In this document: positions 1 through 64,000 of the stretch, one piece after another
How the letters are laid out: each line of letters begins with the position of its first letter
Position numbering within the stretch: position 1 is the stretch's first letter
NCBI RefSeq assembly: GCF_001434895.1
Contig: NZ_AZEE01000029.1
Location: 37,257-101,256, forward strand
DNA length: 64,000 nt
Direction of reading: 5' to 3'
Origin: Secundilactobacillus odoratitofui DSM 19909 = JCM 15043
GTDB lineage: Bacteria; Bacillota; Bacilli; Lactobacillales; Lactobacillaceae
Program-made: the position numbers and the translations under genes
The notes under the pieces: model-generated
What the model saw: the letters and a program-made list of their open reading frames with translations, nothing else
The model's database searches: none
What the model was told of the DNA's origin: nothing

Positions 1-1132
<1,132 letters not shown>

Positions 1133-1795
1133 CTATCCCTCCGGAATAACCGTCATTAATCCCATTCCAAACGCTTTTTCACGACCGATACCCTGTGTTA
1201 GAGCTTGTTTAAACAGTTCAAGGTCATCGATTTTTAATTGGCCCTCAAATGTCACTTGGCTAAGTCTGATACCTCGTCCCGATTTGCGATGCAGTGGGAC
1301 TCGCTCACGACTGACAACATCAAAAGTAAAATTATCCGTTCCATCTGAGTTGGCTTGACCTAATACTTTAAATCCAGCTTTAGCAGACTTATTTACCAAC
1401 CACTGTCGCTGTTGTTGAACAGTAACATGCGGATAAACTTTGCCGCGATCACTTCCGGGTTGCATAACTGCATAGGTCGGATTGGCGGTCAATCGAAATC
1501 TCATCGTCTGCCCCTGAACTAAGGATGCTAGAAAACGATCATATGATTTTATTTGTACGGTACCCTCAACGCCATACGTCACTAATTTTTGCGGATTGGG
1601 TTGTGAGTCACTTAGCACAAGCAAGTATTGCTTGCCATGTAGTGTATCAATTCGCCATAAATGCCGATTTCGAATACCCGCGGCCATCTCATCAGGAAAA
1701 CTCTCTTCAACCCAATTATGATATGCGCCCAAATGCGTCAAGTCTTTAATTTTTTGACGATTTTTCATATCTATTTCTACTCTAGATAAGAACAT
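1133..1795 (-). CDS. cas6e: crRNA-processing endoribonuclease Cas6e (CasE)
   Basis: A 220-aa RAMP protein. The N-terminal THLGAYHNWVEESFP segment places a histidine at residue 26, where Cas6e enzymes carry their catalytic His. The C-terminus has the glycine-rich RAMP loop GIGREKAFGMGLM. Cas6e cuts the repeat RNA at the 3' base of its hairpin, leaving an 8-nt 5' handle, and stays in Cascade. The start at 1795 follows a GGAG motif. The gene sits between cas5 and cas1 as in canonical I-E operons. The diverged mini-array repeats near 8.8 kb keep hairpins that this enzyme could recognise. Confidence 0.96.
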   Translation of the reverse strand: MFLSRVEIDMKNRQKIKDLTHLGAYHNWVEESFPDEMAAGIRNRHLWRIDTLHGKQYLLVLSDSQPNPQKLVTYGVEGTVQIKSYDRFLASLVQGQTMRFRLTANPTYAVMQPGSDRGKVYPHVTVQQQRQWLVNKSAKAGFKVLGQANSDGTDNFTFDVVSRERVPLHRKSGRGIRLSQVTFEGQLKIDDLELFKQALTQGIGREKAFGMGLMTVIPEG

Positions 1796-1807
1796 AGCGA
1801 CTCCTTT

Positions 1808-2497
1808 CTACAGGTATGACAATGGATCATGCTCTTGGTACATATGATTTTTGAGTTCAACATTCGTTCTAGCTTCACTGCGAAAACCATATCGACGTCC
1901 TCGCTGATCGAACGAAATCACCTGATCCTTGATGACGTAACTCCGACTTCCAGAAAGTAACTTAGCATCAGCAATTAGTTCTATTGAAATAGTTTCGTGA
2001 TTATTATCTGTTTGATACCATTTTGCTGCTTGCCACTCTATCTCTCGCAATGCATCAACCGGATTTTTATCGGCAATTATGTGTGTCTTCAAGATCCCAG
2101 CTGGTGCGTTTGACCGTCTACCTAAATACAGTTGAAACTTTGGATGTTTTAATGCTGATTCAAGTTCATCTACAAACGCATCGTTTTCACTGCCAATGGC
2201 GACCACAAACACTGCGTCCTGCAAGTAATCCCGGTACGTGATTTTACGTGTGTCTTTTTTCCATTCTACCGTCTGAAATTCATGCAATACCTTACCAGGT
2301 TGATCAATACGCACCGCAAACAACAAGTCATTCAAGTCGGTAATACGTTCATCATCCCGATGATAACCAAGTGCAGCTGCCAGCATGCCAATTACCGCAC
2401 TTTTTGAAGGATAATCATTGGTCGTTCTCCGCGTAAACGTCGCTTCGTTGCCAAACGACTGTAGTGGTGCCTTAAAATTAATCGCTAAAGTTTTCAT
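1808..2497 (-). CDS. cas5e: Cascade subunit Cas5e (CasD)
   Basis: A 229-aa protein with the Cas5 N-terminal signature: MKTLAINFKAPLQSFG, then RTTNDYPSKSAVIGMLAAALG. Cas5e caps the 5' handle of the crRNA and contacts Cas8e in the Cascade surveillance complex. Its start overlaps the end of cas7 by 20 nt, typical of tightly coupled cas operons. No frameshift or missing region is apparent. Confidence 0.96.
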   Translation of the reverse strand: MKTLAINFKAPLQSFGNEATFTRRTTNDYPSKSAVIGMLAAALGYHRDDERITDLNDLLFAVRIDQPGKVLHEFQTVEWKKDTRKITYRDYLQDAVFVVAIGSENDAFVDELESALKHPKFQLYLGRRSNAPAGILKTHIIADKNPVDALREIEWQAAKWYQTDNNHETISIELIADAKLLSGSRSYVIKDQVISFDQRGRRYGFRSEARTNVELKNHMYQEHDPLSYL

Positions 2498-3554
2498 CCT
2501 GCACCGCCTTCTTCAGACCGTCAGATACTTTGTTGAGCAAATCATCCACGTTAGTTGCCGAAACGACACCGTCAAGATCTTTAGCCTCAAATTTACTCAA
2601 TACTGCGGTAAGTTCAGGCTTTTCAACATATTGGCTAGTTGAATCATATTCGGCCTCAAGTCTTTTAATTGAAGCCTCTACATAACCATCGTTTGACTTG
2701 ACCGGTTTTTCAAACGCTGACACTAAGTTGACGGGTGTGTCCGTTCTCAAACTAACCATTACATAATTAGGTAGTGTTTTATTGGCATAACTATTTTGCT
2801 TACCCGTTGGCATCGAAAGTAAGAAGCTCTTAATATAATTCAGTGCACCGTCAATTGCAGCCTCTTCACCAATATTATGCATTAATTCATGCAAATTGAG
2901 GTTGGCATATCGGTACAAGGTGGCCGAATTGTACTCCGACGTTCCAAGCATTGCTGCACCGGTATTATCTTCGGGTTGATCATCATCTAGCGCAGTATAG
3001 TAATCAAATTCAGGAATAATTTCGTGCGTCGAAATGGCATGCGCAACTTGTGCAGATGCTTCAACATTCAATTCTGGATTATCAGCCACCATCCGACCAA
3101 ATAACGCTAAGTCCAAGGACTGGTTACCTTTTAGTACAGCCTTGACTTCTTTTTTATCCAATTCATCGTGCGAGAGAGCGTACTTAGCTAACTGCTCCAA
3201 CTGGCCACGACTGACCATCAATAGTGCACCAGTTTGACGGTCTTTAGTTAATTTAACCCCAGCTGTTTTGAACACTGCATCAACCTTTGCAGTCACATCA
3301 TCTTCAGATAATGAACTATCTAAATCTGTAATACTTTCAGCCAACAATTTTGCGGCATTCTTGGTCCGTAAGCCTTCTGAGACCTTCTCCGCTTTAAATA
3401 CATCTCGCATCGCATGTTTCCAACTTTGAGACGAAACTCGAGCACGAGTTACGCCACCGTACTGCGCAGTTTTTGGTGCACCAGTGTCGTCGCGGTTAAT
3501 GTTTGAAGAAGGTACAGTTTGTAACACGTTAATATCCACATACAAATTACTCAT
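2478..3554 (-). CDS. cas7e: Cascade backbone subunit Cas7e (CasC/Cse4)
   Basis: A 358-aa protein of the Cas7/Cse4 family. It begins with MSNLYVDINVLQTVPSSNIN and has the RVSSQSWKHAMRD stretch typical of the family. Six copies normally polymerise along the crRNA spacer. Each thumb flips out every sixth nucleotide, so positions 6, 12, 18 and so on are not read in target pairing. That matters for the mini-array match described in the findings. The start overlaps cse2 by 8 nt. Confidence 0.97.
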   Translation of the reverse strand: MSNLYVDINVLQTVPSSNINRDDTGAPKTAQYGGVTRARVSSQSWKHAMRDVFKAEKVSEGLRTKNAAKLLAESITDLDSSLSEDDVTAKVDAVFKTAGVKLTKDRQTGALLMVSRGQLEQLAKYALSHDELDKKEVKAVLKGNQSLDLALFGRMVADNPELNVEASAQVAHAISTHEIIPEFDYYTALDDDQPEDNTGAAMLGTSEYNSATLYRYANLNLHELMHNIGEEAAIDGALNYIKSFLLSMPTGKQNSYANKTLPNYVMVSLRTDTPVNLVSAFEKPVKSNDGYVEASIKRLEAEYDSTSQYVEKPELTAVLSKFEAKDLDGVVSATNVDDLLNKVSDGLKKAVQDENFSD

Positions 3555-4155
3555 GATCAGTTATCTCCTCTGCTTTTTGTTGACTATTTTCTGTCCGATA
3601 GTATTTTTGACCCCAACTCAACTTAATGCGGTTGGCGTATTCAAAGTTGGCCTGGAACCAATATAAATCCTCTGCAAGTCTTGGAAAATCAATGGTGCCG
3701 GTTTTGTCGTTTGACTTCACAATATTGCCCAGTGAAACCAAGCTATGAATGACACTGTCCACCGTAGTTGCCGACACTAACGTTTGAAAACGACGATCAA
3801 GCGCATCCGAGCTCTCAGCAGTACCACGTAACTTAGCTAATCTTGAAAAGAAATTCAAGTTTGAATTCGAATCATCTTTTTTCATTAAATAAACCGGTGT
3901 TTCTCGTCCTTGTTGCTGGTTGGCAAACAATCTCAATGCGGCAAAAATCGCAACTTCTGCATGTGTCGGCGTCCCATCTTCGCTTAAATACTTACGATCC
4001 AATGCAGCAAAGATGATTGGCCAAACCGGCTGAGCTTTTGGACTGGTGATTGTTGCCGCACCTCGTAAGCTTGCTAAAGCTGCTCGATTAAGATTTCCAT
4101 CAGCATACAACCGTCCAATAATTCGTTGTGTTACTTTACCAATTTCAAAACTCAT
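3547..4155 (-). CDS. cse2: Cascade small subunit Cse2 (CasB/Cas11e)
   Basis: A 202-aa, mainly helical protein located between cas8e and cas7e, which is the invariant position of cse2. The sequence includes RGAATITSPKAQPVWPIIFAAL and a downstream E-V-A-I-F-A-A-L-R-L-F-A helix typical of CasB. Two copies form the belly of Cascade and stabilise the R-loop. It follows cas8e by 5 nt. Confidence 0.93.
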   Translation of the reverse strand: MSFEIGKVTQRIIGRLYADGNLNRAALASLRGAATITSPKAQPVWPIIFAALDRKYLSEDGTPTHAEVAIFAALRLFANQQQGRETPVYLMKKDDSNSNLNFFSRLAKLRGTAESSDALDRRFQTLVSATTVDSVIHSLVSLGNIVKSNDKTGTIDFPRLAEDLYWFQANFEYANRIKLSWGQKYYRTENSQQKAEEITDHE

Positions 4156-4160
4156 CTAAC

Positions 4161-5882
4161 TCACCTTTTTCCCAATTCTAAATCTTGGCTAACCCAATAA
4201 TTCAGTTGATTTTTGGCAGTAAAAATATTTTCCAACTTTCTATTATCGTTTTTATCAACAATCGTGATGCCTTTAATATCTCGTGGAGAGGCTTCCTTCA
4301 TGAAAGCATCAGTTTGTTCATTTACAATTTTCCGCAACGCTTGTTGCCATTCCTCCGATTTCTTATCCCGATCATCCTGGTCCGTTAATGACTGTAGCCA
4401 TGCCTTGAATGGCTGATTTAAGCGATCATAAAACTTCGCACTTTCAGTATTGGCAAAAGCTTTAGAATCAATATTTCGAATTTGCCCGATTTTAGCCACA
4501 AATCGCCAATAATCAGACCCGACTTTTTGCGTTCTATCAATCAAGCCCATAATTCGACCAGGCCAAAAATCGTCGCTGTCATCAAAAAGAATCCCAGCAC
4601 TAACACTCATATCATCGACTACTTCTGCAACTGGTGCTTGGGATGTCGCGTTACCATCACTAATTAATGCTGTGGACACTAGGTTAATCTGCTGAGCATC
4701 TGGAATGATGTCCGCGTCATCCAAGGTATTTAACCACTTAACCAACCCCGGCTTAAACTGACTGTCTTCTTCACTCGTTTTAACGTATGACCCAAAATTA
4801 CGCCACATTGCGATGCCAAGTGAGCGGAGGCCCTTAACGGCTGGTTTAAAGTTCTCAACCGTCGCGTGTTTATCACTTTTATCAATTTTCCAGACAGTCA
4901 TCGGCTCCAAGAAGCAGTTGATACTACTAAACATCGGCAAACCTGCACTAAAAATGGTTGGTTGGTCTTCTTGCCACTCAATATGGATCACACGTGACCA
5001 TGCCGTATACAGGAACGCTAAATTAGTAGGCGCTTGTGCCAACTTACGTTCTTCAACATACTTGATTACGGTGTCATATTCCCAAACTGGTTTTTGATTC
5101 TGATAAATCTGATCACCGTCTGTTTGCACAAGCACCAAATTTAACATCAAGGTATCAAATAACGTTTGACCTTTAGCGAACACCGGATTTAATCGATACA
5201 GCCAGCCAGCTGGGTTAGAAAATTTCTCTTCCATTTCAATTTTGGTTTTGTCCGTGACGCCGGTAAAGTTCTGATACGAAATAAGCCAGCGGACCAATTC
5301 TGGAATGGTGATTTGGTCCTTAAATTCAGCAACTTTGGGTGAAAAGATTGCTGGTGTATTACCACTCTCCGATACTTGCCGGTTAATTTGTTTGACCGAA
5401 ACAGTACCGGTTCCAGTCGCAATCTTCTTTTTGGCGGGAACCAACTGGTCGTATTCGTCAGCGGTCACTTGATAAAACGGTGTTCCACCAAAAAAATCAA
5501 ATTTTGACTGATACAGTTTCAGATATTGCACAACAACGTCAGAAAACTTACCAGATTGATATAAATCATCCCAAGTATCCAATAAATCATCAGGCTGGTA
5601 AGCAAAATCATCTACTGCAGCCTTAACCTGCATTGAGTCTGAGTCAAGTTCTAGCCAACTATACGGTTCATTGTTGGCGTCGAAACGTGAGTAGACCGTG
5701 TGCAAAACTGCCAGTAGCAGCCGCATAATTACTAAATCTTGGGTTTTCATCTCACCCGCTAATTGTCGATACTGTTGAGCATGTTCGAATAGCGTTGTGA
5801 GTGAAACCGTTTGTTCTTCACCGGTTTCAAGTTCAAGCACTTTAATCCAAGGATCTGTCACCAAATTAAATTGTTGTACCAT
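4161..5882 (-). CDS. cas8e: Cascade large subunit Cas8e (Cse1/CasA)
   Basis: The protein starts MVQQFNLVTDPWIKVLEL, the standard Cse1 N-terminus, and is about 573 aa long. The start at 5882 is preferred over an upstream start at 5966 because an AAAGGGAGGG ribosome binding site lies just before it and the longer form would add residues unlike the family. Cas8e reads the PAM, opens the target duplex and recruits Cas3. The start overlaps the cas3 stop by 17 nt. The sequence is continuous, with no sign of decay. Confidence 0.96.
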   Translation of the reverse strand: MVQQFNLVTDPWIKVLELETGEEQTVSLTTLFEHAQQYRQLAGEMKTQDLVIMRLLLAVLHTVYSRFDANNEPYSWLELDSDSMQVKAAVDDFAYQPDDLLDTWDDLYQSGKFSDVVVQYLKLYQSKFDFFGGTPFYQVTADEYDQLVPAKKKIATGTGTVSVKQINRQVSESGNTPAIFSPKVAEFKDQITIPELVRWLISYQNFTGVTDKTKIEMEEKFSNPAGWLYRLNPVFAKGQTLFDTLMLNLVLVQTDGDQIYQNQKPVWEYDTVIKYVEERKLAQAPTNLAFLYTAWSRVIHIEWQEDQPTIFSAGLPMFSSINCFLEPMTVWKIDKSDKHATVENFKPAVKGLRSLGIAMWRNFGSYVKTSEEDSQFKPGLVKWLNTLDDADIIPDAQQINLVSTALISDGNATSQAPVAEVVDDMSVSAGILFDDSDDFWPGRIMGLIDRTQKVGSDYWRFVAKIGQIRNIDSKAFANTESAKFYDRLNQPFKAWLQSLTDQDDRDKKSEEWQQALRKIVNEQTDAFMKEASPRDIKGITIVDKNDNRKLENIFTAKNQLNYWVSQDLELGKR

Positions 5883-8625
5883 CGTCACCCTCCCTTTCGT
5901 AGCTGAGTCCCCGTTCAATTGAATAGTGCAACTGCCAAGCGCCAAGTTGAGCGTCGTTGTTATCATCTAAAGGCAATGCAAGTGCGCCTTTCAGCCACTT
6001 ACTAGCCTGCCAATCTGGGAAAAGACGACTGGTTCGGCGCTCTAATTCTTGAATCGCACTATCGATGTCTCTCGTCACTGCTGCCGGAATGCGAATTAAC
6101 TGTGTCGCGATTTCCTTTGACTGGCACTCTTTCAAGGGTCTGCCGTCCAATAGAAAATTGCCATCTGACGTATGTTGAACAAGAATGACTTCCAATGTTT
6201 CTTGAATATCCCGAACAGCGGCACTAGCACGTTGTTCGCTTTGATCGACATTTTTTTGGCTACGGCTTAACCAACCGTGTAAATTATCACGTCGGCCAAA
6301 TTTAGGTCGATCAATTCGAAACACTTTTGCTTTGTCTTCTTTTTGTTTCAAGTCGTGTTCAAAGTCCCGTTTAGCAGCTATGATACCGGATTCATCGGGG
6401 TCCTGATTAAAATTGTAAACCTGTTGCACCAATTTTGAAATATCACCAGGTAAATTAATTGACTTGTCTAATACTTCATCTGTCTTCATCAATAAGTATT
6501 TACCGTAAATCGACTCATTCGCATCACCATACTCACCCATCTTTTGAATACCCATTACAACAAGCTTTGGTTCTTGCAATTTAATCGGTCGTTCAATCTG
6601 ACGACGATGCAATCGGCCGGCACGTTGTAGGATTAGATCCATCGGAGCAATATCCGTATACATCACGTCAAAATCTATGTCGAGTGATTGTTCAAGAACC
6701 TGGGTACCAATAACTACGAGTTTTTCAGGTCGTTTGCCTTTTTTCCCAATCAAGTTTTGTAAATATTGTTCACGCTTAACTCGCTCCGGTGCCAATAAGG
6801 CTGAATGAAGTAGCACACATTCAATATCTTCCGGTAAAATTGCCGCTAATTGTTGTGCACGTTTGACCGTATTTACAATAATTCCGGCCACTCCGCCACC
6901 ATCAATATCAGTTAATACCTTTTGAATTAACGCTTCATCATCTATGTTCAGTCGTTGAACGTTTAACTGAAGTGGTTTTTGATCAGAAACACCTGGGAAT
7001 TCGGTTGTTTGCTTAACCTGTTTACCATCCAAAATTGTAAGTAGTGGATAAGCTTCAGAATCACGCCAATTATCTGGGACCAATGATTCATCAACGTTGT
7101 TGAAATTAGCATTATATTTACCTTCGAAGTAAGCCTTCAACAGGTTATTGCGAGTCTGCTTAGGCAAAGTTGCTGACAGAATGACCACTGGTACGTGATA
7201 AATACCTAGCCAATTTAAAGCCCGGTATAAGAACTGGTCCATAAAGCAGTCGTATGCGTGAGCTTCATCGAGAATAACTACCTTATCACTCAGACCAATA
7301 TGCCTCAAAAACAGATGTCGCTGTTTTAACCCCATCAATAATAAATTATCAACAGTACCCACACTGAATTTGGAGAGAATCGATTTTTTACCAGAAAACC
7401 AACTATTAATCGTTACAGCACCGGTATCTTGAACGTTGGCTGCGGTTGGAAGACTTTGGTAGTTCGGATTGAACTTCGATTTTCCATGCATCAAATTAAT
7501 CGAAAAATTAGTGTCCTGCCGTTGCGCTTGCCAAGACAACCAGTCATCCACCCGATCAAACATTGCGTTAGAGGTTGCCTGAGTTGGTAGTCCGAAGAAA
7601 AGACCGTCGCTACCAGTTTTATAGGCGAGCTGTTCAGCTGCCACCAAGGCAATTTCAGTCTTGCCTAAACCCATCGGCGCCTCGACGACGATGATACCTG
7701 GGTCCTTACAATCATTAATGGCCGTTGTCATAGCTTTTTGAACAGGCCGAGGTGAAAATCCCCAGCGGGCTTCATAGGGATCCTGATTACCATTACTAAT
7801 GTTTTGTGGTTGCCACTTGTCATCAAGTGACCAAGTTAACATTGCAGACTGAAAACGACTGGTTTCATCAATATCATCAAACGATTCGTCAATACCAATT
7901 AGTGGAAACATGACTTTATCAGTGTCATTGCCTAACCACTCACTGGAAGCTAACCAATCAGCAGTGATTAATAGCCCTTCTAAGATTACAGCCTGTGGTT
8001 GAGTCACATTGGGTACTTCGTCTACTGATTCATATCCAGCTTTTGATAGTGCCATTTCGACTAACGCACGTTGGACGTCTTGCCAAGGTTTTTGGATTTC
8101 AGGGTCCTGATCGCTCTGCCAATAATTGGCTTTATAGTCTTTGATTTGTTTTTTCGGCTTATTCTCATCTGGCATCCCGTGATGGGCCCCAATGATTGCA
8201 CCGATTGATTCTGGTACGCCATATTCTTCTAAAATCGCCTCACCGGCTCTACCATGTGGTGACTGTTTTCTCGCTGCTAAATCCGTTTCGTCTAAACCGG
8301 TAAAACCACTCTGAATGAGTTGTTCAATTAAGCGACCATCAATTTCTTGCTCATGTCCATATGAGGGCTGCGTCTGAAATGATGGAAGCGCTTTCCCAAG
8401 ATCGTGGCTGAAGCCGATAAATTTAACCAGTTTTTGAAGACTTTCTTCGTTTAAATTAGTCAATAGAAGTCTTTTTTGGCTATCACTGAGCCAATGATTA
8501 AATAGCCAATTGATGGTTAGTTCCGCATCCTCCAAATGAGTCAGTAGCGGGAGCCACAGTTGTTGCCCATCTTCCGTTCGTTTCTTACCCCAGAGTGCTT
8601 TGATTTGTTGATTGGTGTTTGCCAT
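5866..8625 (-). CDS. cas3: CRISPR effector nuclease-helicase Cas3
   Basis: A 919-aa protein with an N-terminal HD nuclease domain: His30, the GFSHDLGKAL motif with H74-D75, H124, and H148-H149 in GAHHG. A superfamily 2 helicase follows, with Walker A APMGLGKT at 316-323, DEAH at 453-456, a SATLP motif and a QRAGRLHRR motif VI. Cas3 is recruited by Cascade to nick and degrade target DNA processively. As first gene of the operon it sits downstream of the putative promoter at 8675-8703. Its leader contains the mini-array pseudo-protospacer. The ribosome binding site is weak (AGAAAG). Confidence 0.97.
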   Translation of the reverse strand: MANTNQQIKALWGKKRTEDGQQLWLPLLTHLEDAELTINWLFNHWLSDSQKRLLLTNLNEESLQKLVKFIGFSHDLGKALPSFQTQPSYGHEQEIDGRLIEQLIQSGFTGLDETDLAARKQSPHGRAGEAILEEYGVPESIGAIIGAHHGMPDENKPKKQIKDYKANYWQSDQDPEIQKPWQDVQRALVEMALSKAGYESVDEVPNVTQPQAVILEGLLITADWLASSEWLGNDTDKVMFPLIGIDESFDDIDETSRFQSAMLTWSLDDKWQPQNISNGNQDPYEARWGFSPRPVQKAMTTAINDCKDPGIIVVEAPMGLGKTEIALVAAEQLAYKTGSDGLFFGLPTQATSNAMFDRVDDWLSWQAQRQDTNFSINLMHGKSKFNPNYQSLPTAANVQDTGAVTINSWFSGKKSILSKFSVGTVDNLLLMGLKQRHLFLRHIGLSDKVVILDEAHAYDCFMDQFLYRALNWLGIYHVPVVILSATLPKQTRNNLLKAYFEGKYNANFNNVDESLVPDNWRDSEAYPLLTILDGKQVKQTTEFPGVSDQKPLQLNVQRLNIDDEALIQKVLTDIDGGGVAGIIVNTVKRAQQLAAILPEDIECVLLHSALLAPERVKREQYLQNLIGKKGKRPEKLVVIGTQVLEQSLDIDFDVMYTDIAPMDLILQRAGRLHRRQIERPIKLQEPKLVVMGIQKMGEYGDANESIYGKYLLMKTDEVLDKSINLPGDISKLVQQVYNFNQDPDESGIIAAKRDFEHDLKQKEDKAKVFRIDRPKFGRRDNLHGWLSRSQKNVDQSEQRASAAVRDIQETLEVILVQHTSDGNFLLDGRPLKECQSKEIATQLIRIPAAVTRDIDSAIQELERRTSRLFPDWQASKWLKGALALPLDDNNDAQLGAWQLHYSIERGLSYEREGDDGTTI

Positions 8626-8634
8626 TTCGTTTGT

Positions 8635-8658
8635 CTTCTTTCTGGTAAATACAATGTT
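8635..8658 (-). promoter_or_regulatory. Pseudo-protospacer of the mini-array in the cas operon leader
   Basis: Read on the minus strand, AAC at 8658-8656 is followed by a 21-nt stretch at 8655-8635 that matches the mini-array pseudo-spacer at 16 of 21 positions. Positions 1-5, 7-11, 13-15 and 18-20 match; 6, 12, 16, 17 and 21 do not. Positions 6 and 12 are not read by Cascade, so the first 15 nt are effectively fully complementary. The site lies between the predicted transcription start and the cas3 start codon, where bound Cascade would block transcription. Confidence 0.75.
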
Positions 8659-8674
8659 ATCTAAATTTACCTAA

Positions 8675-8703
8675 AGCATAAACAACTATCGCTAAAATTT
8701 CAA
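8675..8703 (-). promoter_or_regulatory. Putative cas operon promoter
   Basis: On the minus strand a TTGAAA -35 box (8703-8698), a 17-nt spacer and a TATGCT -10 box (8680-8675) precede cas3, predicting a start near 8668 and a leader of about 43 nt. A perfect 10-bp inverted repeat, AAACAACTAT at 8680-8689 and ATAGTTGTTT at 8727-8736, brackets the -35 region and may be a repressor site. The assignment is by consensus only. Confidence 0.6.
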
Positions 8704-8738
8704 GTATTTATACCTGAATTTCGTTAATAGTTGTTTTC

Positions 8739-8812
8739 AACACCTGCTAATGCAGGGAATACTTTCGCTCTAGTAAAAACAATTGGATCACCCTCGCACA
8801 GCGAGGAACAAC
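8739..8812 (-). CRISPR. Mini-CRISPR unit with two degenerate repeats (CreR-like Cas-regulating guide)
   Basis: Two diverged repeats flank a short spacer. The promoter-proximal one (8812-8785, minus strand) keeps the GTGATCC handle and a CCTCGC/GCGAGG hairpin that differs from the main CTCCGC/GCGGAG stem yet still pairs. The second (about 8762-8739) keeps the GTATTC start and a CCTGC/GCAGG stem. Between them, after one extra handle base (A at 8784), lies a 21-nt pseudo-spacer (8783-8763) instead of the usual 32. Stem maintenance by paired changes suggests that Cas6e processing is retained. The pseudo-spacer matches the cas leader (8635-8655). It could instead be an old array remnant, but the private promoter and the target match argue otherwise. 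Confidence 0.8.
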
Positions 8813-8825
8813 ATATCACAAAATG

Positions 8826-8834
8826 AGTATATCA
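8826..8834 (-). promoter_or_regulatory. Extended -10 promoter of the mini-CRISPR unit
   Basis: The minus strand carries TGATATACT (TGn plus TATACT, -10 box at 8831-8826), ending 13 nt before the first degenerate repeat. The main array has TGATATAAT ending 14 nt before its first repeat. The shared architecture suggests the mini-unit is transcribed on its own rather than being a decayed trailer. No convincing -35 box is seen, as usual for extended -10 promoters. Confidence 0.6.
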
Positions 8835-8859
8835 TTATTTTGATTAGGTTGACTAATTT

Positions 8860-9048
8860 TCAATAATCAATACCAGGTTCTATTACCGGTTCAAAGGGTT
8901 TTCCAGTTAAAAGCGCTTCACGAATGTGGTGCACAACATCGGTATCATTTAAATAAATTGGATAAGCAATGCTGAAAAATTCGCAGTACGCAAAAATTAA
9001 TTGCTCGTCTGGAATTGCTGCTACTTCAGCGGGACTCATTGGCCGCAT
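8860..9048 (-). CDS. Small acidic protein of unknown function between the mini-array and the main array
   Basis: A 62-aa open frame begins MRPMSPAEVAAIPDEQLIFA and is preceded by a strong GGAGG seven nucleotides upstream of its ATG, which supports real translation. It is rich in Asp and Glu with few basic residues, has no signal peptide or membrane segment, and matches no family I recognise. It lies in the same orientation as the cas genes, between the trailer end of the main array and the mini-array promoter. A CRISPR-linked role (regulator, anti-CRISPR-like acidic protein) is only a guess from position and charge. Confidence 0.6.
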   Translation of the reverse strand: MRPMSPAEVAAIPDEQLIFAYCEFFSIAYPIYLNDTDVVHHIREALLTGKPFEPVIEPGIDY

Positions 9049-9110
9049 AGACCCACCTCCTTATTGAATTGTATGGAAAACACGATTCGTGTGCGTTTGC
9101 AGTGGTGATT

Positions 9111-12100
9111 GAATCGCCTCCGCATTTACGGAGAATACATTGCACTGGTTGTCTTCGCTACCCCACCTTTGGAATCACCTCCGCATGTGCGGAGAATACG
9201 AGCTTGCTCTTTTTGCGACGGTTTTTGGGGGAGAATCACCTCCGCATGCGCGGAGAATACCGCTAGACACCGCCAAGCTGACCACGATTGAGAGGATCAG
9301 CGGAGAATACATCTGGAAGCAGCTCAAAATGACCGCGAGGCTAGGATCACCTCCGCATGTGCGGAGAATACTTGATGTGGAGACCGTGAACGATTCCAGG
9401 CATAAGGATCACCTCCGCATGTGCGGAGAATACTCACACAAGCCAACTGAAACTGGTTCAATACTGGGATCACCTCCGCATGTGCGGAGAATACCGACCA
9501 TGGACCAACCTACTACCAAAACCGTCGGGATCACCTCCGCATGTGCGGAGAATACACTTAATCGATTTGTTATTGGTGATGGTGAGCTTGGGATCACCTC
9601 CGCATGTGCGGAGAATACAGCTCGCCCAGATAGTGACGATGAGTTTTTGCGGGATCACCTCCGCATGTGCGGAGAATACTCGCTATGAAGATTAAAGAAA
9701 ACACTGCCCTTAGGATCACCTCCGCATGTGCGGAGAATACTTGCAGGCCTGTCTAAGTTGGTTAAGTGCCTCGGGATCACCTCCGCATGTGCGGAGAATA
9801 CACCCGAAAAGGCCGTCATGTTTAGCCAGTACCTGGATCACCTCCGCATGTGCGGAGAATACATCGACGCCAGCAAGCAAGTAGCTGGCAACTGGGGATC
9901 ACCTCCGCATGTGCGGAGAATACCAGTGACTAAAATTCTACAAACTGAACGGTTTGGGATCACCTCCGCATGTGCGGAGAATACACTTTCGCAAACCAAC
10001 GGCGGCCGCTACACGTAGGATCACCTCCGCATGTGCGGAGAATACTAATTGTGGTAGAACGAGTTTGAAGACAATTTGGGATCACCTCCGCATGTGCGGA
10101 GAATACCCTGATAGGTCTTACTGCTGGATAGCTTTTTCAGGATCACCTCCGCATGTGCGGAGAATACAATGGTACGAGAACTATTTAAGGAAAAAGTGTG
10201 GGATCACCTCCGCATGTGCGGAGAATACAAAAAGATACCGCCTAAGCCCAGTGCAACAGGGGGATCACCTCCGCATGTGCGGAGAATACCGCCTCAGCAT
10301 CCTCATCAACCCAACCCATCGGGGATCACCTCCGCATGTGCGGAGAATACAATGAAAAGATGTTTCTTAGATAATATTTCCAGGGATCACCTCCGCATGT
10401 GCGGAGAATACTGAATCAACAAATTAGCCCGATGCCTGAGTTTGGGATCACCTCCGCATGTGCGGAGAATACTGTGTATCTTAGTCCGGTGCCAAGTTTG
10501 TTTGAGGATCACCTCCGCATGTGCGGAGAATACCGCAATGAACCAGATAATGAAAAGATTGTAGCAGGATCACCTCCGCATGTGCGGAGAATACGACCTA
10601 AATAAATACGGTACTGTTCCGGGAATGGGATCACCTCCGCATGTGCGGAGAATACGGCATTTGTACCCCAAATGTTCCCCAAGATATCAGGATCACCTCC
10701 GCATGTGCGGAGAATACTGCCTTCAAGTTCTGAATCGTATTTTAGTAGGTAGGATCACCTCCGCATGTGCGGAGAATACTTCTTTTTGCTTTTTACGCTT
10801 GATATACAGGCGGGATCACCTCCGCATGTGCGGAGAATACTTAAGTTCAAATAGTATTCAAAATCTTTAGCAGGGATCACCTCCGCATGTGCGGAGAATA
10901 CTTTGAGTGGCACCAAATCACGACTGATCAATCGGGATCACCTCCGCATGTGCGGAGAATACTCACTGGCAATTCGCTTGCCAAGTCCGTTATCGGGATC
11001 ACCTCCGCATGTGCGGAGAATACCAGGGCGAAGCTGACTTGTATTTCAAACTGTTAGGATCACCTCCGCATGTGCGGAGAATACATTGCCTTATGATGTT
11101 CAAGACGCTAATCGCAAGGATCACCTCCGCATGTGCGGAGAATACCTCAAGAACGTGTTGTCGTCCATCTCAAAGTGGGGATCACCTCCGCATGTGCGGA
11201 GAATACGTAAGTGTGTAGGGTATGTATGGTTGTGACGGGGGATCACCTCCGCATGTGCGGAGAATACAAATTACTGAAGAAAATTATAGCGATTATATTG
11301 GGATCACCTCCGCATGTGCGGAGAATACTTGAAAATGTATTAGTTTCAACTACGATTTCAAGGATCACCTCCGCATGTGCGGAGAATACTTCGAAAAAGA
11401 TTCAAAATTTGATACATTTTGGGGATCACCTCCGCATGTGCGGAGAATACCTCAGTATGCTGCTAAACCGTTCGCTGCACTGGGGATCACCTCCGCATGT
11501 GCGGAGAATACACAGCGGGAAAAGATACCGTGACGGCGGCATTGGGATCACCTCCGCATGTGCGGAGAATACTAGAGAGGTGATGATAATGAGGCGATAT
11601 ACTTTAGGATCACCTCCGCATGTGCGGAGAATACACAGCGGGAAAAGATACCGTGACGGCGGCATTGGGATCACCTCCGCATGTGCGGAGAATACCGGTT
11701 ATTGAGTGGCTGGAAGGAAGGTGAGCAAGGATCACCTCCGCATGTGCGGAGAATACCACGGTAAGTCGCATCAGCTGGAATCCGCATGGGGATCACCTCC
11801 GCATGTGCGGAGAATACTCTGTAATGTTTTCCCAATTATTTGGTGTTAAGGGATCACCTCCGCATGTGCGGAGAATACACTGACACCAAGACACAGGCCA
11901 AGCAAGCTGAGGGATCACCTCCGCATGTGCGGAGAATACAGGGACAAGCAACGGGGGCGAAATAGATGGCAGGGATCACCTCCGCATGTGCGGAGAATAC
12001 TATTTAGACGATATGTCGATGCTGGGACAGATGGGATCACCTCCGCATGTGCGGAGAATACCAAGTCATCCGGATTGACGACATAAGCGTCAAAGGGATC

Positions 12101-12733
12101 ACCTCCGCATGTGCGGAGAATACTTGGCAAAGAATTACCAAAGGTTGGTTCACGTAGGATCACCTCCGCATGTGCGGAGAATACCAATCAACAGATAACC
12201 GCGCTGATGCCGATTAAGGATCACCTCCGCATGTGCGGAGAATACTATACCAGCATCTTTAAGCTGCTGAATTGTGTGGGATCACCTCCGCATGTGCGGA
12301 GAATACTTAAAAGCAGAACCAACTGGTCCACTAAAGTCAGGATCACCTCCGCATGTGCGGAGAATACATCGCGCAAGCTTGGATGCCTACCCTGACTAAG
12401 GGATCACCTCCGCATGTGCGGAGAATACATATGGCCTCGGTATCATGGACCACTGATAACGGGATCACCTCCGCATGTGCGGAGAATACTCAACCTCAGA
12501 AGTACCCGGTTTAAAAAAACAAGGATCACCTCCGCATGTGCGGAGAATACCGGTATGAGCTTTCCCACAAATCAGTTTCACCGGGATCACCTCCGCATGT
12601 GCGGAGAATACTGGCCGATGCAGTCAAAGATTCAGCTGAATTAGGGATCACCTCCGCATGTGCGGAGAATACAACGACTAGCAATGGCGTTAGCAGGGTT
12701 ACTCAGGATCACCTCCGCATGTGCGGAGAATAC
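9111..12733 (-). CRISPR. Type I-E CRISPR array, 60 repeats and 59 spacers
   Basis: A 28-bp repeat core recurs with a 61-bp period. On the plus strand it begins GGATCACCTCCGCATG and ends TGCGGAGAATAC. In the transcribed (minus) direction it starts GTATTCTCCGC, forms a CTCCGC/GCGGAG hairpin and ends GTGATCC. Including a variable last base, the repeat is effectively 29 nt and most spacers 32 nt; a few intervals are 62 or 63 nt. I count 60 repeats. Those at 9111, 9172 and 9233 carry substitutions and the one at 9294-9310 has lost 11 internal bases, marking the old trailer end on the left. The identical repeats on the right mark the leader end. Transcription therefore runs toward the cas genes. 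Confidence 0.98.
9294..9310 (-). repeat. CRISPR repeat with 11-bp internal deletion
   Basis: The fourth repeat from the trailer end is only 17 bp (GGATCAG followed by CGGAGAATAC). It has lost half of the hairpin and part of the handle-side stem. Cas6e could not process it normally, so the spacers on both sides probably remain fused in one RNA. Confidence 0.9.
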
Positions 12734-12830
12734 ACTAAACAAATCCCATTATATCAACATTCTAAAATTGCCAAACACACTTTTTTAATCAGTTTCGTTC
12801 AACTAATTTAGGCTATCTCTTAAAACAAGT
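12734..12830 (-). promoter_or_regulatory. CRISPR leader with extended -10 promoter
   Basis: The AT-rich sequence next to the youngest repeat holds, on the minus strand, TTGGCA, 15 nt, then TATAAT (12753-12748) preceded by TG in the extended -10 arrangement TGATATAAT. The predicted start is about 8 nt before the first repeat. This orientation agrees with the degenerate repeats at the opposite end. The rest of the stretch up to 12945 is AT-rich with no gene. Confidence 0.7.
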
Positions 12831-12945
12831 ATATTACAACATCTTTTAAATCCATCAAATAAAGATCTCGACACTTAATCCTCACAATTAATAACTACGT
12901 AAATATATCCAACTTAATTTCCCAACTCGTAAATATAAAAAACTA

Positions 12946-13335
12946 TTATTCACCAAAAATCGACTCCCCTAACAAATCAGCAGCATATTTCCTAACACTC
13001 GCAGGAAAATGCACACTATTCTTAACTTGACGTAACCACTGTTTCTTATAGGCTAACGCGCGATGAGCAGCGAAGCCATACAGTTTTCGAGGATTTTCAT
13101 TCTTATTCGCAGTTATCATTTCATTCTTCAATCGAGTTAGTGTTGGCATAATCAACTGTCTTAGTTGTAAGTCCGTAGTTGCAGACTTACTCAACGACCA
13201 GGCCATGTCGAGTTGCTGGCAATCCGGATAACTCATTCTCGAACTTTGGGCATCCGCTATGAAATTGGTTAATACTTCCCCAGGATTCGTTGTTAATTCT
13301 ACAAGTTGATGATCTAAGTAATAAATTGAGCTCAT
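12946..13335 (-). CDS. Hypothetical 129-aa protein beside the CRISPR leader
   Basis: The start at 13335 has an AAAGGAG ribosome binding site 7 nt upstream, supporting a real gene. The protein begins MSSIYYLDHQLVELTTNPGE, is hydrophilic, has no membrane segment or signal peptide, and ends in a basic, probably helical C-terminal third (KKQWLRQVKNSVHFPASVRK). I do not recognise a family. A structured RNA with its own terminator lies directly upstream (13408-13533), and the same arrangement precedes the nuclease gene at 13631-15442. Confidence 0.7.
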   Translation of the reverse strand: MSSIYYLDHQLVELTTNPGEVLTNFIADAQSSRMSYPDCQQLDMAWSLSKSATTDLQLRQLIMPTLTRLKNEMITANKNENPRKLYGFAAHRALAYKKQWLRQVKNSVHFPASVRKYAADLLGESIFGE

Positions 13336-13407
13336 GTCAAATCTCCTTTTGTAGTTGGCTTAAAGTGCTATGCAGCATATCAAAATATGTACCAAAAATT
13401 GCCGAAG

Positions 13408-13533
13408 CTACGAAAAAGGCCATGCAAATGCACGACCTTTTTCTTCCGCAGTCTGCATCCTACTATGGTGGGGCACGTTGCCGCTCTCACGGTACGTTGC
13501 CGGTTGGTCATCGTGCATAGTCACTCGCAACAC
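13408..13533 (-). ncRNA. Structured RNA, copy 1 of 2 (candidate small RNA or attenuator leader)
   Basis: On the minus strand a promoter (TTGAAT at 13568-13563, 17 nt, TATGTA at 13545-13540) is followed by about 125 nt ending in a hairpin with a U-run (13411-13443). Conserved elements shared with the copy at 15563-15700 include GTTGC, an ACTATG/CATAGT stem, GCAACGNACCGTGA with a GNRA-loop hairpin, GGATGC, and the terminator arm GGTCGYGCATTTGCAYG. Differences between the copies tend to preserve pairing. It lies upstream of the 129-aa gene, so it may be a free RNA or a leader. It is not a T-box: the UGGNACC motif is absent. Confidence 0.7.
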
Positions 13534-13630
13534 TCTTGATACATATATTATTTCTGAGAATAATTCAAATTTTCGAGGTTGTAAAATATAATGAACACAA
13601 GAAATATTCGAATTACAGGGAATGGTTCAA

Positions 13631-15442
13631 TTAATTCTTCGAATTATTTAATAATCTAATACGCTCTTTGTATGTTTTACCCGATCTGACTTCAATATTC
13701 AAATCTATAGCTAATTTTGCCCATTCAATAGCCTGATTCTTATTTATTTTTTTAAAGTAAATAAAAAATCTAAACCATGCCACCTGCATTGGATAGTATT
13801 CTCTTTCTAAATATTTATGGTAAAAATCTGTAGGAGCTTCAATTTCAGCCTCAATGTCACGAATTCTACTTTTTAAAGATTTTTTCTTTGGTAGATTTTG
13901 CACACTTCCTGTTATACTCTCTTCATCAATTAGTCCCGAATACTCTCTTCTTAATTTGCCTAGCTCTTTTAACCTTACTTGAATAAAATTATTTTTCCTC
14001 AAGACTATATCTCGAGCTGGGAAAAATTTTTCTTTTAAAGGCATTGATATTGCTTTTTTCGTTAATATATCTTGCTCTTCTTCGAATTGATTATCGCAAA
14101 CATTTAATTTATTTTGTAAATCAATACCTTCTGTTAATCGAATAGAAAAATTTTTAAAATCCAAATTTTTTTCGTATAATTTTTCTCGTATTTTTTGTAA
14201 CATGGATAATTTTTCCTTGTACGTATAAAGTACTGCATCCCTAGTTTTATTCATTCTCTGATATTTTCTAATGTTTTCAGAAAGTTGACTGTATTCATCT
14301 TTTCGATTAGGTAATATTTTTATTCGTTTGATGTATTTATTCACAGATAAATCGCATTCACTACAAATACTGCTAATTACTTCTTTTATCATGTAGTTAG
14401 GCATTATTTCAATTAACTTAACATTATTAATTTCACTAATTTCTTTTTTCCGTTTATCTCGCTCTTGAGCATTTTTAAGACCCGCTTCACCACCGAAAAT
14501 GCTTATCGCCTCGAAATGCTGCGCGCCTTGATATTCTAAGGCAATTTTATATTTTGGAAAATAAATATCATAGTGTTGCAAGCCTAAAAAATCGGGAGAA
14601 TAATGTTGTTTTACAATTTGATCATCAAAAATCAATTGTATTTCTCTAAATAATAAAGTTTCGCTAATCCATCCGGCTCCAACCAACGGTAAATTTTTGC
14701 TTTTTCTAAGTTTATTTTCACTCAAACGAACAAGCTCTTTAAGTTTTTTATTTTTCTCAGTATTCTCTCTTACTTTGTACGTCCTAACCTGTATTGCACC
14801 ATGTGCACCATTCGAATTAGGAAGCCCTAATTCAAAGTAAGTAACATCTCTGTACCGATATAGCCAATTAATCTCAGACTTACTTGACTCCTTTTTTAAT
14901 TCAATTAGGAGTAACTCTTCAATTTCATCAATAAACATTTTACCAACGGTAGTTAAGAGGCTCTGTATGGAAATAGTTTCAAAAAAATCCCTTTCTTTTA
15001 AATTATCATTCATCTCAGGCCAACTATACATTAAAATATCCATTGGAGTAATTCCACTGATCCCTAATAAATATTTTTTAGAGTACTGTATCCATTCCGT
15101 AACAATCTGTTTATTACCAATTAAATTCCCCATTTCACATATCCAACTCGAAGCATACGCAGCTAATTTGGGAACCCTATCTGAATAAGTTTCTATCAAC
15201 CATTTAAAGTCTGGTTCAATTCTTCTAACAGTTTCAATAGATTGATCTAAGTAAAACTGATCAAGTTTTTTCCATAGATAAAAAAAATAATATGAGGTGT
15301 TCTCACATTCAGATGTACTCACCTGCACTTTTTCATGATTATTCCACTGTTTTTCTAGCCATCGATAATAATTTTTTACTTTTAAACTTGCGCTCTCAAA
15401 GTCGTTACCATATTTATCGTTCCATTCTGGAACATTTTTCAA
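13631..15442 (-). CDS. PD-(D/E)XK (Vsr-like fold) nuclease-domain protein, probable defence gene
   Basis: A 603-aa hydrophilic protein with a central nuclease core: SETLLFREIQLIF with Glu262, then DIYFPKYKIALEYQGAQHF with Asp292, Glu303 and Gln305, then RDKRKKEI and VKLIEI. This is the D-x(n)-E-x-Q arrangement of Vsr-like/DUF559-type PD-(D/E)XK domains that bind short DNA ends. The remainder is helical and charged and is not recognised. It is AT-rich like its neighbours, lies 405 bp downstream of the methyltransferase and follows copy 2 of the structured RNA. It may be the cleavage subunit of the neighbouring modification system or an independent nuclease. Confidence 0.75.
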   Translation of the reverse strand: MKNVPEWNDKYGNDFESASLKVKNYYRWLEKQWNNHEKVQVSTSECENTSYYFFYLWKKLDQFYLDQSIETVRRIEPDFKWLIETYSDRVPKLAAYASSWICEMGNLIGNKQIVTEWIQYSKKYLLGISGITPMDILMYSWPEMNDNLKERDFFETISIQSLLTTVGKMFIDEIEELLLIELKKESSKSEINWLYRYRDVTYFELGLPNSNGAHGAIQVRTYKVRENTEKNKKLKELVRLSENKLRKSKNLPLVGAGWISETLLFREIQLIFDDQIVKQHYSPDFLGLQHYDIYFPKYKIALEYQGAQHFEAISIFGGEAGLKNAQERDKRKKEISEINNVKLIEIMPNYMIKEVISSICSECDLSVNKYIKRIKILPNRKDEYSQLSENIRKYQRMNKTRDAVLYTYKEKLSMLQKIREKLYEKNLDFKNFSIRLTEGIDLQNKLNVCDNQFEEEQDILTKKAISMPLKEKFFPARDIVLRKNNFIQVRLKELGKLRREYSGLIDEESITGSVQNLPKKKSLKSRIRDIEAEIEAPTDFYHKYLEREYYPMQVAWFRFFIYFKKINKNQAIEWAKLAIDLNIEVRSGKTYKERIRLLNNSKN

Positions 15443-15562
15443 ATTTTTAATTTTTTAACACCTCTACATCTGAATTATTCTCTCTTTTTAATTAATTTTT
15501 CCTCTATTTCTGTGATAAAGCCTAAATTCATCCTTACTAACCATGGATTAAAAACTCATCTA

Positions 15563-15700
15563 CTGTACACAAAAAGAGGCGTGCAAATGCGCGACCTCTT
15601 ATTTACGTAGACAGCATCCACTATGATGTGAACGTTATCGTTTTCACGGTGCGTTGCTGATTAGTCGTCATACATAGTTAGCTGCAACAATTTCGATATA
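15563..15700 (-). ncRNA. Structured RNA, copy 2 of 2 (candidate small RNA or attenuator leader)
   Basis: This second copy of the element at 13408-13533 lies on the minus strand, 120 nt upstream of the nuclease gene, and ends in a hairpin with a U-run (15569-15602, arms AAGAGG and CCTCTT). The ACTATG/CATAGT stem is identical and the inner hairpin has a GAAA loop where copy 1 has GAGA. Terminator stem bases changed together relative to copy 1 (CATGCA to CGTGCG-type changes). A -10-like TATATC lies near 15695, but no clear -35 was found. The remaining sequence from 15443 to 15847 shows no gene. Confidence 0.7.
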
Positions 15701-15847
15701 AAAGTAAGTTTTTATATAGCTTTAGCTACACAGTTGTTAACCCGCTTCTGTTTGAACGCTCTTACATCTGAGCTTTAATAAACTACAATTTCCGTTAAAA
15801 TAGATTAATATGAAATTCGACTAATTCTTTAGAAGATTAATAATCCA

Positions 15848-17143
15848 CTAATGAGTAACGTAGTCAATTTTCCTATTGCTTCTAAAGTGTCCTTTTTGTG
15901 GTTCATCATTAATAATTTGAGACAATTCTTTCCCAATCTCTGTAATCAAATCAACCACTAATGCGTTGCCCATTGTGAAGTATCTCTCGGTATCTGAAAT
16001 GCCCTTAAAATTCGTCCAACCTTCAGGAAAAGTATTTATTAATTCGGCTTCTTCAGGTGAAATCAACCTTAATTTACCATTTCCTGGATCCCTGACTACA
16101 TGACTCATCCGCGATACCGTATGTTCGGAAGTCACCATAGTTCTCGCTGGTTTATCTAACGGATCTGGGAAACTTATGGCCCCCATCCCATATCTATATG
16201 TGTACTCTCCAGACTTTGAGATTTTATGTTGTTGTTGAAACCCACCTTTTAATTGTTTGAATTTTTGAATTTTTTCACTATCCAAATATAGACTCTTAAT
16301 TGCGTTGTTTGGCTTAATTATCTCTGAAAGTGTTTTTGGAGGCTTACTTTTAGGTAAATAGTCAGCCATATAAACATGTCCATCTACCATAAGTCCAGTT
16401 TTTCTAAAACCTCGCTTTAATTTAAACTTTGAAGAAAATTCATCTAAGTTCTTAAATTCATTTAAATTAACTTCTTCAACTTCTTTAACTTCTTGGACCA
16501 GCAAAGAACTCGACAAAGGTGCAATTGTTTTTAACACATTTGAAATATTTGTATTTTGAACTAATTTCTTCAACATTGCTTGATAACTTGTGTCTTCTCG
16601 TGAAGCAAAAATAAAAGTTCTTCTTCTTCTCTGTGGGAAACCATAGTCGGCAGCGTTTATGACTTTCCAGGTCACGCTGTAACCAAGATCTGAAAGCGTT
16701 CGTAGAATCATTCCAAAATCTCTACCAGGCTGTTCCTTTGTCACCCCAGGAGATGTTAACAATCGATCTACATTCTCTAAAAGAATAAACTCTGGCCATT
16801 TTGCCTCAATTACATCCTTAATATCCCACCAAAGAACACCCTTTTTTCCAAAAAGTCCCTTTGCACTGGAAGATGCCACTGAATAATCCTGACAAGGGAA
16901 TCCCCCCACTAAAAGATCCATCTGTGGAATTTTTGACTTATTTACCAATGCAATATCCTTGGGCGAAAGATTGGTACCCTCGAATCTTTTCTGATAAATT
17001 TCATAAGCAAATTGATGCTTTCTACCTGGTTCAAACTGATTTGCCCAAACTACATCAAAGTTAACATCCGCATGCTTCAGACCTATGTGAAAGCCTCCAA
17101 CACCAGCGAACAGCTCTGCAACCCTTATCTTTTTACTTTTCAT
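15848..17143 (-). CDS. DNA (cytosine-5-)-methyltransferase
   Basis: A 431-aa enzyme with all main Dcm motifs in order: ELFAGVGGFHIGL (SAM binding, residues 10-22), GFPCQDYS with catalytic Cys84, ENV at 123-125, QRRRR at 171-175, a target-recognition region, and C-terminal INTFPEGW and MGNALVVDL. It transfers a methyl group to cytosine C5, normally protecting host sites from a partner nuclease. The start overlaps the helicase-nuclease gene by 11 nt, so the two are one operon. The target sequence cannot be read from the protein. Confidence 0.95.
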   Translation of the reverse strand: MKSKKIRVAELFAGVGGFHIGLKHADVNFDVVWANQFEPGRKHQFAYEIYQKRFEGTNLSPKDIALVNKSKIPQMDLLVGGFPCQDYSVASSSAKGLFGKKGVLWWDIKDVIEAKWPEFILLENVDRLLTSPGVTKEQPGRDFGMILRTLSDLGYSVTWKVINAADYGFPQRRRRTFIFASREDTSYQAMLKKLVQNTNISNVLKTIAPLSSSLLVQEVKEVEEVNLNEFKNLDEFSSKFKLKRGFRKTGLMVDGHVYMADYLPKSKPPKTLSEIIKPNNAIKSLYLDSEKIQKFKQLKGGFQQQHKISKSGEYTYRYGMGAISFPDPLDKPARTMVTSEHTVSRMSHVVRDPGNGKLRLISPEEAELINTFPEGWTNFKGISDTERYFTMGNALVVDLITEIGKELSQIINDEPQKGHFRSNRKIDYVTH

Positions 17144-19793
17144 GATTAACCACTATTCGTTTTCTCTCTTTATCTATAATTTCAATTGCTTCTCGTATCT
17201 CAGACTGACTATATTCGATATGAAGAGTATTGTCATCGATTGCTCCATACATAATTTTTTCCTTGTCCTTCAATCGACTATATATTTTTTCGTCAATATA
17301 TCCAGGCCTATCGCTAGACATTTTTTCGCTTTTTGTTTGTAAGTAATAATATCTAGTATACTGATTTGAAGGTAATCCTAGCCGATGTATTCGATCACGA
17401 GATTGAAGCATATGCGTCAAATTAAAGTCATATTCAAAGTATACCGCATCGTGCACTGTTTGATGCAAAGAAATAGATTCTCCCAAAGTTTGTGGGTTAG
17501 AAATTAATACCTGAACATCGCCATCTCTAAAATCATCAATAAGTTCTACTCTTGAAAGTTTATTAGTACCACCATACACTAAATTAGCTTTTATCCCATT
17601 TGACTGTAGTTTATCAAATATTTTTTCCAATGTATTCACAAATATTCCCCATACCATTACTTTCTTCCCTTGAGAAACAAGCTCAAGTACAAGATTTATT
17701 CCCTCACTAAACTTTGGCGATACAATATTATCCAAGTCAAGATTTTCATATACTGACTTATTCACTGGGCTAGGTTGATCCCCCAACAATTCGTTAAATT
17801 CTTTTTCTCCAATTCCTTTAATTTCACCACTATCATCATAAGTCATCATATCATCATAATTGATTGCAGTATTCAATAAAGCTGGGTTGGTCGAGGCCTG
17901 AATTAATCTTATTAAAATAGCCAAGCTTGATGTTTCGTTAAAATAAATCGCCTCTGCTATATTTGATTGAACAGGACTTGGTGAAACACTTTTAATAATA
18001 TCTGGATCTGCTAGTGGAACACCCAAATCATTCTTATTAGTCCTCCAAAAAAAAGGATGGATTTTTTGATTTATAACACTAATTTCTCTCATTGATGGGT
18101 TAATAAGCTCTCTAGTATTCCATCCAAAAAACGAACTATATTCACTTCCATAAAGAATATGCAAAAAATTATAAATATCTTCGTAAGTGTTTGGGATTGG
18201 AGTTCCAGTCATCACAAATTTAAACTGAGGAATCTCAGAAATTTGTAAAGCAGCTTTAGCATATTTTCCCTGAGGATTTTTTATTCGATGTACTTCATCA
18301 AATATTAACATGGTCCTGTCATCTAACACCCTTAAGACAGAATTAATGTGTGTTGGCAATGCTTCATAGTTAATTAATACAAGATTACTAATATTCCAAT
18401 CTGTCTGTAATTGATTGTCGAAGTCAGTACTTGTTTGAAAATTTATGACCCTAAGCTTTTTTTTATTACCAAAAACAAGTTTGAATTCACGTATCCAACT
18501 ATCCATGGCATTAATAGGGCAAACTACTAACATTCTATCAATTTTTTCGTTTTGTTGAACGTCAACTCTATTAAGAAACGCAAAAACGCCTAATAGCATT
18601 GCGGTTTTACCAGCACCAGGGACAGAAAAATTAGCGGCTTTAGCCATTTCATACTCATAGTAAGAAGCGCGTAAATGTAGGTTACGAAGTGGTCTTACTA
18701 CTTCACTTTGTACAATTTTTGAAAACTCTTGAAATTCACTTTGTTTAGACTCCGGAAATTCATTTAGATTACTTTTATATAAGTCTCCTAAAATTTTGTA
18801 TTGTTCTATTGAATACTTATTTCTGGCGAGAAATTCCTGAACTTGTTGAGTTACTAAAACTTGAATATTCTTCCTATGTGCACGATTCTTTGTTACATCA
18901 ATAATTCGTTCAATATCCTTATAATTTGAATCATTTAATATATGTGCATTATCTTCCGCAAAAAAATTTGATATATCACTGCCAGCACGTAATTTTCTAT
19001 CTTTTTGAGTTAAATGTATATCGCTTGAGTCAACTCGTACAACCGTTTTTCCTTCCATCCGAAATAAAATTCCGTTAGCCAACATCTGGTAATCAGATTT
19101 ATCTTCTGATGGTTCAATATCTTTAATAGTAGTTTGATCCTGATACTTTGCGATAGCATCATACGCCAAATCTGAAGCTTCAATTACATTAACATTTGGC
19201 TCTTTATTGTTCCATAGCCGTAGAAATCTTGCAGCGTTCGCTTTAATTCTTGATTGGACATTTTCACTCTCATCCCACGAAACATCAACTGAGATACTTT
19301 CGTAATTTTTAGAAATCCCATTTTGAGTTTCATTTGCTGACCCGTTGAAAAAAATTTGTTCATTATTTGAACTGATAATTCCAAATTTATCATGAAAAAT
19401 GCCTACCTTAGTCAGGGCAATCTTAACTCTGGCCTTCCCCATCGCAATCATGAAGGCCAAGTTTCCAAGTTTCCGTTGAGTATCCGGATTTAGTTTTTCA
19501 TTTCTCTGGGCCATCCTTAACGGTTTTAACTCGGATAACAACTTATACCCACTTTGAATTTTTTCAAAATCTTCAGCACTAATCTCCTTTGATACAATAA
19601 ATTCTACTTGACCAGAGTTCTTAGCAATTTCCTCAAGGCCATCCGCATACAAATCTATTCCGGCGCTCGAAAAAAAGCCAGATACTCGTTGATATAAATT
19701 TGCTTCCCTTAACACAGGTTTGTAAAATCCATCTACTATATCATTTGTATATTGTGATTTAATATTATCTTTCAATTCGTTAGAAAATGCCAT
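17133..19793 (-). CDS. PLD-nuclease/SF2 (SNF2-like) helicase fusion, putative restriction subunit
   Basis: An 886-aa protein. Residues 1-200 resemble phospholipase D-family nucleases, with HDKFGII (His134, Lys136) followed by FFNGSANET. The C-terminal two-thirds form an SF2/SNF2-type ATPase: VPGAGKT Walker A at 391-397, DEVH at 499-502, MTGTPIPN, and a SRDRIHRLG motif VI. Known relatives in arrangement are CglI/NgoAVII-type restriction systems, where a PLD nuclease and an SF2 ATPase act as separate subunits with a C5 methyltransferase; here both are in one chain. It overlaps the methyltransferase by 11 nt and the ParB-like gene by 1 nt. Confidence 0.88.
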   Translation of the reverse strand: MAFSNELKDNIKSQYTNDIVDGFYKPVLREANLYQRVSGFFSSAGIDLYADGLEEIAKNSGQVEFIVSKEISAEDFEKIQSGYKLLSELKPLRMAQRNEKLNPDTQRKLGNLAFMIAMGKARVKIALTKVGIFHDKFGIISSNNEQIFFNGSANETQNGISKNYESISVDVSWDESENVQSRIKANAARFLRLWNNKEPNVNVIEASDLAYDAIAKYQDQTTIKDIEPSEDKSDYQMLANGILFRMEGKTVVRVDSSDIHLTQKDRKLRAGSDISNFFAEDNAHILNDSNYKDIERIIDVTKNRAHRKNIQVLVTQQVQEFLARNKYSIEQYKILGDLYKSNLNEFPESKQSEFQEFSKIVQSEVVRPLRNLHLRASYYEYEMAKAANFSVPGAGKTAMLLGVFAFLNRVDVQQNEKIDRMLVVCPINAMDSWIREFKLVFGNKKKLRVINFQTSTDFDNQLQTDWNISNLVLINYEALPTHINSVLRVLDDRTMLIFDEVHRIKNPQGKYAKAALQISEIPQFKFVMTGTPIPNTYEDIYNFLHILYGSEYSSFFGWNTRELINPSMREISVINQKIHPFFWRTNKNDLGVPLADPDIIKSVSPSPVQSNIAEAIYFNETSSLAILIRLIQASTNPALLNTAINYDDMMTYDDSGEIKGIGEKEFNELLGDQPSPVNKSVYENLDLDNIVSPKFSEGINLVLELVSQGKKVMVWGIFVNTLEKIFDKLQSNGIKANLVYGGTNKLSRVELIDDFRDGDVQVLISNPQTLGESISLHQTVHDAVYFEYDFNLTHMLQSRDRIHRLGLPSNQYTRYYYLQTKSEKMSSDRPGYIDEKIYSRLKDKEKIMYGAIDDNTLHIEYSQSEIREAIEIIDKERKRIVVNHEK

Positions 19794-21040
19794 TAATTTA
19801 AAACCTTTCTCAAATTATACAGAGTTGCATGAATTTTCTTGAGTACTTCTTTAGCCTCAAAAAAATCATCTTGATTTAATTCATCAAAATCCTCAGGCTT
19901 GATGCTTTCCAAAGACTCACTGATATCTTCAAGCCGCACTAATGCCTTTTTTCTTTTAGAATCCGTTTTCCCCTTATAGATGAGTCTATCGGTAGCATTT
20001 TTTAATTTTTCTGCCTGATTAGTTAGATTTGGATCGTTTGCAACAACTTTTTTTAAATCGCCCGCAGTAGTAATTGGGTTCTCCTCAAACGCATCTATTA
20101 CCGTGTCGACCTTATCATCAACTGCTGAAAGATAGTGATTTAAATTATCAGGATTTTTCAATACATTTGTCTTTAATTGACGCATCACCAATTTAGGTTC
20201 TAATTGATAAATATCCGATTTTGCCACCGCTAGCTGTACGAGTACTGCTTCAGTAATTGATTCTTTATCTGAATCATCCATTTTAGAAATTGTGCTTTCA
20301 ATTTCTTCTATTGGTCCATCTAATTTTAAATCTCGAGCTAAATAAAATTTATCAATCGCTTCACCACCAGGCGAAACAATTTCAATAAATTTCAGAATGA
20401 GCTTAGCTAATCTAATATCTCGCTTTATTCCAATAGTATTTCCGGCACCAGATGCCCTTTTGTATTCCTCTGTATTCATGATTTTTGTCACACAAATAGT
20501 ATTGTAGACGTCAAATATCCGATCAATTGGGCTATATGGAACTTTTTCTTCTCTTCCTAACTGTAAGTCCAATTCTAATTCCTTTATTGTTTTTTGATCA
20601 TTCTTAGAATCCAAGGGAATTATAATTGCATCCATATCCTTAGGTACGTTATCTTCTTGTTGGAAAATTCTTAATGCGGTAAATCTTCTATTTCCATCTA
20701 TAACACGTCCATCCGGTAAAACTACGGCCGGTTCTTGTTGTGTTTTTTCCTTAATCGATCTTAAGGTGTCATCTAACGCCTGCGTATTCGAATTATATAT
20801 AAATTCTTGGAATATTTCATTATATTTTGAATTTCCGGGTTCTGGTTTTAAACTAGTGTGCCCCGCTAAGTATTGCTTGTAAGCTGTATTAATTCTTCCG
20901 TTTTGATCATTATAATAAAGTTCAGTTAAAGGTATTTTATAAACATCATATTGGTCATTCGGCTGTCCTTCTATAGACACTTTTTTTGTAGCTCCAGTTT
21001 TCGCAAAATGATTTGCTATCGTTTTTTCATAAAGATTCAT
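19793..21040 (-). CDS. ParB/sulfiredoxin-like domain protein of the restriction-modification operon
   Basis: A 415-aa protein whose N-terminal half contains VVLPDGRVIDGNRRFTALR (about residues 107-125), the GNRR motif of ParB-like nucleotide-binding folds. The C-terminal half is helical and acidic with no recognised domain. It is first in the operon: its start has a GGGAGAA ribosome binding site, and its stop shares one base with the next start. ParB-like folds occur in several anti-phage and DNA-modification systems as CTP or ATP switches, but the role here is inferred from context only. Confidence 0.8.
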   Translation of the reverse strand: MNLYEKTIANHFAKTGATKKVSIEGQPNDQYDVYKIPLTELYYNDQNGRINTAYKQYLAGHTSLKPEPGNSKYNEIFQEFIYNSNTQALDDTLRSIKEKTQQEPAVVLPDGRVIDGNRRFTALRIFQQEDNVPKDMDAIIIPLDSKNDQKTIKELELDLQLGREEKVPYSPIDRIFDVYNTICVTKIMNTEEYKRASGAGNTIGIKRDIRLAKLILKFIEIVSPGGEAIDKFYLARDLKLDGPIEEIESTISKMDDSDKESITEAVLVQLAVAKSDIYQLEPKLVMRQLKTNVLKNPDNLNHYLSAVDDKVDTVIDAFEENPITTAGDLKKVVANDPNLTNQAEKLKNATDRLIYKGKTDSKRKKALVRLEDISESLESIKPEDFDELNQDDFFEAKEVLKKIHATLYNLRKVLN

Positions 21041-21109
21041 TTAAATTCTCCCTTTTTCTAATATAATTTACTTTCAAACATAGTAATTCACCAAATAATT
21101 TTTTAAATT

Positions 21110-21515
21110 TTGGCCGTATTAAACACATACCAATAAGCCCATTAGTAGCTATGCATTTCTTTAATTCCAAGTTTTTAGGAATAGTTCGATCTCTTAAGCC
21201 GTACGAAATAATCTCTTGAAATGCTTTAACATTTAATTAATCTTCTGTCACCACTTCAATACTATTATTAGTGCTTTTAAATTCTACTAATATGCCAACC
21301 ATACTCTCAGCGGAGGCTCCGTTATACACCGTCAAATCAGCATATTTCATAGTATTATATAATGGCTCCGAAAATATTTTTTGTTCATTTCTGTTAAAAA
21401 CTGTAGGAGCTAATATGGTAGTTAAAAACTTGGTTAAAGCTTTCGCAAAACCATTATTTTCTTTTTGTGGCATAATCACTCTCATTACACGATTTATTCC
21501 TTTTAATTGAGCCAA
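21110..21515 (-). pseudogene. Remnant of a type IIG restriction-modification gene (N-terminal nuclease part)
   Basis: The frame entered at 21515 reads through FAKALTKFLTTIL, then YADLTVYNGASAES and VGILVEFKSTNNS, with the D...ExK pattern of a PD-(D/E)XK nuclease, as at the N-terminus of Eco57I-like type IIG enzymes. A TAA at 21239-21237 stops it, but the same frame continues with LNVKAFQEIISYGLRDRTIP and KNLELKKCIATNGLIG, matching the typical family continuation. It then breaks off near the ParB-like gene. An upstream stop also cuts the start. The fragment is therefore dead and lacks the methyltransferase part. The family assignment is from memory of type IIG sequences. Confidence 0.7.
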
Positions 21516-21650
21516 AAAATCTTAATTCATCATCTCTATACCTCGCACTTTGTTTACTTATCACATAATTGAAATCTCACAACAGTAACTAACCTCTAAA
21601 ATCATAAAATTACACACACTATCAGTCCACCTCTATCTTTACTAACAAAA

Positions 21651-21707
21651 CTAAAATTCATCGTTCTTAACAAAAGCCGCACCAACGACGTTAATCTGTT
21701 TTTTCAT
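21651..21707 (-). pseudogene. Truncated 5' end of a Nudix (MutT-like) hydrolase gene
   Basis: An ATG at 21707 preceded by GAGGTAACTAGAG starts MKKQINVVGAAFVKNDEF and then stops. This resembles the first strand of MutT/(d)CTP pyrophosphatase proteins. A one-base shift would continue LVLLVKIEVD before another stop. No further Nudix sequence (GX5EX7REUXEE) follows, so only the gene start survives. It may mark the left boundary where the accessory island replaced the original gene. The rest of 21516-21930 shows no gene. Confidence 0.5.
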
Positions 21708-21930
21708 CTCTAGTTACCTCATTTTACACTCGTATTAGTATGTAACTATCTTAGCATAGTTAAGGGCCTAACAAGTGTGATAAATCAAGCATTTTACAAG
21801 TTTTTTACGCCACTGAAATATAAGTAAAGTTACCTAATTTCGAGTCAAATTAATTCGATCCACATTCTTTAGTAAATAAAAAGGATACTCACACAATTAA
21901 GTGCCAGTACCCAGGTTGCTGTTATTCAAT

Positions 21931-22677
21931 TCACTTCCGCGACATCCGCTCAACCTTCTCCGAAAGCCGTTCAACTTCTCGCGAAAGTGATTTAATTTCC
22001 TTCGTCAAGGCTTCGTTTTGCTTCTGCTGTTCACTGGCCTGACCAGTCCGATCAGTGAAGAAGTCGGTGATCGTACTAGTCAGCAAACCAATAAACCCGA
22101 CACCACCGAGCATCAACCCGGTCGCAATCAACTTACCCCAGGCCGTGTGTGGTGAATCATCACCGTAACCAACGGTGGTAGCGGTGGTGATGGCCCACCA
22201 CATGGACTGCGACAGCGACTGGTGTTCCACCATTGAGAACAGTAGCGCACTGCCACAGATAATCACAACCGAAATCGTGAACAAGTAGATGAAGCCGGTA
22301 TCATAAGTGAACCGGTGAAAATCCCGTGTCCACTTACCGGAGATACCAAGGCGCCAGAATAAGTGGTGCACGCGCACTAACCGCACCAGTCGCGCAAGTC
22401 GAAACAGCGCGAACGCCGGGTGCATCGGTAAGATACCGAGTAGATCAAAGGCGTTTTCAATCAAAAACCACTTGCGGTTCTTGGTGGTGACCAGCCGGAC
22501 AACATAGTCCGCTACGAAGACGCCCCACAGACCGGTAAAAATACCGTGGGCCACCCGTCCGATATGAACGTTAGACATGAGTAAAACAGCCAAAACAGCG
22601 GACACGACCACTAAGATGGTTACAATGATGTGATAGGCCACCAGCCACTTCGGTTGGTGGGTAGCTGTTTTTTGCAT
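21931..22677 (-). CDS. Voltage-gated-type potassium channel protein
   Basis: A 248-aa membrane protein with a six-helix layout. Helices near 13-34, 43-61 and 73-88 are followed by an S4-like segment, LFRLARLVRLVRV, with arginine every third residue. A pore helix and the K+ selectivity filter TVGYGD (168-173) come before the last helix (about 182-207). The C-terminus (about 215-248) is a short charged coiled coil, probably for tetramerisation. It belongs to the bacterial Kv/Kch family and should conduct K+ across the cytoplasmic membrane. It abuts the protease gene upstream (shared base at 22677). Confidence 0.9.
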   Translation of the reverse strand: MQKTATHQPKWLVAYHIIVTILVVVSAVLAVLLMSNVHIGRVAHGIFTGLWGVFVADYVVRLVTTKNRKWFLIENAFDLLGILPMHPAFALFRLARLVRLVRVHHLFWRLGISGKWTRDFHRFTYDTGFIYLFTISVVIICGSALLFSMVEHQSLSQSMWWAITTATTVGYGDDSPHTAWGKLIATGLMLGGVGFIGLLTSTITDFFTDRTGQASEQQKQNEALTKEIKSLSREVERLSEKVERMSRK

Positions 22678-23357
22678 TAGTTTGTCGCCTCACCATAAAT
22701 TGTCTTCAATGCATTCAGGTCCCCCTGCGACAGCGATGATACCCCTTGGTCGACTGGGTACATCACGGATAGTCGGCTACTACTGTGGTCTAAGCCCACC
22801 GCGTGGCCCAGTTCGTGAACAGCTACTGACAGCTTAATTGAGGACTGTGGATAGTAGACATTTAGGCCCGCCCTAGCGTGGTTAGCGGTATACGCGCCCC
22901 AGCCGGTTTGTTGAATAATTTTTGGTCCCCCATGACCGGATTCAATCAGGGATTGATTCTCACTGCTCATTTGCTTGGCGTAGGTAAAAAACGTCACCGA
23001 ATTCTGCTTCTCTGTAGCGGTGCCGGCAACCAGTTTGACCAGTCCGGTCTGATTATAAATGCGGACGGCACGCTCAAAGACGGTTTGGACCGAAGTTGGG
23101 ACATCCGCAGCGAACTGATAATAGTAGGTTCTCGATAGCGTTTGCCCCTGCACAATCGATTCAATTGGCGTCTCGTTCGCCGATGTTTCCTTTTTCTGTG
23201 TCTGCTTGGTCGACTTCAGGCTCGGGTTGACTAGGGTCAATGCCTGTTCTACCTGATTACTGAAGTCGATTGGTGCAGGCTTCGTGTCGACCGCCATGGG
23301 GACGAAAACCGTCGCCAGCGCCAGGGTCACCCACGTTAACCACCCCTGATACCTCAT
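22677..23357 (-). CDS. Secreted matrixin-like zinc metalloprotease
   Basis: The start at 23357 (MRYQGWLTWVTLALATVFVP) is chosen because AAAGGAG lies just upstream. An alternative start at 23390 would place that site inside the gene. A signal peptide or anchor precedes a mature part ending in the metzincin motif HELGHAVGLDH followed by SVMYP, the Met-turn. The three His bind Zn and Glu is catalytic. It is about 226 aa. Its product is probably exported and acts at the cell surface. A paralogue lies at 33892-34503. Substrate is unknown. Confidence 0.85.
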   Translation of the reverse strand: MRYQGWLTWVTLALATVFVPMAVDTKPAPIDFSNQVEQALTLVNPSLKSTKQTQKKETSANETPIESIVQGQTLSRTYYYQFAADVPTSVQTVFERAVRIYNQTGLVKLVAGTATEKQNSVTFFTYAKQMSSENQSLIESGHGGPKIIQQTGWGAYTANHARAGLNVYYPQSSIKLSVAVHELGHAVGLDHSSSRLSVMYPVDQGVSSLSQGDLNALKTIYGEATN

Positions 23358-23668
23358 CGTTGCCACTCCTTTAAAAGTTCTGTTAGTCATAGCCTACTTA
23401 TTTTTTATCATCAGGTCAATTATTATTATCAATCGTCAGACTTTTTTAGATTCTGTCATTTTCACCTATACCAATTTAAAATACCGTGCCAACAACCGAC
23501 ACCCTATTGCGGTTGTACCGACTTTTCTAAACCTAAGTAGTTTAGCTTGATATTGTAAACCAATCTCAGTACACTAGCCACACGAATGGAAAACCAATGG
23601 TAAGTTGCTACTGCGGCGGGCCTACCCCGGCCGTGATCCCCCATCAATGACGGCGGGGCGATGGCCCA

Positions 23669-23737
23669 TTAGTGCGAGTAAGGTTGGGTGTTGTTCCCCC
23701 GATAACGACTCGGCCGATGTGCTACAACTCGTACCAT
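23669..23737 (-). CDS. Possible 22-aa micro-protein or leader peptide
   Basis: A very strong GGAGGAGGG ribosome binding site precedes an ATG at 23737 that opens a 22-codon frame, MVRVVAHRPSRYRGNNTQPY then SH and TAA. It is basic and Arg-rich. A GC-rich hairpin (CGCCCC/GGGGCG, about 23760-23787) lies just upstream of the ribosome binding site, and GC-rich sequence follows to 23600. It could be a real small protein, a leader peptide or chance. No neighbouring gene on this strand is near enough to be its obvious target. Confidence 0.35.
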   Translation of the reverse strand: MVRVVAHRPSRYRGNNTQPYSH

Positions 23738-23802
23738 ATGTGTTTCCCTCCTCCTAGCGACGCCCCTACTTGAAAAGGTGGGGGCGTTGTCTGTGGCAGA
23801 GT

Positions 23803-23908
23803 GAGAAAAAAGTCGTTTAGCTCCCAGAGTATAAGCCCTTTGTCCAGATGACCCGAACTTGGTCATTTGGACAAAGGGCTTATACGGCCGGGAGCTGACT
23901 TTTTTCTC
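23803..23908. repeat. Long palindromic element, copy A
   Basis: A near-perfect hairpin of about 106 bp has outer arms GAGAAAAAAGT/ACTTTTTTCTC, middle arms AGCTCCC/GGGAGCT and a core GTATAAG...TGACC around a 7-nt loop (CGAACTT, 23854-23860). A related core in opposite orientation lies at 26474-26551. With T-runs at both ends it can act as a bidirectional terminator. It separates the protease from the two-component system. Apart from this hairpin and the micro-ORF, 23358-24217 shows no gene. Confidence 0.85.
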
Positions 23909-24217
23909 GCGTTTCGACTAGATAAAATCAAAACAAACGAATACAAAAGACAGTAGGCGAAAGTTCACAACTTCGAACCTTTGAGCATCCGCACCTCCCC
24001 CCCAAAACCAATCAACGCCCCCAACTAAATCACAATCTGATTACAACTTCCTCCAAATGATTGACCATTTCACCAAAAATCGCTACTTTTATTAATAGTG
24101 TATAAGTTTCATTTCTTAACAATTCGCAAAATTAATCGTTTGCGCAATTAAAAATTGTGCATTTCCCCTAAAAATCAGATAAGATACGTCAGAGAGACGT
24201 TCATTGGAGGTTCCCTC

Positions 24218-24907
24218 ATGAGTAAAGACTTAAAGATATTAATCGTGGAAGATGACGAGCCGCTCGCACAGAGTCTAGAACGCTTTTTGGACGAAGTCGC
24301 CGAGACGACCGTCAGCAACGATGGGTTTGAAGGCCAGATGCTGGGTCAAGAAGGCATCTACGACTTGGCCGTGCTGGACTTGATGTTACCGCAAATTGGC
24401 GGTTATGACATTCTTAAGTATTGGCGCAGTGAGTGCAAGCTCGACATGCCCGTCTTAATTTTGACCGCCAAGGATACCCTGGATGACAAAGTCCGTGGCT
24501 TCCAGTTGGGGGCCGATGATTACCTGACTAAGCCCTTCCACCGTGAGGAATTACTGATGCGTGTCAAAGCACTTTTACGGCGCGCCGGTAGCCTCGGTGC
24601 TGATAACCAGTTGTCCGTGGCCGGTTTCACCGCTAACCTGAACAACCGGACCGTCGCTATCAACGGCGAAAACCTAACCTTAAATGGGAAGGAATACGAT
24701 CTTTTGGTCTACTTCCTTCAGAACCCCGATACGATCATCACTAAGGATCAGATTTTTGACCGGCTGTGGGGCTTTGACTCCGACACTGCGCTAAGCGTGG
24801 TGGAAGTTTATATGAGTAATTTACGTAAGAAAATCAAGACTGCAAACCAAGACCAACCCATCCGCACACTGCGAAACGTGGGTTACATGTTAGAAACGGA
24901 GGACTAA
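24218..24907 (+). CDS. OmpR-family response regulator
   Basis: A 229-aa regulator. The start at 24218 is chosen for the TTGGAGG site 8 nt before it; an upstream in-frame start at 24155 adds a non-homologous leader. The receiver domain has acidic residues D12-D13, phosphoacceptor Asp54 in VLDLMLP and Lys in the DDYLTKPF motif. A winged-helix DNA-binding domain follows, with LTLNGKEYDLLVYF and LWGFDSDTALSVVEVY. It precedes its histidine kinase by one base and is probably co-transcribed. Confidence 0.95.
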   Translation: MSKDLKILIVEDDEPLAQSLERFLDEVAETTVSNDGFEGQMLGQEGIYDLAVLDLMLPQIGGYDILKYWRSECKLDMPVLILTAKDTLDDKVRGFQLGADDYLTKPFHREELLMRVKALLRRAGSLGADNQLSVAGFTANLNNRTVAINGENLTLNGKEYDLLVYFLQNPDTIITKDQIFDRLWGFDSDTALSVVEVYMSNLRKKIKTANQDQPIRTLRNVGYMLETED

Positions 24908-24908
24908 T

Positions 24909-26219
24909 TTGAAATCCAAGAACCCCGAAAAAAAGCAGCAACTTCAGCTGTTTGTAAAAGAACTGATCACTTTTGCGCTGTTGTTTGCTGCCCTAGGGCT
25001 CGTTGTTTACTTCTTCTTCTACCAGTCCGTTTACCGTGACATGGATCAGGGCTTCAAGGGTCAAAAAACGCGCATTTTGCAAAATACGCCATCACCCCAG
25101 CTTAACCACATCACGGGTAGTGCAGCTAAGGCTGCTAGTATCAAGGGCCCGTCAAAAGATGGCCCCTTCCGTGCGAACATCGTGGTCTTCAACGGCAAGG
25201 GCAAGGTCGTCAACGATGCCATGCTGGGGGAACGTGATTATGAGCTACTCAAAAAAACCAAGCTCATTAAGCGTAACCTGAACAAGATCACCGAAACCAC
25301 GCTGACTGCCGACAACGTCACCAGCCACTTTAAGACGTTACTAATCAAGGTCCCGTCTTCCAACCTCAATCCGATGTACGCTGGCCGCTACGTGCTGATC
25401 ATGGAAAATATCGATGCGGACTTACTGGCACTGGCCAGTTTCCGAAATGCGTTGATCACCACGTTGATTATCTTCTGGATTTTAGCGATTGCGATTGCCT
25501 ACCTGCTGTCGCGGTCAAGTATGAAGCCAATCATCCTGTCATGGCGTAAACAACGTGATTTCAGTGCCAACGCAGCTCACGAGTTACGGACCCCGCTGAC
25601 GGTGATTCAAAACCAGTTGGAGTATTTGTTAACCAAACCCAAGTCACGGGTGATGGACGAAATTGACGAAGTCTCCACCGCTCTGGACGAAGTTCGCCAC
25701 ATGCAGACGCTCACTAATCGCTTGCTGATGCTGGCACGGTCCGATTCCAACGTGGTTCAAATGAATAAGACCGATGTGAACCTGCAAGAGTGGCTAACGC
25801 AAGTCACCAAGCCTTATCAAGACATCGCCATGAGTCAGCAAAAGTCATTCCAATCAACGATTAAAGCCGAAGCTCATGGTTCACTGGACCCTGACTTGAT
25901 TCGCCAACTGCTGACGATTTTGATGGACAACGCCATCAAGTACACGCCGGAGCACGGGACAGTTAGTATCAAAGCCACGCTGGCTCACGAAAACTTGTTA
26001 TTGGAAGTGGCTGATACCGGTGCCGGTATTCCAGACGAAGACAAGAAAAAGGTCTTTGACCGTTTCTACCGAACTGATAAATCGCGTAACTCCAAGACTG
26101 GTGGTAACGGTCTTGGACTCGCAATTGCACAGTGGATCGTCGGCCAACACCGCGGTAAAATTTCGGTGCGTGATAACCATCCAAATGGCGCTGTGTTCGT
26201 GGTGTCGCTGCCAGTGTAA
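24909..26219 (+). CDS. Sensor histidine kinase
   Basis: A 436-aa kinase starting at TTG directly behind the regulator. It has a transmembrane helix at about 17-38, an extracellular domain of about 130 aa, a second helix at about 175-196, a HAELRTPL-type H-box (AAHELRTPL, His about 224), N-box LTILMDNAIKYTP, DTGAGIP G1, FDRFYRTDKSR F-box and GGNGLGLAIAQW G2. It should autophosphorylate and phosphorylate the adjacent OmpR-type regulator. The signal is unknown. The two downstream glycosyltransferases suggest a cell-envelope link, but that is inference. Confidence 0.94.
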   Translation: MKSKNPEKKQQLQLFVKELITFALLFAALGLVVYFFFYQSVYRDMDQGFKGQKTRILQNTPSPQLNHITGSAAKAASIKGPSKDGPFRANIVVFNGKGKVVNDAMLGERDYELLKKTKLIKRNLNKITETTLTADNVTSHFKTLLIKVPSSNLNPMYAGRYVLIMENIDADLLALASFRNALITTLIIFWILAIAIAYLLSRSSMKPIILSWRKQRDFSANAAHELRTPLTVIQNQLEYLLTKPKSRVMDEIDEVSTALDEVRHMQTLTNRLLMLARSDSNVVQMNKTDVNLQEWLTQVTKPYQDIAMSQQKSFQSTIKAEAHGSLDPDLIRQLLTILMDNAIKYTPEHGTVSIKATLAHENLLLEVADTGAGIPDEDKKKVFDRFYRTDKSRNSKTGGNGLGLAIAQWIVGQHRGKISVRDNHPNGAVFVVSLPV

Positions 26220-26236
26220 ACTAAAATCGTACGCCT

Positions 26237-26265
26237 TTGTCACCGGTTTACTGACATGGTATAAT
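26237..26265 (+). promoter_or_regulatory. Strong consensus promoter after the histidine kinase gene
   Basis: TTGTCA (26237-26242), a 17-nt spacer and TATAAT (26260-26265) form a near-consensus sigma-A promoter pointing right. The predicted start is about 26272, followed by about 125 nt of highly structured sequence ending in a terminator, with no credible reading frame. It supports an independent small transcript here. Confidence 0.7.
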
Positions 26266-26271
26266 GATGAC

Positions 26272-26395
26272 ACAAAAAAGCCGGTGCGCTAACACCGGCC
26301 CTTGCATATCACTTCAAGAGTGGCAGCAAGCAACAGACGACTTAAAGAGTCACCCATTCAGCTGCCAAGACTCAATGGGGTGGCTTTTTATTTAC
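26272..26395 (+). ncRNA. Candidate small RNA between histidine kinase and GT39 genes
   Basis: Starting at the predicted +1, the sequence contains a GCCGGTG/CACCGGC hairpin, then GTGGCAGC that can pair with GCTGCCA, then GAGTCACCCATT that pairs with AATGGGGTGGC to form a terminator followed by TTTTTATTT. The GGCAGC/GCTGCC pairing lies partly inside the terminator loop, so alternative folds are possible. No family was recognised. The 68-aa frame crossing it lacks a ribosome binding site. It could be a small RNA or an attenuator for the glycosyltransferase operon about 250 nt downstream. Confidence 0.5.
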
Positions 26396-26473
26396 GATTT
26401 CTGCGGTCGATCATAATCATTAACGTTGCGAAGGCAATCATCACTTTTACACAGCCTAAACGTGCAGCCCAGG

Positions 26474-26551
26474 CAATGACCGGCCGTATAAGAGCCCTAT
26501 CCAAATGACCAAGTTCAGGTCATCTGGATAGGGCTCTTATACTCTGGCCAT
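26474..26551. repeat. Long palindromic element, copy B
   Basis: Arms GTATAAGAGCCCTATCCA and TGGATAGGGCTCTTATAC enclose ATGACC/GGTCAT around the loop AAGTTCA. Flanking GGCC and ATGACC/GGCCAT extend the stem. The loop is the reverse complement of TGAACTT, one base from the loop of copy A (23803-23908), so the two copies are inverted relative to each other and bracket the two-component system. The stretch 26396-26650 otherwise holds no gene. Confidence 0.85.
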
Positions 26552-26650
26552 TAACCGCCTGAACTCGCACTCTTATTTTAAGCTAATCTTATGTTTCTCC
26601 TCGTAAGATAAGCAATATCAACAAAACTATCATCACAAGGAGTCCCTCGT

Positions 26651-28579
26651 ATGCTTACCAAGTCGTCCGTTACTGAATCAAAAAGGCACCAATTTTTTCA
26701 CCGCGTAGACTGGCTCATGATTGCCATTTTACTGCTGGCAGCCTTCCTGTACAGTTGGCAGATTTGGAAAGTCGGTGCCACCAACGACTTTTATACCGTC
26801 ACGATTACCAGCATGCTTAAGAGCGTCAAGAACTTTTGGTACGCGAGTTTTAACTCGTTTGGTACCGTAACCGTTAACCAACCACCAGTGGCACTGTGGC
26901 TGATGGCCATGAGTGCGAAAGTTTTTTGTCTCCACGCTTGGAGCGTTATTTTACCATCCATCGTTTTAGGGGTTGGCAGTGTCGCCTTAATGTATCAACT
27001 GGTTACCCCCTATTTTGGCCGCTTTGCTGGTCGTTTGGCGGCATTAGCACTCACGTTGACACCGGCAGTGGTGGCCAACTCGCGTACGAATAACCTGGAC
27101 GCAACCTTGATATTCACACTATTACTTGCACTGTTATTGCTCCAAAAGGCCATCACCTTACAGCGCCTATGCTGGCTACTCAGCAGTTTTGCCCTCGTCG
27201 GCTTAGCCTTTAACGTGAAATTACTGCAGGCTTTCTTGATACTCCCCGTCATGATGTTAGTTTATTGGCTGGCAACTCGCCAACCTTGGCAACGCAAACT
27301 GCAACATCTCAGTCTTGCGTTCCTGACCCTGGCCATCACAACCTTGATTTGGCCTCTTTCAGTTGATTTAACCGCAAAGCCAGCCAACTCAAATCACTAC
27401 GTTGCGCTGTCGCTTGTCTATAACTACCAAGCCAATAATCAGGTTCTCAGTCAATCAACAGCCACCACCACGAAGCAATCACACACAAGACCCAAGCCGG
27501 TTAAAACGACAACCGCGAGTGCCGCACCGGTTGATCAGCCACAGCCGAAAGCAACTAAAACTGACAGTGGTTTTCTAAGTTTAATTGAAACTAAATTAGG
27601 CACTCAAATCAGTTGGCTGCTACCCTTCGCAGTCTTTGGGACGCTTGGCGGGTTGGCCTACTACCGTCGTAAGCAACGGCGCTGGTATCAGCTCACCAAG
27701 GAACAGCAACAAATCTTGCTGTGGGCGGGTTGGCTATTGCCAGCCTACGTTAGTTTCGCATTGGCGCACCAGTACCAGTCCTTTTACTTGGTGATGCTGG
27801 CACCGCCAATCGCAGCACTGGTTGGCATCACCCTTAAGGTGTTGATCCGCCAATATCACTTAAGTGACATGAATAACTGGCAGTACTACCTTTTACCGTT
27901 AGCCATCGTGACAACCGCTTGCCTACAAGCGTGGTTCGTGAATCCTTATTACCCTTGGTTGTCATGGCTCATGTTAGCCACTGGTAGTTTTGTCAGTTTC
28001 ATTCTCATTTCGAGTCGGCGACGACGAGCCATCAAATTACTGATTGCCACTGGGTTGATGACCGTCGCGGTAGCGCCCACCTGGTGGTCATTAACACCCG
28101 CAATTGCGGCCACCAACGGTACGCAAGGTACCACCACGTTACTTACCAAGGCCCAACAAGACAGCAACACCCGGGTCAGTTCTAAGCTATTATGCTATTT
28201 AGAAAAACACAACGCGGGTGCCAAATATTTATTCGCCACCGATGAGGCCGCAACCGCGGCGCCCTACATTGTCAAAACCGGTCATCCAGTGTTGAGCGTA
28301 TCCGGCTTCAATCGCCAGTCAGACACCGTCACCTTGGCTGCATTTAAACAACTTGTAAAGACTGGTCAAGTCCGTTATTTTTACGCTGTTGATGGTGCCG
28401 CTTCATCCGCTATCACTAACTGGGTCAAGACAAACGGCACTAAGATTACCGGTGAAACGCAACAAGTTACGACGCCAGCACCGCGACCTAAACAGACTAA
28501 CAGCACTCATACACCACAGCTAACACCGCAACAAACAACTGGTCAACTTTATCAGTTATCGCCCACAATCACGCAATAA
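26651..28579 (+). CDS. GT39-family (ArnT/PMT-like) membrane glycosyltransferase
   Basis: A 642-aa polytopic protein (about 11-12 helices). After the first helix the loop KVGATNDFYTVT holds the acidic residue expected of GT39 catalytic loops, and VNQPPVALWLMA matches the family. The middle carries a 40-residue Thr/Lys/Pro-rich loop and the C-terminus a soluble domain. These enzymes use polyprenyl-phosphate sugars as donors at the outer face of the membrane. A GT2 enzyme 12 nt downstream would supply the lipid-linked sugar. The pair resembles B. subtilis ykcB-ykcC. The acceptor is unknown. Confidence 0.88.
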   Translation: MLTKSSVTESKRHQFFHRVDWLMIAILLLAAFLYSWQIWKVGATNDFYTVTITSMLKSVKNFWYASFNSFGTVTVNQPPVALWLMAMSAKVFCLHAWSVILPSIVLGVGSVALMYQLVTPYFGRFAGRLAALALTLTPAVVANSRTNNLDATLIFTLLLALLLLQKAITLQRLCWLLSSFALVGLAFNVKLLQAFLILPVMMLVYWLATRQPWQRKLQHLSLAFLTLAITTLIWPLSVDLTAKPANSNHYVALSLVYNYQANNQVLSQSTATTTKQSHTRPKPVKTTTASAAPVDQPQPKATKTDSGFLSLIETKLGTQISWLLPFAVFGTLGGLAYYRRKQRRWYQLTKEQQQILLWAGWLLPAYVSFALAHQYQSFYLVMLAPPIAALVGITLKVLIRQYHLSDMNNWQYYLLPLAIVTTACLQAWFVNPYYPWLSWLMLATGSFVSFILISSRRRRAIKLLIATGLMTVAVAPTWWSLTPAIAATNGTQGTTTLLTKAQQDSNTRVSSKLLCYLEKHNAGAKYLFATDEAATAAPYIVKTGHPVLSVSGFNRQSDTVTLAAFKQLVKTGQVRYFYAVDGAASSAITNWVKTNGTKITGETQQVTTPAPRPKQTNSTHTPQLTPQQTTGQLYQLSPTITQ

Positions 28580-28591
28580 GGAGGCGTAGAG

Positions 28592-29584
28592 ATGAACCCA
28601 ACTAATGATCATCTATCCATCGTGATTCCCGTCTACAACGAAGAAGCCGGAATCACAGAAACTATCGATGTCCTTGAAAACTACATCGCTAACCGACTTG
28701 AAACCTACGAACTCATATTTATCAATGACGGGTCAACCGACAACAGTGCCAAATTGATTCGCGCTGCCAGTGAACGCAACGCAAACGTCAAGTTAATTGA
28801 ACTTTCACGTAACTTTGGTCATCAAATTGCCATCACTGCTGGCCTGCGCTACGCCTCCGGTGATGCCGTGGTCGTCATGGCAGCCGACTTACAAGACCCT
28901 CCCGCTGTGATTCCGGCGATGATTGATAAATGGCGGGCTGGTTACCAAGTTGTTTACGGCAAACGGGTTTCACGAGCCGGTGATAGTTTGATTCAGCGCT
29001 TTATGGCGGCCAGCTTCTACCGCATTTTTCGAGCCATCACTAACATTAACGCGCCGTTAGACACTGGTGACTTCCGGTTAATGGACAAACAGGTCGTCCG
29101 TGAATTACGTAAAATGGACGAACCGGATCCCTTTATTCGTGGCATGGTCAGCTGGGTTGGTTTTAAGCAAACCAGCGTGACCTATGAGCGACAAGAACGG
29201 CAACGTGGGAGCTCTAAGGCCCAGCGAAAAGGAATGTTCCGGCTAGCTGTAGACGGTATCACATCGTTTTCTGCCCTGCCACTTAAGTTACCGGCTTGGT
29301 TAGGTGGCCTCTCGATGTTGATTGGTCTTGGCTACTTAATTGGGGCAGCTTTCACTGGACTGACCACTTTGAAGTTTTTGGTGTTCGCGCTGTTCTTTTT
29401 GACCGGCACCATCTTGGTTAGCTTGGGGATTGCTGGTGCGTACCTGTTCCGCATCTTTAACGCGGCTAAACAACGACCGCTCTATGTCGTGGCGAAGGCC
29501 AGTGGCTTTTCGTCCAAACAGCAGTCGGTCCTGACTTTTAAAACGAACTCGAAGCCAACCCCCTCTCATCAGGCTCGGCAATGA
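28592..29584 (+). CDS. GT2-family polyprenyl-phosphate glycosyltransferase (DPM1/YkcC-like)
   Basis: A 330-aa protein with a GT-A catalytic domain: LSIVIPVYNEEAGI, FINDGSTDNS, MAADLQDPP (the DXD-like metal site) and GKRVSR. Two C-terminal membrane helices (about 228-250 and 262-290) follow. Such enzymes transfer a sugar from a nucleotide donor to undecaprenyl phosphate. The GAGG ribosome binding site at 28579-28586 and 12-nt spacing place it in the GT39 operon. The C-terminal tail is basic and not conserved. Confidence 0.93.
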   Translation: MNPTNDHLSIVIPVYNEEAGITETIDVLENYIANRLETYELIFINDGSTDNSAKLIRAASERNANVKLIELSRNFGHQIAITAGLRYASGDAVVVMAADLQDPPAVIPAMIDKWRAGYQVVYGKRVSRAGDSLIQRFMAASFYRIFRAITNINAPLDTGDFRLMDKQVVRELRKMDEPDPFIRGMVSWVGFKQTSVTYERQERQRGSSKAQRKGMFRLAVDGITSFSALPLKLPAWLGGLSMLIGLGYLIGAAFTGLTTLKFLVFALFFLTGTILVSLGIAGAYLFRIFNAAKQRPLYVVAKASGFSSKQQSVLTFKTNSKPTPSHQARQ

Positions 29585-29599
29585 CTTTCACATCTCATC

Positions 29600-29650
29600 A
29601 AAAAAAGTAGGTTAACCATTCCTTAGTGAGTGGTTAACCTACTTTTATTT
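29600..29650 (+). terminator. Rho-independent terminator after the GT39-GT2 operon
   Basis: AAGTAGGTTAACCA and TGGTTAACCTACTT form a perfect 14-bp stem with a 12-nt loop, followed by a T-run (TTTATTTTTT). It closes the glycosyltransferase operon. Confidence 0.92.
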
Positions 29651-29654
29651 TTTA

Positions 29655-29860
29655 TGCCGCCTCCGGCCGCTGGCAGTTTTTGGGTGTCCGTGGTAGTTGG
29701 ACCGACTTCAGCCGCTTCGCGTCTTACGTCTCGCTTCTAAGCCCACAGACCAAGTCTTAGAAACGTCCAGTTCATGTAAACGCTAAAGCGCCAACATGAA
29801 CTAATCACTACCACCAACACCCAAAAACTACCATCGGCGCTACGGCTTACATTGTGGTTT
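29655..29860. repeat. Long intergenic hairpin element
   Basis: Outer arms containing AGTTTTTGGGTG (29675-29686) and CACCCAAAAACT (29818-29829) enclose inner inverted repeats such as GTTCATGT/ACATGAAC. The sequence contains TTGGACCGACTTCAGCCGCTTCGCGTCT-like text shared with elements near 57.8 kb and 63.6 kb. No coding frame is credible. From 29861 to 30048 nothing else was recognised. Confidence 0.7.
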
Positions 29861-30048
29861 CTGATACAGAATATCCAATAGTGGAAAACCTTACGACCAG
29901 TGCAAACGTATCGATTGACCGTTAATTGGTCATTCAAACTGTATTGAACACTCATCTTTTTGCCACAATCTCCGCGTGAGGTCGACTGTGAGTTCTGTAA
30001 CCGGCATTGAGCACAAAAATCGCATATCCGTTTTCACTACAAAAATAA

Positions 30049-30657
30049 TCAATCAATGGATTGGACCAACCCTGGCATGACAACTTTTTTTGAATTACCA
30101 ATCAATATTGATAGGTAACGATGCGCCTCCTCAAGGGTCGTCGGCTCATCTTGCAAAAAAATCCACTCAATAAGGTTTAATAACGTTGCACTACACTGCG
30201 TTACCAGTAACTCTGCTGGTATATTGAGTTGCAAGCCTGCAAAAATTTGGCGAAATATTTTTCTGACAGTTTGCTTCAAATAATTTGTAAAGCTCGCTAC
30301 CAGTGTTTCATCGACTTGATTATGTTTTAAAATGGCCTTCATCTGCCGTTTATGATGATCAAAGAACTGGTAGAGTCGATCAAAATAGGTGACTAGAATT
30401 TCATTCGGCGACAATTGAGGGGCCTCATCCACTCGAATCTCCGTCGCGAGCAAGTACCAACAATAATTCACTAAATCGTATTTATCATCAAAATAATTAT
30501 AAAAAGTTGCGCGGGGATAATCACACCGCTCACATATTTCATTCACGCTAATGGTCTCAAACGATTCTAATTCCAGCAAATCAAACATTGCGCTTGAAAA
30601 AGCACTTAGAGTTCTCTGTGCACCCTTAGTTGGCTGACGACTTAAATCATACTTCAT
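30049..30657 (-). CDS. TetR/AcrR-family repressor of the MMPL exporter
   Basis: A 202-aa protein with an N-terminal helix-turn-helix (SVNEICERCDYPRATFYNYFDDKYDL, about residues 37-62) in the TetR style, and a helical ligand-binding C-terminus. GAAGGTGAA precedes the ATG. It is divergent from the MMPL gene, and a palindromic TTAGAC/GTCTAA site lies in the shared intergenic region, so it probably represses its neighbour until an effector binds. The effector is unknown. Confidence 0.9.
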   Translation of the reverse strand: MKYDLSRQPTKGAQRTLSAFSSAMFDLLELESFETISVNEICERCDYPRATFYNYFDDKYDLVNYCWYLLATEIRVDEAPQLSPNEILVTYFDRLYQFFDHHKRQMKAILKHNQVDETLVASFTNYLKQTVRKIFRQIFAGLQLNIPAELLVTQCSATLLNLIEWIFLQDEPTTLEEAHRYLSILIGNSKKVVMPGLVQSID

Positions 30658-30764
30658 GTTTTCACCTTCATTTTTGCAATTTTGCTAAATTGTCTAAAGT
30701 TTGGCAACTTGCTATTTTTGTGAATTGTATTCAGCCCGCCTCGAGTTTATCATGCGATTATAGC

Positions 30765-30780
30765 TTAGACAAGTGTCTAA
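30765..30780. promoter_or_regulatory. Probable TetR-family operator
   Basis: TTAGAC and GTCTAA form a perfect inverted repeat with a 4-bp centre (AAGT) between the divergent tetR-like and MMPL genes. A further GTCTAA half-site lies near 30693. Such short palindromes at divergent promoters are the usual TetR targets. Confidence 0.65.
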
Positions 30781-30818
30781 ATTTAATCACTTGTACATAT
30801 GAGAGGAGAAGGAAACAC

Positions 30819-33740
30819 ATGCAAGTCTTCATTAAAAAACACGGTCTCGCTGCTTTATTATGGGCCGTGTTAATTATCGCCACTATTATGGCCATGCCAA
30901 ATGTGAGCCAGCTTGTCCGCGACAAGGGTGCTGTCACATTACCGGCTTCAGTTCAAAGCGAAGTCGCGCAAACGATTGATCGTAAATCAGTTCATAATCA
31001 GAGTGTCCGATCGTTAATTGTGGTCTTCAACAAACAACAGGGGCATCTAACCGTTCAAGATCAAAAGCGTATCAATCATAGTATTCATCAAATTAAATCT
31101 GACAGTAACCTCGATATCCTTAGCATGACAAGTGCCAGCGATAATGCTGCAGCTAAGCAACAACTTAGCTCTAAGGATCAAACGACTCAGCTTGCGATGA
31201 TTAGCCTATCAAGTCGCAAGCAAGTCCATCAACAGGCTCAACAACTCCGACAGTACTTAAAAATTAGCGGGTTACGCACCTACGTCACGGGTAGTGCACT
31301 TCTTAACGATGATTTTTCAACAACGACGCAAGCCGGACTTAAGAAAACCGAAATCATCGCGGCCGTCTTCATCTTTATCGTGTTAATTCTGGTTTTCCGT
31401 TCGATACTAATTCCAATCATCTCGTTACTCACAGTGGGAATCGCCTATCTGGTTTCTGCCAGTCTAGTCATGAATCTCGCCCAGCACTTCAACTTTCCAA
31501 TTTCAAACTTTACTCAAATTTTCATGGTTGTCGTCCTATTTGGTATCGGGACCGACTACAACATCTTATTGTATAACCGTTTCAAAGAGGAATTGGCCGC
31601 CGGATTAAGTGTTGACGAATCGACTCGTATCGCTCGAAATCGAGCTGGTCGAACTATTTTGTACAGTGGTTCATCCGTCTTCATCGGGTTCGCAGTCCTT
31701 GCGCTTGCGAAGTTTTCCTTTTATCAATCGGCGGTTGGTGTGGCAATCGGTATTCTCGTTCTATTAGCCGTACTATTAACGCTTAACCCATTCTTCATGG
31801 CGACACTTGGACAACGAATGTTTTGGCCGAGTCAAAACATTGCGACTCACGGCACTAACCGAATTTGGCGAAGCCTTGCTAAATTTGCGATGAATCACAC
31901 CATTATGACCGTCATCGCAACGCTAGTCATCTTCACCCCACTTTTATTATTTAGCCAACAAAAACTGAACTTTAACAGTGCAGATGAATTGCCCAACACC
32001 ATTGAATCCAAGGCGGGCTATAACCTGATCCAAAAACATTATCCGGCCGGCATGTCTGGCCCATCAACGCTTTATATCGACGCTAAACATTCACTGAATA
32101 ATCAGCAAGATCTTGGCACCGTCGATGATCTGACAAATTACCTGAAGGCCGAACCTGGTGTTAAACAAGTTAGCTCAGTGACCCAACCAGGTGGTCATAA
32201 GATCAAACAATTGTATCTGAAACAACAATTAGGGCAATTGGTGACCGGCCTGAACCAGGCCAACAAAGGCCTATCTCAAGTCGAAGCCGGCTTGTCAAAG
32301 GCTAATACGCAACTAGCTAGTGCCAACAACACTCAAAGCACCACTCAGCTCAATCAATTAACGACTGGTACCAGTCAACTTCAAAGTGGGGCCAAAAAAC
32401 TTAGCCAAGGCATTTCAACTTATACTGCCGGTGTGACTCAAGTCGCAAATGGTACGCATCAGTTGGCCAGTGGCACCAGTTCGCTTGGCCAAAGTGTTGG
32501 CCAGTTAACGACCGGCAGTCAACAATTGACTAATGGCCTGAGTCAATTTCAAACGCAGACTAAACAAATATCGGCTCTAGCAACCGGTACCAGTCAACTC
32601 ACAAATAGTTCCGCGATGCTTTCGAACGGTTTGGGTCAGCTAAGCAGCGCCATTTCACCATTTAGCAGTAGTTTAAGTAAACTTAACAGTGGTACGCAAC
32701 GGTTAGCTAGTCAAAGCACTCAATTGGTAAGTGGTGCGCAATCCGTCGCAACCGGTAGCGCTCAGGTTAATACTGGCGTAAAACAGTTGCAGTCCAAAAT
32801 CGTTGCCATGCAGGCTCAAGTCAAACAACTACGCAGTGGCCTATCGAGTGCCAACCAAGCCTTAGTTAAAATTGGCGCTGGCACAACCAGCATTAAACAA
32901 TATTTAGCAGCACTTCAAACTTCCTATGTTGGCAATCAATTCTACATTCCTCAACAAACGTTAAATAGTAGCACCTTCAAGCCCTCACTTGATGCCTTCA
33001 TGGCCGATAACCATCGAATTACTAAAATCACAATCGTGTTGAATAGCGATCCAAGCACAACCAAATCAGCTCATCGTCTACAAACAATCACGAGTGACGT
33101 GCACGCCAAACTAAAGCATTCGTCGCTGAGTCACGCGACGGTTGCAATTGGTGGGCAAACCTCTCAAACTGCTGACCTCGAGTCACTATCCAATACCGAC
33201 TTTAACCGGACAGCCATCATTATGCTGATTGGTATCGGCCTGGCATTGATCCTGGTGACCCGTTCCCTCATTCAACCGTTAGCGATTATCGGGACACTGA
33301 TGGTAACTTATATCAGTGCGCTCACAGTCACGCGGTTCCTATCGAGTTGGCTATTAGGCCAAGCCCTACTTACCTGGAATACGCCATTCTTCAGCTTCAT
33401 CATGCTGATTGCACTAGGCGTCGACTACAGCATCTTCCTCATGATGCGCTATCGTGATGACGCAGCTAAAATACCTGACGTGCGTAAGCGAATCATTAAT
33501 GCTAGCGCAATCATTGGCACCGTTGTCCTTTCGGCAGCACTTATTCTAGGTGGTACTTTTGCGGCACTCATGCCATCTGGTGTTTTAACACTGATACAGG
33601 TGGCGTTAACCGTGATTGTTGGTCTAATAATCTTAGTCATCTTGTTACCAATCACGATGTCGATCATGGTTAAATGGACTTATCCGTATGTTCACGATAA
33701 ATTCTATGAACAGCAGTCCTCAAAGTCAGATCATGAATAA
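30819..33740 (+). CDS. MMPL/RND-family exporter
   Basis: About 973 aa. The start at 30819 (MQVFIKKHGLAALLW) follows AGAGGAGAAGG; the frame upstream overlaps the repressor gene and is rejected. One N-terminal helix, an extracytoplasmic loop, five helices (about 165-330), a second large loop, and five more helices (about 780-960) give the MMPL duplication, with GIGTDYNILL and ALGVDYSIFL in each half. The second loop (about 465-720) is a long Gln/Ser/Thr-rich repeat region (LNQLTTGTSQLQSGAKKLSQ and so on) like YhgE/Pip coiled-coil segments. It probably exports lipids or drugs by proton motive force. Confidence 0.92.
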   Translation: MQVFIKKHGLAALLWAVLIIATIMAMPNVSQLVRDKGAVTLPASVQSEVAQTIDRKSVHNQSVRSLIVVFNKQQGHLTVQDQKRINHSIHQIKSDSNLDILSMTSASDNAAAKQQLSSKDQTTQLAMISLSSRKQVHQQAQQLRQYLKISGLRTYVTGSALLNDDFSTTTQAGLKKTEIIAAVFIFIVLILVFRSILIPIISLLTVGIAYLVSASLVMNLAQHFNFPISNFTQIFMVVVLFGIGTDYNILLYNRFKEELAAGLSVDESTRIARNRAGRTILYSGSSVFIGFAVLALAKFSFYQSAVGVAIGILVLLAVLLTLNPFFMATLGQRMFWPSQNIATHGTNRIWRSLAKFAMNHTIMTVIATLVIFTPLLLFSQQKLNFNSADELPNTIESKAGYNLIQKHYPAGMSGPSTLYIDAKHSLNNQQDLGTVDDLTNYLKAEPGVKQVSSVTQPGGHKIKQLYLKQQLGQLVTGLNQANKGLSQVEAGLSKANTQLASANNTQSTTQLNQLTTGTSQLQSGAKKLSQGISTYTAGVTQVANGTHQLASGTSSLGQSVGQLTTGSQQLTNGLSQFQTQTKQISALATGTSQLTNSSAMLSNGLGQLSSAISPFSSSLSKLNSGTQRLASQSTQLVSGAQSVATGSAQVNTGVKQLQSKIVAMQAQVKQLRSGLSSANQALVKIGAGTTSIKQYLAALQTSYVGNQFYIPQQTLNSSTFKPSLDAFMADNHRITKITIVLNSDPSTTKSAHRLQTITSDVHAKLKHSSLSHATVAIGGQTSQTADLESLSNTDFNRTAIIMLIGIGLALILVTRSLIQPLAIIGTLMVTYISALTVTRFLSSWLLGQALLTWNTPFFSFIMLIALGVDYSIFLMMRYRDDAAKIPDVRKRIINASAIIGTVVLSAALILGGTFAALMPSGVLTLIQVALTVIVGLIILVILLPITMSIMVKWTYPYVHDKFYEQQSSKSDHE

Positions 33741-33764
33741 GTTTCCTTTAACTCAATATCGGCC

Positions 33765-33822
33765 AAAATAAAATAGAGTAGATTAACTCGGTAAATACTG
33801 ATTAATCTACTCTATTTATCTT
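33765..33822 (+). terminator. Terminator between the MMPL and protease genes
   Basis: AATAGAGTAGATTAA and TTAATCTACTCTATT form a strong stem followed by T residues; A/T runs on both sides allow bidirectional use for the convergent genes. Confidence 0.85.
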
Positions 33823-33891
33823 CGGTTACTCATGATATTGGTTTGCGCGTGGTTTGCCTACAATTTCAATGTGGGGTCGCCCATTTCCAAT

Positions 33892-34503
33892 TCATCGATT
33901 GCACCAAACCATCGTCACCGTGTTATCAAGCTGAGTCGTCACAAAGCCGCTGGTTAACAGCAACGGCTTCGCATAGTGGTTACGGACGCTCGCAATATCA
34001 GCAGCTTGAATACCAACGTAGCGGTTCTTATAGTACATCACACTCTTTTGACTACTACTGTGATTAAGACCAATCACGTGTCCCAGCTCGTGTTCGGCAA
34101 CAATGATTCGTGACGCCTTACTGTATTTGTAGTATTTAAAAACGCCCGTGTTGATTCGCGCCACCGCTGACTTGATCTGTTGACCACTGCTGACTAACTG
34201 CGTCTGACCGGAAATTCCCAGCTCCGTTGTCGTATTCGACCAACCCTTTGCCTTAACCGGACTACTCTTCACAACTTTAAAGGTGAAGACGCCAGTTTTG
34301 TTCCACGCCTTGATGGCGGACTTCCACACTGACTGGTAATAAGCAGACCCACTGATTTGAATCGTGGTGGTCGGCGTTGAAAAACGATACTGTCCAAATG
34401 GCGTTTCAGCGGCCCGGGCAACTGCGGTTTCCATAATTAACCCGTTTAATACAATTAACAAAATCAGTAACACCTGCGTGATCCACTTCATTTGACGTTG
34501 CAT
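33892..34503 (-). CDS. Secreted matrixin-like zinc metalloprotease (paralogue)
   Basis: A 203-aa protein with a signal peptide (MQRQMKWITQVLLILLIVLN, cleavage around ARA-AE near residue 32) and the metzincin site HELGHVIGLNH followed by SVMYY. GGGAGG lies 7 nt before its ATG. It shares motif spacing with the protease at 22677-23357 but is shorter and alone here. It should be exported; the substrate is unknown. The upstream stretch 34504-34711 carries no gene. Confidence 0.85.
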   Translation of the reverse strand: MQRQMKWITQVLLILLIVLNGLIMETAVARAAETPFGQYRFSTPTTTIQISGSAYYQSVWKSAIKAWNKTGVFTFKVVKSSPVKAKGWSNTTTELGISGQTQLVSSGQQIKSAVARINTGVFKYYKYSKASRIIVAEHELGHVIGLNHSSSQKSVMYYKNRYVGIQAADIASVRNHYAKPLLLTSGFVTTQLDNTVTMVWCNR

Positions 34504-34711
34504 CTCAACACCTCCCTTTGGTGCTCACATTATTCCACGATAAATTGACCTAGTCCACTATTTTAACTTCAAAATATCAAGTTATTGACCGCAATTCTTA
34601 AGTTTTGCTTGGGAGGTTTAACGTTTGGTTACGACACTGTCTTTTTAAGGTACTTTTATCGTTTTATTAGTTAAATAGTGTTATAACAAATAGACGAAAT
34701 GAGGTGATTGG

Positions 34712-35536
34712 ATGATGCCAAACTTAGGTTTAAAAGCCAGTACATCACTTGAACAGATTAATGATCGGTTACAGTACCGACCTCGTGTCTTTGAATTTTA
34801 CACAGACGCCCATGATATGACGCCTAACGGACTCACCCACTTAACTGAAATGATTAAATACGTTCGGGCAGCCGGGGTTCGTTCAATTGTGATCCACCAC
34901 CCGATGGCCTACGATCACCACCATAATGAAGTGGCGGTGTCTGCGATTCAAGACCCAGCTAGTTATCAGTTCATGATGAGTAGTTCTGACGCACTCATTG
35001 AATTAGCCGTTAAACTCAACGTTCAGGTGCTCATCCATGGCGCCTACTCCGATGAAGCTGAGGTAATTAAAGCTTTTGGCAGTCTAAAGGTTGCTCGCCA
35101 AGTGGTTTTTGACCGGCTGGATTACTTCCAAAAACTCGGCGGTAATCACGTCATGATTGAAAACTCGACCAGTCCAGTATTCGATTTTGGTGATGACGAA
35201 GTTGAGCGTACCGTTATGACACACCATTATCGTTTGTGCTATGATACAAGTCATGGCTTTATCGTTTTACACGGCGATAATGAAAAATTAGCGCGCAGCA
35301 TTGCTCGTTTAGCACCACAAACGGTTCACTACCACTTTGTCGACTCCATGGGCGAATTCCACGATAGTTTACCGCTTGGCGACGGTCGTATCGACTGGTA
35401 CCGCGTCATGCAGGTTGTAAACCCTAAAGCCACTAATATTTACGAAATCGATCTTGCTGACCAAAACAACTGTCAAGAGATGCGCGATAGTCATCACTAC
35501 CTGACACAACTGGTGACCACCAAGCAGGTTTCGTAA
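34712..35536 (+). CDS. Sugar phosphate isomerase/epimerase-like TIM-barrel protein
   Basis: A 274-aa protein of the xylose-isomerase-like/AP endonuclease 2 fold. Metal-binding-type residues appear in SIVIHHPMAY, LIHGAYSD, MIENSTS, LCYDTSHGF and HYHFVDSMGEFHD, which alternate with predicted strands. GAGGTGATT precedes the start. It is followed 20 nt later by tag and may be co-transcribed with it. The fold is clear, but substrate and reaction cannot be assigned; a nuclease role (nfo-like) is possible yet the key Nfo motifs are not obvious. Confidence 0.8.
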   Translation: MMPNLGLKASTSLEQINDRLQYRPRVFEFYTDAHDMTPNGLTHLTEMIKYVRAAGVRSIVIHHPMAYDHHHNEVAVSAIQDPASYQFMMSSSDALIELAVKLNVQVLIHGAYSDEAEVIKAFGSLKVARQVVFDRLDYFQKLGGNHVMIENSTSPVFDFGDDEVERTVMTHHYRLCYDTSHGFIVLHGDNEKLARSIARLAPQTVHYHFVDSMGEFHDSLPLGDGRIDWYRVMQVVNPKATNIYEIDLADQNNCQEMRDSHHYLTQLVTTKQVS

Positions 35537-35555
35537 CACTTCAAGGAGGCTAACC

Positions 35556-36119
35556 ATGACCCGTTGCGACTGGGCAGAAGATACTGATGACTTAATGACA
35601 CACTATCACGATTATGAGTGGGGTGTCGCCACGTTCGATGAGCGCGAAACCTTCGAACTCATGACGCTTGAAATGATGCAGGCTGGTTTGAGTTGGCAAA
35701 CGGTCTTACGTAAACGTGAACATTTTAAACAGGTCTTTGATAACTTTGACATCAACAAGGTTGCGGCATATGATGACACAAAAATTGACGCACTGATGAA
35801 CGATGCGGGCATCATCCGTAATCGTCGTAAAATCTTGGCAACCATTCATAACGCCCAGTTACTTGTGAAGTGGCATGCAGACGGCAAGACCATGAATGCC
35901 TACCTATGGGACTATGTCGACGGTCAGTCGATTGTAAACAAGTACGCTGCGATGAGCGACTTGCCGGGTAAAACGGCGTTGTCTGAGAAAATTAGCAAAG
36001 CACTAAAGAAACTTGGATTTCAGTTTATGGGCCCGACCATCGTGCAGTCTTGGTTGGAAGCTTTGGGAATTTTAGATGATCACCTGGCTAGCTGTACCGT
36101 GAATCATATGAGTGAGTAA
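35556..36119 (+). CDS. tag: DNA-3-methyladenine glycosylase I
   Basis: A 187-aa protein starting MTRCDWAEDTDDLMTHYHDY, with EWGVATFDERETFELMTLEMMQAGLSW matching Tag enzymes; a C-terminal His/Cys pair (HLASCTVNH region) fits the zinc snap. It removes 3-methyladenine from DNA in base-excision repair. AAGGAGG lies before the ATG. Confidence 0.95.
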   Translation: MTRCDWAEDTDDLMTHYHDYEWGVATFDERETFELMTLEMMQAGLSWQTVLRKREHFKQVFDNFDINKVAAYDDTKIDALMNDAGIIRNRRKILATIHNAQLLVKWHADGKTMNAYLWDYVDGQSIVNKYAAMSDLPGKTALSEKISKALKKLGFQFMGPTIVQSWLEALGILDDHLASCTVNHMSE

Positions 36120-36156
36120 CCTCATAGTTGCCCGATGAACTGCGCCTTCGGCTCCC

Positions 36157-36298
36157 GGAAAGGTGGGGACCTGCTGTGGGGCCGGCCCGAGTCTAACGCC
36201 TCTGGCCTCGAATTTGAACCGTGCCAAAATTCGTGCACGTTTCAAATTCGTCCCCGACTGGTTACCCAGTCGTTTCACCGCAGGTCCCCACCTTTCCG
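36157..36298. repeat. Long intergenic hairpin element with perfect 18-bp arms
   Basis: GGAAAGGTGGGGACCTGC (36157-36174) is repeated inverted at 36281-36298. Between the arms lie a second pair, CGAATTTGAA/TTCAAATTCG, and GCTGTGGGGCCGG, a sequence similar to the GCTGTGGGACCGG of other elements in this window. Overlapping reading frames have no ribosome binding site. The rest of 36120-36463 shows nothing further. Confidence 0.8.
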
Positions 36299-36463
36299 TC
36301 CGCACTACGGCTGACATTGAGCGAGTTTGATACCAAGTAGTAGCGGCTAATTTAAGCTATCACCTGGTCAAAATGAACTTACTTCTCAACTTTAATTAAC
36401 AATTCAATCAATCAAAAACGATCCGTACCAGCACCTTTTCAGGTAGCTCATACAGACCGTTTT

Positions 36464-36835
36464 TTACTTGCTAACGTTTTCTCGCCAAATGACTTCAATT
36501 ATTCCGACGCTAACCACTATGCTTATAAAGGCCATACTCCACACATGACCCTCCCAAGGTACCGCTGAGGACCAGCAGTAAGCAATTGAAACTAGAATGG
36601 ACAGAAAAAGGTAGCTTTTTGGAATCGGCTTTTTTAGGAAAAAGAATAACATCGATGCTTCAATCATTGCCGATACTGACAGGACAAAATCAATTGACTG
36701 GATCGTACTGGTGGTTGTCTTAAACGAGATTAATGGCATCATAAAACTGCCAGCAACGATGTTAAACCACCACCAAAACGCATTCAGGAACTGAACGATG
36801 CCAAGTAAGATGATGATTGGTGCTGATTTTTTCAT
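36464..36835 (-). CDS. Small membrane protein of unknown function
   Basis: A 123-aa protein with four predicted membrane helices (about 5-24, 48-66, 74-90 and 96-115) beginning MKKSAPIIILLGIVQFLNAF and ending in a short charged tail. No family recognised. It lies 27 nt downstream of another small gene in the same direction. The start was taken from the ORF; a GGGGCG stretch upstream gives only a modest ribosome binding site. Confidence 0.6.
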   Translation of the reverse strand: MKKSAPIIILLGIVQFLNAFWWWFNIVAGSFMMPLISFKTTTSTIQSIDFVLSVSAMIEASMLFFFLKKPIPKSYLFLSILVSIAYCWSSAVPWEGHVWSMAFISIVVSVGIIEVIWRENVSK

Positions 36836-36862
36836 GTCTGAACGCCCCTACTCTCGCTTTTT

Positions 36863-37189
36863 TTACGGACCATAATTAATATCTGGTTTAACACTCACGA
36901 TTCGGCCATGCTTGTGGGTCACGCGAATATCAGTCACCGTTTCACCCAATCCCGGTGCGTCATATGACCACCACTCACCGAGATCATAGTGATGTTGGCC
37001 CGTTTTTTTGGCATAGCCCGGTAGTGCCTGCTTCTCTAACTTTGGCTGACAGAGTATCGAGCCAATCACCTGACCGCGACTTAACATGTACAGTCGCACC
37101 GCATTCTGGTCATTGTAGGGTACCCACCGTAGCCCGGCAATCAGGCCCACCACAACAATCGTTAAAATAATCATTCGTCGTCTCATCAT
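36863..37189 (-). CDS. Small membrane-anchored or secreted protein of unknown function
   Basis: The start at 37189 (MMRRRMIILTIVVVGLIAGL) is preferred because GGGGACAA lies just upstream. About 108 aa: one N-terminal hydrophobic helix, then a soluble domain with HYDLGEWWSYDAPGLGETVTDIRV. It looks like a small extracytoplasmic domain anchored in the membrane. No family recognised. Confidence 0.6.
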   Translation of the reverse strand: MMRRRMIILTIVVVGLIAGLRWVPYNDQNAVRLYMLSRGQVIGSILCQPKLEKQALPGYAKKTGQHHYDLGEWWSYDAPGLGETVTDIRVTHKHGRIVSVKPDINYGP

Positions 37190-37307
37190 TTGTCCCCGTA
37201 TCACAATTTTAATCACGTTAATGCTTTATCTCAGCGTAACATTCATACTTGATTCGTCAATGAACAATCAGGGATAGGTGTGGTGAATGGTGGTATTATC
37301 TTAATCT

Positions 37308-37345
37308 AAAAAAAGTTGTCCAAAACGGACAACCTTTTTTAGATA
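37308..37345. terminator. Bidirectional terminator downstream of metF
   Basis: GTTGTCC and GGACAAC form the stem, with an A-run before and a T-run after, so it terminates in both directions; on the minus strand it closes the metE-metF operon. Confidence 0.88.
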
Positions 37346-37396
37346 GGCTTGAAATTCAATGCGATTCCTTTTTCATAAGCAATCACTTTTTGAGCA

Positions 37397-38263
37397 CTAA
37401 ATCAACGTTGCAATCGCCGAACAGATTCGCTCCGTCACCACCGGGTTATCCATAGTATAAAGGTGGATGCCGTCGACCCCCTCGGACAACAGATCCACAA
37501 TTTGATCCACTGCGTATGCAATTCCTGCATCACGCATGGCAACCGGATTATCCTGATAATGCGTCATCATTTTCATAAATTTCGGTGGTAAGGTCACCCC
37601 GTTTAAGGTGGCCATTTTTGAAATTTGTCGTTCATTGACCACTGACATGATGCCGGCTTGGATTGGCACGTTCACGTTAGCCAGCTCAAAGCGTTCCAAA
37701 AACTGGTAGTAGTGTTCATTTTCAAAGAATAACTGGGTGATCAACTGCGATACGCCGGCATCGACCTTGCACTTCAGATGCCGAATATCATCTACACTAT
37801 CAGCCGCTTCCGGGTGCACGTCCGGATAACAAGCGCCAATCACGTTAAAATCCCCGTCTTGCTTAATTTCCGAAACTAACTCATTGGCATACTGAAAATC
37901 CCCCTTGATCACGCCGTCTGCCGGTAAGTCCCCTCTTAACGCCAGTACGTTTTCAACTTTCGCGTCCTGTAGCTTTGCCAAATACTGTTGGACTGAAGCG
38001 CGGGTAAAGTTAACGCCTGCAATGTGTGCCACGGCTTCAATGCCGTAGCGCGCCTTAATCAACTGACACAGTGCCACCGTATCAGCATGGTTACTACTGC
38101 CACCGGCGCCATAGGTCACACTGATGTAGGCTGGTTTCAATCCAGCCAGTGTGTCCAACGATTGATAAAACCGGTTCAACGCCTTCTGAGATGCATTTGG
38201 TCGTGGTGGAAAAATCTCGAACGAAATCACGGGTCGTTCGTTGAAACAATTAACGACCTTCAT
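37397..38263 (-). CDS. metF: 5,10-methylenetetrahydrofolate reductase
   Basis: About 288 aa starting [46 protein letters not shown] and the C-terminal HLYTMDNP match MetF. It reduces methylene-THF to methyl-THF, the methyl donor used by MetE. The start at 38263, with AGGAA upstream, overlaps the end of metE by 14 nt; the longer frame to 38302 extends further into metE. The pair forms one methionine operon under the T-box at about 40705-40990. Confidence 0.95.
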
Positions 38264-40517
38264 GAGCGAGTTCCTGACGTACTTGCTTGGTTGCTGCAAC
38301 AACGTTTTCCAGACTTGCTGTGGTTTCTGTCGTTCCCCGTGTCTTCAGGCCACAGTCTGGGTTGATCCAAACGTTGTTCAATGGCACCTTCTTCAAGATT
38401 TTATGAATAGTGCCGGCAACTTCGCTTTCAGATGGAATCCGTGGTGAGTGAATATCATAAACACCTGGTCCAACGTGGGTCTTAAAGTGATCTTGCTGTA
38501 AAGTATCCAACAATGTCAGGTCCGCACGCGAGGCTTCAAATGAGATCACATCCGCATCCATATCATCAATTGCATCAATAATGTCACCAAATTCGCTATA
38601 GCACATGTGCGTATGAATTTGCGTGGTTGGTTGCACCTTGCTGCCCACTAATCGAAAGGCTGGGATGGCCCAGTCTAAGTAGCGACTGTACCAGTCCGAC
38701 TTACGGAGTGGTAACTTTTCCCGTAAGGCTGCTTCGTCAATTTGAATGATTTTGATTCCGTTCTTTTCCAAATCAAGCACTTCTGCTTGAATCGCCAGCG
38801 CAATTTGAAGCGTCGTTTCCTTTTTGGAAATATCTTCTCGTGGGAATGACCAGTTTAAGATGGTGACGGGACCAGTTAACATTCCCTTCATTGGCTTGTC
38901 GGTTAGACTTTGTGCATAAACCGATTCGGCCACGGTGATTGGTGCGTTCCGTGACACATCACCCCAGATGATTGGTGGTTTCACACAACGGGTACCGTAT
39001 GATTGAACCCAAGCGTTTTGCGTAAATAAGAACCCATCTAGTTTTTCACCAAAATACTCCACCATATCATTACGTTCGTACTCACCGTGGACGAGCACAT
39101 CGAGTCCAATTTTTTCTTGGAATTCAACGCAGGCTTTAATCTGGTCGCGGTTAAATTGATCGTACTGTGCTTTGGTGATTTCGCCACGCTTGTACTTTGC
39201 CCGGTTACGACGCACCTCACGGGTTTGTGGAAACGACCCAATCGTGGTGGTTGGCAGTTCTGGTAAATTAAACTCAGCCTTTTGAATGGCCGCCCGCTCA
39301 TCAAAACTTGGTTCACGATGAAAGTCTGCTTCCTTCAATGCGGCGACTTGATCGATGATGGCCTGATTTTCTTCGTAGCGTGGTGTAGCGAAGAGCGCTT
39401 GATTAGCCTTTAGTGCTGCATCATCACCATTTAACACATGGTCCAAGTCGGTCAGTTCAGTTAATTTTTCCTTTGCGAAGGCCAGGTACTGCTTATATTT
39501 GGGCGCCAACTTTTCTTCATTTTCAATCGTGTAAGGAACGTGAAGTAGCGAACACGAGGTGGTTAAAACAATTGCGTTCGCGGGTATCTGATGAATGAGT
39601 GCCAGCTTTTTATCGTAATTGGCTTTCCAGATGTTTTTACCGTTGATGACACCTGCGAACAAAGTCTTGTCAGCTGGAAAACCCTTTGTTTTCACTAAAT
39701 CCAGCGTTTCATCGCCCTCAACAAAATCAAGGCCTAAACCGTCAAAATCTAGTGCTGTTAACAAATCGTAGCTATCTCGGACATCGCCAAAGTAGGTTTG
39801 GGCTAAAATTTTCAACCCATGCTTGTTGGCTAACAGTGGTTTGTAAAGATCAGTGAACAACTCAAGATCAGCTTCAGTTTGGTCTTTCACCAGCGCTGGT
39901 TCATCTAGTTGAAGCCAATCAGCGCCTAATTCAGCTAATGTCGTGAAAATACTGTCGTAAGCAGCGACAACGGCTTGCGTGAAATCAGCCGGTTTAGTGT
40001 CTGCTTCATAAGCGCCCAACTGCAAGAGTGTGTATGGGCCGAGTAAGACTGGTCGTGTTTGATACCCCTGTTTCTTAGCCTCTTGGTATTCATCAAATAT
40101 TTTAGTGCCAACAACTTTAACGTCAGTGTCCGCATCAAACTCTGGTACCAAGTAGTGATAGTTGGTGTTAAACCACTTCTTCATGCTCAAGGCCGTTACG
40201 TCACCATGTTCACCTTGGTAGCCACGAGCCTGGGCAAAATATTCATCTAGTGGTGATAAGTTAAGTGCCTTGTATCGCTTTGGCACGATATTTAACAAAG
40301 TCGCTGTATCCAGCGTCGTGTCATAGTACGAAAAATCATTGGACGTCAGTTGAGTGATGCCAGCAGCGCTAATAGTCTGCCAGTTTTGACGCCGGAGTTC
40401 AGCAGCCGTTTGGGCTAATTCTTCCGCCGTAATTTCTTGTTTAAAATACTTTTGGACTGCAAACTTTAATTCGCGGTGACTGCCAATTCGTGGGTACCCG
40501 ATAATCGTTGTTGTCAT
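38250..40517 (-). CDS. metE: Cobalamin-independent methionine synthase
   Basis: A 755-aa protein, the usual MetE length, starting [20 protein letters not shown] after Met. The N-terminal folate-binding half and C-terminal catalytic half are both present, the latter with [25 protein letters not shown] and [11 protein letters not shown], which hold the zinc ligands His and Cys. It methylates homocysteine using methyl-THF polyglutamate. AAAGGAG precedes the start. Confidence 0.97.
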
Positions 40518-40704
40518 AGTGTAAGTCTCCTTTTGTGCGTCCGCACATGCCTGTCAGAATCGTCAACATTACTGCAATGACACGTACATGACCTGGCCAT
40601 CAATGCCGTCACCAAGTAGGAAACTTGCAGTCGCAATTTTATTACAATGTAAGTAGCAAATCTTAGTCACTGTAGGTTTCTCCCTTCGTTCATTCATTGA
40701 TAAT

Positions 40705-40990
40705 GAGACCTAAACAAAAAAATCGTCCCACTTCCGCCTGCGCGAAAGTAAGGACGATTACTCGTGTTACCACCTTAGTTTGAAATACGCTTACGCGCAC
40801 TTCCTCATTGGGTACCTGTTGATACCTCAGTGCTGTAATGGGCACACCCATGATGCGCTTGCACTTGCTCGCACACCCTGCTTAGTCGAAGACCATCTTC
40901 GCACTCGCTCCTGTCCGCATCTCACCAGCCGCGGCTCTCTTTAACAGGTTAGAAGTGTTACTCATCTTCTCATCTCTTTTTCATATCTTG
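40705..40990 (-). promoter_or_regulatory. T-box leader (methionine) of metE-metF
   Basis: On the minus strand the leader shows GAGAGCC and GGCTGGTGAGA of stem I, the T-box AAGGTGGTAACACGAG with the antiterminator, then a terminator (CGTCCTTACTTTC...GGGACGATTTTTTT). A GAAG-ATG-G stretch at 40900-40890 places an AUG codon (40896-40894) in the probable specifier loop, matching methionine. Uncharged Met-tRNA should favour readthrough into metE. Confidence 0.9.
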
Positions 40991-41392
40991 GTGAGAATGA
41001 TAAACCAATTAGAAGATGGTGTCAATCTTTTCATTTCGTTTTTATCGTTGATTTTAAATCAAGACCTAGATTCAAAACCAGTATGGCAGTCATCGCCCGC
41101 CTTCGGCCGACAGGGGCGTGGTAGCTGCCTCTTGCCTCCGTCTACGTTTATTCATTGAAAATACGCTGCGTTAAATGAAACTAACTTGCTCAAATATTTA
41201 ACCGTGAACGACTGATTTTCCCTAGTATCATTGTTCAATTCGAGGTACACAAAAATTACATCTGGTGTTAAATTAAGTTGCTTCAAACATCCTGTAACAT
41301 GTGTCAAAAAATAATCATTTGGCGATTTCGTCACTTGTTCTTCAAAACAGCGCTATAATCAAAGTTAACTTTTAGAAACCGAGGTCTTACAT

Positions 41393-41881
41393 ATGCGTAG
41401 AACAGATCGTGAAGTCACCGATGACGCCACTAAGCGTCAAATTATTGAAGCCGGCAAGGTTATCAACCTGGCATTGCATGATTTTCCGGCACCTTACGTC
41501 GTACCGACCAACTATGGCTATGAATTTGTGGGGAATCAACTCCACATTTACCTGCATGGCGCGCCTAAGGGCCATAAGCGGGTACTCATTGTGGCTGATC
41601 CTAACGTTTCGTTTAGTATCATCGCCAATGACAGTCTGTACACACCTGAGCCAGGTTCAAAGCCAAGTGCTTACAGCTACTTCTATCAGAGTATTCTTGG
41701 AAGTGGCAAAGCGGTTCTAGTTGATGATCTAGCTGAAAAAGAACACGCCTTACGCTTGATTTTAAAGCATCAAACCGGCCATGAAATAGCAGACGAAATT
41801 AGCCAACACGATTTAGCTTACGTTGGTGTCATTCGAATTGACGTTGATCGTTATAATGGTAAACAACATTTAGCCGATTAG
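41393..41881 (+). CDS. Pyridoxamine 5'-phosphate oxidase-like FMN-binding protein (NimA family)
   Basis: A 162-aa protein starting MRRTDREVTDD. It resembles NimA/PPOX-like flavin proteins: PYVVPTNYGYEF, LHIYLHGAPKGHK and YFYQSILGSGKAV lie where that family binds FMN. Such proteins reduce nitroimidazoles or act as general flavin-dependent reductases; the substrate here is unknown. A TATAAT -10 box (41353-41358) lies about 35 nt upstream. From 41000 to 41392 no credible gene was found, although a weak minus-strand frame exists. Confidence 0.85.
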   Translation: MRRTDREVTDDATKRQIIEAGKVINLALHDFPAPYVVPTNYGYEFVGNQLHIYLHGAPKGHKRVLIVADPNVSFSIIANDSLYTPEPGSKPSAYSYFYQSILGSGKAVLVDDLAEKEHALRLILKHQTGHEIADEISQHDLAYVGVIRIDVDRYNGKQHLAD

Positions 41882-41887
41882 TTCACA

Positions 41888-41942
41888 ACAAAATAAAGCA
41901 GGTACACAATCGAGTTAACCTCGACAGTGTACCTGTTTTTGT
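41888..41942. terminator. Bidirectional terminator between convergent genes
   Basis: CAGGTACAC and GTGTACCTG arms with an inner TCGAG/CTCGA pair, an A-run before and a T-run after. Confidence 0.85.
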
Positions 41943-41944
41943 AA

Positions 41945-42514
41945 TTACCACATAATGACGTTAAAGATAATCAGTAACAGAAAAATCGTCACGCCAGAAA
42001 AAATTTCAAAGGTGCGGTGCCAAACCGTACGTGCTCGACTGAGTTGAGCGCTTGGAAGTATGACTTGTAACTCATTTTGCTCGTGCGTCGTTAAGTAATG
42101 TTGCCAAAATACGGTCTGTTTTTTCAAGTCACTCTGTCGAACAATTGACGTCCAGATGAGCGCAACACCCAAAGCAATTAGTCCCCAGCACACCGCTTCA
42201 AACATGTTGCTTGCGGAGCCTTCCAAAACGTTATCAAATCCCAGCAGTTTGACGCACATCATCACGCCGAGTAATATCCCAAAACAAATCATCGAAAGCG
42301 CTAAGCTCAACACAAATCGGTTATTAGACCTTAACGCCACCGTGGAACTTTCCGACCAGTAATTGGCCTGGCGTTGCGCTAACATCCGTGCTGATTGCTT
42401 ATCCGTGTCCGGAAACTGCGCTTTTTGGGCTCCCATTAACTTAAACTGAATGACAGCGCCAAACAAGACAATCAAGATGACCCCAATCACCCAAAGTAAA
42501 AATAACCAAAACAT
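41945..42514 (-). CDS. Membrane protein of unknown function
   Basis: A 189-aa protein with four predicted helices (about 3-25, 67-90, 105-125 and 168-189) and polar loops. No recognised domain. It follows the NCS1 permease gene by 52 nt in the same direction and might be read through from the TPP-riboswitch operon. Confidence 0.6.
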   Translation of the reverse strand: MFWLFLLWVIGVILIVLFGAVIQFKLMGAQKAQFPDTDKQSARMLAQRQANYWSESSTVALRSNNRFVLSLALSMICFGILLGVMMCVKLLGFDNVLEGSASNMFEAVCWGLIALGVALIWTSIVRQSDLKKQTVFWQHYLTTHEQNELQVILPSAQLSRARTVWHRTFEIFSGVTIFLLLIIFNVIMW

Positions 42515-42566
42515 CTACTTTTCCCCACTCTCCAAAATTGTGATACCGCCTACCAGTATACCAAAT

Positions 42567-43910
42567 TCAGACGGTTACGCGATGATGCTGTAATAACCAC
42601 CAGTAGACGCAGCCGCTCACGGCAAACCCGACAAACCAAGAAAGATTCACCACAAAACTGGCCGAAAGGGCCCCCACTACCAGTGCAATTGGCGCTAACC
42701 GGCGATACTTTGGTTGTTGCGGGTGATAAAGCGTGGACACGACCACTTTTTGTCGACGATGACCGTAATACTCAACAAGAATAATTGCGGTCATTGGACC
42801 AAGAAAAATCGAATAAATGTGAATAAAGAGTGCTAGACCAGCCGATGAGCTATCCTGCACAAGTAGCCAGGGACAACTGCCAATTGCCAGTATCCCAACT
42901 AACGTCGTTGCCAGCTGTTGCGGCATTCTGAATAACCCCGTCAACATGTAAGTTGGCGGCATGATGTTCGCCACGGTGTTAGTCGTAATCACGCCTAGCA
43001 CAATAAACGCAGAAACCAGTACTGTCATCACATCATTATGAAACAACTGCGCCATCGCGTTGACTGGACTAGCAATTCCCGTAACAACGGCTAGCATGGC
43101 ACCGGTCAAAATCGTCGCACCGTACGCAAAACTAATTGGCAGTACGTATAATAAAGCTCGGTGCTTCATTGATTGTCCTGGCTTCAGTTCACGTGAATAA
43201 TCAGCTGCCGATTCAAAAATTGCGGTATAGTTTCCTAAAAAGGCAACAATTAATCCCCAAAATGGCCAGCCCCATGAGCCAGCCGGTTGCACAAAACGAT
43301 GCCATAGGACTAAATGGTGCCGAACAATGAGCAACCAAGAGATGGCCAAGATGCCCACCATGACGACCGTTGCAATCAACCCAGTCACGAATTTTATTGA
43401 CCGAAATCCCTTCAGTGCCAATAACACCTGGATGATTTGAAGGCCAACAAACCACACCATTGTCGGGACTCGATTGTTCCCCGTCAAAACTTGGAAAATT
43501 TGGTGCACGGCTAATGCGCCCGTCCAGCTCTGAAAGCCAAACCAGACGATGGCCGGAATGCCACGTAGCAGACTCGCCCACCTTGCGCCCTGACTGCCAA
43601 ACGACAAGCGTAACTGAATCACGTAAGGCGCACCCGTTACGTAACCAAATTGATCGTTCACCGTAAAAATCAGACTGATCAAGATAATCGCAATGGCTGC
43701 CGCCAAGATAGTTTGTAATAAATTCAACGTGGCGACCCCAGCCACCACGATTCCCGCACCAAGGGTCATGTTGCCGATATTAAAACCATCACCTAACCAC
43801 ATGCCCATGTATGCAAGTGGCCCAACTGAACGGTGAGCGGCATCGATTGGCCGTAAGTCCGGTGCCACTGACTGACTTGGTGATGTGTTTGATGTCAATA
43901 CCGTTGCCAT
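42567..43910 (-). CDS. NCS1-family permease (allantoin/nucleobase type)
   Basis: A 447-aa membrane protein with about 12 helices. VGPLAYMGMWLGDGFNIGNM in the first helix, FGFQSWTGALAVHQIF, and GNYTAIFESAADYSRE are typical NCS1 signatures. NCS1 carriers import purines, cytosine, allantoin, hydantoins, or the thiamine pyrimidine precursor HMP (CytX). Its start shares one base with the stop of the allantoinase-like gene, and both lie behind a TPP riboswitch. That context favours import of a thiamine-related pyrimidine over allantoin, but the protein family alone does not decide it. Confidence 0.85.
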   Translation of the reverse strand: MATVLTSNTSPSQSVAPDLRPIDAAHRSVGPLAYMGMWLGDGFNIGNMTLGAGIVVAGVATLNLLQTILAAAIAIILISLIFTVNDQFGYVTGAPYVIQLRLSFGSQGARWASLLRGIPAIVWFGFQSWTGALAVHQIFQVLTGNNRVPTMVWFVGLQIIQVLLALKGFRSIKFVTGLIATVVMVGILAISWLLIVRHHLVLWHRFVQPAGSWGWPFWGLIVAFLGNYTAIFESAADYSRELKPGQSMKHRALLYVLPISFAYGATILTGAMLAVVTGIASPVNAMAQLFHNDVMTVLVSAFIVLGVITTNTVANIMPPTYMLTGLFRMPQQLATTLVGILAIGSCPWLLVQDSSSAGLALFIHIYSIFLGPMTAIILVEYYGHRRQKVVVSTLYHPQQPKYRRLAPIALVVGALSASFVVNLSWFVGFAVSGCVYWWLLQHHRVTV

Positions 43911-45295
43911 TAGAGCTCGCCTGCCTGAGTCTGATTAGTCAAAAACCGGCCACTGGGTTGTTCAGAAAAACCACGATTTAGTTCATAAATCGTCCGTCCT
44001 CGTAGTAGTGTTCTGGTCACCCGCGATTGAAATTCACGGCCAACGTACGCGGAGAGTTTATGCTTATAGTACAGGTCCTCCGGTGTCAAAACGTATGCCT
44101 GATTTGGATCCAATAACGTGATATCTGCGTCCAAACCTAACATTAATCGGCCCTTTGATTGAAGGCCAAATAAATCAGCCGGACCCGCAGCAATCAACTG
44201 GACAAATTGCTGCAATGAAAGCCGTTTGGTCCGGACAGCCACATCATACATGAGTTCAACGTTATTTTGAGCACCACTAATCCCACCCCAAACTTCAAAA
44301 ATATTGTCGTCAGGATTAGCTTTCATATCTGCTGGAGCTGGTGAATGATCTGAAGTGACGGCATCAACGTAACCGGCTTGAACTTGTTGCCAAAGTTCGC
44401 TCTGGACTTGTGGTGTTCGTAAGACCGGCGAACACTTTGCCAATGGTCCAATTTGCTTAAATTGTTCGGTGTCTAACGCTAAGTAGTGCACACAAGTTTC
44501 ACACGTCACGTCTTGGCCCTGTTGTCTTGCCAATTGCACTTCATGCACAGCCTCTCCAGTTGAAAGGTGAACAAAGTGTAACTTACACCCAGTCTGGCGC
44601 CCCAAATACAGTGCGCGACGGACGGCTTCCACCTCAACTAAGGGTGGTCGTGAGTCAATATAGGCTTGGATATCGGTATGGCCTTGCGCAATTTGTTCGG
44701 CGGCCATTCGATCCGTCAACGTAGCATTCTCCGCATGAATAGCCAATCGTAGTCCGGTTGCCTGAATTGCCTGCATCCCTCGGTATAAATCAAAATCATC
44801 AACGTTATGAAAATCGCCCGGAATCGGCGTCCCGGTGGTTGCCATGAACGCTTTAAAGCCAATTGCACCAATGGCCGCCATCGCTGTGATTTCTGCTTGA
44901 TTTCCTGGTACCAACCCGCCGTACAATGCAAAGTCAATGTAGGACTGACCAGTCGCAATCTGTTGATGTCGTTGAAATTCTGCGGCTGTTGTCCGAGCTG
45001 GTAATGCATTGAGTGGCATCACGATCATACTCGTCGTGCCACCAGCAGCCAGTGCTTGGCTCCCAGTTCGATAATCCTCCCATTCACTGCGACCCGGTTC
45101 GTTGATGTGCACGTGGGCATCAACCATTCCCGGCAGCACAAGCTGTCCAGTCGCATCAATTACTGATTTAGCAGTCATAGTGAGTTCCTGCCCAATCGCC
45201 ACAATCTTACCAGCTCGAATTGCCAAGTCACCCCGTATCGTCTGCGTTGGTGTCACAATCGTGCCGTTCTTAATGATGGTCTCAACTTGCATCAT
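43910..45295 (-). CDS. Allantoinase-like cyclic amidohydrolase under TPP control
   Basis: A 461-aa amidohydrolase with a two-metal centre: H61-x-H63 in DAHVHINEPGRSEW, a bridging Lys148 in GFKAFMATTG, His187, His243 and Asp316 in SDHSPAP. The sequence follows AllB closely, including EMEAVRRALYL-like and YVLTPEDLYYKHKLSAYVGR stretches. AllB opens the allantoin ring; dihydroorotases and hydantoinases share the fold. No other allantoin-utilisation gene is present, and the TPP riboswitch upstream is unusual for allB, so a thiamine-pyrimidine salvage reaction is possible. GGAGGATAA precedes the start. Confidence 0.85.
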   Translation of the reverse strand: MMQVETIIKNGTIVTPTQTIRGDLAIRAGKIVAIGQELTMTAKSVIDATGQLVLPGMVDAHVHINEPGRSEWEDYRTGSQALAAGGTTSMIVMPLNALPARTTAAEFQRHQQIATGQSYIDFALYGGLVPGNQAEITAMAAIGAIGFKAFMATTGTPIPGDFHNVDDFDLYRGMQAIQATGLRLAIHAENATLTDRMAAEQIAQGHTDIQAYIDSRPPLVEVEAVRRALYLGRQTGCKLHFVHLSTGEAVHEVQLARQQGQDVTCETCVHYLALDTEQFKQIGPLAKCSPVLRTPQVQSELWQQVQAGYVDAVTSDHSPAPADMKANPDDNIFEVWGGISGAQNNVELMYDVAVRTKRLSLQQFVQLIAAGPADLFGLQSKGRLMLGLDADITLLDPNQAYVLTPEDLYYKHKLSAYVGREFQSRVTRTLLRGRTIYELNRGFSEQPSGRFLTNQTQAGEL

Positions 45296-45340
45296 TTATC
45301 CTCCATATCAGCGAACAAGGCCTGGGCTGACTCAAATAAA

Positions 45341-45470
45341 AAGGTCCATTTGAAAAAACGCTCAAATGGACTGTTAGTCGATGACTAAAAATGGTACTCC
45401 CTACGTCAGTGCAAACTGCATCAGGTTATTTGGGTATCTCTCAGCTGAATTCAGCACCCCAGACCACGAA
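45341..45470 (-). promoter_or_regulatory. TPP riboswitch with terminator
   Basis: On the minus strand the aptamer (about 45465-45394) shows GGGGTGCTGAATTCAGCTGA, GAGATACCC, AACCTGAT and CTGACGTAGGGAGTA, the classic THI-box elements. A terminator stem, CCATTTGA/TCAAATGG (45369-45346), with a T-run follows, giving a ligand-induced OFF switch. It controls the allantoinase-like and NCS1 permease genes. Confidence 0.95.
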
Positions 45471-45546
45471 TCTTATATTCACTTTTCTCTAGTTAATATT
45501 TAACGAAAATCACTGCAAAAAGTCAAGCAATCGCACTGATATCAGA

Positions 45547-46875
45547 CTATTGTGTCATTTCGTCCCATGAATGTCCTGCGCGTAACGCCGCGAGTTCATC
45601 TAATTGAGCCGCTTTATCTGCCGACTCGAAACCGATGAGCGGTCGCTGCAGCAGGTCACGATGAGTGGCTTGAGCAAGATTAGCCAACGTCTCTTGCATC
45701 CCAGTGCCATTTGCCAATGTCATTAGTCGTGCACTGGGTGTTAAAGCCGGATTAAGTAACCGTTCTCGCATCCGTTGGCAGGTCGTCATCACATTGAACG
45801 GAAGCGTGATTCCTTCACAGAAGTCACAAACTGCATCGACCAGCGCCAACCCTTCGTTCATAAACGCCGTTGGTTGATCTGGTGCTTCTAACGCCACCTG
45901 CTCGTTTTTGAGCTCAGCCGCCGCTATCTCAGCATCAACTGCATCACACGGTTCGTCACCTTTCAAAACAAAGTAGGCAAACATCAAACGAACCCAATTT
46001 ACTGCGTCCTCACTGATACCGAGTGGCTCAAATGGGTCTAAATCCAGGGTCCGCAATTCAATATAGGCAATCCCTTGCGTCACCAAATCAGTTAGCGTCG
46101 TGCCACCCTTCAACCGAACGATGCCATAAAACTCACGAGGGGCAATCAAGTCACCGTTGGCCACCGACTGTGTGATCTGATCAACATACGCTTGCACCGA
46201 TGCGTAGTGACCAGGAATGCCATTGCCAAAGCCAAAGTGAGAGTTGCGAATCGAACGTACTGCCTGTTTTGGCGCTGGTTCCTCCGCCTCAAAGTAGTGT
46301 GGCATCGCTAACGGTGTCGCGCCAAACAAGTAGGTTAATAGCCAGCGATAACGGTAAAAGCCAGCCGCAGCTGAAAGGTAGTAACGATTACTCGCTGCCG
46401 GTGTGTCAGCCTGTAACGCTGCCAAGCCGTGATATGTAAGTCCCAAATTAACGTGAACACCGGTCTCAGCCGTTCGTTCGATTTTGCGTTGTGCAGCCAC
46501 CTTTAACCGGTAGTAATAGCTGTCTATGTCGGTTTGCGCGATTTCGATATCAGAATGATCACCCCGTAATTGTGGTGGCATGCTGTAAGGCCAGAGCAGC
46601 TCTTCAGGTTGTAATGCACTACGTAATGCTTGTTGGTACGCGCCAAGGTATGTCAGCGTCTGTTGTGTGCTCACCGTCGCCGGCGTGATCAGCTCTGATT
46701 GGGTTTGTAGAAAGTCGTTTTTGATAAAATGATGCTGTCTTTGATCCGCTAAGCTTGTCGGATAAGCGTATTGGCTCAATTGACCCGTCTTGGTTGCGCG
46801 ATGCATTTCAACTTCGATTCCAACCGTGCCTTTGACGACTTGTGCCACCCCATCTGTCGTTAACCCATTCGTCAT
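45547..46875 (-). CDS. gshA: Glutamate-cysteine ligase
   Basis: About 442 aa starting MTNGLTTDGVAQVVKGTVGI. GIEVEMHRATKTGQLS, YPTSLADQRQHHFIKNDFLQTQSELIT and ETGVHVNLGLTYHG match gamma-glutamylcysteine ligases of the GshAB N-terminal type without the ATP-grasp synthetase part. The start at 46875 has GAAGGGA upstream; an in-frame start at 46974 adds an unlikely extension. It makes gamma-glutamylcysteine. No glutathione synthetase gene lies in the window. Confidence 0.88.
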   Translation of the reverse strand: MTNGLTTDGVAQVVKGTVGIEVEMHRATKTGQLSQYAYPTSLADQRQHHFIKNDFLQTQSELITPATVSTQQTLTYLGAYQQALRSALQPEELLWPYSMPPQLRGDHSDIEIAQTDIDSYYYRLKVAAQRKIERTAETGVHVNLGLTYHGLAALQADTPAASNRYYLSAAAGFYRYRWLLTYLFGATPLAMPHYFEAEEPAPKQAVRSIRNSHFGFGNGIPGHYASVQAYVDQITQSVANGDLIAPREFYGIVRLKGGTTLTDLVTQGIAYIELRTLDLDPFEPLGISEDAVNWVRLMFAYFVLKGDEPCDAVDAEIAAAELKNEQVALEAPDQPTAFMNEGLALVDAVCDFCEGITLPFNVMTTCQRMRERLLNPALTPSARLMTLANGTGMQETLANLAQATHRDLLQRPLIGFESADKAAQLDELAALRAGHSWDEMTQ

Positions 46876-47092
46876 GCCAATCACGTCCCTTCTATGTGTT
46901 TTGGCTAATTTACACTTATTAGATAACGATGTCAAATTGATTAAAATATATTTCAGAAATAAGGCTTTCGACATGCTATTTACGTTGCTAAATTGGTAAG
47001 CAAATTAACATTGTCCGACTATTAAAATAGCCTGGCCATCGTCAAAACACACATTATCGACCAGAATCATCAACTGAAAATAACACTAATCA

Positions 47093-47142
47093 ACAAAAGT
47101 GGCACCTTTTCAAAAAGAAAGGGCGCCACTTTTGTTTGTGTA
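47093..47142 (-). terminator. Second terminator between the T-box and gshA
   Basis: AAAAGTGGCACC and GGGCGCCACTTTT form a strong stem with A/T runs on both sides. It lies between the T-box attenuator (47285-47318) and the gshA start, so transcripts that pass the T-box meet another stop. Confidence 0.8.
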
Positions 47143-47284
47143 TGTGTTCTAAATAATATGTGTACTGACTCAGGTCAGCTCTGCGTGAAACTAAGTATAA
47201 TTGCTATGTGGGTTATGTGTTGGTACCAGGCATACTGGTATGATTAATATGTTATGTGTTGTTGCAATATGTGTGTCGAAAACA

Positions 47285-47575
47285 ATGAAAAAGCGCCCCT
47301 AAGCATCTCTGCTTAAGGGCGCTTCCGCACGGTACCACCTTAATTTCGGTTGCCTTGCGCAACCGACTCAGCCGGACGTATTCATCCGGCAGTGGGCTAA
47401 TGGCCACCAACCACGATTCCTTAAACAAGAACCGATCGCTCCACCTTAACTTTCCGCTGAAGGATTGGACGTGTTCTCACCAGCCACGCTCTCTTAAACC
47501 AATCGCTTCAGCCTCATCCTCAAGGCTTCCTTGCGTCTCATCGTTTTCTAACTATGTCCACATAATACCGAGTTC
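47285..47575 (-). promoter_or_regulatory. T-box leader upstream of gshA (specifier uncertain)
   Basis: The minus strand shows GAGAGCGTGGCTGGTGAGA (stem I), AATCGTGGTTGGTGG, the T-box AAGGTGGTACCGTGCGG and a terminator GCGCCCTTAAGC/GCTTAGGGGCGC followed by TTTTT. Above the specifier loop GCTGAAG pairs with CTTCAGC; the 3' loop strand is GGAAAGTT, giving GUU or GAA as candidate codons. No open frame lies between this terminator and the second hairpin at 47093-47142. Confidence 0.85.
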
Positions 47576-47633
47576 CCATCAGAAAGTCAACCCCTGAATA
47601 AAACTAATTGATGGCATGACGTATTATCACAAA

Positions 47634-49115
47634 TTAAGCCGTTGCCTCAACATGTTGGACTTTTTGTCGTTTAACCATTGCAATCACTTCTCTTAACTTC
47701 TCCCAATTTGACACTTCTAGTGGTTCCGGCCAGATGATTTGTGGTATGCCATGAATACTAGCAACAAAGGTGTCTGACAAATAAACGTCGACATTCTGAC
47801 TGAGTTGGCTGGTAAATTTGATGCCGCCACCAAGGTAAAACGCAATCAGATTCGAAAAGTAGGTCAAGGGTACTTTGCTCTGCACAAAATCAATACAAAT
47901 GGTGACAGAGTACTGCAAAACAGAGGCATGAACCTCATCGATCAAAACCTGAAGATACGAACGTTTTAACTCGTCTTGAATCACAGAATTAGGCTTTAGA
48001 TTAAAGATATCGATTGCTTTTGTCGTCAACTGCTCAGCAAGTTGTACCTGACCCGGGAAATTAGCGGTCAGTTTTGAAACGTCCAAATGATCCGACGATT
48101 GTGCTGAGTCAAAATCAACAAACAGTAGCCAGTGACTCACTTCACTCAACTTATTTCCTAGACGCTCCAATTCATGCGCTGATAACTCTGACTCTCTGAG
48201 CAACGGCGTTTTGACTAAAATCGATTTGAACGCTGAACTTGCCCGGTCAAATTGTTGGAGGATCACCGGCGTTATTTTGATTGGCATTGACGTCATTAAA
48301 TCCTGACTTCTCAAAAACAAAAATAAATACCCAACTTCAGAATCAAGGTCAGCCTCTTCAATCGACGACACATGCTTAGCGTAATAGTTTTTGACGAGTT
48401 GAATTTCATCACTGTTTTCCAGTTTTATAAGTTGTCTTAAATTCAGCTTTCGCCTGTCTTGTATGCGCTTTATTTGAATTTGAAAAAAAATCCGGAGCTT
48501 CAACTGCTCGCTAGGTGTCAGCGACAACCCAAGTGTCATCATTAAGAAACTCAAAAACCGCGATGTCACTTGGTTGAGCTCTGGAAACGGTTCTTCTACG
48601 CCACCAAAAAAGTGGTAATAAATGTTAGTCAGGCTAATTCGCATCACTAATTCCGGCTGAAGTTGAATTGAATTGGACCGATTCAGCGTTCTCACGTCTT
48701 CAGCTAGTAGCTCGTCGATTTCAGTTCGCAAAACGTAGTAACGTGCTTGGCTACTATAATGGGTCTTCCAAAAGTGCTTACGGGTTGATTGATGACTGTT
48801 AAGATATTCATATTCAAATATTTGATATTTTAACGATTGCTTCAAATACCATAATTGTAAAATCTGGAACGTTGAAATATCAAACTGCGGATTTTCAATT
48901 TCCTTTGCAGAAACCTCGATTGGCCGTTCCAACTTACCAATTGAAATTAAATCAGCAGATAATTCCGTCAGTAACTTATTCAGTTTATATCGCGATAAGC
49001 CTAATTTGTCAGTTACTTGCGTAATTCGAATCCTAGGATATTCAACTTGAATCATCAGTTGTACCATCCGTAACTTAAGTTGGACATCCGCCTCAAAGAA
49101 ACCACTATAATCCAC
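47634..49115 (-). CDS. Mga/AtxA-like helix-turn-helix transcriptional regulator
   Basis: A 493-aa protein. The N-terminus carries a helix-turn-helix (RITQVTDKLGLSRYKLNKLLTEL, about 30-52); a long helical PRD-like middle and a C-terminal EIIB-like segment (DVYLSDTFVASIHGIPQIIW) follow, as in the Mga family. Such regulators respond to phosphotransferase phosphorylation and often control surface genes; the adhesin 1 kb away is a possible target, by inference only. No DNA target could be identified. Confidence 0.8.
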   Translation of the reverse strand: MDYSGFFEADVQLKLRMVQLMIQVEYPRIRITQVTDKLGLSRYKLNKLLTELSADLISIGKLERPIEVSAKEIENPQFDISTFQILQLWYLKQSLKYQIFEYEYLNSHQSTRKHFWKTHYSSQARYYVLRTEIDELLAEDVRTLNRSNSIQLQPELVMRISLTNIYYHFFGGVEEPFPELNQVTSRFLSFLMMTLGLSLTPSEQLKLRIFFQIQIKRIQDRRKLNLRQLIKLENSDEIQLVKNYYAKHVSSIEEADLDSEVGYLFLFLRSQDLMTSMPIKITPVILQQFDRASSAFKSILVKTPLLRESELSAHELERLGNKLSEVSHWLLFVDFDSAQSSDHLDVSKLTANFPGQVQLAEQLTTKAIDIFNLKPNSVIQDELKRSYLQVLIDEVHASVLQYSVTICIDFVQSKVPLTYFSNLIAFYLGGGIKFTSQLSQNVDVYLSDTFVASIHGIPQIIWPEPLEVSNWEKLREVIAMVKRQKVQHVEATA

Positions 49116-49378
49116 ACTTATCCCCCCAGATAAATAAAAATCACTACTCCCAATCGATCCCCAGCAACTTAAATATAAGTCATAAAAAAATCCCTAAATT
49201 TTATAGATTAATTTTACCCCATTAGTTGTTTTTCCCTATAGTTTCAATATAATAGAGACATAAAGGCGAATCAATATTCACATTTGCTAATGTAGTCATT
49301 AATTAACAGATTGCCTGATATTGTTCACCTTTTTGAGGGAGAAACTGACGATAACTCAAGCAATTGGAGGAGTTTATC

Positions 49379-49978
49379 ATGGGGTTTCAAACGCACCACC
49401 GAACAGATCGTCGCACTTTAAAAACGCAACGCCACTTACGGACAGCTTTTTTAGATCTGCTGGCAGAAAAACCATTAGATAAAATTACTGTTGCAGAACT
49501 AACCAGAGCAAGCGATATTGGTCGTGGCACCTTTTACCTCCACTATCGCGATGTCTATGACTTATATGATTCACTGGTGACTGAGACAATTGAGCATCTC
49601 AACGACATTTTTACTGAACTCTATCCGCCAGAACCATCAGGTAGTTTTGAACCCATGGCTAAAAAGTTCATTACCTATGTTGTTGATAATCGCCGATTGT
49701 TTGATATTTTAACCAGACAGGGAAAGGATATTGAAGTGCTGAAACGAATCGTGACATTACTCACGAATCGAGTACTTCAGATTGAGAATTTAGATCAAAA
49801 CGTTCCGGCTTATGCCTTTATCGTCAATTTTGCTGCATACGGCTTTTTAGGTGTTTTAACGGACTGGCTAGAAAATGATCAGCAAGTTGAACTGGATGAT
49901 CTCATCCAAATCATTCAACTGAACGTTCATGCCGTTCGAGAAAAAGCCTTTAGCGGTGACTTTTCAAATTTTGCTTAA
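49379..49978 (+). CDS. TetR/AcrR-family transcriptional regulator
   Basis: A 199-aa protein. The start at 49379 is chosen because the TTG at 49364 overlaps the GGAGGAG ribosome binding site. The helix-turn-helix (KITVAELTRASDIGRGTFYLHY) is followed by YDLYDSLVTE and a helical regulatory domain. It resembles the TetR C-domain type with few neighbours; no divergent gene is close on the left, and the strong terminator after it indicates a single-gene transcript. The 263 nt upstream hold no other gene. Confidence 0.88.
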   Translation: MGFQTHHRTDRRTLKTQRHLRTAFLDLLAEKPLDKITVAELTRASDIGRGTFYLHYRDVYDLYDSLVTETIEHLNDIFTELYPPEPSGSFEPMAKKFITYVVDNRRLFDILTRQGKDIEVLKRIVTLLTNRVLQIENLDQNVPAYAFIVNFAAYGFLGVLTDWLENDQQVELDDLIQIIQLNVHAVREKAFSGDFSNFA

Positions 49979-49983
49979 TCAAA

Positions 49984-50032
49984 AATAGAACCCCCCGAGC
50001 ATGTTGTCCCATGCTCGGGGGGTTCTTGTTTA
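49984..50032 (+). terminator. Strong terminator after the TetR gene
   Basis: AGAACCCCCCGAGCATG and CATGCTCGGGGGGTTCT form a perfect 17-bp stem with a 6-nt loop and T residues after; the A-run on the left allows action on the opposite strand for the adhesin gene as well. Confidence 0.93.
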
Positions 50033-50163
50033 AATTACTTGAGGGAGAAATTTAAACGAAGTTGATACTCATTCGTATCAGTAACACTTCGCTGAAAGGT
50101 AGCCAAACTAACTTGGCTTGTTAGGTATCGACCACTTTTCAACATTTAGAAAAAGGATGTTAG

Positions 50164-53100
50164 TTAGAACTTACGGTTCCGCTTAGTGGTACCGGCTAGA
50201 CCGAACAGTGCCAAGATGCCAGCAAGGAGGCCGAGTGCCGCATAACCTTCTGTGGGCTGTTCATTGGTTTGTGGTAAATCAGCAGACTTCTTGCCTTGAG
50301 TTGTATCTGACGACTTATCAGTCACAGTACCATCAGCAGCCGTATCAGTTCCAGTTGCTGCTTGTGCCGTTACCGCATCACCTCCCTTATCGTTGCCAAC
50401 TGCAGTCCCTGCGTCGGTAGTATCGTTATCAGTCAACCCGGCTACCGTACCATCGTTATCAGTTGGCGTCGTGGTTGTAGTCGTCGTTTGTGACGTAGTA
50501 TCACCATCCGTGCCATTGTTAGTATTGGTATTCGTGTTGGTGTTCGTGTTCGTTGTAGTGGTTGTTAAGCCACCGTCAGTGCCTGGTGTCGTAGTGATTG
50601 TCCCACCATCGGTTCCTGGCGTGGTCGTAGTGGTTGTTCCACCATTACCACCGTTATTGAAGTTAACCGTGAAGCTACCACCGTTTGGTAAGGTTACAAC
50701 CACTGAGTGATCTGTCACGGTGTAAGTGCCACCGCCTGGAACTTGACCTTTATCACCTGGTTTAACAGTTTGGGTTGAGCCATCTGGGAAGGCAATCGTA
50801 ACCGTGCCGTTACCGTTTTCGGTCACACTGTAGTTACCAGTCTTATCCCCGGTACCATCTGTCACGTGGACGTTCACAACCACCGAGTCAGGGTTGTTCG
50901 ACCCGTTTTCAGGCGTTACAGTCACAGTATCACCAGCTGGCGTTGTGAAAGTAATTGTACCGTTTTCGTTAATCACGTAGGTTGTCCCATCAGGTAACGT
51001 ACCTTTATCGCCCGGTTTAACCGTTTGACTGCCAGTTGGCGTAGTCATTGTGATCGTGCCATCTGGGTTCTTCGTGATGGTCAAAGCAGTTGTTGCGCCA
51101 TCCTTACCTGGTAAAATCACTACCGTGTGTTTGCCTTGCTCACCATTACCATCACCATAGTAGATGTTGGTAATGTACGTGTTACCAGCTGCGCCAGTCT
51201 TATCTGGTGTAACCGTCGTTTGGCTACCATCCGGGTTCACGATAATCAGTGAACCGTCCTTACCAACCGTGTAAGTGCCACCGTTTGGTAATGAACCGGT
51301 GTCTCCTGGTTTGACAGTCTTGTTGCCATCTGGCAAGCCAATAACGAGTGTGCCATCAGGTTTCTGGGTGTACGTGATCGTACCACCTTGGCCGTTTTCA
51401 CCCTTTGGTAAGACGATTGTCGTCTGACTACCATTACCAACGCTACCTTGACCATCGCCGTAGTAGTTATTCGTAATGTAGGTGTTACCAGCAGCGCTGC
51501 CCTTACTTGGGTCAACAGTGGTTTGATCACCATCTGGGTTCACGATAATCAGTGAGCCGTCTTTGCCAACTGTGTAAGTGCCACCGTTTGGTAAGGTACC
51601 AGTATCACCTGGTTTAACGGTCTTATTACCATCTGGTAAGCCTAGTACTAGCGTGCCATCAGGTTGCTTAGTGTAGGTGATCGTACCACCCTGACCATTT
51701 TCACCCTTTGGTAAGACAATCGTGGTGGTTTGACTACCACCATTGGCGCCGTCTTGGCCGTAGTAGTTATTCGTCGTGTTGTAGCTGTTTACGTTGTTAC
51801 TGTCAGTCGTGTTACCCGTCGTAGTGCCACCTTGAATTGGGCTACCCTTCGATGGGTCGATTGTGAAGTGTGAGCCACTTGGGTTAGTAAACGTAATCGT
51901 GCCATCTGGGTTGACCACGAAGCTACCACCGTTTGGTAAGTCGCCCTTATCACCTGGTTTAACCACTTGTGAAGTACCGTCTGGCAGGTGCAGAATAATG
52001 TCGCCATTTGGTGCTTTTTCAAGGTTGAGTAGGATACCACCATTCCCATCTGGGTTAGGTAAGAAGACAACTGTATTCTTACCAGTCGTGGTGGTTGTAC
52101 CACCCTTAAGTGAGTTCAGGTTAGAATTTGGATCTAATGGGTCAGTCCCATTGAGGACTTCCTTGAGGTCTGAATCACCGTCACCATCGGTATCAGCGTT
52201 GTCACCATTAGTACCAAGCTTGATTTCAAGGGCATCTGGTAGACCGTCTGAATCCTTGTCTGCGCCAGTTCCGTTACCGCCGTTGACGTAAACGTTGTTG
52301 GTAGTGCCATCACTTGGATCAACGGTGTAGGTCGTCCCATCTGGGTTAGTAAAGGTAATCGTGCCATCTGGGTTCACAACGTAGCTACCACCATTTGGTA
52401 AATCACCCTTATCGCCTGGTTCAACCGCCTTTGTCGTACCGTCTGGCAAGTGAAGGAAGACTTTACCATCAGTGGTCTTTTCAACCGTCACAACTTGTGA
52501 TTGACCATCCTTGCCGTCAGCACCCTTAGTCCCTGGTAAAACAACGACCGTCGTGCGACTAGTTGGATCAGTGCTGTGACCCGTTTGGTTAGTTGGGTCA
52601 ATGGTGTAGGTGCTACCATCAGGGTTCGTGAAGGTGATCGTACCATCTGGGTTGACCACAAACGTGCCGCCAGTTGGGTTGGTGTGCGTTCCGTTATCAT
52701 TTGGCTGAATCACTTGTGAACTACCATCTGGGAAGTGCAAGGTCAGTGACCCGTCAGCACCCTTATCGATAGTAATGCCTTTTTGTGTTTGACCCGGAAC
52801 AACCACCACGATTGGTTGTGTCTTAGCCGCGTTTTCAGTCGTTGTGCCATCCGTTTGGCCAGCACCATTACCGTTAACGTTAACCGTCACATTGACATCC
52901 TTACTACCGTCGCCATCACCCTTGTTAGTGAGTGATTTCAAGTTAGAGTTCGGATCTTTTGGATCAGTGTGGTTAAGCAATTCTTGGAAATCAGTGTCGC
53001 CGTCACCATCGGTATCAACGTTTTCACGGTTAAGACCTAAAGTGATTTCGAAACTATCTGGAATGCCATCGCCATCTGTATCAACGGCACCGGTCACACC

Positions 53101-56100
53101 AGTTCCTGGCGTAGTTGTTGGCGTGGTTTGACCATCTTCTGGATTAACCACATAGGTCTTGCCATCTGGTAATGTGAAGGTGATTGTACCATCTGGGTTA
53201 ACCACGTAGGTTGCACCGTTTGGCAACGTGCCAGTATCACCTGGTTTGATCACTTGAGTTGTGCCATCAGGTAAGTGGAGAACGATGTCGCCGTTTGGTG
53301 TCTTTTCAATCATCAACGTTTGATCGCCAGCATCCTTACCATCCGCACCATTAGTCCCTGGCAAGACAATGTTTGTAATCTTGCTACCTGGTTCAGTGGT
53401 ACCAGAAGTGGTGTTGTTAGGATCAACCGTTGCTGTCGTGCCATCAGGATTAGTGAAAGTGATCGTCCCATCTGGGTTCACAACGAAGGTGCCACCAGCA
53501 GGCGTGGTATGCGTATCATTGTCACCCGCTTTAATGGTCTCGCTTGACCCATCTGGATAGTGAACGGTGTAGCTGCCATCACTGTGTTTTTCAACTGTAA
53601 TGCCGGTGCTCTTACCGTCTTGACCTGGTAAGACAATGGTAACCGGTTTGTCAGTGTCACCAGTGGTAGTACCAGTCGTACCGCCATTTTGGCCATTACC
53701 GTTGCCGTTATCGTTGGTATTCGTGTTGTTGTTATTATTGTTGATGGTTACCGTAATTGGCTTACCGTCATTACCAAATTTACTTGGGTCTAAGGTAAGT
53801 TGCTTACCGTTCTTATCAACAAACGTAATGGTGCCGTCTGGGTTGATAATGAAGTAACCACCGTTGTTATCAGTTCCAGTTGGTTCAGTTGTCGTGTCAC
53901 CAGTGTGATCACCAGGCGTCACAATTTCTGTCTTGCCATCTGGATAATGAATTGTCCAAGTGCCATCGCCATTGTCAGTAATGGTAATTGAGCCAGTCGT
54001 ATCTGGCGTTTGTGTATCGTCACCAGTTGTATCTTGGTCGGTATACAGCACTTGTAAAATACCGCCAGCCTTTGGCACCATGTAACTTGCTAATTGTGAT
54101 TGCGCTGGCTTATACCAGGTCTTCCCTTTAGCATCTTTGTAACTATCAGCTAAGCCTGAAGTATCAGCTACTTCGCCTGCAAGTCCAGAAGCTGCCACTG
54201 GGTCAGCCAGTGCGTTCATGCTTTCATCCACTGGCTCAACCTTGTAGTCCACTTGACTGTCAGTTGTTGGTGTGTCAGTCGTTGGTTTTTGTTTTTCATA
54301 TGGAATCAACACGTTTCCAGCTGCGTTTGGAATAACTTGAGTCGTTGTCGCTGGTTTAACCCAAGTTGTCGTACCATTGGCATCCTTCACCGTTACAGTC
54401 TGGTCTAGGCTTGAAGTATCAGCCTTTTCACCCGGTGTACCAGTTAATTGAGCTGATGGTTGTGTGCCTGCAAGGGCAACACCTTGATCATCGGCAGGTT
54501 GTACCGTGTAAGCAACTTGAGAAGTTGCATCTGACTTCGTTAACGTGATGGTGGCTTTAACACCAGTATCAGTAACTGAAGGATCAACTAACAAGTAGTT
54601 AGTGCCTGTGTTACCAGCTAGCTTCGTCAATGATTGGGCAACCGCGTCAGCACCAGTACCGTTATAGATGAAGTCGTAAACGTATGATTGACCATCCGTT
54701 GGTTGATCAGCTTGTGCTGTGATTGCAAAGTTGTCAGCTGTTAAGCCCGTCAAATCAAGGTCGGCTTGGCCATTTGAAATGGCGCCAGACTTGCTGTCAT
54801 CACTCTTCGATGTTGCAGCAGTAGCAGCCTTCAAGGCCGTGTTCAGTGCAGTCTTGGCATCAGGCATCGCTGCGTCAGCTGAAGCAGCTTTAGTAGTTCC
54901 TGTCACGGCGTTTAGCGCAAGGTTGCCGACTTTAGTTTGGTCAATAATGTGGCCACCTAACTTACGAACGGCATCGTCCACGTCATATTGTGACGCATTA
55001 ACGTTGTTATCAACTTCGTAAGCGTAATCGGTCACGTCTTGTGGAATCGTTGAACCCACTGGTGCTCCCTTAGCAATCAAGGCCTTCAATTGTGTTTTAT
55101 CAACGTTTTGATAGGCGATGGTTGTCGAGCTCTTTTGCACTTGGTTAAATAATTTCGAGATGGTATCGAAAGTCTCACCGATAAATTGGCCAGGTGCAGC
55201 GTCTTGACCGTTGGCTTGACTGACGTACGATGGGTCGTTGTACTCAACCGGTACGGCCACAACTTGTGACATCCCACCAACAGCGCCGTCAATAGCCTTT
55301 GAAATTGCTTGGCCTAAACCGTTAGTTGCAAAACTAGAAATCTTTTCAATCACTGGTTGAATGGCTTCAGTGTTAGCTTGAGAAGCTAAGTTCAAGAAGA
55401 ATTCAATGATTGGTTGTGCGAATTGGGCAACTAATCCACCAGCACCATCAGCACTGGCAATGGCAGCGTTTAACACTTCCTGTGGTGTTTTGCCGTCAAA
55501 TTTGTGCATTGGATCATTGGCATCGGGTGCAATGATGGTTTGGTTACCAGTGAACACTGCATCTAATGCGTTCCCAATCCCTTCAGTCCAGCCAGTGAGG
55601 TATGAGTTAACCATGTTGGTAATCCCATTAGCTGTCGATAGGTTTTCGTCAGAAAGCACACTGATGATATCATTACCAGCTGAATCAGTTTTAATTTCAG
55701 CAGGCATCAGTAGTGATTCTTTGACCCCTTCGTTCATCAACTTGTCACCGAAAGCGTTCATATCAGTGATGGAATCGTTAATTTGTTTGATTTGAGCTTG
55801 GTACACCGTGTTAAAGTCGGTGGTATCAACGCCTAACATGTTAAGCAGATCAACCAAGGTTGCAACGACACCACTCGCACCAATGTTCTTAATTGAATCA
55901 ACGTTAAATTGACTTGGTAATGATGCAATTGAAGCCAGAATACCAGGACCAGCTGTAACTGCACTCAGTGGATTTTGAATAATACTTTGAACTGAGCTTG
56001 ACAGACTTGATGGAAGCAATGATTTACCGTTCCCAATTAAGAACGTCCCAATATCACCAGAAATGTCGCTGGCTTGTGATAGGCCAGTGGTAACAGCTTC

Positions 56101-57276
56101 GACGATTTTCTTCATCCAGTCACCGTTCATGACAGCGGTGTAAACTGCTTGACCATCGATTTGTTGGCCAACTGCATATTCTGGGTGCGTGTTGTTGGCA
56201 ATGTTACCAGTTGTATCTTGGTTACCGTAATCCGCATTCACGATTTGGAAAACTTCCCCAGTTGTCCGGTTTTTGACGATGATCCCAACGGAGTTTTGTT
56301 GAATCACTTCGAGGCCACCAATCGTCAAACCTTCTTTAAGGTTCTTTGGAATACCAAAGGTAGCACCTTGTTGACCACTACCGACTAACGAAACGTCGAT
56401 ACCATCACTGTTAACGTTGGCATACAGTGTGGTTGCACGTTTTTGTAGGTTTTGAGCATCCGAACTAACTGCACCTTGGTCACTTAATTGGTCAACGGTG
56501 GTATCGATATTATCAATCACGCCTGAACCAATCACCATGTCCAAGTCGTCGTTTTTACCGGCCGTTGTCGTACCAGGCTTACCAACTGAAACGTCTGGTA
56601 CTACGGCGTCATAGACGTGACCGTATTCACCGGCTGTTCGGTTTGTTGCAGCGTTGGCACTATTGATTTTATCCTTAGCCTTACTTTCGCTATAGTTAGC
56701 GCCATCGGTTGTTTCACCTAAGTTAGCGGTGGAACTGTTTTCAGCATGACTGGTTAAGCCGCTACCAAACAAGTTTGTTTTGACTACGGCACCTTCAGTA
56801 TCTGGCACATCCGTGGTACCGGCTGGGGCAGTTGCTTTACCTTCCATGTTGCTGGTATCAAGTTGCGTTGCACCAGATTGGAGTACATCACCAGATTGAC
56901 CGGCTTGTTCGGCACCGGTCGTATCCGTGTACTGTGCTTCGTCACTGCTTGGTTGCACCACGTTGGCAGCCGTTGCCGTACTTGCTTGGGTTGGCGCAGC
57001 CTGGGTTGTCGTTGCGTCCTGAGTTGGCGCAGCTTGTTGCGTGGTATCCCCGGTTTGGGTCGTTGGTGTTTCCGCTGTTGCTGTTGTTTGCGGATCAGTT
57101 GCCGCATGTGCTTGGGTTGGTGCCCCTAATAACACCGCACCAAGTGAAGCGGTTGCAACACCAGCGAAAAGCCAGGTACGTCCTGCCTTATACATCTTGT
57201 AATGAAGTGACGTTGTATTTTGCAACAACGCACGTTTCTGATTACCTTTTGCTAGATTCTTAGTACCTCTTCCCAT
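50164..57276 (-). CDS. Giant LPXTG-anchored adhesin with repeated modules
   Basis: A 2370-aa surface protein. The KxYKxGKxW-type signal (HYKMYKAGRTWLFAGVATAS) is followed by a Gln/Thr/Ala-rich stretch (about 60-150), an N-terminal adhesive region (about 160-790), two MucBP-like modules (about 890-1090) and about ten copies of a 75-residue module containing VVNPDGTITFTNPDGT and HLPDGTTQVIKPGD. Two calcium-binding DTDGDG-type (thrombospondin-3-like) inserts occur. A Thr/Asn linker precedes the sortase motif LPQTN (2334-2338), a membrane helix and a KRNRKF tail. GGGAGGAA precedes the start. It should be covalently attached to the wall and mediate binding. Confidence 0.93.
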   Translation of the reverse strand: MGRGTKNLAKGNQKRALLQNTTSLHYKMYKAGRTWLFAGVATASLGAVLLGAPTQAHAATDPQTTATAETPTTQTGDTTQQAAPTQDATTTQAAPTQASTATAANVVQPSSDEAQYTDTTGAEQAGQSGDVLQSGATQLDTSNMEGKATAPAGTTDVPDTEGAVVKTNLFGSGLTSHAENSSTANLGETTDGANYSESKAKDKINSANAATNRTAGEYGHVYDAVVPDVSVGKPGTTTAGKNDDLDMVIGSGVIDNIDTTVDQLSDQGAVSSDAQNLQKRATTLYANVNSDGIDVSLVGSGQQGATFGIPKNLKEGLTIGGLEVIQQNSVGIIVKNRTTGEVFQIVNADYGNQDTTGNIANNTHPEYAVGQQIDGQAVYTAVMNGDWMKKIVEAVTTGLSQASDISGDIGTFLIGNGKSLLPSSLSSSVQSIIQNPLSAVTAGPGILASIASLPSQFNVDSIKNIGASGVVATLVDLLNMLGVDTTDFNTVYQAQIKQINDSITDMNAFGDKLMNEGVKESLLMPAEIKTDSAGNDIISVLSDENLSTANGITNMVNSYLTGWTEGIGNALDAVFTGNQTIIAPDANDPMHKFDGKTPQEVLNAAIASADGAGGLVAQFAQPIIEFFLNLASQANTEAIQPVIEKISSFATNGLGQAISKAIDGAVGGMSQVVAVPVEYNDPSYVSQANGQDAAPGQFIGETFDTISKLFNQVQKSSTTIAYQNVDKTQLKALIAKGAPVGSTIPQDVTDYAYEVDNNVNASQYDVDDAVRKLGGHIIDQTKVGNLALNAVTGTTKAASADAAMPDAKTALNTALKAATAATSKSDDSKSGAISNGQADLDLTGLTADNFAITAQADQPTDGQSYVYDFIYNGTGADAVAQSLTKLAGNTGTNYLLVDPSVTDTGVKATITLTKSDATSQVAYTVQPADDQGVALAGTQPSAQLTGTPGEKADTSSLDQTVTVKDANGTTTWVKPATTTQVIPNAAGNVLIPYEKQKPTTDTPTTDSQVDYKVEPVDESMNALADPVAASGLAGEVADTSGLADSYKDAKGKTWYKPAQSQLASYMVPKAGGILQVLYTDQDTTGDDTQTPDTTGSITITDNGDGTWTIHYPDGKTEIVTPGDHTGDTTTEPTGTDNNGGYFIINPDGTITFVDKNGKQLTLDPSKFGNDGKPITVTINNNNNNTNTNDNGNGNGQNGGTTGTTTGDTDKPVTIVLPGQDGKSTGITVEKHSDGSYTVHYPDGSSETIKAGDNDTHTTPAGGTFVVNPDGTITFTNPDGTTATVDPNNTTSGTTEPGSKITNIVLPGTNGADGKDAGDQTLMIEKTPNGDIVLHLPDGTTQVIKPGDTGTLPNGATYVVNPDGTITFTLPDGKTYVVNPEDGQTTPTTTPGTGVTGAVDTDGDGIPDSFEITLGLNRENVDTDGDGDTDFQELLNHTDPKDPNSNLKSLTNKGDGDGSKDVNVTVNVNGNGAGQTDGTTTENAAKTQPIVVVVPGQTQKGITIDKGADGSLTLHFPDGSSQVIQPNDNGTHTNPTGGTFVVNPDGTITFTNPDGSTYTIDPTNQTGHSTDPTSRTTVVVLPGTKGADGKDGQSQVVTVEKTTDGKVFLHLPDGTTKAVEPGDKGDLPNGGSYVVNPDGTITFTNPDGTTYTVDPSDGTTNNVYVNGGNGTGADKDSDGLPDALEIKLGTNGDNADTDGDGDSDLKEVLNGTDPLDPNSNLNSLKGGTTTTTGKNTVVFLPNPDGNGGILLNLEKAPNGDIILHLPDGTSQVVKPGDKGDLPNGGSFVVNPDGTITFTNPSGSHFTIDPSKGSPIQGGTTTGNTTDSNNVNSYNTTNNYYGQDGANGGSQTTTIVLPKGENGQGGTITYTKQPDGTLVLGLPDGNKTVKPGDTGTLPNGGTYTVGKDGSLIIVNPDGDQTTVDPSKGSAAGNTYITNNYYGDGQGSVGNGSQTTIVLPKGENGQGGTITYTQKPDGTLVIGLPDGNKTVKPGDTGSLPNGGTYTVGKDGSLIIVNPDGSQTTVTPDKTGAAGNTYITNIYYGDGNGEQGKHTVVILPGKDGATTALTITKNPDGTITMTTPTGSQTVKPGDKGTLPDGTTYVINENGTITFTTPAGDTVTVTPENGSNNPDSVVVNVHVTDGTGDKTGNYSVTENGNGTVTIAFPDGSTQTVKPGDKGQVPGGGTYTVTDHSVVVTLPNGGSFTVNFNNGGNGGTTTTTTPGTDGGTITTTPGTDGGLTTTTTNTNTNTNTNTNNGTDGDTTSQTTTTTTTPTDNDGTVAGLTDNDTTDAGTAVGNDKGGDAVTAQAATGTDTAADGTVTDKSSDTTQGKKSADLPQTNEQPTEGYAALGLLAGILALFGLAGTTKRNRKF

Positions 57277-57564
57277 GATTAATTCCTCCCAAATATAAAA
57301 TCAAATTGACTATTCGGGTACCCCATTAATTCATACCCTGAACAGTTCGTGCCTTTGCACACCCTTACATTAGCAAAAGTCGTCAGCCAAAATTGACCTC
57401 TTTTTCAGAAATATTCTTGGGAATTTTAACGTTTTGTTGAAAATACGATAGTAATTTGTGAAAAAAGCTGATTTTTCGGAAAGTTAGGGGTTGAAATTAT
57501 TGTGTACCAACTTTTTTACCTTTTGGAAAATGCTTGCCATCGATCAAATTAACTCTCAAATGCA

Positions 57565-57815
57565 CAGCTTAGTGTCCACTATCACTACGGGTTAGCGCCC
57601 TTTTCTTACTGATGTGGGACCAGCTGCAACTAAGTTACTTCAAATTAAGGAAAATTAGTTTATGCCTCCACTTTTACTACGGGCTAACGCCCTTTTCCGG
57701 CTGCTGCGGAACCAGCTGCAATCAAGCTACTTCAAATTAAGGAAAATTAGTTTATGCCGCCACTTTCACTACGGGCTAACGCCCTTTTCCGGCTACTGTG
57801 GGACCAGCTGCAACC
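57565..57815. repeat. 92-bp tandem repeat (about 2.7 copies)
   Basis: The text ACCAGCTGCAA...ACTTCAAATTAAGGAAAATT, then ACTACGGGCTAACGCCCTTTT, returns with a 92-bp period (ACCAGCTGCAA at 57619, 57711 and 57803). The last copy runs into a longer hairpin element. Short frames across it are artefacts of the repetition. Confidence 0.85.
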
Positions 57816-57925
57816 GCTACGCGTTTTCCGCTTCGGTTATGAGCCCAAAGTTCAGGTCTCATAACCGTCCACCAGTACGACTAAGCGCGAAACGCGCTAA
57901 GTCGTACTTATCACTGCAGCCAGAA
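57780..57925. repeat. Long intergenic hairpin element
   Basis: Left text AACGCCCTTTTCCGGCT pairs imperfectly with AGCCAGAAAAGGTCGCT; inner inverted repeats CGGTTATGAG/CTCATAACCG and AGTACGACT/AGTCGTACT are perfect. It has the same organisation as the elements at 29.7, 36.2 and 63.6 kb. From 57277 to 57564 only the upstream region of the adhesin is seen, and 57926-58140 shows nothing recognisable. Confidence 0.65.
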
Positions 57926-58142
57926 AAGGTCGCTAACCCTCCGTTGTCGTTACATAATGCGTTCAAGATTTCTATTAATTATAATTAACGTTCCAGTTTA
58001 AAAGCTGTACGTACTAGCTCTATTTATAGTCTTTCATTAATTGACCCTTATATCTCAGTAAATCTGCTTAACCACTTTGATTAACGAACCTGATGGAAGA
58101 CAATCAATCGACGAACAGTACAGTGTTAAATTTAAAGTTTGT

Positions 58143-58335
58143 TCGTTGTAGCTGTAGTGCCAGAAGCAGACTGGTTGGCGGGTGGTGGCAGTGAAAAATG
58201 ATGTTAGGGTGAAGTGACGCAAGAAGTGTACTTCTTCTTGGGTTACTTCACCCTTACATCATTGGACGAATCAGAGACCTGTCTTTTGGGCTCGGATTCG
58301 AGGGTGAAAACGCAAAGCGTTTGAACCCGGTCCCA
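58143..58335. repeat. Direct repeat of about 190 bp, copy 1
   Basis: This stretch (GTAGTGCCAGAAGCAGACTG and onward to GGTCCCACAGC) is almost identical to 63809-64000, with only scattered substitutions and one indel. It contains a strong inner hairpin, ATGTTAGGGTGAAGT/ACTTCACCCTTACAT, around AAGAAGT/ACTTCTT. It is non-coding and is probably a mobile or structured intergenic repeat. Confidence 0.9.
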
Positions 58336-58436
58336 CAGCCACTTCCCGCCAACCAGTCTGCTGGCGGCCGGAGGCGGCAGTAGTTTGGAAGTACAATCGG
58401 TCTAACTTTCAATCGCCCACGAGTTTCAAATGCATA

Positions 58437-58478
58437 CAAAAAGAGGTCTCGAACAAAAAGTTCGAGGCCTCTTCCTCA
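58437..58478 (-). terminator. Terminator of the MFS-DUF4811 operon
   Basis: Read on the minus strand, GAGGCCTCGAAC and GTTCGAGACCTC form the stem, followed by TTTTTG. It ends the operon that starts at 60732. Confidence 0.85.
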
Positions 58479-58525
58479 GTACGACTCTCTAATCGTACCG
58501 AATAATCCTTCTAATCAATTAAGAC

Positions 58526-59245
58526 TTATTTGCTTTGAACAGACTTCACGAGCTTAGCCACTGCTTGGGCCTGGAACTGAGCTTGAAGTTGTTTTTGGAG
58601 CTTGGCCTGTTGGGCAGTCGTCATAGATGGGTTCTTGGTCATTGCGGCCATCATACCCTTCTTGATGAAGGCGGCACCTTCAGTTTTAAGCTGAGCTTGG
58701 TAAGTCTTGCTCTTCATTTGCTTTTGGAGTGCCTTAGCTTGTTGCGCGCTAAGCACTAACCAATTTTTGTTCACATAAATCGTGTTGGTCCGCTTAATGA
58801 ACTTGTGGTTCTGGCCGGTAAAGGCAAACCAGATTTTGGCAGCGTTACTCTTGTAACGCCAACGTGTAACGGTGGTCACCATCCGTGTCTTGCCGGTAGT
58901 CGTCTTCACTTTATTAAAGGTCTCGCTACTGGTTTGTGTATGGGTGGTCTTCTTAGCATCCTTGCTCGTTTTATAAACGTAGACTTGGTGCTTGTTAGCC
59001 GTACCGATTGGTTGGTATAAAACCATGTCCATCTTTGGTGAGGCGCTATAAATAGTTTGAGTCGTTGTAGTGGTGTACTTTTCTAAACCATAGTGGTTCT
59101 TCCAGTTTGCCACGGCAAAGTAACTCGACACACACAGACCAATGATGGTCAAAATCGTCAAAGTGTTGCTAATGGCTTTGTTTTCGATGTAAATAAATGC
59201 CATGAAAGCTAAAACCGTAAAAATAATGATTAAGGCTACAATCAC
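58526..59245 (-). CDS. DUF4811-domain membrane protein linked to the MFS pump
   Basis: A 239-aa protein with two N-terminal membrane helices (about 2-20 and 29-48), an extracytoplasmic beta-rich domain and a Gln/Lys/Ala-rich helical tail (AQQAKLQKQLQAQFQAQAVA). It overlaps the transporter gene by 4 nt (ATGA), implying coupled translation. DUF4811 proteins are usually found next to DHA2 drug pumps in lactobacilli; the molecular role is unknown. Confidence 0.75.
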   Translation of the reverse strand: MIVALIIIFTVLAFMAFIYIENKAISNTLTILTIIGLCVSSYFAVANWKNHYGLEKYTTTTTQTIYSASPKMDMVLYQPIGTANKHQVYVYKTSKDAKKTTHTQTSSETFNKVKTTTGKTRMVTTVTRWRYKSNAAKIWFAFTGQNHKFIKRTNTIYVNKNWLVLSAQQAKALQKQMKSKTYQAQLKTEGAAFIKKGMMAAMTKNPSMTTAQQAKLQKQLQAQFQAQAVAKLVKSVQSK

Positions 59246-60732
59246 TGGTTGTCACCTACCTTTGTTGATTGAGTTTCTGCTGGGTAGTCGCTTGCTTGAC
59301 CACGGTTCTTCATGAAGAAGGCGGTAATCAAAGCGCCCACACAGAAGAGGGCTGCAATGATAAAGGCAGCGTGGTAACCAGTCAAAGTTGCGTTGATGTA
59401 TGAATCTTTATATTGCAATGGGTTGCTCGTTAACAAGTGGTGAGCTGGCTTATGTGAAGTCGTCACGTTTGTTAAAACACTGGTCAAAATGGCAGTCCCG
59501 ACTGAACTAGCGATTTGACGTTGTGTGTTGTTAACAGCGGTCCCATGACCAATCAAGTGGACAGGTAAGGCGTTCATACCAACAGTTGTTGCTGGCATCA
59601 TGGCCATGGCAATCCCGAACATCCGAACACCGTATAACAGAACGATGTAGGCAGTTGGGGTATCCTTAGTGATCCAGATGAATGGCACAGAACCAATCGT
59701 TAAGAGTAACATCCCCATGATTGAGAGACGGCGAGCACCGTAACGGTCAACAGCGCGACCAGTAATTGGGCTCATAACCCCCATCATCAAGGCCCCTGCT
59801 AACAGGGTTAATCCTGAGTGGAACGCTGACATACCTTTAACAATTTGCAAGTACAATGGAATGATCATTTCGGCACCGACCATGGCCATCATTGAAACGG
59901 AACTCAAGATAGCTGAAACGGCGAATGGAATTGAACGATAAACGCGGAATTCCAAGAATGGTTTTTCCATGTGAAGTTGTTGATAGACAAAAATCCCAAC
60001 AAAAATGACACCGACAGCGAGGAAGCCAATAACTTTGGCACTACCCCAGCCGTCATTCCCAACACTTGAGAAGCCGTAAAGTAAACTCCCAAACCCAATT
60101 GTTGATAGGATAACTGATAAGACACTGATGCTTTCCTTTTTGGTAGGTAATACTGGGCGCATGAAAATCAAAGCACCAATTAAAACCAAGACCAGAACTG
60201 GAATGATCATACCGAACAGGTCACGCCAAGTCCAAGTATCGATCACCCACCCCGAAAGTGTCGGGCCAATGGCTGGTGCTAGTCCGATAACGATACCGGC
60301 TAACCCCATGGCAGTCCCACGACGCTCTGGTGGAAAAATTGACAGCATAATTGTTTGAAGCAAAGGCATGGTAACCCCCACACCAACGGCCTGAATCAAA
60401 CGACCGGTTAATAACCAGCCGAAGTTTGGTGAAACGTAGGCAATCACTGTCCCAACGAAGAAGACAGTCATGGCACTCACGTATAACCACTTGGTGTTGA
60501 ATCGAGTACTGAGCCATGCACTAATCGGAATAATAATCCCATTAACTAACATAAATCCGGTTGTTAACCATTGAACGGTTGCAGTGTTAATGTTGAACGC
60601 GTCCATGATGGTTGGATTGGCTGTTGCTAAAATTGTTTGGTTTAAAACTGTACAAAATGTCCCAATGAGCAAGACAACGATCATCATTGCTCGGCTGTAC
60701 GGTTTTCCATTGACGTCAACCGCTTTGTTCAC
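59242..60732 (-). CDS. DHA2-family MFS multidrug exporter (LmrB/EmrB-like)
   Basis: A 496-aa protein with 14 predicted helices. Motif A-like GRLIQAVGVGVTMPLLQT and motif C-like GLAPAIGPTLSGWVID are present, as in EmrB/QacA proton-drug antiporters. The start is GTG at 60732 with AGAAGG upstream. It is divergent from a MerR-type regulator. A near-consensus promoter carries a palindrome in its spacer, so expression is probably regulator-controlled. Substrates are unknown. Confidence 0.92.
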   Translation of the reverse strand: MNKAVDVNGKPYSRAMMIVVLLIGTFCTVLNQTILATANPTIMDAFNINTATVQWLTTGFMLVNGIIIPISAWLSTRFNTKWLYVSAMTVFFVGTVIAYVSPNFGWLLTGRLIQAVGVGVTMPLLQTIMLSIFPPERRGTAMGLAGIVIGLAPAIGPTLSGWVIDTWTWRDLFGMIIPVLVLVLIGALIFMRPVLPTKKESISVLSVILSTIGFGSLLYGFSSVGNDGWGSAKVIGFLAVGVIFVGIFVYQQLHMEKPFLEFRVYRSIPFAVSAILSSVSMMAMVGAEMIIPLYLQIVKGMSAFHSGLTLLAGALMMGVMSPITGRAVDRYGARRLSIMGMLLLTIGSVPFIWITKDTPTAYIVLLYGVRMFGIAMAMMPATTVGMNALPVHLIGHGTAVNNTQRQIASSVGTAILTSVLTNVTTSHKPAHHLLTSNPLQYKDSYINATLTGYHAAFIIAALFCVGALITAFFMKNRGQASDYPAETQSTKVGDNQ

Positions 60733-60779
60733 TTACTAAGACCTTCTTTTCTTCAAATTCATTTTAATGACTGAGAATA

Positions 60780-60841
60780 ACTATAATAACTTTTAAGTTA
60801 TTTGTCAACAATCTTGACAAAGTTATTTAATTATATATACT
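60780..60841. promoter_or_regulatory. Divergent promoters with palindromic operator (MFS operon / merR)
   Basis: Minus strand: TTGACA (60808-60803), 17 nt, TATAGT (60785-60780); the spacer is the palindrome AATAACTT/AAGTTATT. Plus strand: TTGACA (60814-60819), 16 nt, TATACT (60836-60841). TTGTCA...TGACAA also forms an inverted repeat between them. MerR regulators normally bind such spacer palindromes. Confidence 0.75.
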
Positions 60842-60948
60842 GTTCATGACGAAATGTATTAAAATAGTCACTTTATTTAACAACTTAAACCGGTTAACAC
60901 CGGGAAAGAAAACCGTTTCAATTATATTTTGATGAGAGAAGGCAGTTT

Positions 60949-61389
60949 GTGAATACTGAAGATCACGAAAAATTATCCGCTATGAGTCGCCATATGACTT
61001 GGCACATGGGCATTGGCGATGTGGCCGCTGCAACCGGCGTTTCACAAAGTCAATTACGCTACTGGGAACAAAAGGGTTACATTGAAAGTAAGAAAGTCCC
61101 TGGCCAGAATCGTAAATATACCTATGGTACTTTGATGCGTGTGTTCATGATTAATAGCTTTATTAACGAAGGTTTCACGCTAGTGGCCGCGGTTAAAAAG
61201 GCAGATGAGAATAAAGAAACCATGGATATCATCAAGCGGGCCGTCATCGACCGCTTTCAGGGTATCGAGCAAATTGATGGTTACCCTGCCGTTAACTTAG
61301 GCTATGTTAACGAACACCACACTGAAGTGTTGTACGCTGTGGTCAAGGAAGATCACACTGATTTAAAAATGGTGCCGGTAGAAGCTTGA
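60949..61389 (+). CDS. MerR-family transcriptional regulator
   Basis: A 146-aa regulator starting at GTG (60949) with GAGAGAAGG upstream. The N-terminal winged helix reads MGIGDVAAATGVSQSQLRYWEQKGYIESKKV, typical of MerR; the C-terminus is a short acidic effector part (VNLGYVNEHHTEVLYAVVKE). It faces the MFS-DUF4811 operon and probably controls it by binding the palindrome at 60786-60803. Confidence 0.92.
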   Translation: MNTEDHEKLSAMSRHMTWHMGIGDVAAATGVSQSQLRYWEQKGYIESKKVPGQNRKYTYGTLMRVFMINSFINEGFTLVAAVKKADENKETMDIIKRAVIDRFQGIEQIDGYPAVNLGYVNEHHTEVLYAVVKEDHTDLKMVPVEA

Positions 61390-61427
61390 CATGTCTATAA
61401 TGTAAGGCATTATTACAGCAGCTAACG

Positions 61428-61472
61428 CCAAAAATCCCGTCAACAGTAATTGCTGTTGACGGGATTTTTTGG
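61428..61472. terminator. Bidirectional terminator between merR and the DUF4097 gene
   Basis: AAAATCCCGTCAACAG and CTGTTGACGGGATTTT form a 16-bp stem with a 6-nt loop. Confidence 0.92.
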
Positions 61473-61489
61473 TTGGTTTTTAAATAATA

Positions 61490-62425
61490 CTATTTTCTAA
61501 CAGTTACATCACCATCAGTACTAGACAACTGATAAACCGTTTTGTTTTGACCGGTTTGGCCGTACTGCTGCTGGTTCTTACCGTAAATCATAACGTCACC
61601 ATCGCTGGCGTTGGCACGAATCACCGTTCGTTTAGTCGGCGTGATTCCGGCGTTAATATCGCCGCCATCATTGGCTCTGGCTGTCATTTGAGTTGCAACC
61701 GTTTCATTAGCTAAATTGATATCACCATCATCGGCCGTAATATCAGCACTCTGCCAACGATTACCACGCAAATAGATATCACCATCACTGGAATGAACTG
61801 TTGTCGACTTTTGTTTAAATTGACTATCAGTAACGGTGATGTCACCCGCTGTATCAGCTTCAAAACCTTTATCAATCGTCGTGTCCTGTAGTGTCAGGTC
61901 ACCGTATGAATTTGCCTTACTGCGTAAATGATCAGAGACCGTCACCCGCGTCAATCGCAAGTCACCATCACCCATCGTCACGTCTTTAAGTGCTAAGTCT
62001 TCTAAGCGCGTATCGGTTAGCCCATCTACACTAACGTTTTGCAGTTGAGTCCGTTTAGGCACTGTCACTTCGACAACTGGTTGACTGCCACTATAATCCA
62101 GTTCACCAAGCAACAGTCCCGAAGCAGAATGACCTGAAATCGTTAATTCGTCGCCGGAAACTGTCATGCTAATCCTGGCACTCTTACTACTACGTACTGT
62201 CACTTTAGCTTGGCTACCTCGATGAATCAAAATTGGACCGAAGTCGCCACCCGTGACTTTAATTTTTTTGACCTATTTAATGTTTTTTGATTGACTCACT
62301 TTAGCATCAACGTGTAAACCGTCATCCCAATAGACTGACTTCAGACCGCCCTTACCCAAACCGATTGAAAGTAACACACCGCCAACGATTAATAAGATAA
62401 CACCGATAATAAATGTCTTTTTCAT
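61490..62425 (-). pseudogene. DUF4097 beta-repeat envelope protein interrupted by an amber codon
   Basis: The intact frame starts at ATG 62425, overlapping the DUF1700 stop (ATGA), with a membrane helix KKTFIIGVILLIVGGVLLSI and 50 residues, then TAG at 62275-62273. The same frame continues VKKIKVTGGDFGP and a full DUF4097 repeat domain (GDGDLRLTRV, SSDGDIYLRG, DDGDINLANE, ASDGDVMIYG) to the stop at 61490. A TTG start at 62230 could express only a non-anchored piece. Total length would be 311 codons. It is either a recent nonsense mutation or a base-calling error; CAG to TAG would explain it. Confidence 0.85.
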
Positions 62426-63060
62426 TTTTGGTCACGCCTCTCTTCCGCTCGATTTTTCCGGTTAAGCTTACTGTAAAGCCACTGACTAAAGCTAAGTGTG
62501 ACGTGAATTACGCCCCGAATGAACCAGTTGATTACTGGTACGCAGATTAAAAATAGACCAAGTGATGCGATGGCACCACCGATGTAAAACAATCCCGTGC
62601 TTAAAGACTGCCCGATAATAGCGATCCCGATACCAAGCACAACTACGGCAGCGAATAGTAACGCAATAATGGTCACCACAATACTAAAGACAATTGCTGC
62701 GCCGGCCACGAAAACCGCAAATAGCGTCGCGAGCACTGCAATCCCCAACGGAATCGTGAGTGGCGTTGATAAAATTGCCAACACGATCAACCAGATGGTA
62801 TGCACCTGAGTCGTTGACTGTTGCACCCGACTACGCATCGTGGCCTTTTCTTTTTCGGGTGCGTCTAACAACCGAATGGAATAATCTGCGAGTACTTTAC
62901 GCGCTAATTGCTTCGGCGTACCCAGCTCCGCCACACAGGCTTCGTATGTCTCAAAGCCACCGTCTTGTAAGTATTCCATGTAAAAATCAACGACTTCACT
63001 AAATTCGTGATCACTCAGTTGATTGAGATAACTCTTAAACTCTTGCATGTACTTATCCAT
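62422..63060 (-). CDS. DUF1700/HAAS-type membrane protein
   Basis: About 212 aa starting MDKYMQEFKSYLNQLSDHEF. The N-terminal HAAS helical bundle (LNQLSDHEFSEVVDFYMEYL, LGTPKQLARKVL) is followed by about four membrane helices (90-185) and a charged tail. The start at 63060 follows GGGGGATGAA inside the padR end; 63072 is an alternative. It lies between padR and the DUF4097 gene, a common PadR-controlled envelope-stress arrangement in Firmicutes. Confidence 0.85.
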   Translation of the reverse strand: MDKYMQEFKSYLNQLSDHEFSEVVDFYMEYLQDGGFETYEACVAELGTPKQLARKVLADYSIRLLDAPEKEKATMRSRVQQSTTQVHTIWLIVLAILSTPLTIPLGIAVLATLFAVFVAGAAIVFSIVVTIIALLFAAVVVLGIGIAIIGQSLSTGLFYIGGAIASLGLFLICVPVINWFIRGVIHVTLSFSQWLYSKLNRKNRAEERRDQK

Positions 63061-63373
63061 GATCTTGTTCATCCCCCATCATTGAATCGATTCCGGCCTT
63101 AAACGTGACCCAATCGGTTCGAATCTCCGCTAAATGTGCGCGGCCGTCACTTGTAATTTGGTAATAACGTCGGTTTCGCCCTTGATATGGCTCATCATAA
63201 GTAGTCAACCAACCGTTTTTCTTTAAGCGTCGCAGCACCGGATACATCGTCGATTCCGAAACCTTAATTGCCTGCTGAACCCGTTGCGTCAATGCGTAAC
63301 CGTAGTAGTCTTGATCCGTCAAAATTGCTAACACACAACCGTCTAGTAGTTCTGAACTCACCTGAATTGCCAC
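63053..63373 (-). CDS. PadR-family transcriptional regulator
   Basis: About 106 aa starting at GTG 63373, chosen because GGAGG lies 7 nt before it. The winged helix (DYYGYALTQRVQQAIKVSES, TMYPVLRRLKKNGWL) is the PadR N-terminal domain; the short helical C-terminus is the subfamily 1 form. First gene of the operon with DUF1700 and DUF4097 genes. A palindrome at 63390-63410 overlaps its promoter, so it is probably autoregulated. Confidence 0.93.
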   Translation of the reverse strand: MAIQVSSELLDGCVLAILTDQDYYGYALTQRVQQAIKVSESTMYPVLRRLKKNGWLTTYDEPYQGRNRRYYQITSDGRAHLAEIRTDWVTFKAGIDSMMGDEQDHG

Positions 63374-63389
63374 GTTGTCACCTCCTGTA

Positions 63390-63410
63390 ATATTATACGT
63401 CATATAATAT
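63390..63410. promoter_or_regulatory. Palindrome at the padR promoter
   Basis: ATATTATA and TATAATAT arms (with a short CGTCA-type centre) overlap a TATAAT -10 on the minus strand just ahead of the padR ribosome binding site. It is a likely PadR operator. Confidence 0.6.
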
Positions 63411-63539
63411 GCTTTTGAATACAGTTTAACTGACGCCTAGATTGCTTGTCAAGTTGGAACCGATAATTCTAATTTGTTGGTCTGCAATTATGCCATTTTA
63501 ATTACCAAGATAAAGTTTATAACTGCCACTACCACTCCA

Positions 63540-63704
63540 GGTAACGCGGTTTTTCAGTTGCTGTGGGACCGGCTTCAGCCACGTCACCGTGTCTTCCGCC
63601 TCGTTTGTGAGCCTTCAAAGCCCGAAGTCTCACAAACGTCCAGTTCGAGTAAATGCTGAAGCATTAACTCGAACTTGTCACTGCAACTGAAAAACCGCGT
63701 TACC
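63540..63704. repeat. Long intergenic hairpin element with perfect 21-bp arms
   Basis: The arm at 63540-63560 (GTAACGCGGTTTTTCAGTTG and one base before) is perfectly inverted at 63684-63704. Inner repeats TTTGTGAG/CTCACAAA and GTTCGAGT/ACTCGAAC fold the interior. It contains GCTGTGGGACCGGCTTCAGC, shared in part with the other elements. Confidence 0.85.
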
Positions 63705-63808
63705 TTCCGTTCTCGTTACAAAATGCTAAAATCAGTTCTTTTTCGTTACAGCATCACTCATATCGTTATCTTCTGCGTTAACTTCAAAAGAACTTATTAC
63801 TCAGCATG

Positions 63809-64000
63809 TAGCCGTAGTGCCAGAAGCAGACTGGTTGGCGGGTGGTGGCAGTGAAAAATGATGTTAGGGTGAAGTGGCGCAAGAAGTGTACTTTCTTCTT
63901 GGGTTACTTCACCCTTACATCATTGGACGAATCAGAGACCTGCTTTTCGGGCTCTGGTTCGAGGGTGAAAACGCCAAGCGGTTGAACCCGGTCCCACAGC
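63809..64000. repeat. Direct repeat of about 190 bp, copy 2 (reaches the window end)
   Basis: Nearly identical to 58143-58335, in the same orientation, including the inner hairpin ATGTTAGGGTGAAGT/ACTTCACCCTTACAT. The window end truncates the following sequence. No gene is seen between 63411 and 64000. Confidence 0.9.

Follow-up and report, generated by a model that had tools for sequence, protein, structure and literature searches.

A putative CreR-like mini-CRISPR with a 21-nt guide to the cas3 leader in a type I-E locus of Secundilactobacillus odoratitofui

CreRs, cas-regulating RNAs of type I-B, I-E and V-A systems, were reportedly described by Liu et al. in 2023 in Cell Host & Microbe. 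In type II-A, Cas9 is said to repress its own genes with a natural short-matching guide, the long-form tracrRNA. In the accessible parts of the literature, CreRs are partly complementary to promoters and in this way mediate autorepression in types I-B, I-E and V-A (PMC13131331), are widespread in type I and V-A (PMC12737573) and are presented as mini-CRISPR RNAs that sense crRNA abundance (PMC12948488). The CreA guide is reported to require nucleotides 1-5 and 7-11, and compensating mutations restore its function (PMC8501985). In engineered type I-B systems with Cas3 present, spacers of 24-26 nt or less are reported to repress without cleavage, and in Haloarcula a 21-nt guide represses much better than one of 20 nt (PMC10989794, PMC10551041).

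As far as these sources go, autorepression via a crRNA-like mini-unit is already described as CreR, and the unit presented here adds a case. Since CreR has been published for I-B, I-E and V-A, the unit belongs to a known kind, and the novel part is the observation of two guide sizes. The literature searched (titles and abstract openings, mostly outside subscription papers) gave no report of such a unit in Secundilactobacillus or of natural short CreR guides.

The window, i.e. the whole stretch of DNA that was analysed (64,000 nucleotides), contains a type I-E locus on its minus strand. The first gene of the operon is cas3 (5866..8625; TIGR01587 and TIGR01596 above cut-off), and cse1 (4161-5966), cse2 (3547-4155), cas7 (2478-3554), cas5 (1808-2497), cas6 (1133-1795) and cas1 (176-1129) are also all open genes on the minus strand. 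The cse1 gene was below its own cut-off in the first profile search and is identified by Pfam PF09481 (E 8e-91), while cse2 to cas1 were assigned by profile search. Upstream of cas3, the main CRISPR array (9111..12733, minus) has 59 repeats of or near GTATTCTCCGCACATGCGGAGGTGATCC, 56 of them exact, and its transcription runs towards the mini-unit. The period is 61 nt in 51 of the 58 intervals and 61-63 nt in 57; the remaining one, of 111 nt (9240-9350), contains a half-lost repeat. The last three repeats on the cas3 side (ends 9138, 9199 and 9260) have 1-4 changes, and an identical spacer is present twice, two units apart (11512-11543 and 11635-11666). Beyond the array lies a 603-aa ORF without a Pfam match (13631-15442, minus). 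Between the array and the mini-unit there is a 62-aa ORF (8860-9048, minus) with a good ribosome-binding site, AAGGAGG; it has no Pfam match, and the protein collection gave, besides itself, one homologue only (84% identity).

The mini-unit is a mini-CRISPR of two repeats (8741-8812, minus) placed between the main array and cas3, 115 nt upstream of the latter. Its first pseudo-repeat, psiR1 (8785..8812, minus), is identical to the main-array repeat at 16 of 28 positions and has kept both the hairpin and the GTGATCC 5' handle. The second, psiR2, is identical at 15 of 28 positions; its conserved core (8741..8762, minus), with which the unit ends, has kept the hairpin and is without the GTGATCC handle. 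In the predicted folding, psiR1 forms a 7-bp hairpin of -9.8 kcal/mol, compared with -7.8 for psiR2 and -11.1 for the main repeat. The interval between the pseudo-repeats (8763..8784, minus) is 22 nt, against 33 nt in the main array with its canonical 32(+1)-nt spacers. Position 8784 (A) is repeat position 29, which is PAM position -1 in the main array, and 8763-8783 is the 21-nt guide. By these repeat identities and this guide length the unit is not a canonical type I-E array. What is found is instead the arrangement of a CreR, an ectopic mini-CRISPR with degenerate repeats adjoining the cas operon. The physical guide length, 21 instead of 32 nt, is a feature that the argument of the original prediction had not used.

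The guide (8783-8763, minus; ATTGTTTTTACTAGAGCGAAA) matches a target, or protospacer, in the cas3 leader (8655..8635, minus; ATTGTATTTACCAGAAAGAAG), which has the same sense as the cas3 mRNA and is directly preceded by the PAM AAC (8658..8656, minus). Guide and target agree at 16 of 21 positions, with mismatches at 6, 12, 16, 17 and 21. The coordinates of guide and target, the 16/21 agreement and the restriction of the mismatches in the first 15 positions to 6 and 12 were all part of the original prediction, and all were reproduced. It had also taken AAC to fit a pyrimidine at PAM position -1 of the main array. Among the 58 array units, 57 have a pyrimidine at position 29 (37 with C and 20 with T, the other one having A), and AAC therefore fits an AAY motif. 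A blastn search with the main array gave one weak phage match and 15 plasmid records with matches that look repeat-driven, thus the PAM rests on array position 29 and on the targets. The proposed shuffle check of the match beside AAY came out in its favour: none of 40,000 dinucleotide shuffles of the leader reaches the observed match, and 56 attain even 9 of the 10 seed positions. Counted over both strands, the window has 5,833 AAY sites, and the target alone among them matches at 9 or more of the 10 seed positions. The own genome of 2.75 Mb was scanned with the pattern AAYATTGTNTTTACNAGA, i.e. AAY plus positions 1-5, 7-11 and 13-15, with up to 2 mismatches allowed; one site has zero mismatches, the cas3-leader target, and two sites have 2 mismatches. 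As in a CreR, the complementarity to the cas promoter region is limited and PAM-flanked, its position relative to the promoter being a predicted one.

Cas3 searches gave matches in 6 of 15 genomes of the genus, 60 of 350 of the family and 32 of 395 of the order, and from a scan of named genomes the best 80 loci among the matches listed were used. This resulted in 163 loci with Cas3, of which 5 with less than 150 nt upstream were left out, and after merging identical ones 112 distinct leaders were obtained. In 88 of these leaders there are altogether 494 guides that follow a GTGATCC-like handle, a number that also counts canonical spacers. A guide was counted as matching when it has an own site within 450 nt, beside AAY and perfect at positions 1-5 and 7-11. 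By this criterion 28 of the 112 leaders, the window and 27 others, match themselves, with one guide per leader (28/494 handle-preceded guides). The other array-type guides among the 494 show no such leader match, so the remaining guides, canonical spacers among them, serve as an internal negative control. When each guide was compared with every other leader over the whole 1.5 kb, 20 of 54,834 pairs matched, some of them between near relatives. In a stricter version near cas3 (10/10 seed, at least 15/21, plus strand), 17 of 278 guides match their own leader versus 3 of 30,858 control pairs, namely L055/L127 in both directions and L080/L084. With no PAM imposed and repeat and array duplicates removed, 28 seed-perfect matches are found beside AAY and 4 beside other triplets.

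The matches span Lactobacillaceae, other families of the order and also Kineothrix and Faecalicatena (L142 and L124). All 28 units have 6-16 differences between their two repeats over 28 positions, and 27 of the units are solitary while that of L131 is the last unit of an array. The target is likewise located before cas3 in most relatives with a match, and 25 of the 28 targets are same-sense with cas3. Guide sequences differ among the 28 leaders while the seed match persists, so that guide and target co-vary as expected of a CreR. For example, around the unit the sequences of L116 (Lactobacillus sp. MRS-253-APC-2B) and L120 (Limosilactobacillus mucosae) can be aligned by eye; seed positions 1, 7 and 10 are different in the two guides, the targets have the same substitutions there, and the seed match is still perfect. 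Within Secundilactobacillus, a unit and a target for it are present in four of the six genomes with Cas3 (the window, L143, L104 and, at 9/10, L006), all with different guides, and those of S. silagei (L143) and S. silagincola (L104) each match their own upstream site. The same-genus loci L003, L005 and L007 share their leaders with the named records of S. collinoides, S. silagei and S. silagincola, respectively, in keeping with the genus of the window. The suggested search for covariation of pseudo-spacer and leader is thus positive, and independent divergence of guide and target, named beforehand as refuting the prediction, is not what the relatives show.

The other 84 of the 112 leaders have no such match. 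Near-misses with 9 of 10 seed matches are found in L006, L036, L096, L121 and L140, and L057 has a 10/10 seed but with its target about 690 nt from the unit. In L042, L050, L083, L141, L160 and L163 a unit is present and no 10/10 site was found within reach, L042 and L083 having weak 9/10 candidates beside AAC. The units of the two Gardnerella leaders (L160 and L163) have 20-nt guides and degenerate repeats and lie 190-200 nt upstream of cas3; for them the seed search found no target within 1.5 kb. In S. silagincola (L104, 1734-2820) unit and target are located 1.3-1.4 kb from cas3, and the stretch between contains ORF pieces which by eye resemble a broken TnpB-type gene. These pieces may have separated the operon from its control. 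A hairpin filter for mini-units that demanded a perfect stem of at least 4 was too strict, and real units were dropped by it.

The best promoter-like motif before cas3 (8675..8703, minus) is predicted from TTGAAA at 8703, a distance of 17 and TATGCT at 8675, with 9 of 12 consensus matches, and the call is weak, as 4 promoter-like motifs are present in the region versus 1.7 expected. The target lies between this motif and the cas3 ATG (8625), its end 9 nt before the ATG. The claim that the site is located between the cas transcription start and the ATG holds in that sense, although the start itself depends on the weak call. No TATAAT-like motif (at least 5/6) was found within 60 nt of the window target. 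Among the relatives, many plus-strand targets lie on or adjoin TATAAT-like motifs, and in 22 leaders the three bins of 10 nt about the start of the target contain 10, 10 and 8 such motifs against 2.9 expected for each, where motifs that overlap are counted individually. In L030, L034, L078, L079, L080, L084, L111, L116, L120 and L142 the target is located upstream of the unit itself, so the guide and the cas genes may there share one common repressed promoter. The target of L116 and L120 directly follows a TGATTATAAT motif. For the mini-unit of the window, a promoter is predicted at 8826..8863 (minus), either as TTGAAA at 8863 with AATAAT at 8834 or as TAGTCA at 8855 with TG-TATACT at 8826.

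Mismatches were counted per position in 25 units, with three near-identical pairs represented by a single member each and positions 1-5 and 7-11 selected to match. Position 6 is mismatched in 19 and position 12 in 20 of the 25, position 13 in only 2, and the numbers then rise over 6 at position 14, 11 at 15 and 14 at 16 to 18 at 17. In the distal part they are 10 at position 18, 17 at 19, 19 at 20 and 18 at 21. A selection that does not single out position 6 (at least 10/11) still finds 16 of the 19 mismatches within positions 1-11 at position 6. A strict every-sixth rule would leave position 18 unread; the signal was sought there and was not seen, with mismatches in 10 of 25 only. In type I-E, according to the part of the source available, a base is flipped out at each sixth position, and position 6 is of little importance (PMC5904413). 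The pattern at 6 and 12 agrees with these data and with the CreA seed (PMC8501985), and it supports the claim that these are the two positions Cascade does not read. The guides could then be a natural record of the bases read by Cascade, where 1-5, 7-11 and 13 are kept and 6 and 12 are free, a suggestion we make tentatively, as part of the two-size reading below.

The 28 matching guides fall into two size classes when the second repeat is placed automatically, 13 at 20-22 nt (four of 20, six of 21 and three of 22) and 15 at 31-35 nt (two of 31, seven of 32, five of 33 and one of 35), with none between. When four near pairs are each reduced to their first member, 10 short and 14 long guides remain. 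In the same upstream stretches, main-type repeat pairs enclose 32 nt in 228 of 241 cases and 31-38 nt in 240, and the single pair with 20 nt is most likely L057, itself a cas3-leader matcher. Fisher's test gives 1e-13 for guide size (13/15 versus 1/240), with hand-entered counts and near-identical pairs still included. Of 25 degenerate pairs that were listed automatically, some of them at array ends, 10 are at 18-22, 15 at 30-35 and none at 23-29; the finder misses units with imperfect stems. In type I-E each Cas7 has a footprint of 6 nt, and the size gap of about 12 nt equals two such footprints. Both sizes occur within Secundilactobacillus, 21 nt in the window, 32 in S. silagei and 31 in S. 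silagincola, and lineages would therefore have switched size without an intermediate stop. We suggest, with slightly less than even confidence, that cas-repressing guides come in two fixed sizes, 31-35 and 20-22 nt, and that with the short class the same proteins form, next to the 32-nt immune Cascade, a second and shorter one dedicated to repression.

Judged from sequence, it is highly probable that the mini-unit makes a CreR, i.e. a crRNA-like RNA that would guide the cell's own Cascade to the cas3 leader and repress the cas operon, where the repression itself is what we infer. The autorepression of its own operon by Cascade, as originally claimed, is the best reading of the covariation in 28 of 112 leaders together with positions 6 and 12, which behave as unread. 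The unit would be transcribed from the predicted promoter at 8826-8863, the transcript would be cut by Cas6, and the RNA would be loaded into Cascade. Since the guide has the sense of the cas3 mRNA, it cannot pair with the mRNA but can pair with the template DNA strand, and antisense pairing with the mRNA is excluded for all 25 same-sense targets among the 28. The pairing would cover at most about 15-18 nt, and the bound complex would block RNA polymerase between the promoter and the start codon. Following published CreR work, many crRNAs or an anti-CRISPR taking up Cascade would ease the repression and raise cas expression.

Poor pairing beyond position 15, together with the shortness of the guide, would keep Cas3 from cutting. 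E. coli Cascade is reported to bind a target with mismatches at 19-32 like a full match, with neither interference nor priming (PMC5904413). However, type I-E complexes shortened by 12 reportedly keep slow Cas3 cleavage (PMC7296934). Binding without Cas3 cleavage, which the original prediction expected from partial distal pairing, therefore cannot rest on the short guide alone. Six distal mismatches reportedly also weaken promoter repression strongly (a study cited in PMC5904413). From the slow cleavage and this effect taken together, it is probable that the short guide and the mismatches at 16, 17 and 21 are both required for safety from Cas3, and the repression of cas may be moderate in strength.

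The mini-unit could also be a dead relic of the main array with an accidental leader match. Both its repeats are degenerate (16/28 and 15/28), it lies near the trailer end of the array, itself with decayed repeats, and the unit of like kind in L131 is the last of an array. Nevertheless, none of 40,000 shuffles matches as well and the site is unique in the genome, the same kind of match recurs in 28 of 112 leaders against 20 of 54,834 cross-leader control pairs, and both pseudo-repeats still fold as hairpins, all of which makes a relic extremely improbable. If the guide were a spacer captured from the leader in a recent duplication, similar through origin and not function, the two copies within 150 nt and the shared sense of guide and target in 25 of 28 cases would fit, but even decay would be expected. 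The mismatches are instead found at 6, 12 and beyond 13, with position 13 nearly clean, the AAY is kept, and L116 and L120 show paired changes. We regard a duplication without function as highly unlikely; the guide may have arisen by capture, with selection acting later.

The anatomy of the unit and the seed of 1-5 plus 7-11 are also those of CreA, as far as described (PMC8501985), and a 62-aa ORF (8860-9048) lies on the other side of the unit, hence the guide might be an antitoxin that keeps a small toxin, present as RNA or gene (CreT or CreP), repressed, with cas control as a by-product. This is very unlikely, as the target is located directly before the cas3 ATG, and likewise before cas3 in most relatives with a match, and no second seed-perfect site was found in the window or the genome. 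The toxin scan of the stretch between unit and cas3 was by ORFs, to which RNA toxins like CreT are invisible; the longest closed ORF there is of 11 codons, and from another start, located in the target, the frame continues into cas3. Cascade might finally bind the leader with an effect other than repression, such as activation, shielding of the site from Cas3 or sequestration of Cascade, given that its binding is predicted better than its effect and that the promoter positions are predictions. However, many targets lie on or adjoin -10-like motifs, and the CreR and CreA cases in the accounts available all repress, so we attach only minimal weight to such an effect. Repression of the cas operon by a CreR-like unit remains our preferred explanation.

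If the predicted repression takes place, a lactic-acid bacterium has an immune system that sets its own level via one of its own guides and would respond to crRNA load and anti-CRISPR attack without a protein regulator. The 28 natural guide-target pairs also offer data on how small a match can be for Cascade to bind without self-cutting, and the existence of two guide sizes raises the structural question whether the shorter Cascade is a repressor only.

Compared with known systems, the unit resembles the long-form tracrRNA of Cas9 in that an effector would repress its own genes, but effector and RNA are different. Engineered repression with short guides in type I-B with active Cas3 is similar in that spacers of 24-26 nt or less reportedly repress without cleavage (PMC10989794, PMC10551041); it is however artificial and of another type, and in I-E a shortening by 12 reportedly leaves slow cleavage (PMC7296934). 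With CreA of the CreTA modules in type I-B haloarchaea, as described in the accessible text (PMC8501985, PMC9458426), it shares two degenerate repeats, a short guide and a seed of 1-5 plus 7-11 beside the PAM. However, CreA represses a toxin RNA, while in the window no toxin candidate was found between unit and cas3, and the first repeat of CreA is the more diverged one, while those of the window are about equally diverged (16/28 and 15/28). From the CreRs, so far as their descriptions go, the unit differs in its guide of 21 instead of 32 nt and in that repression is inferred here; like them it is a mini-CRISPR adjoining the cas operon and has limited complementarity, with a PAM, to the region of the cas promoter, and no coupled toxin gene was found, here in a scan by ORFs.
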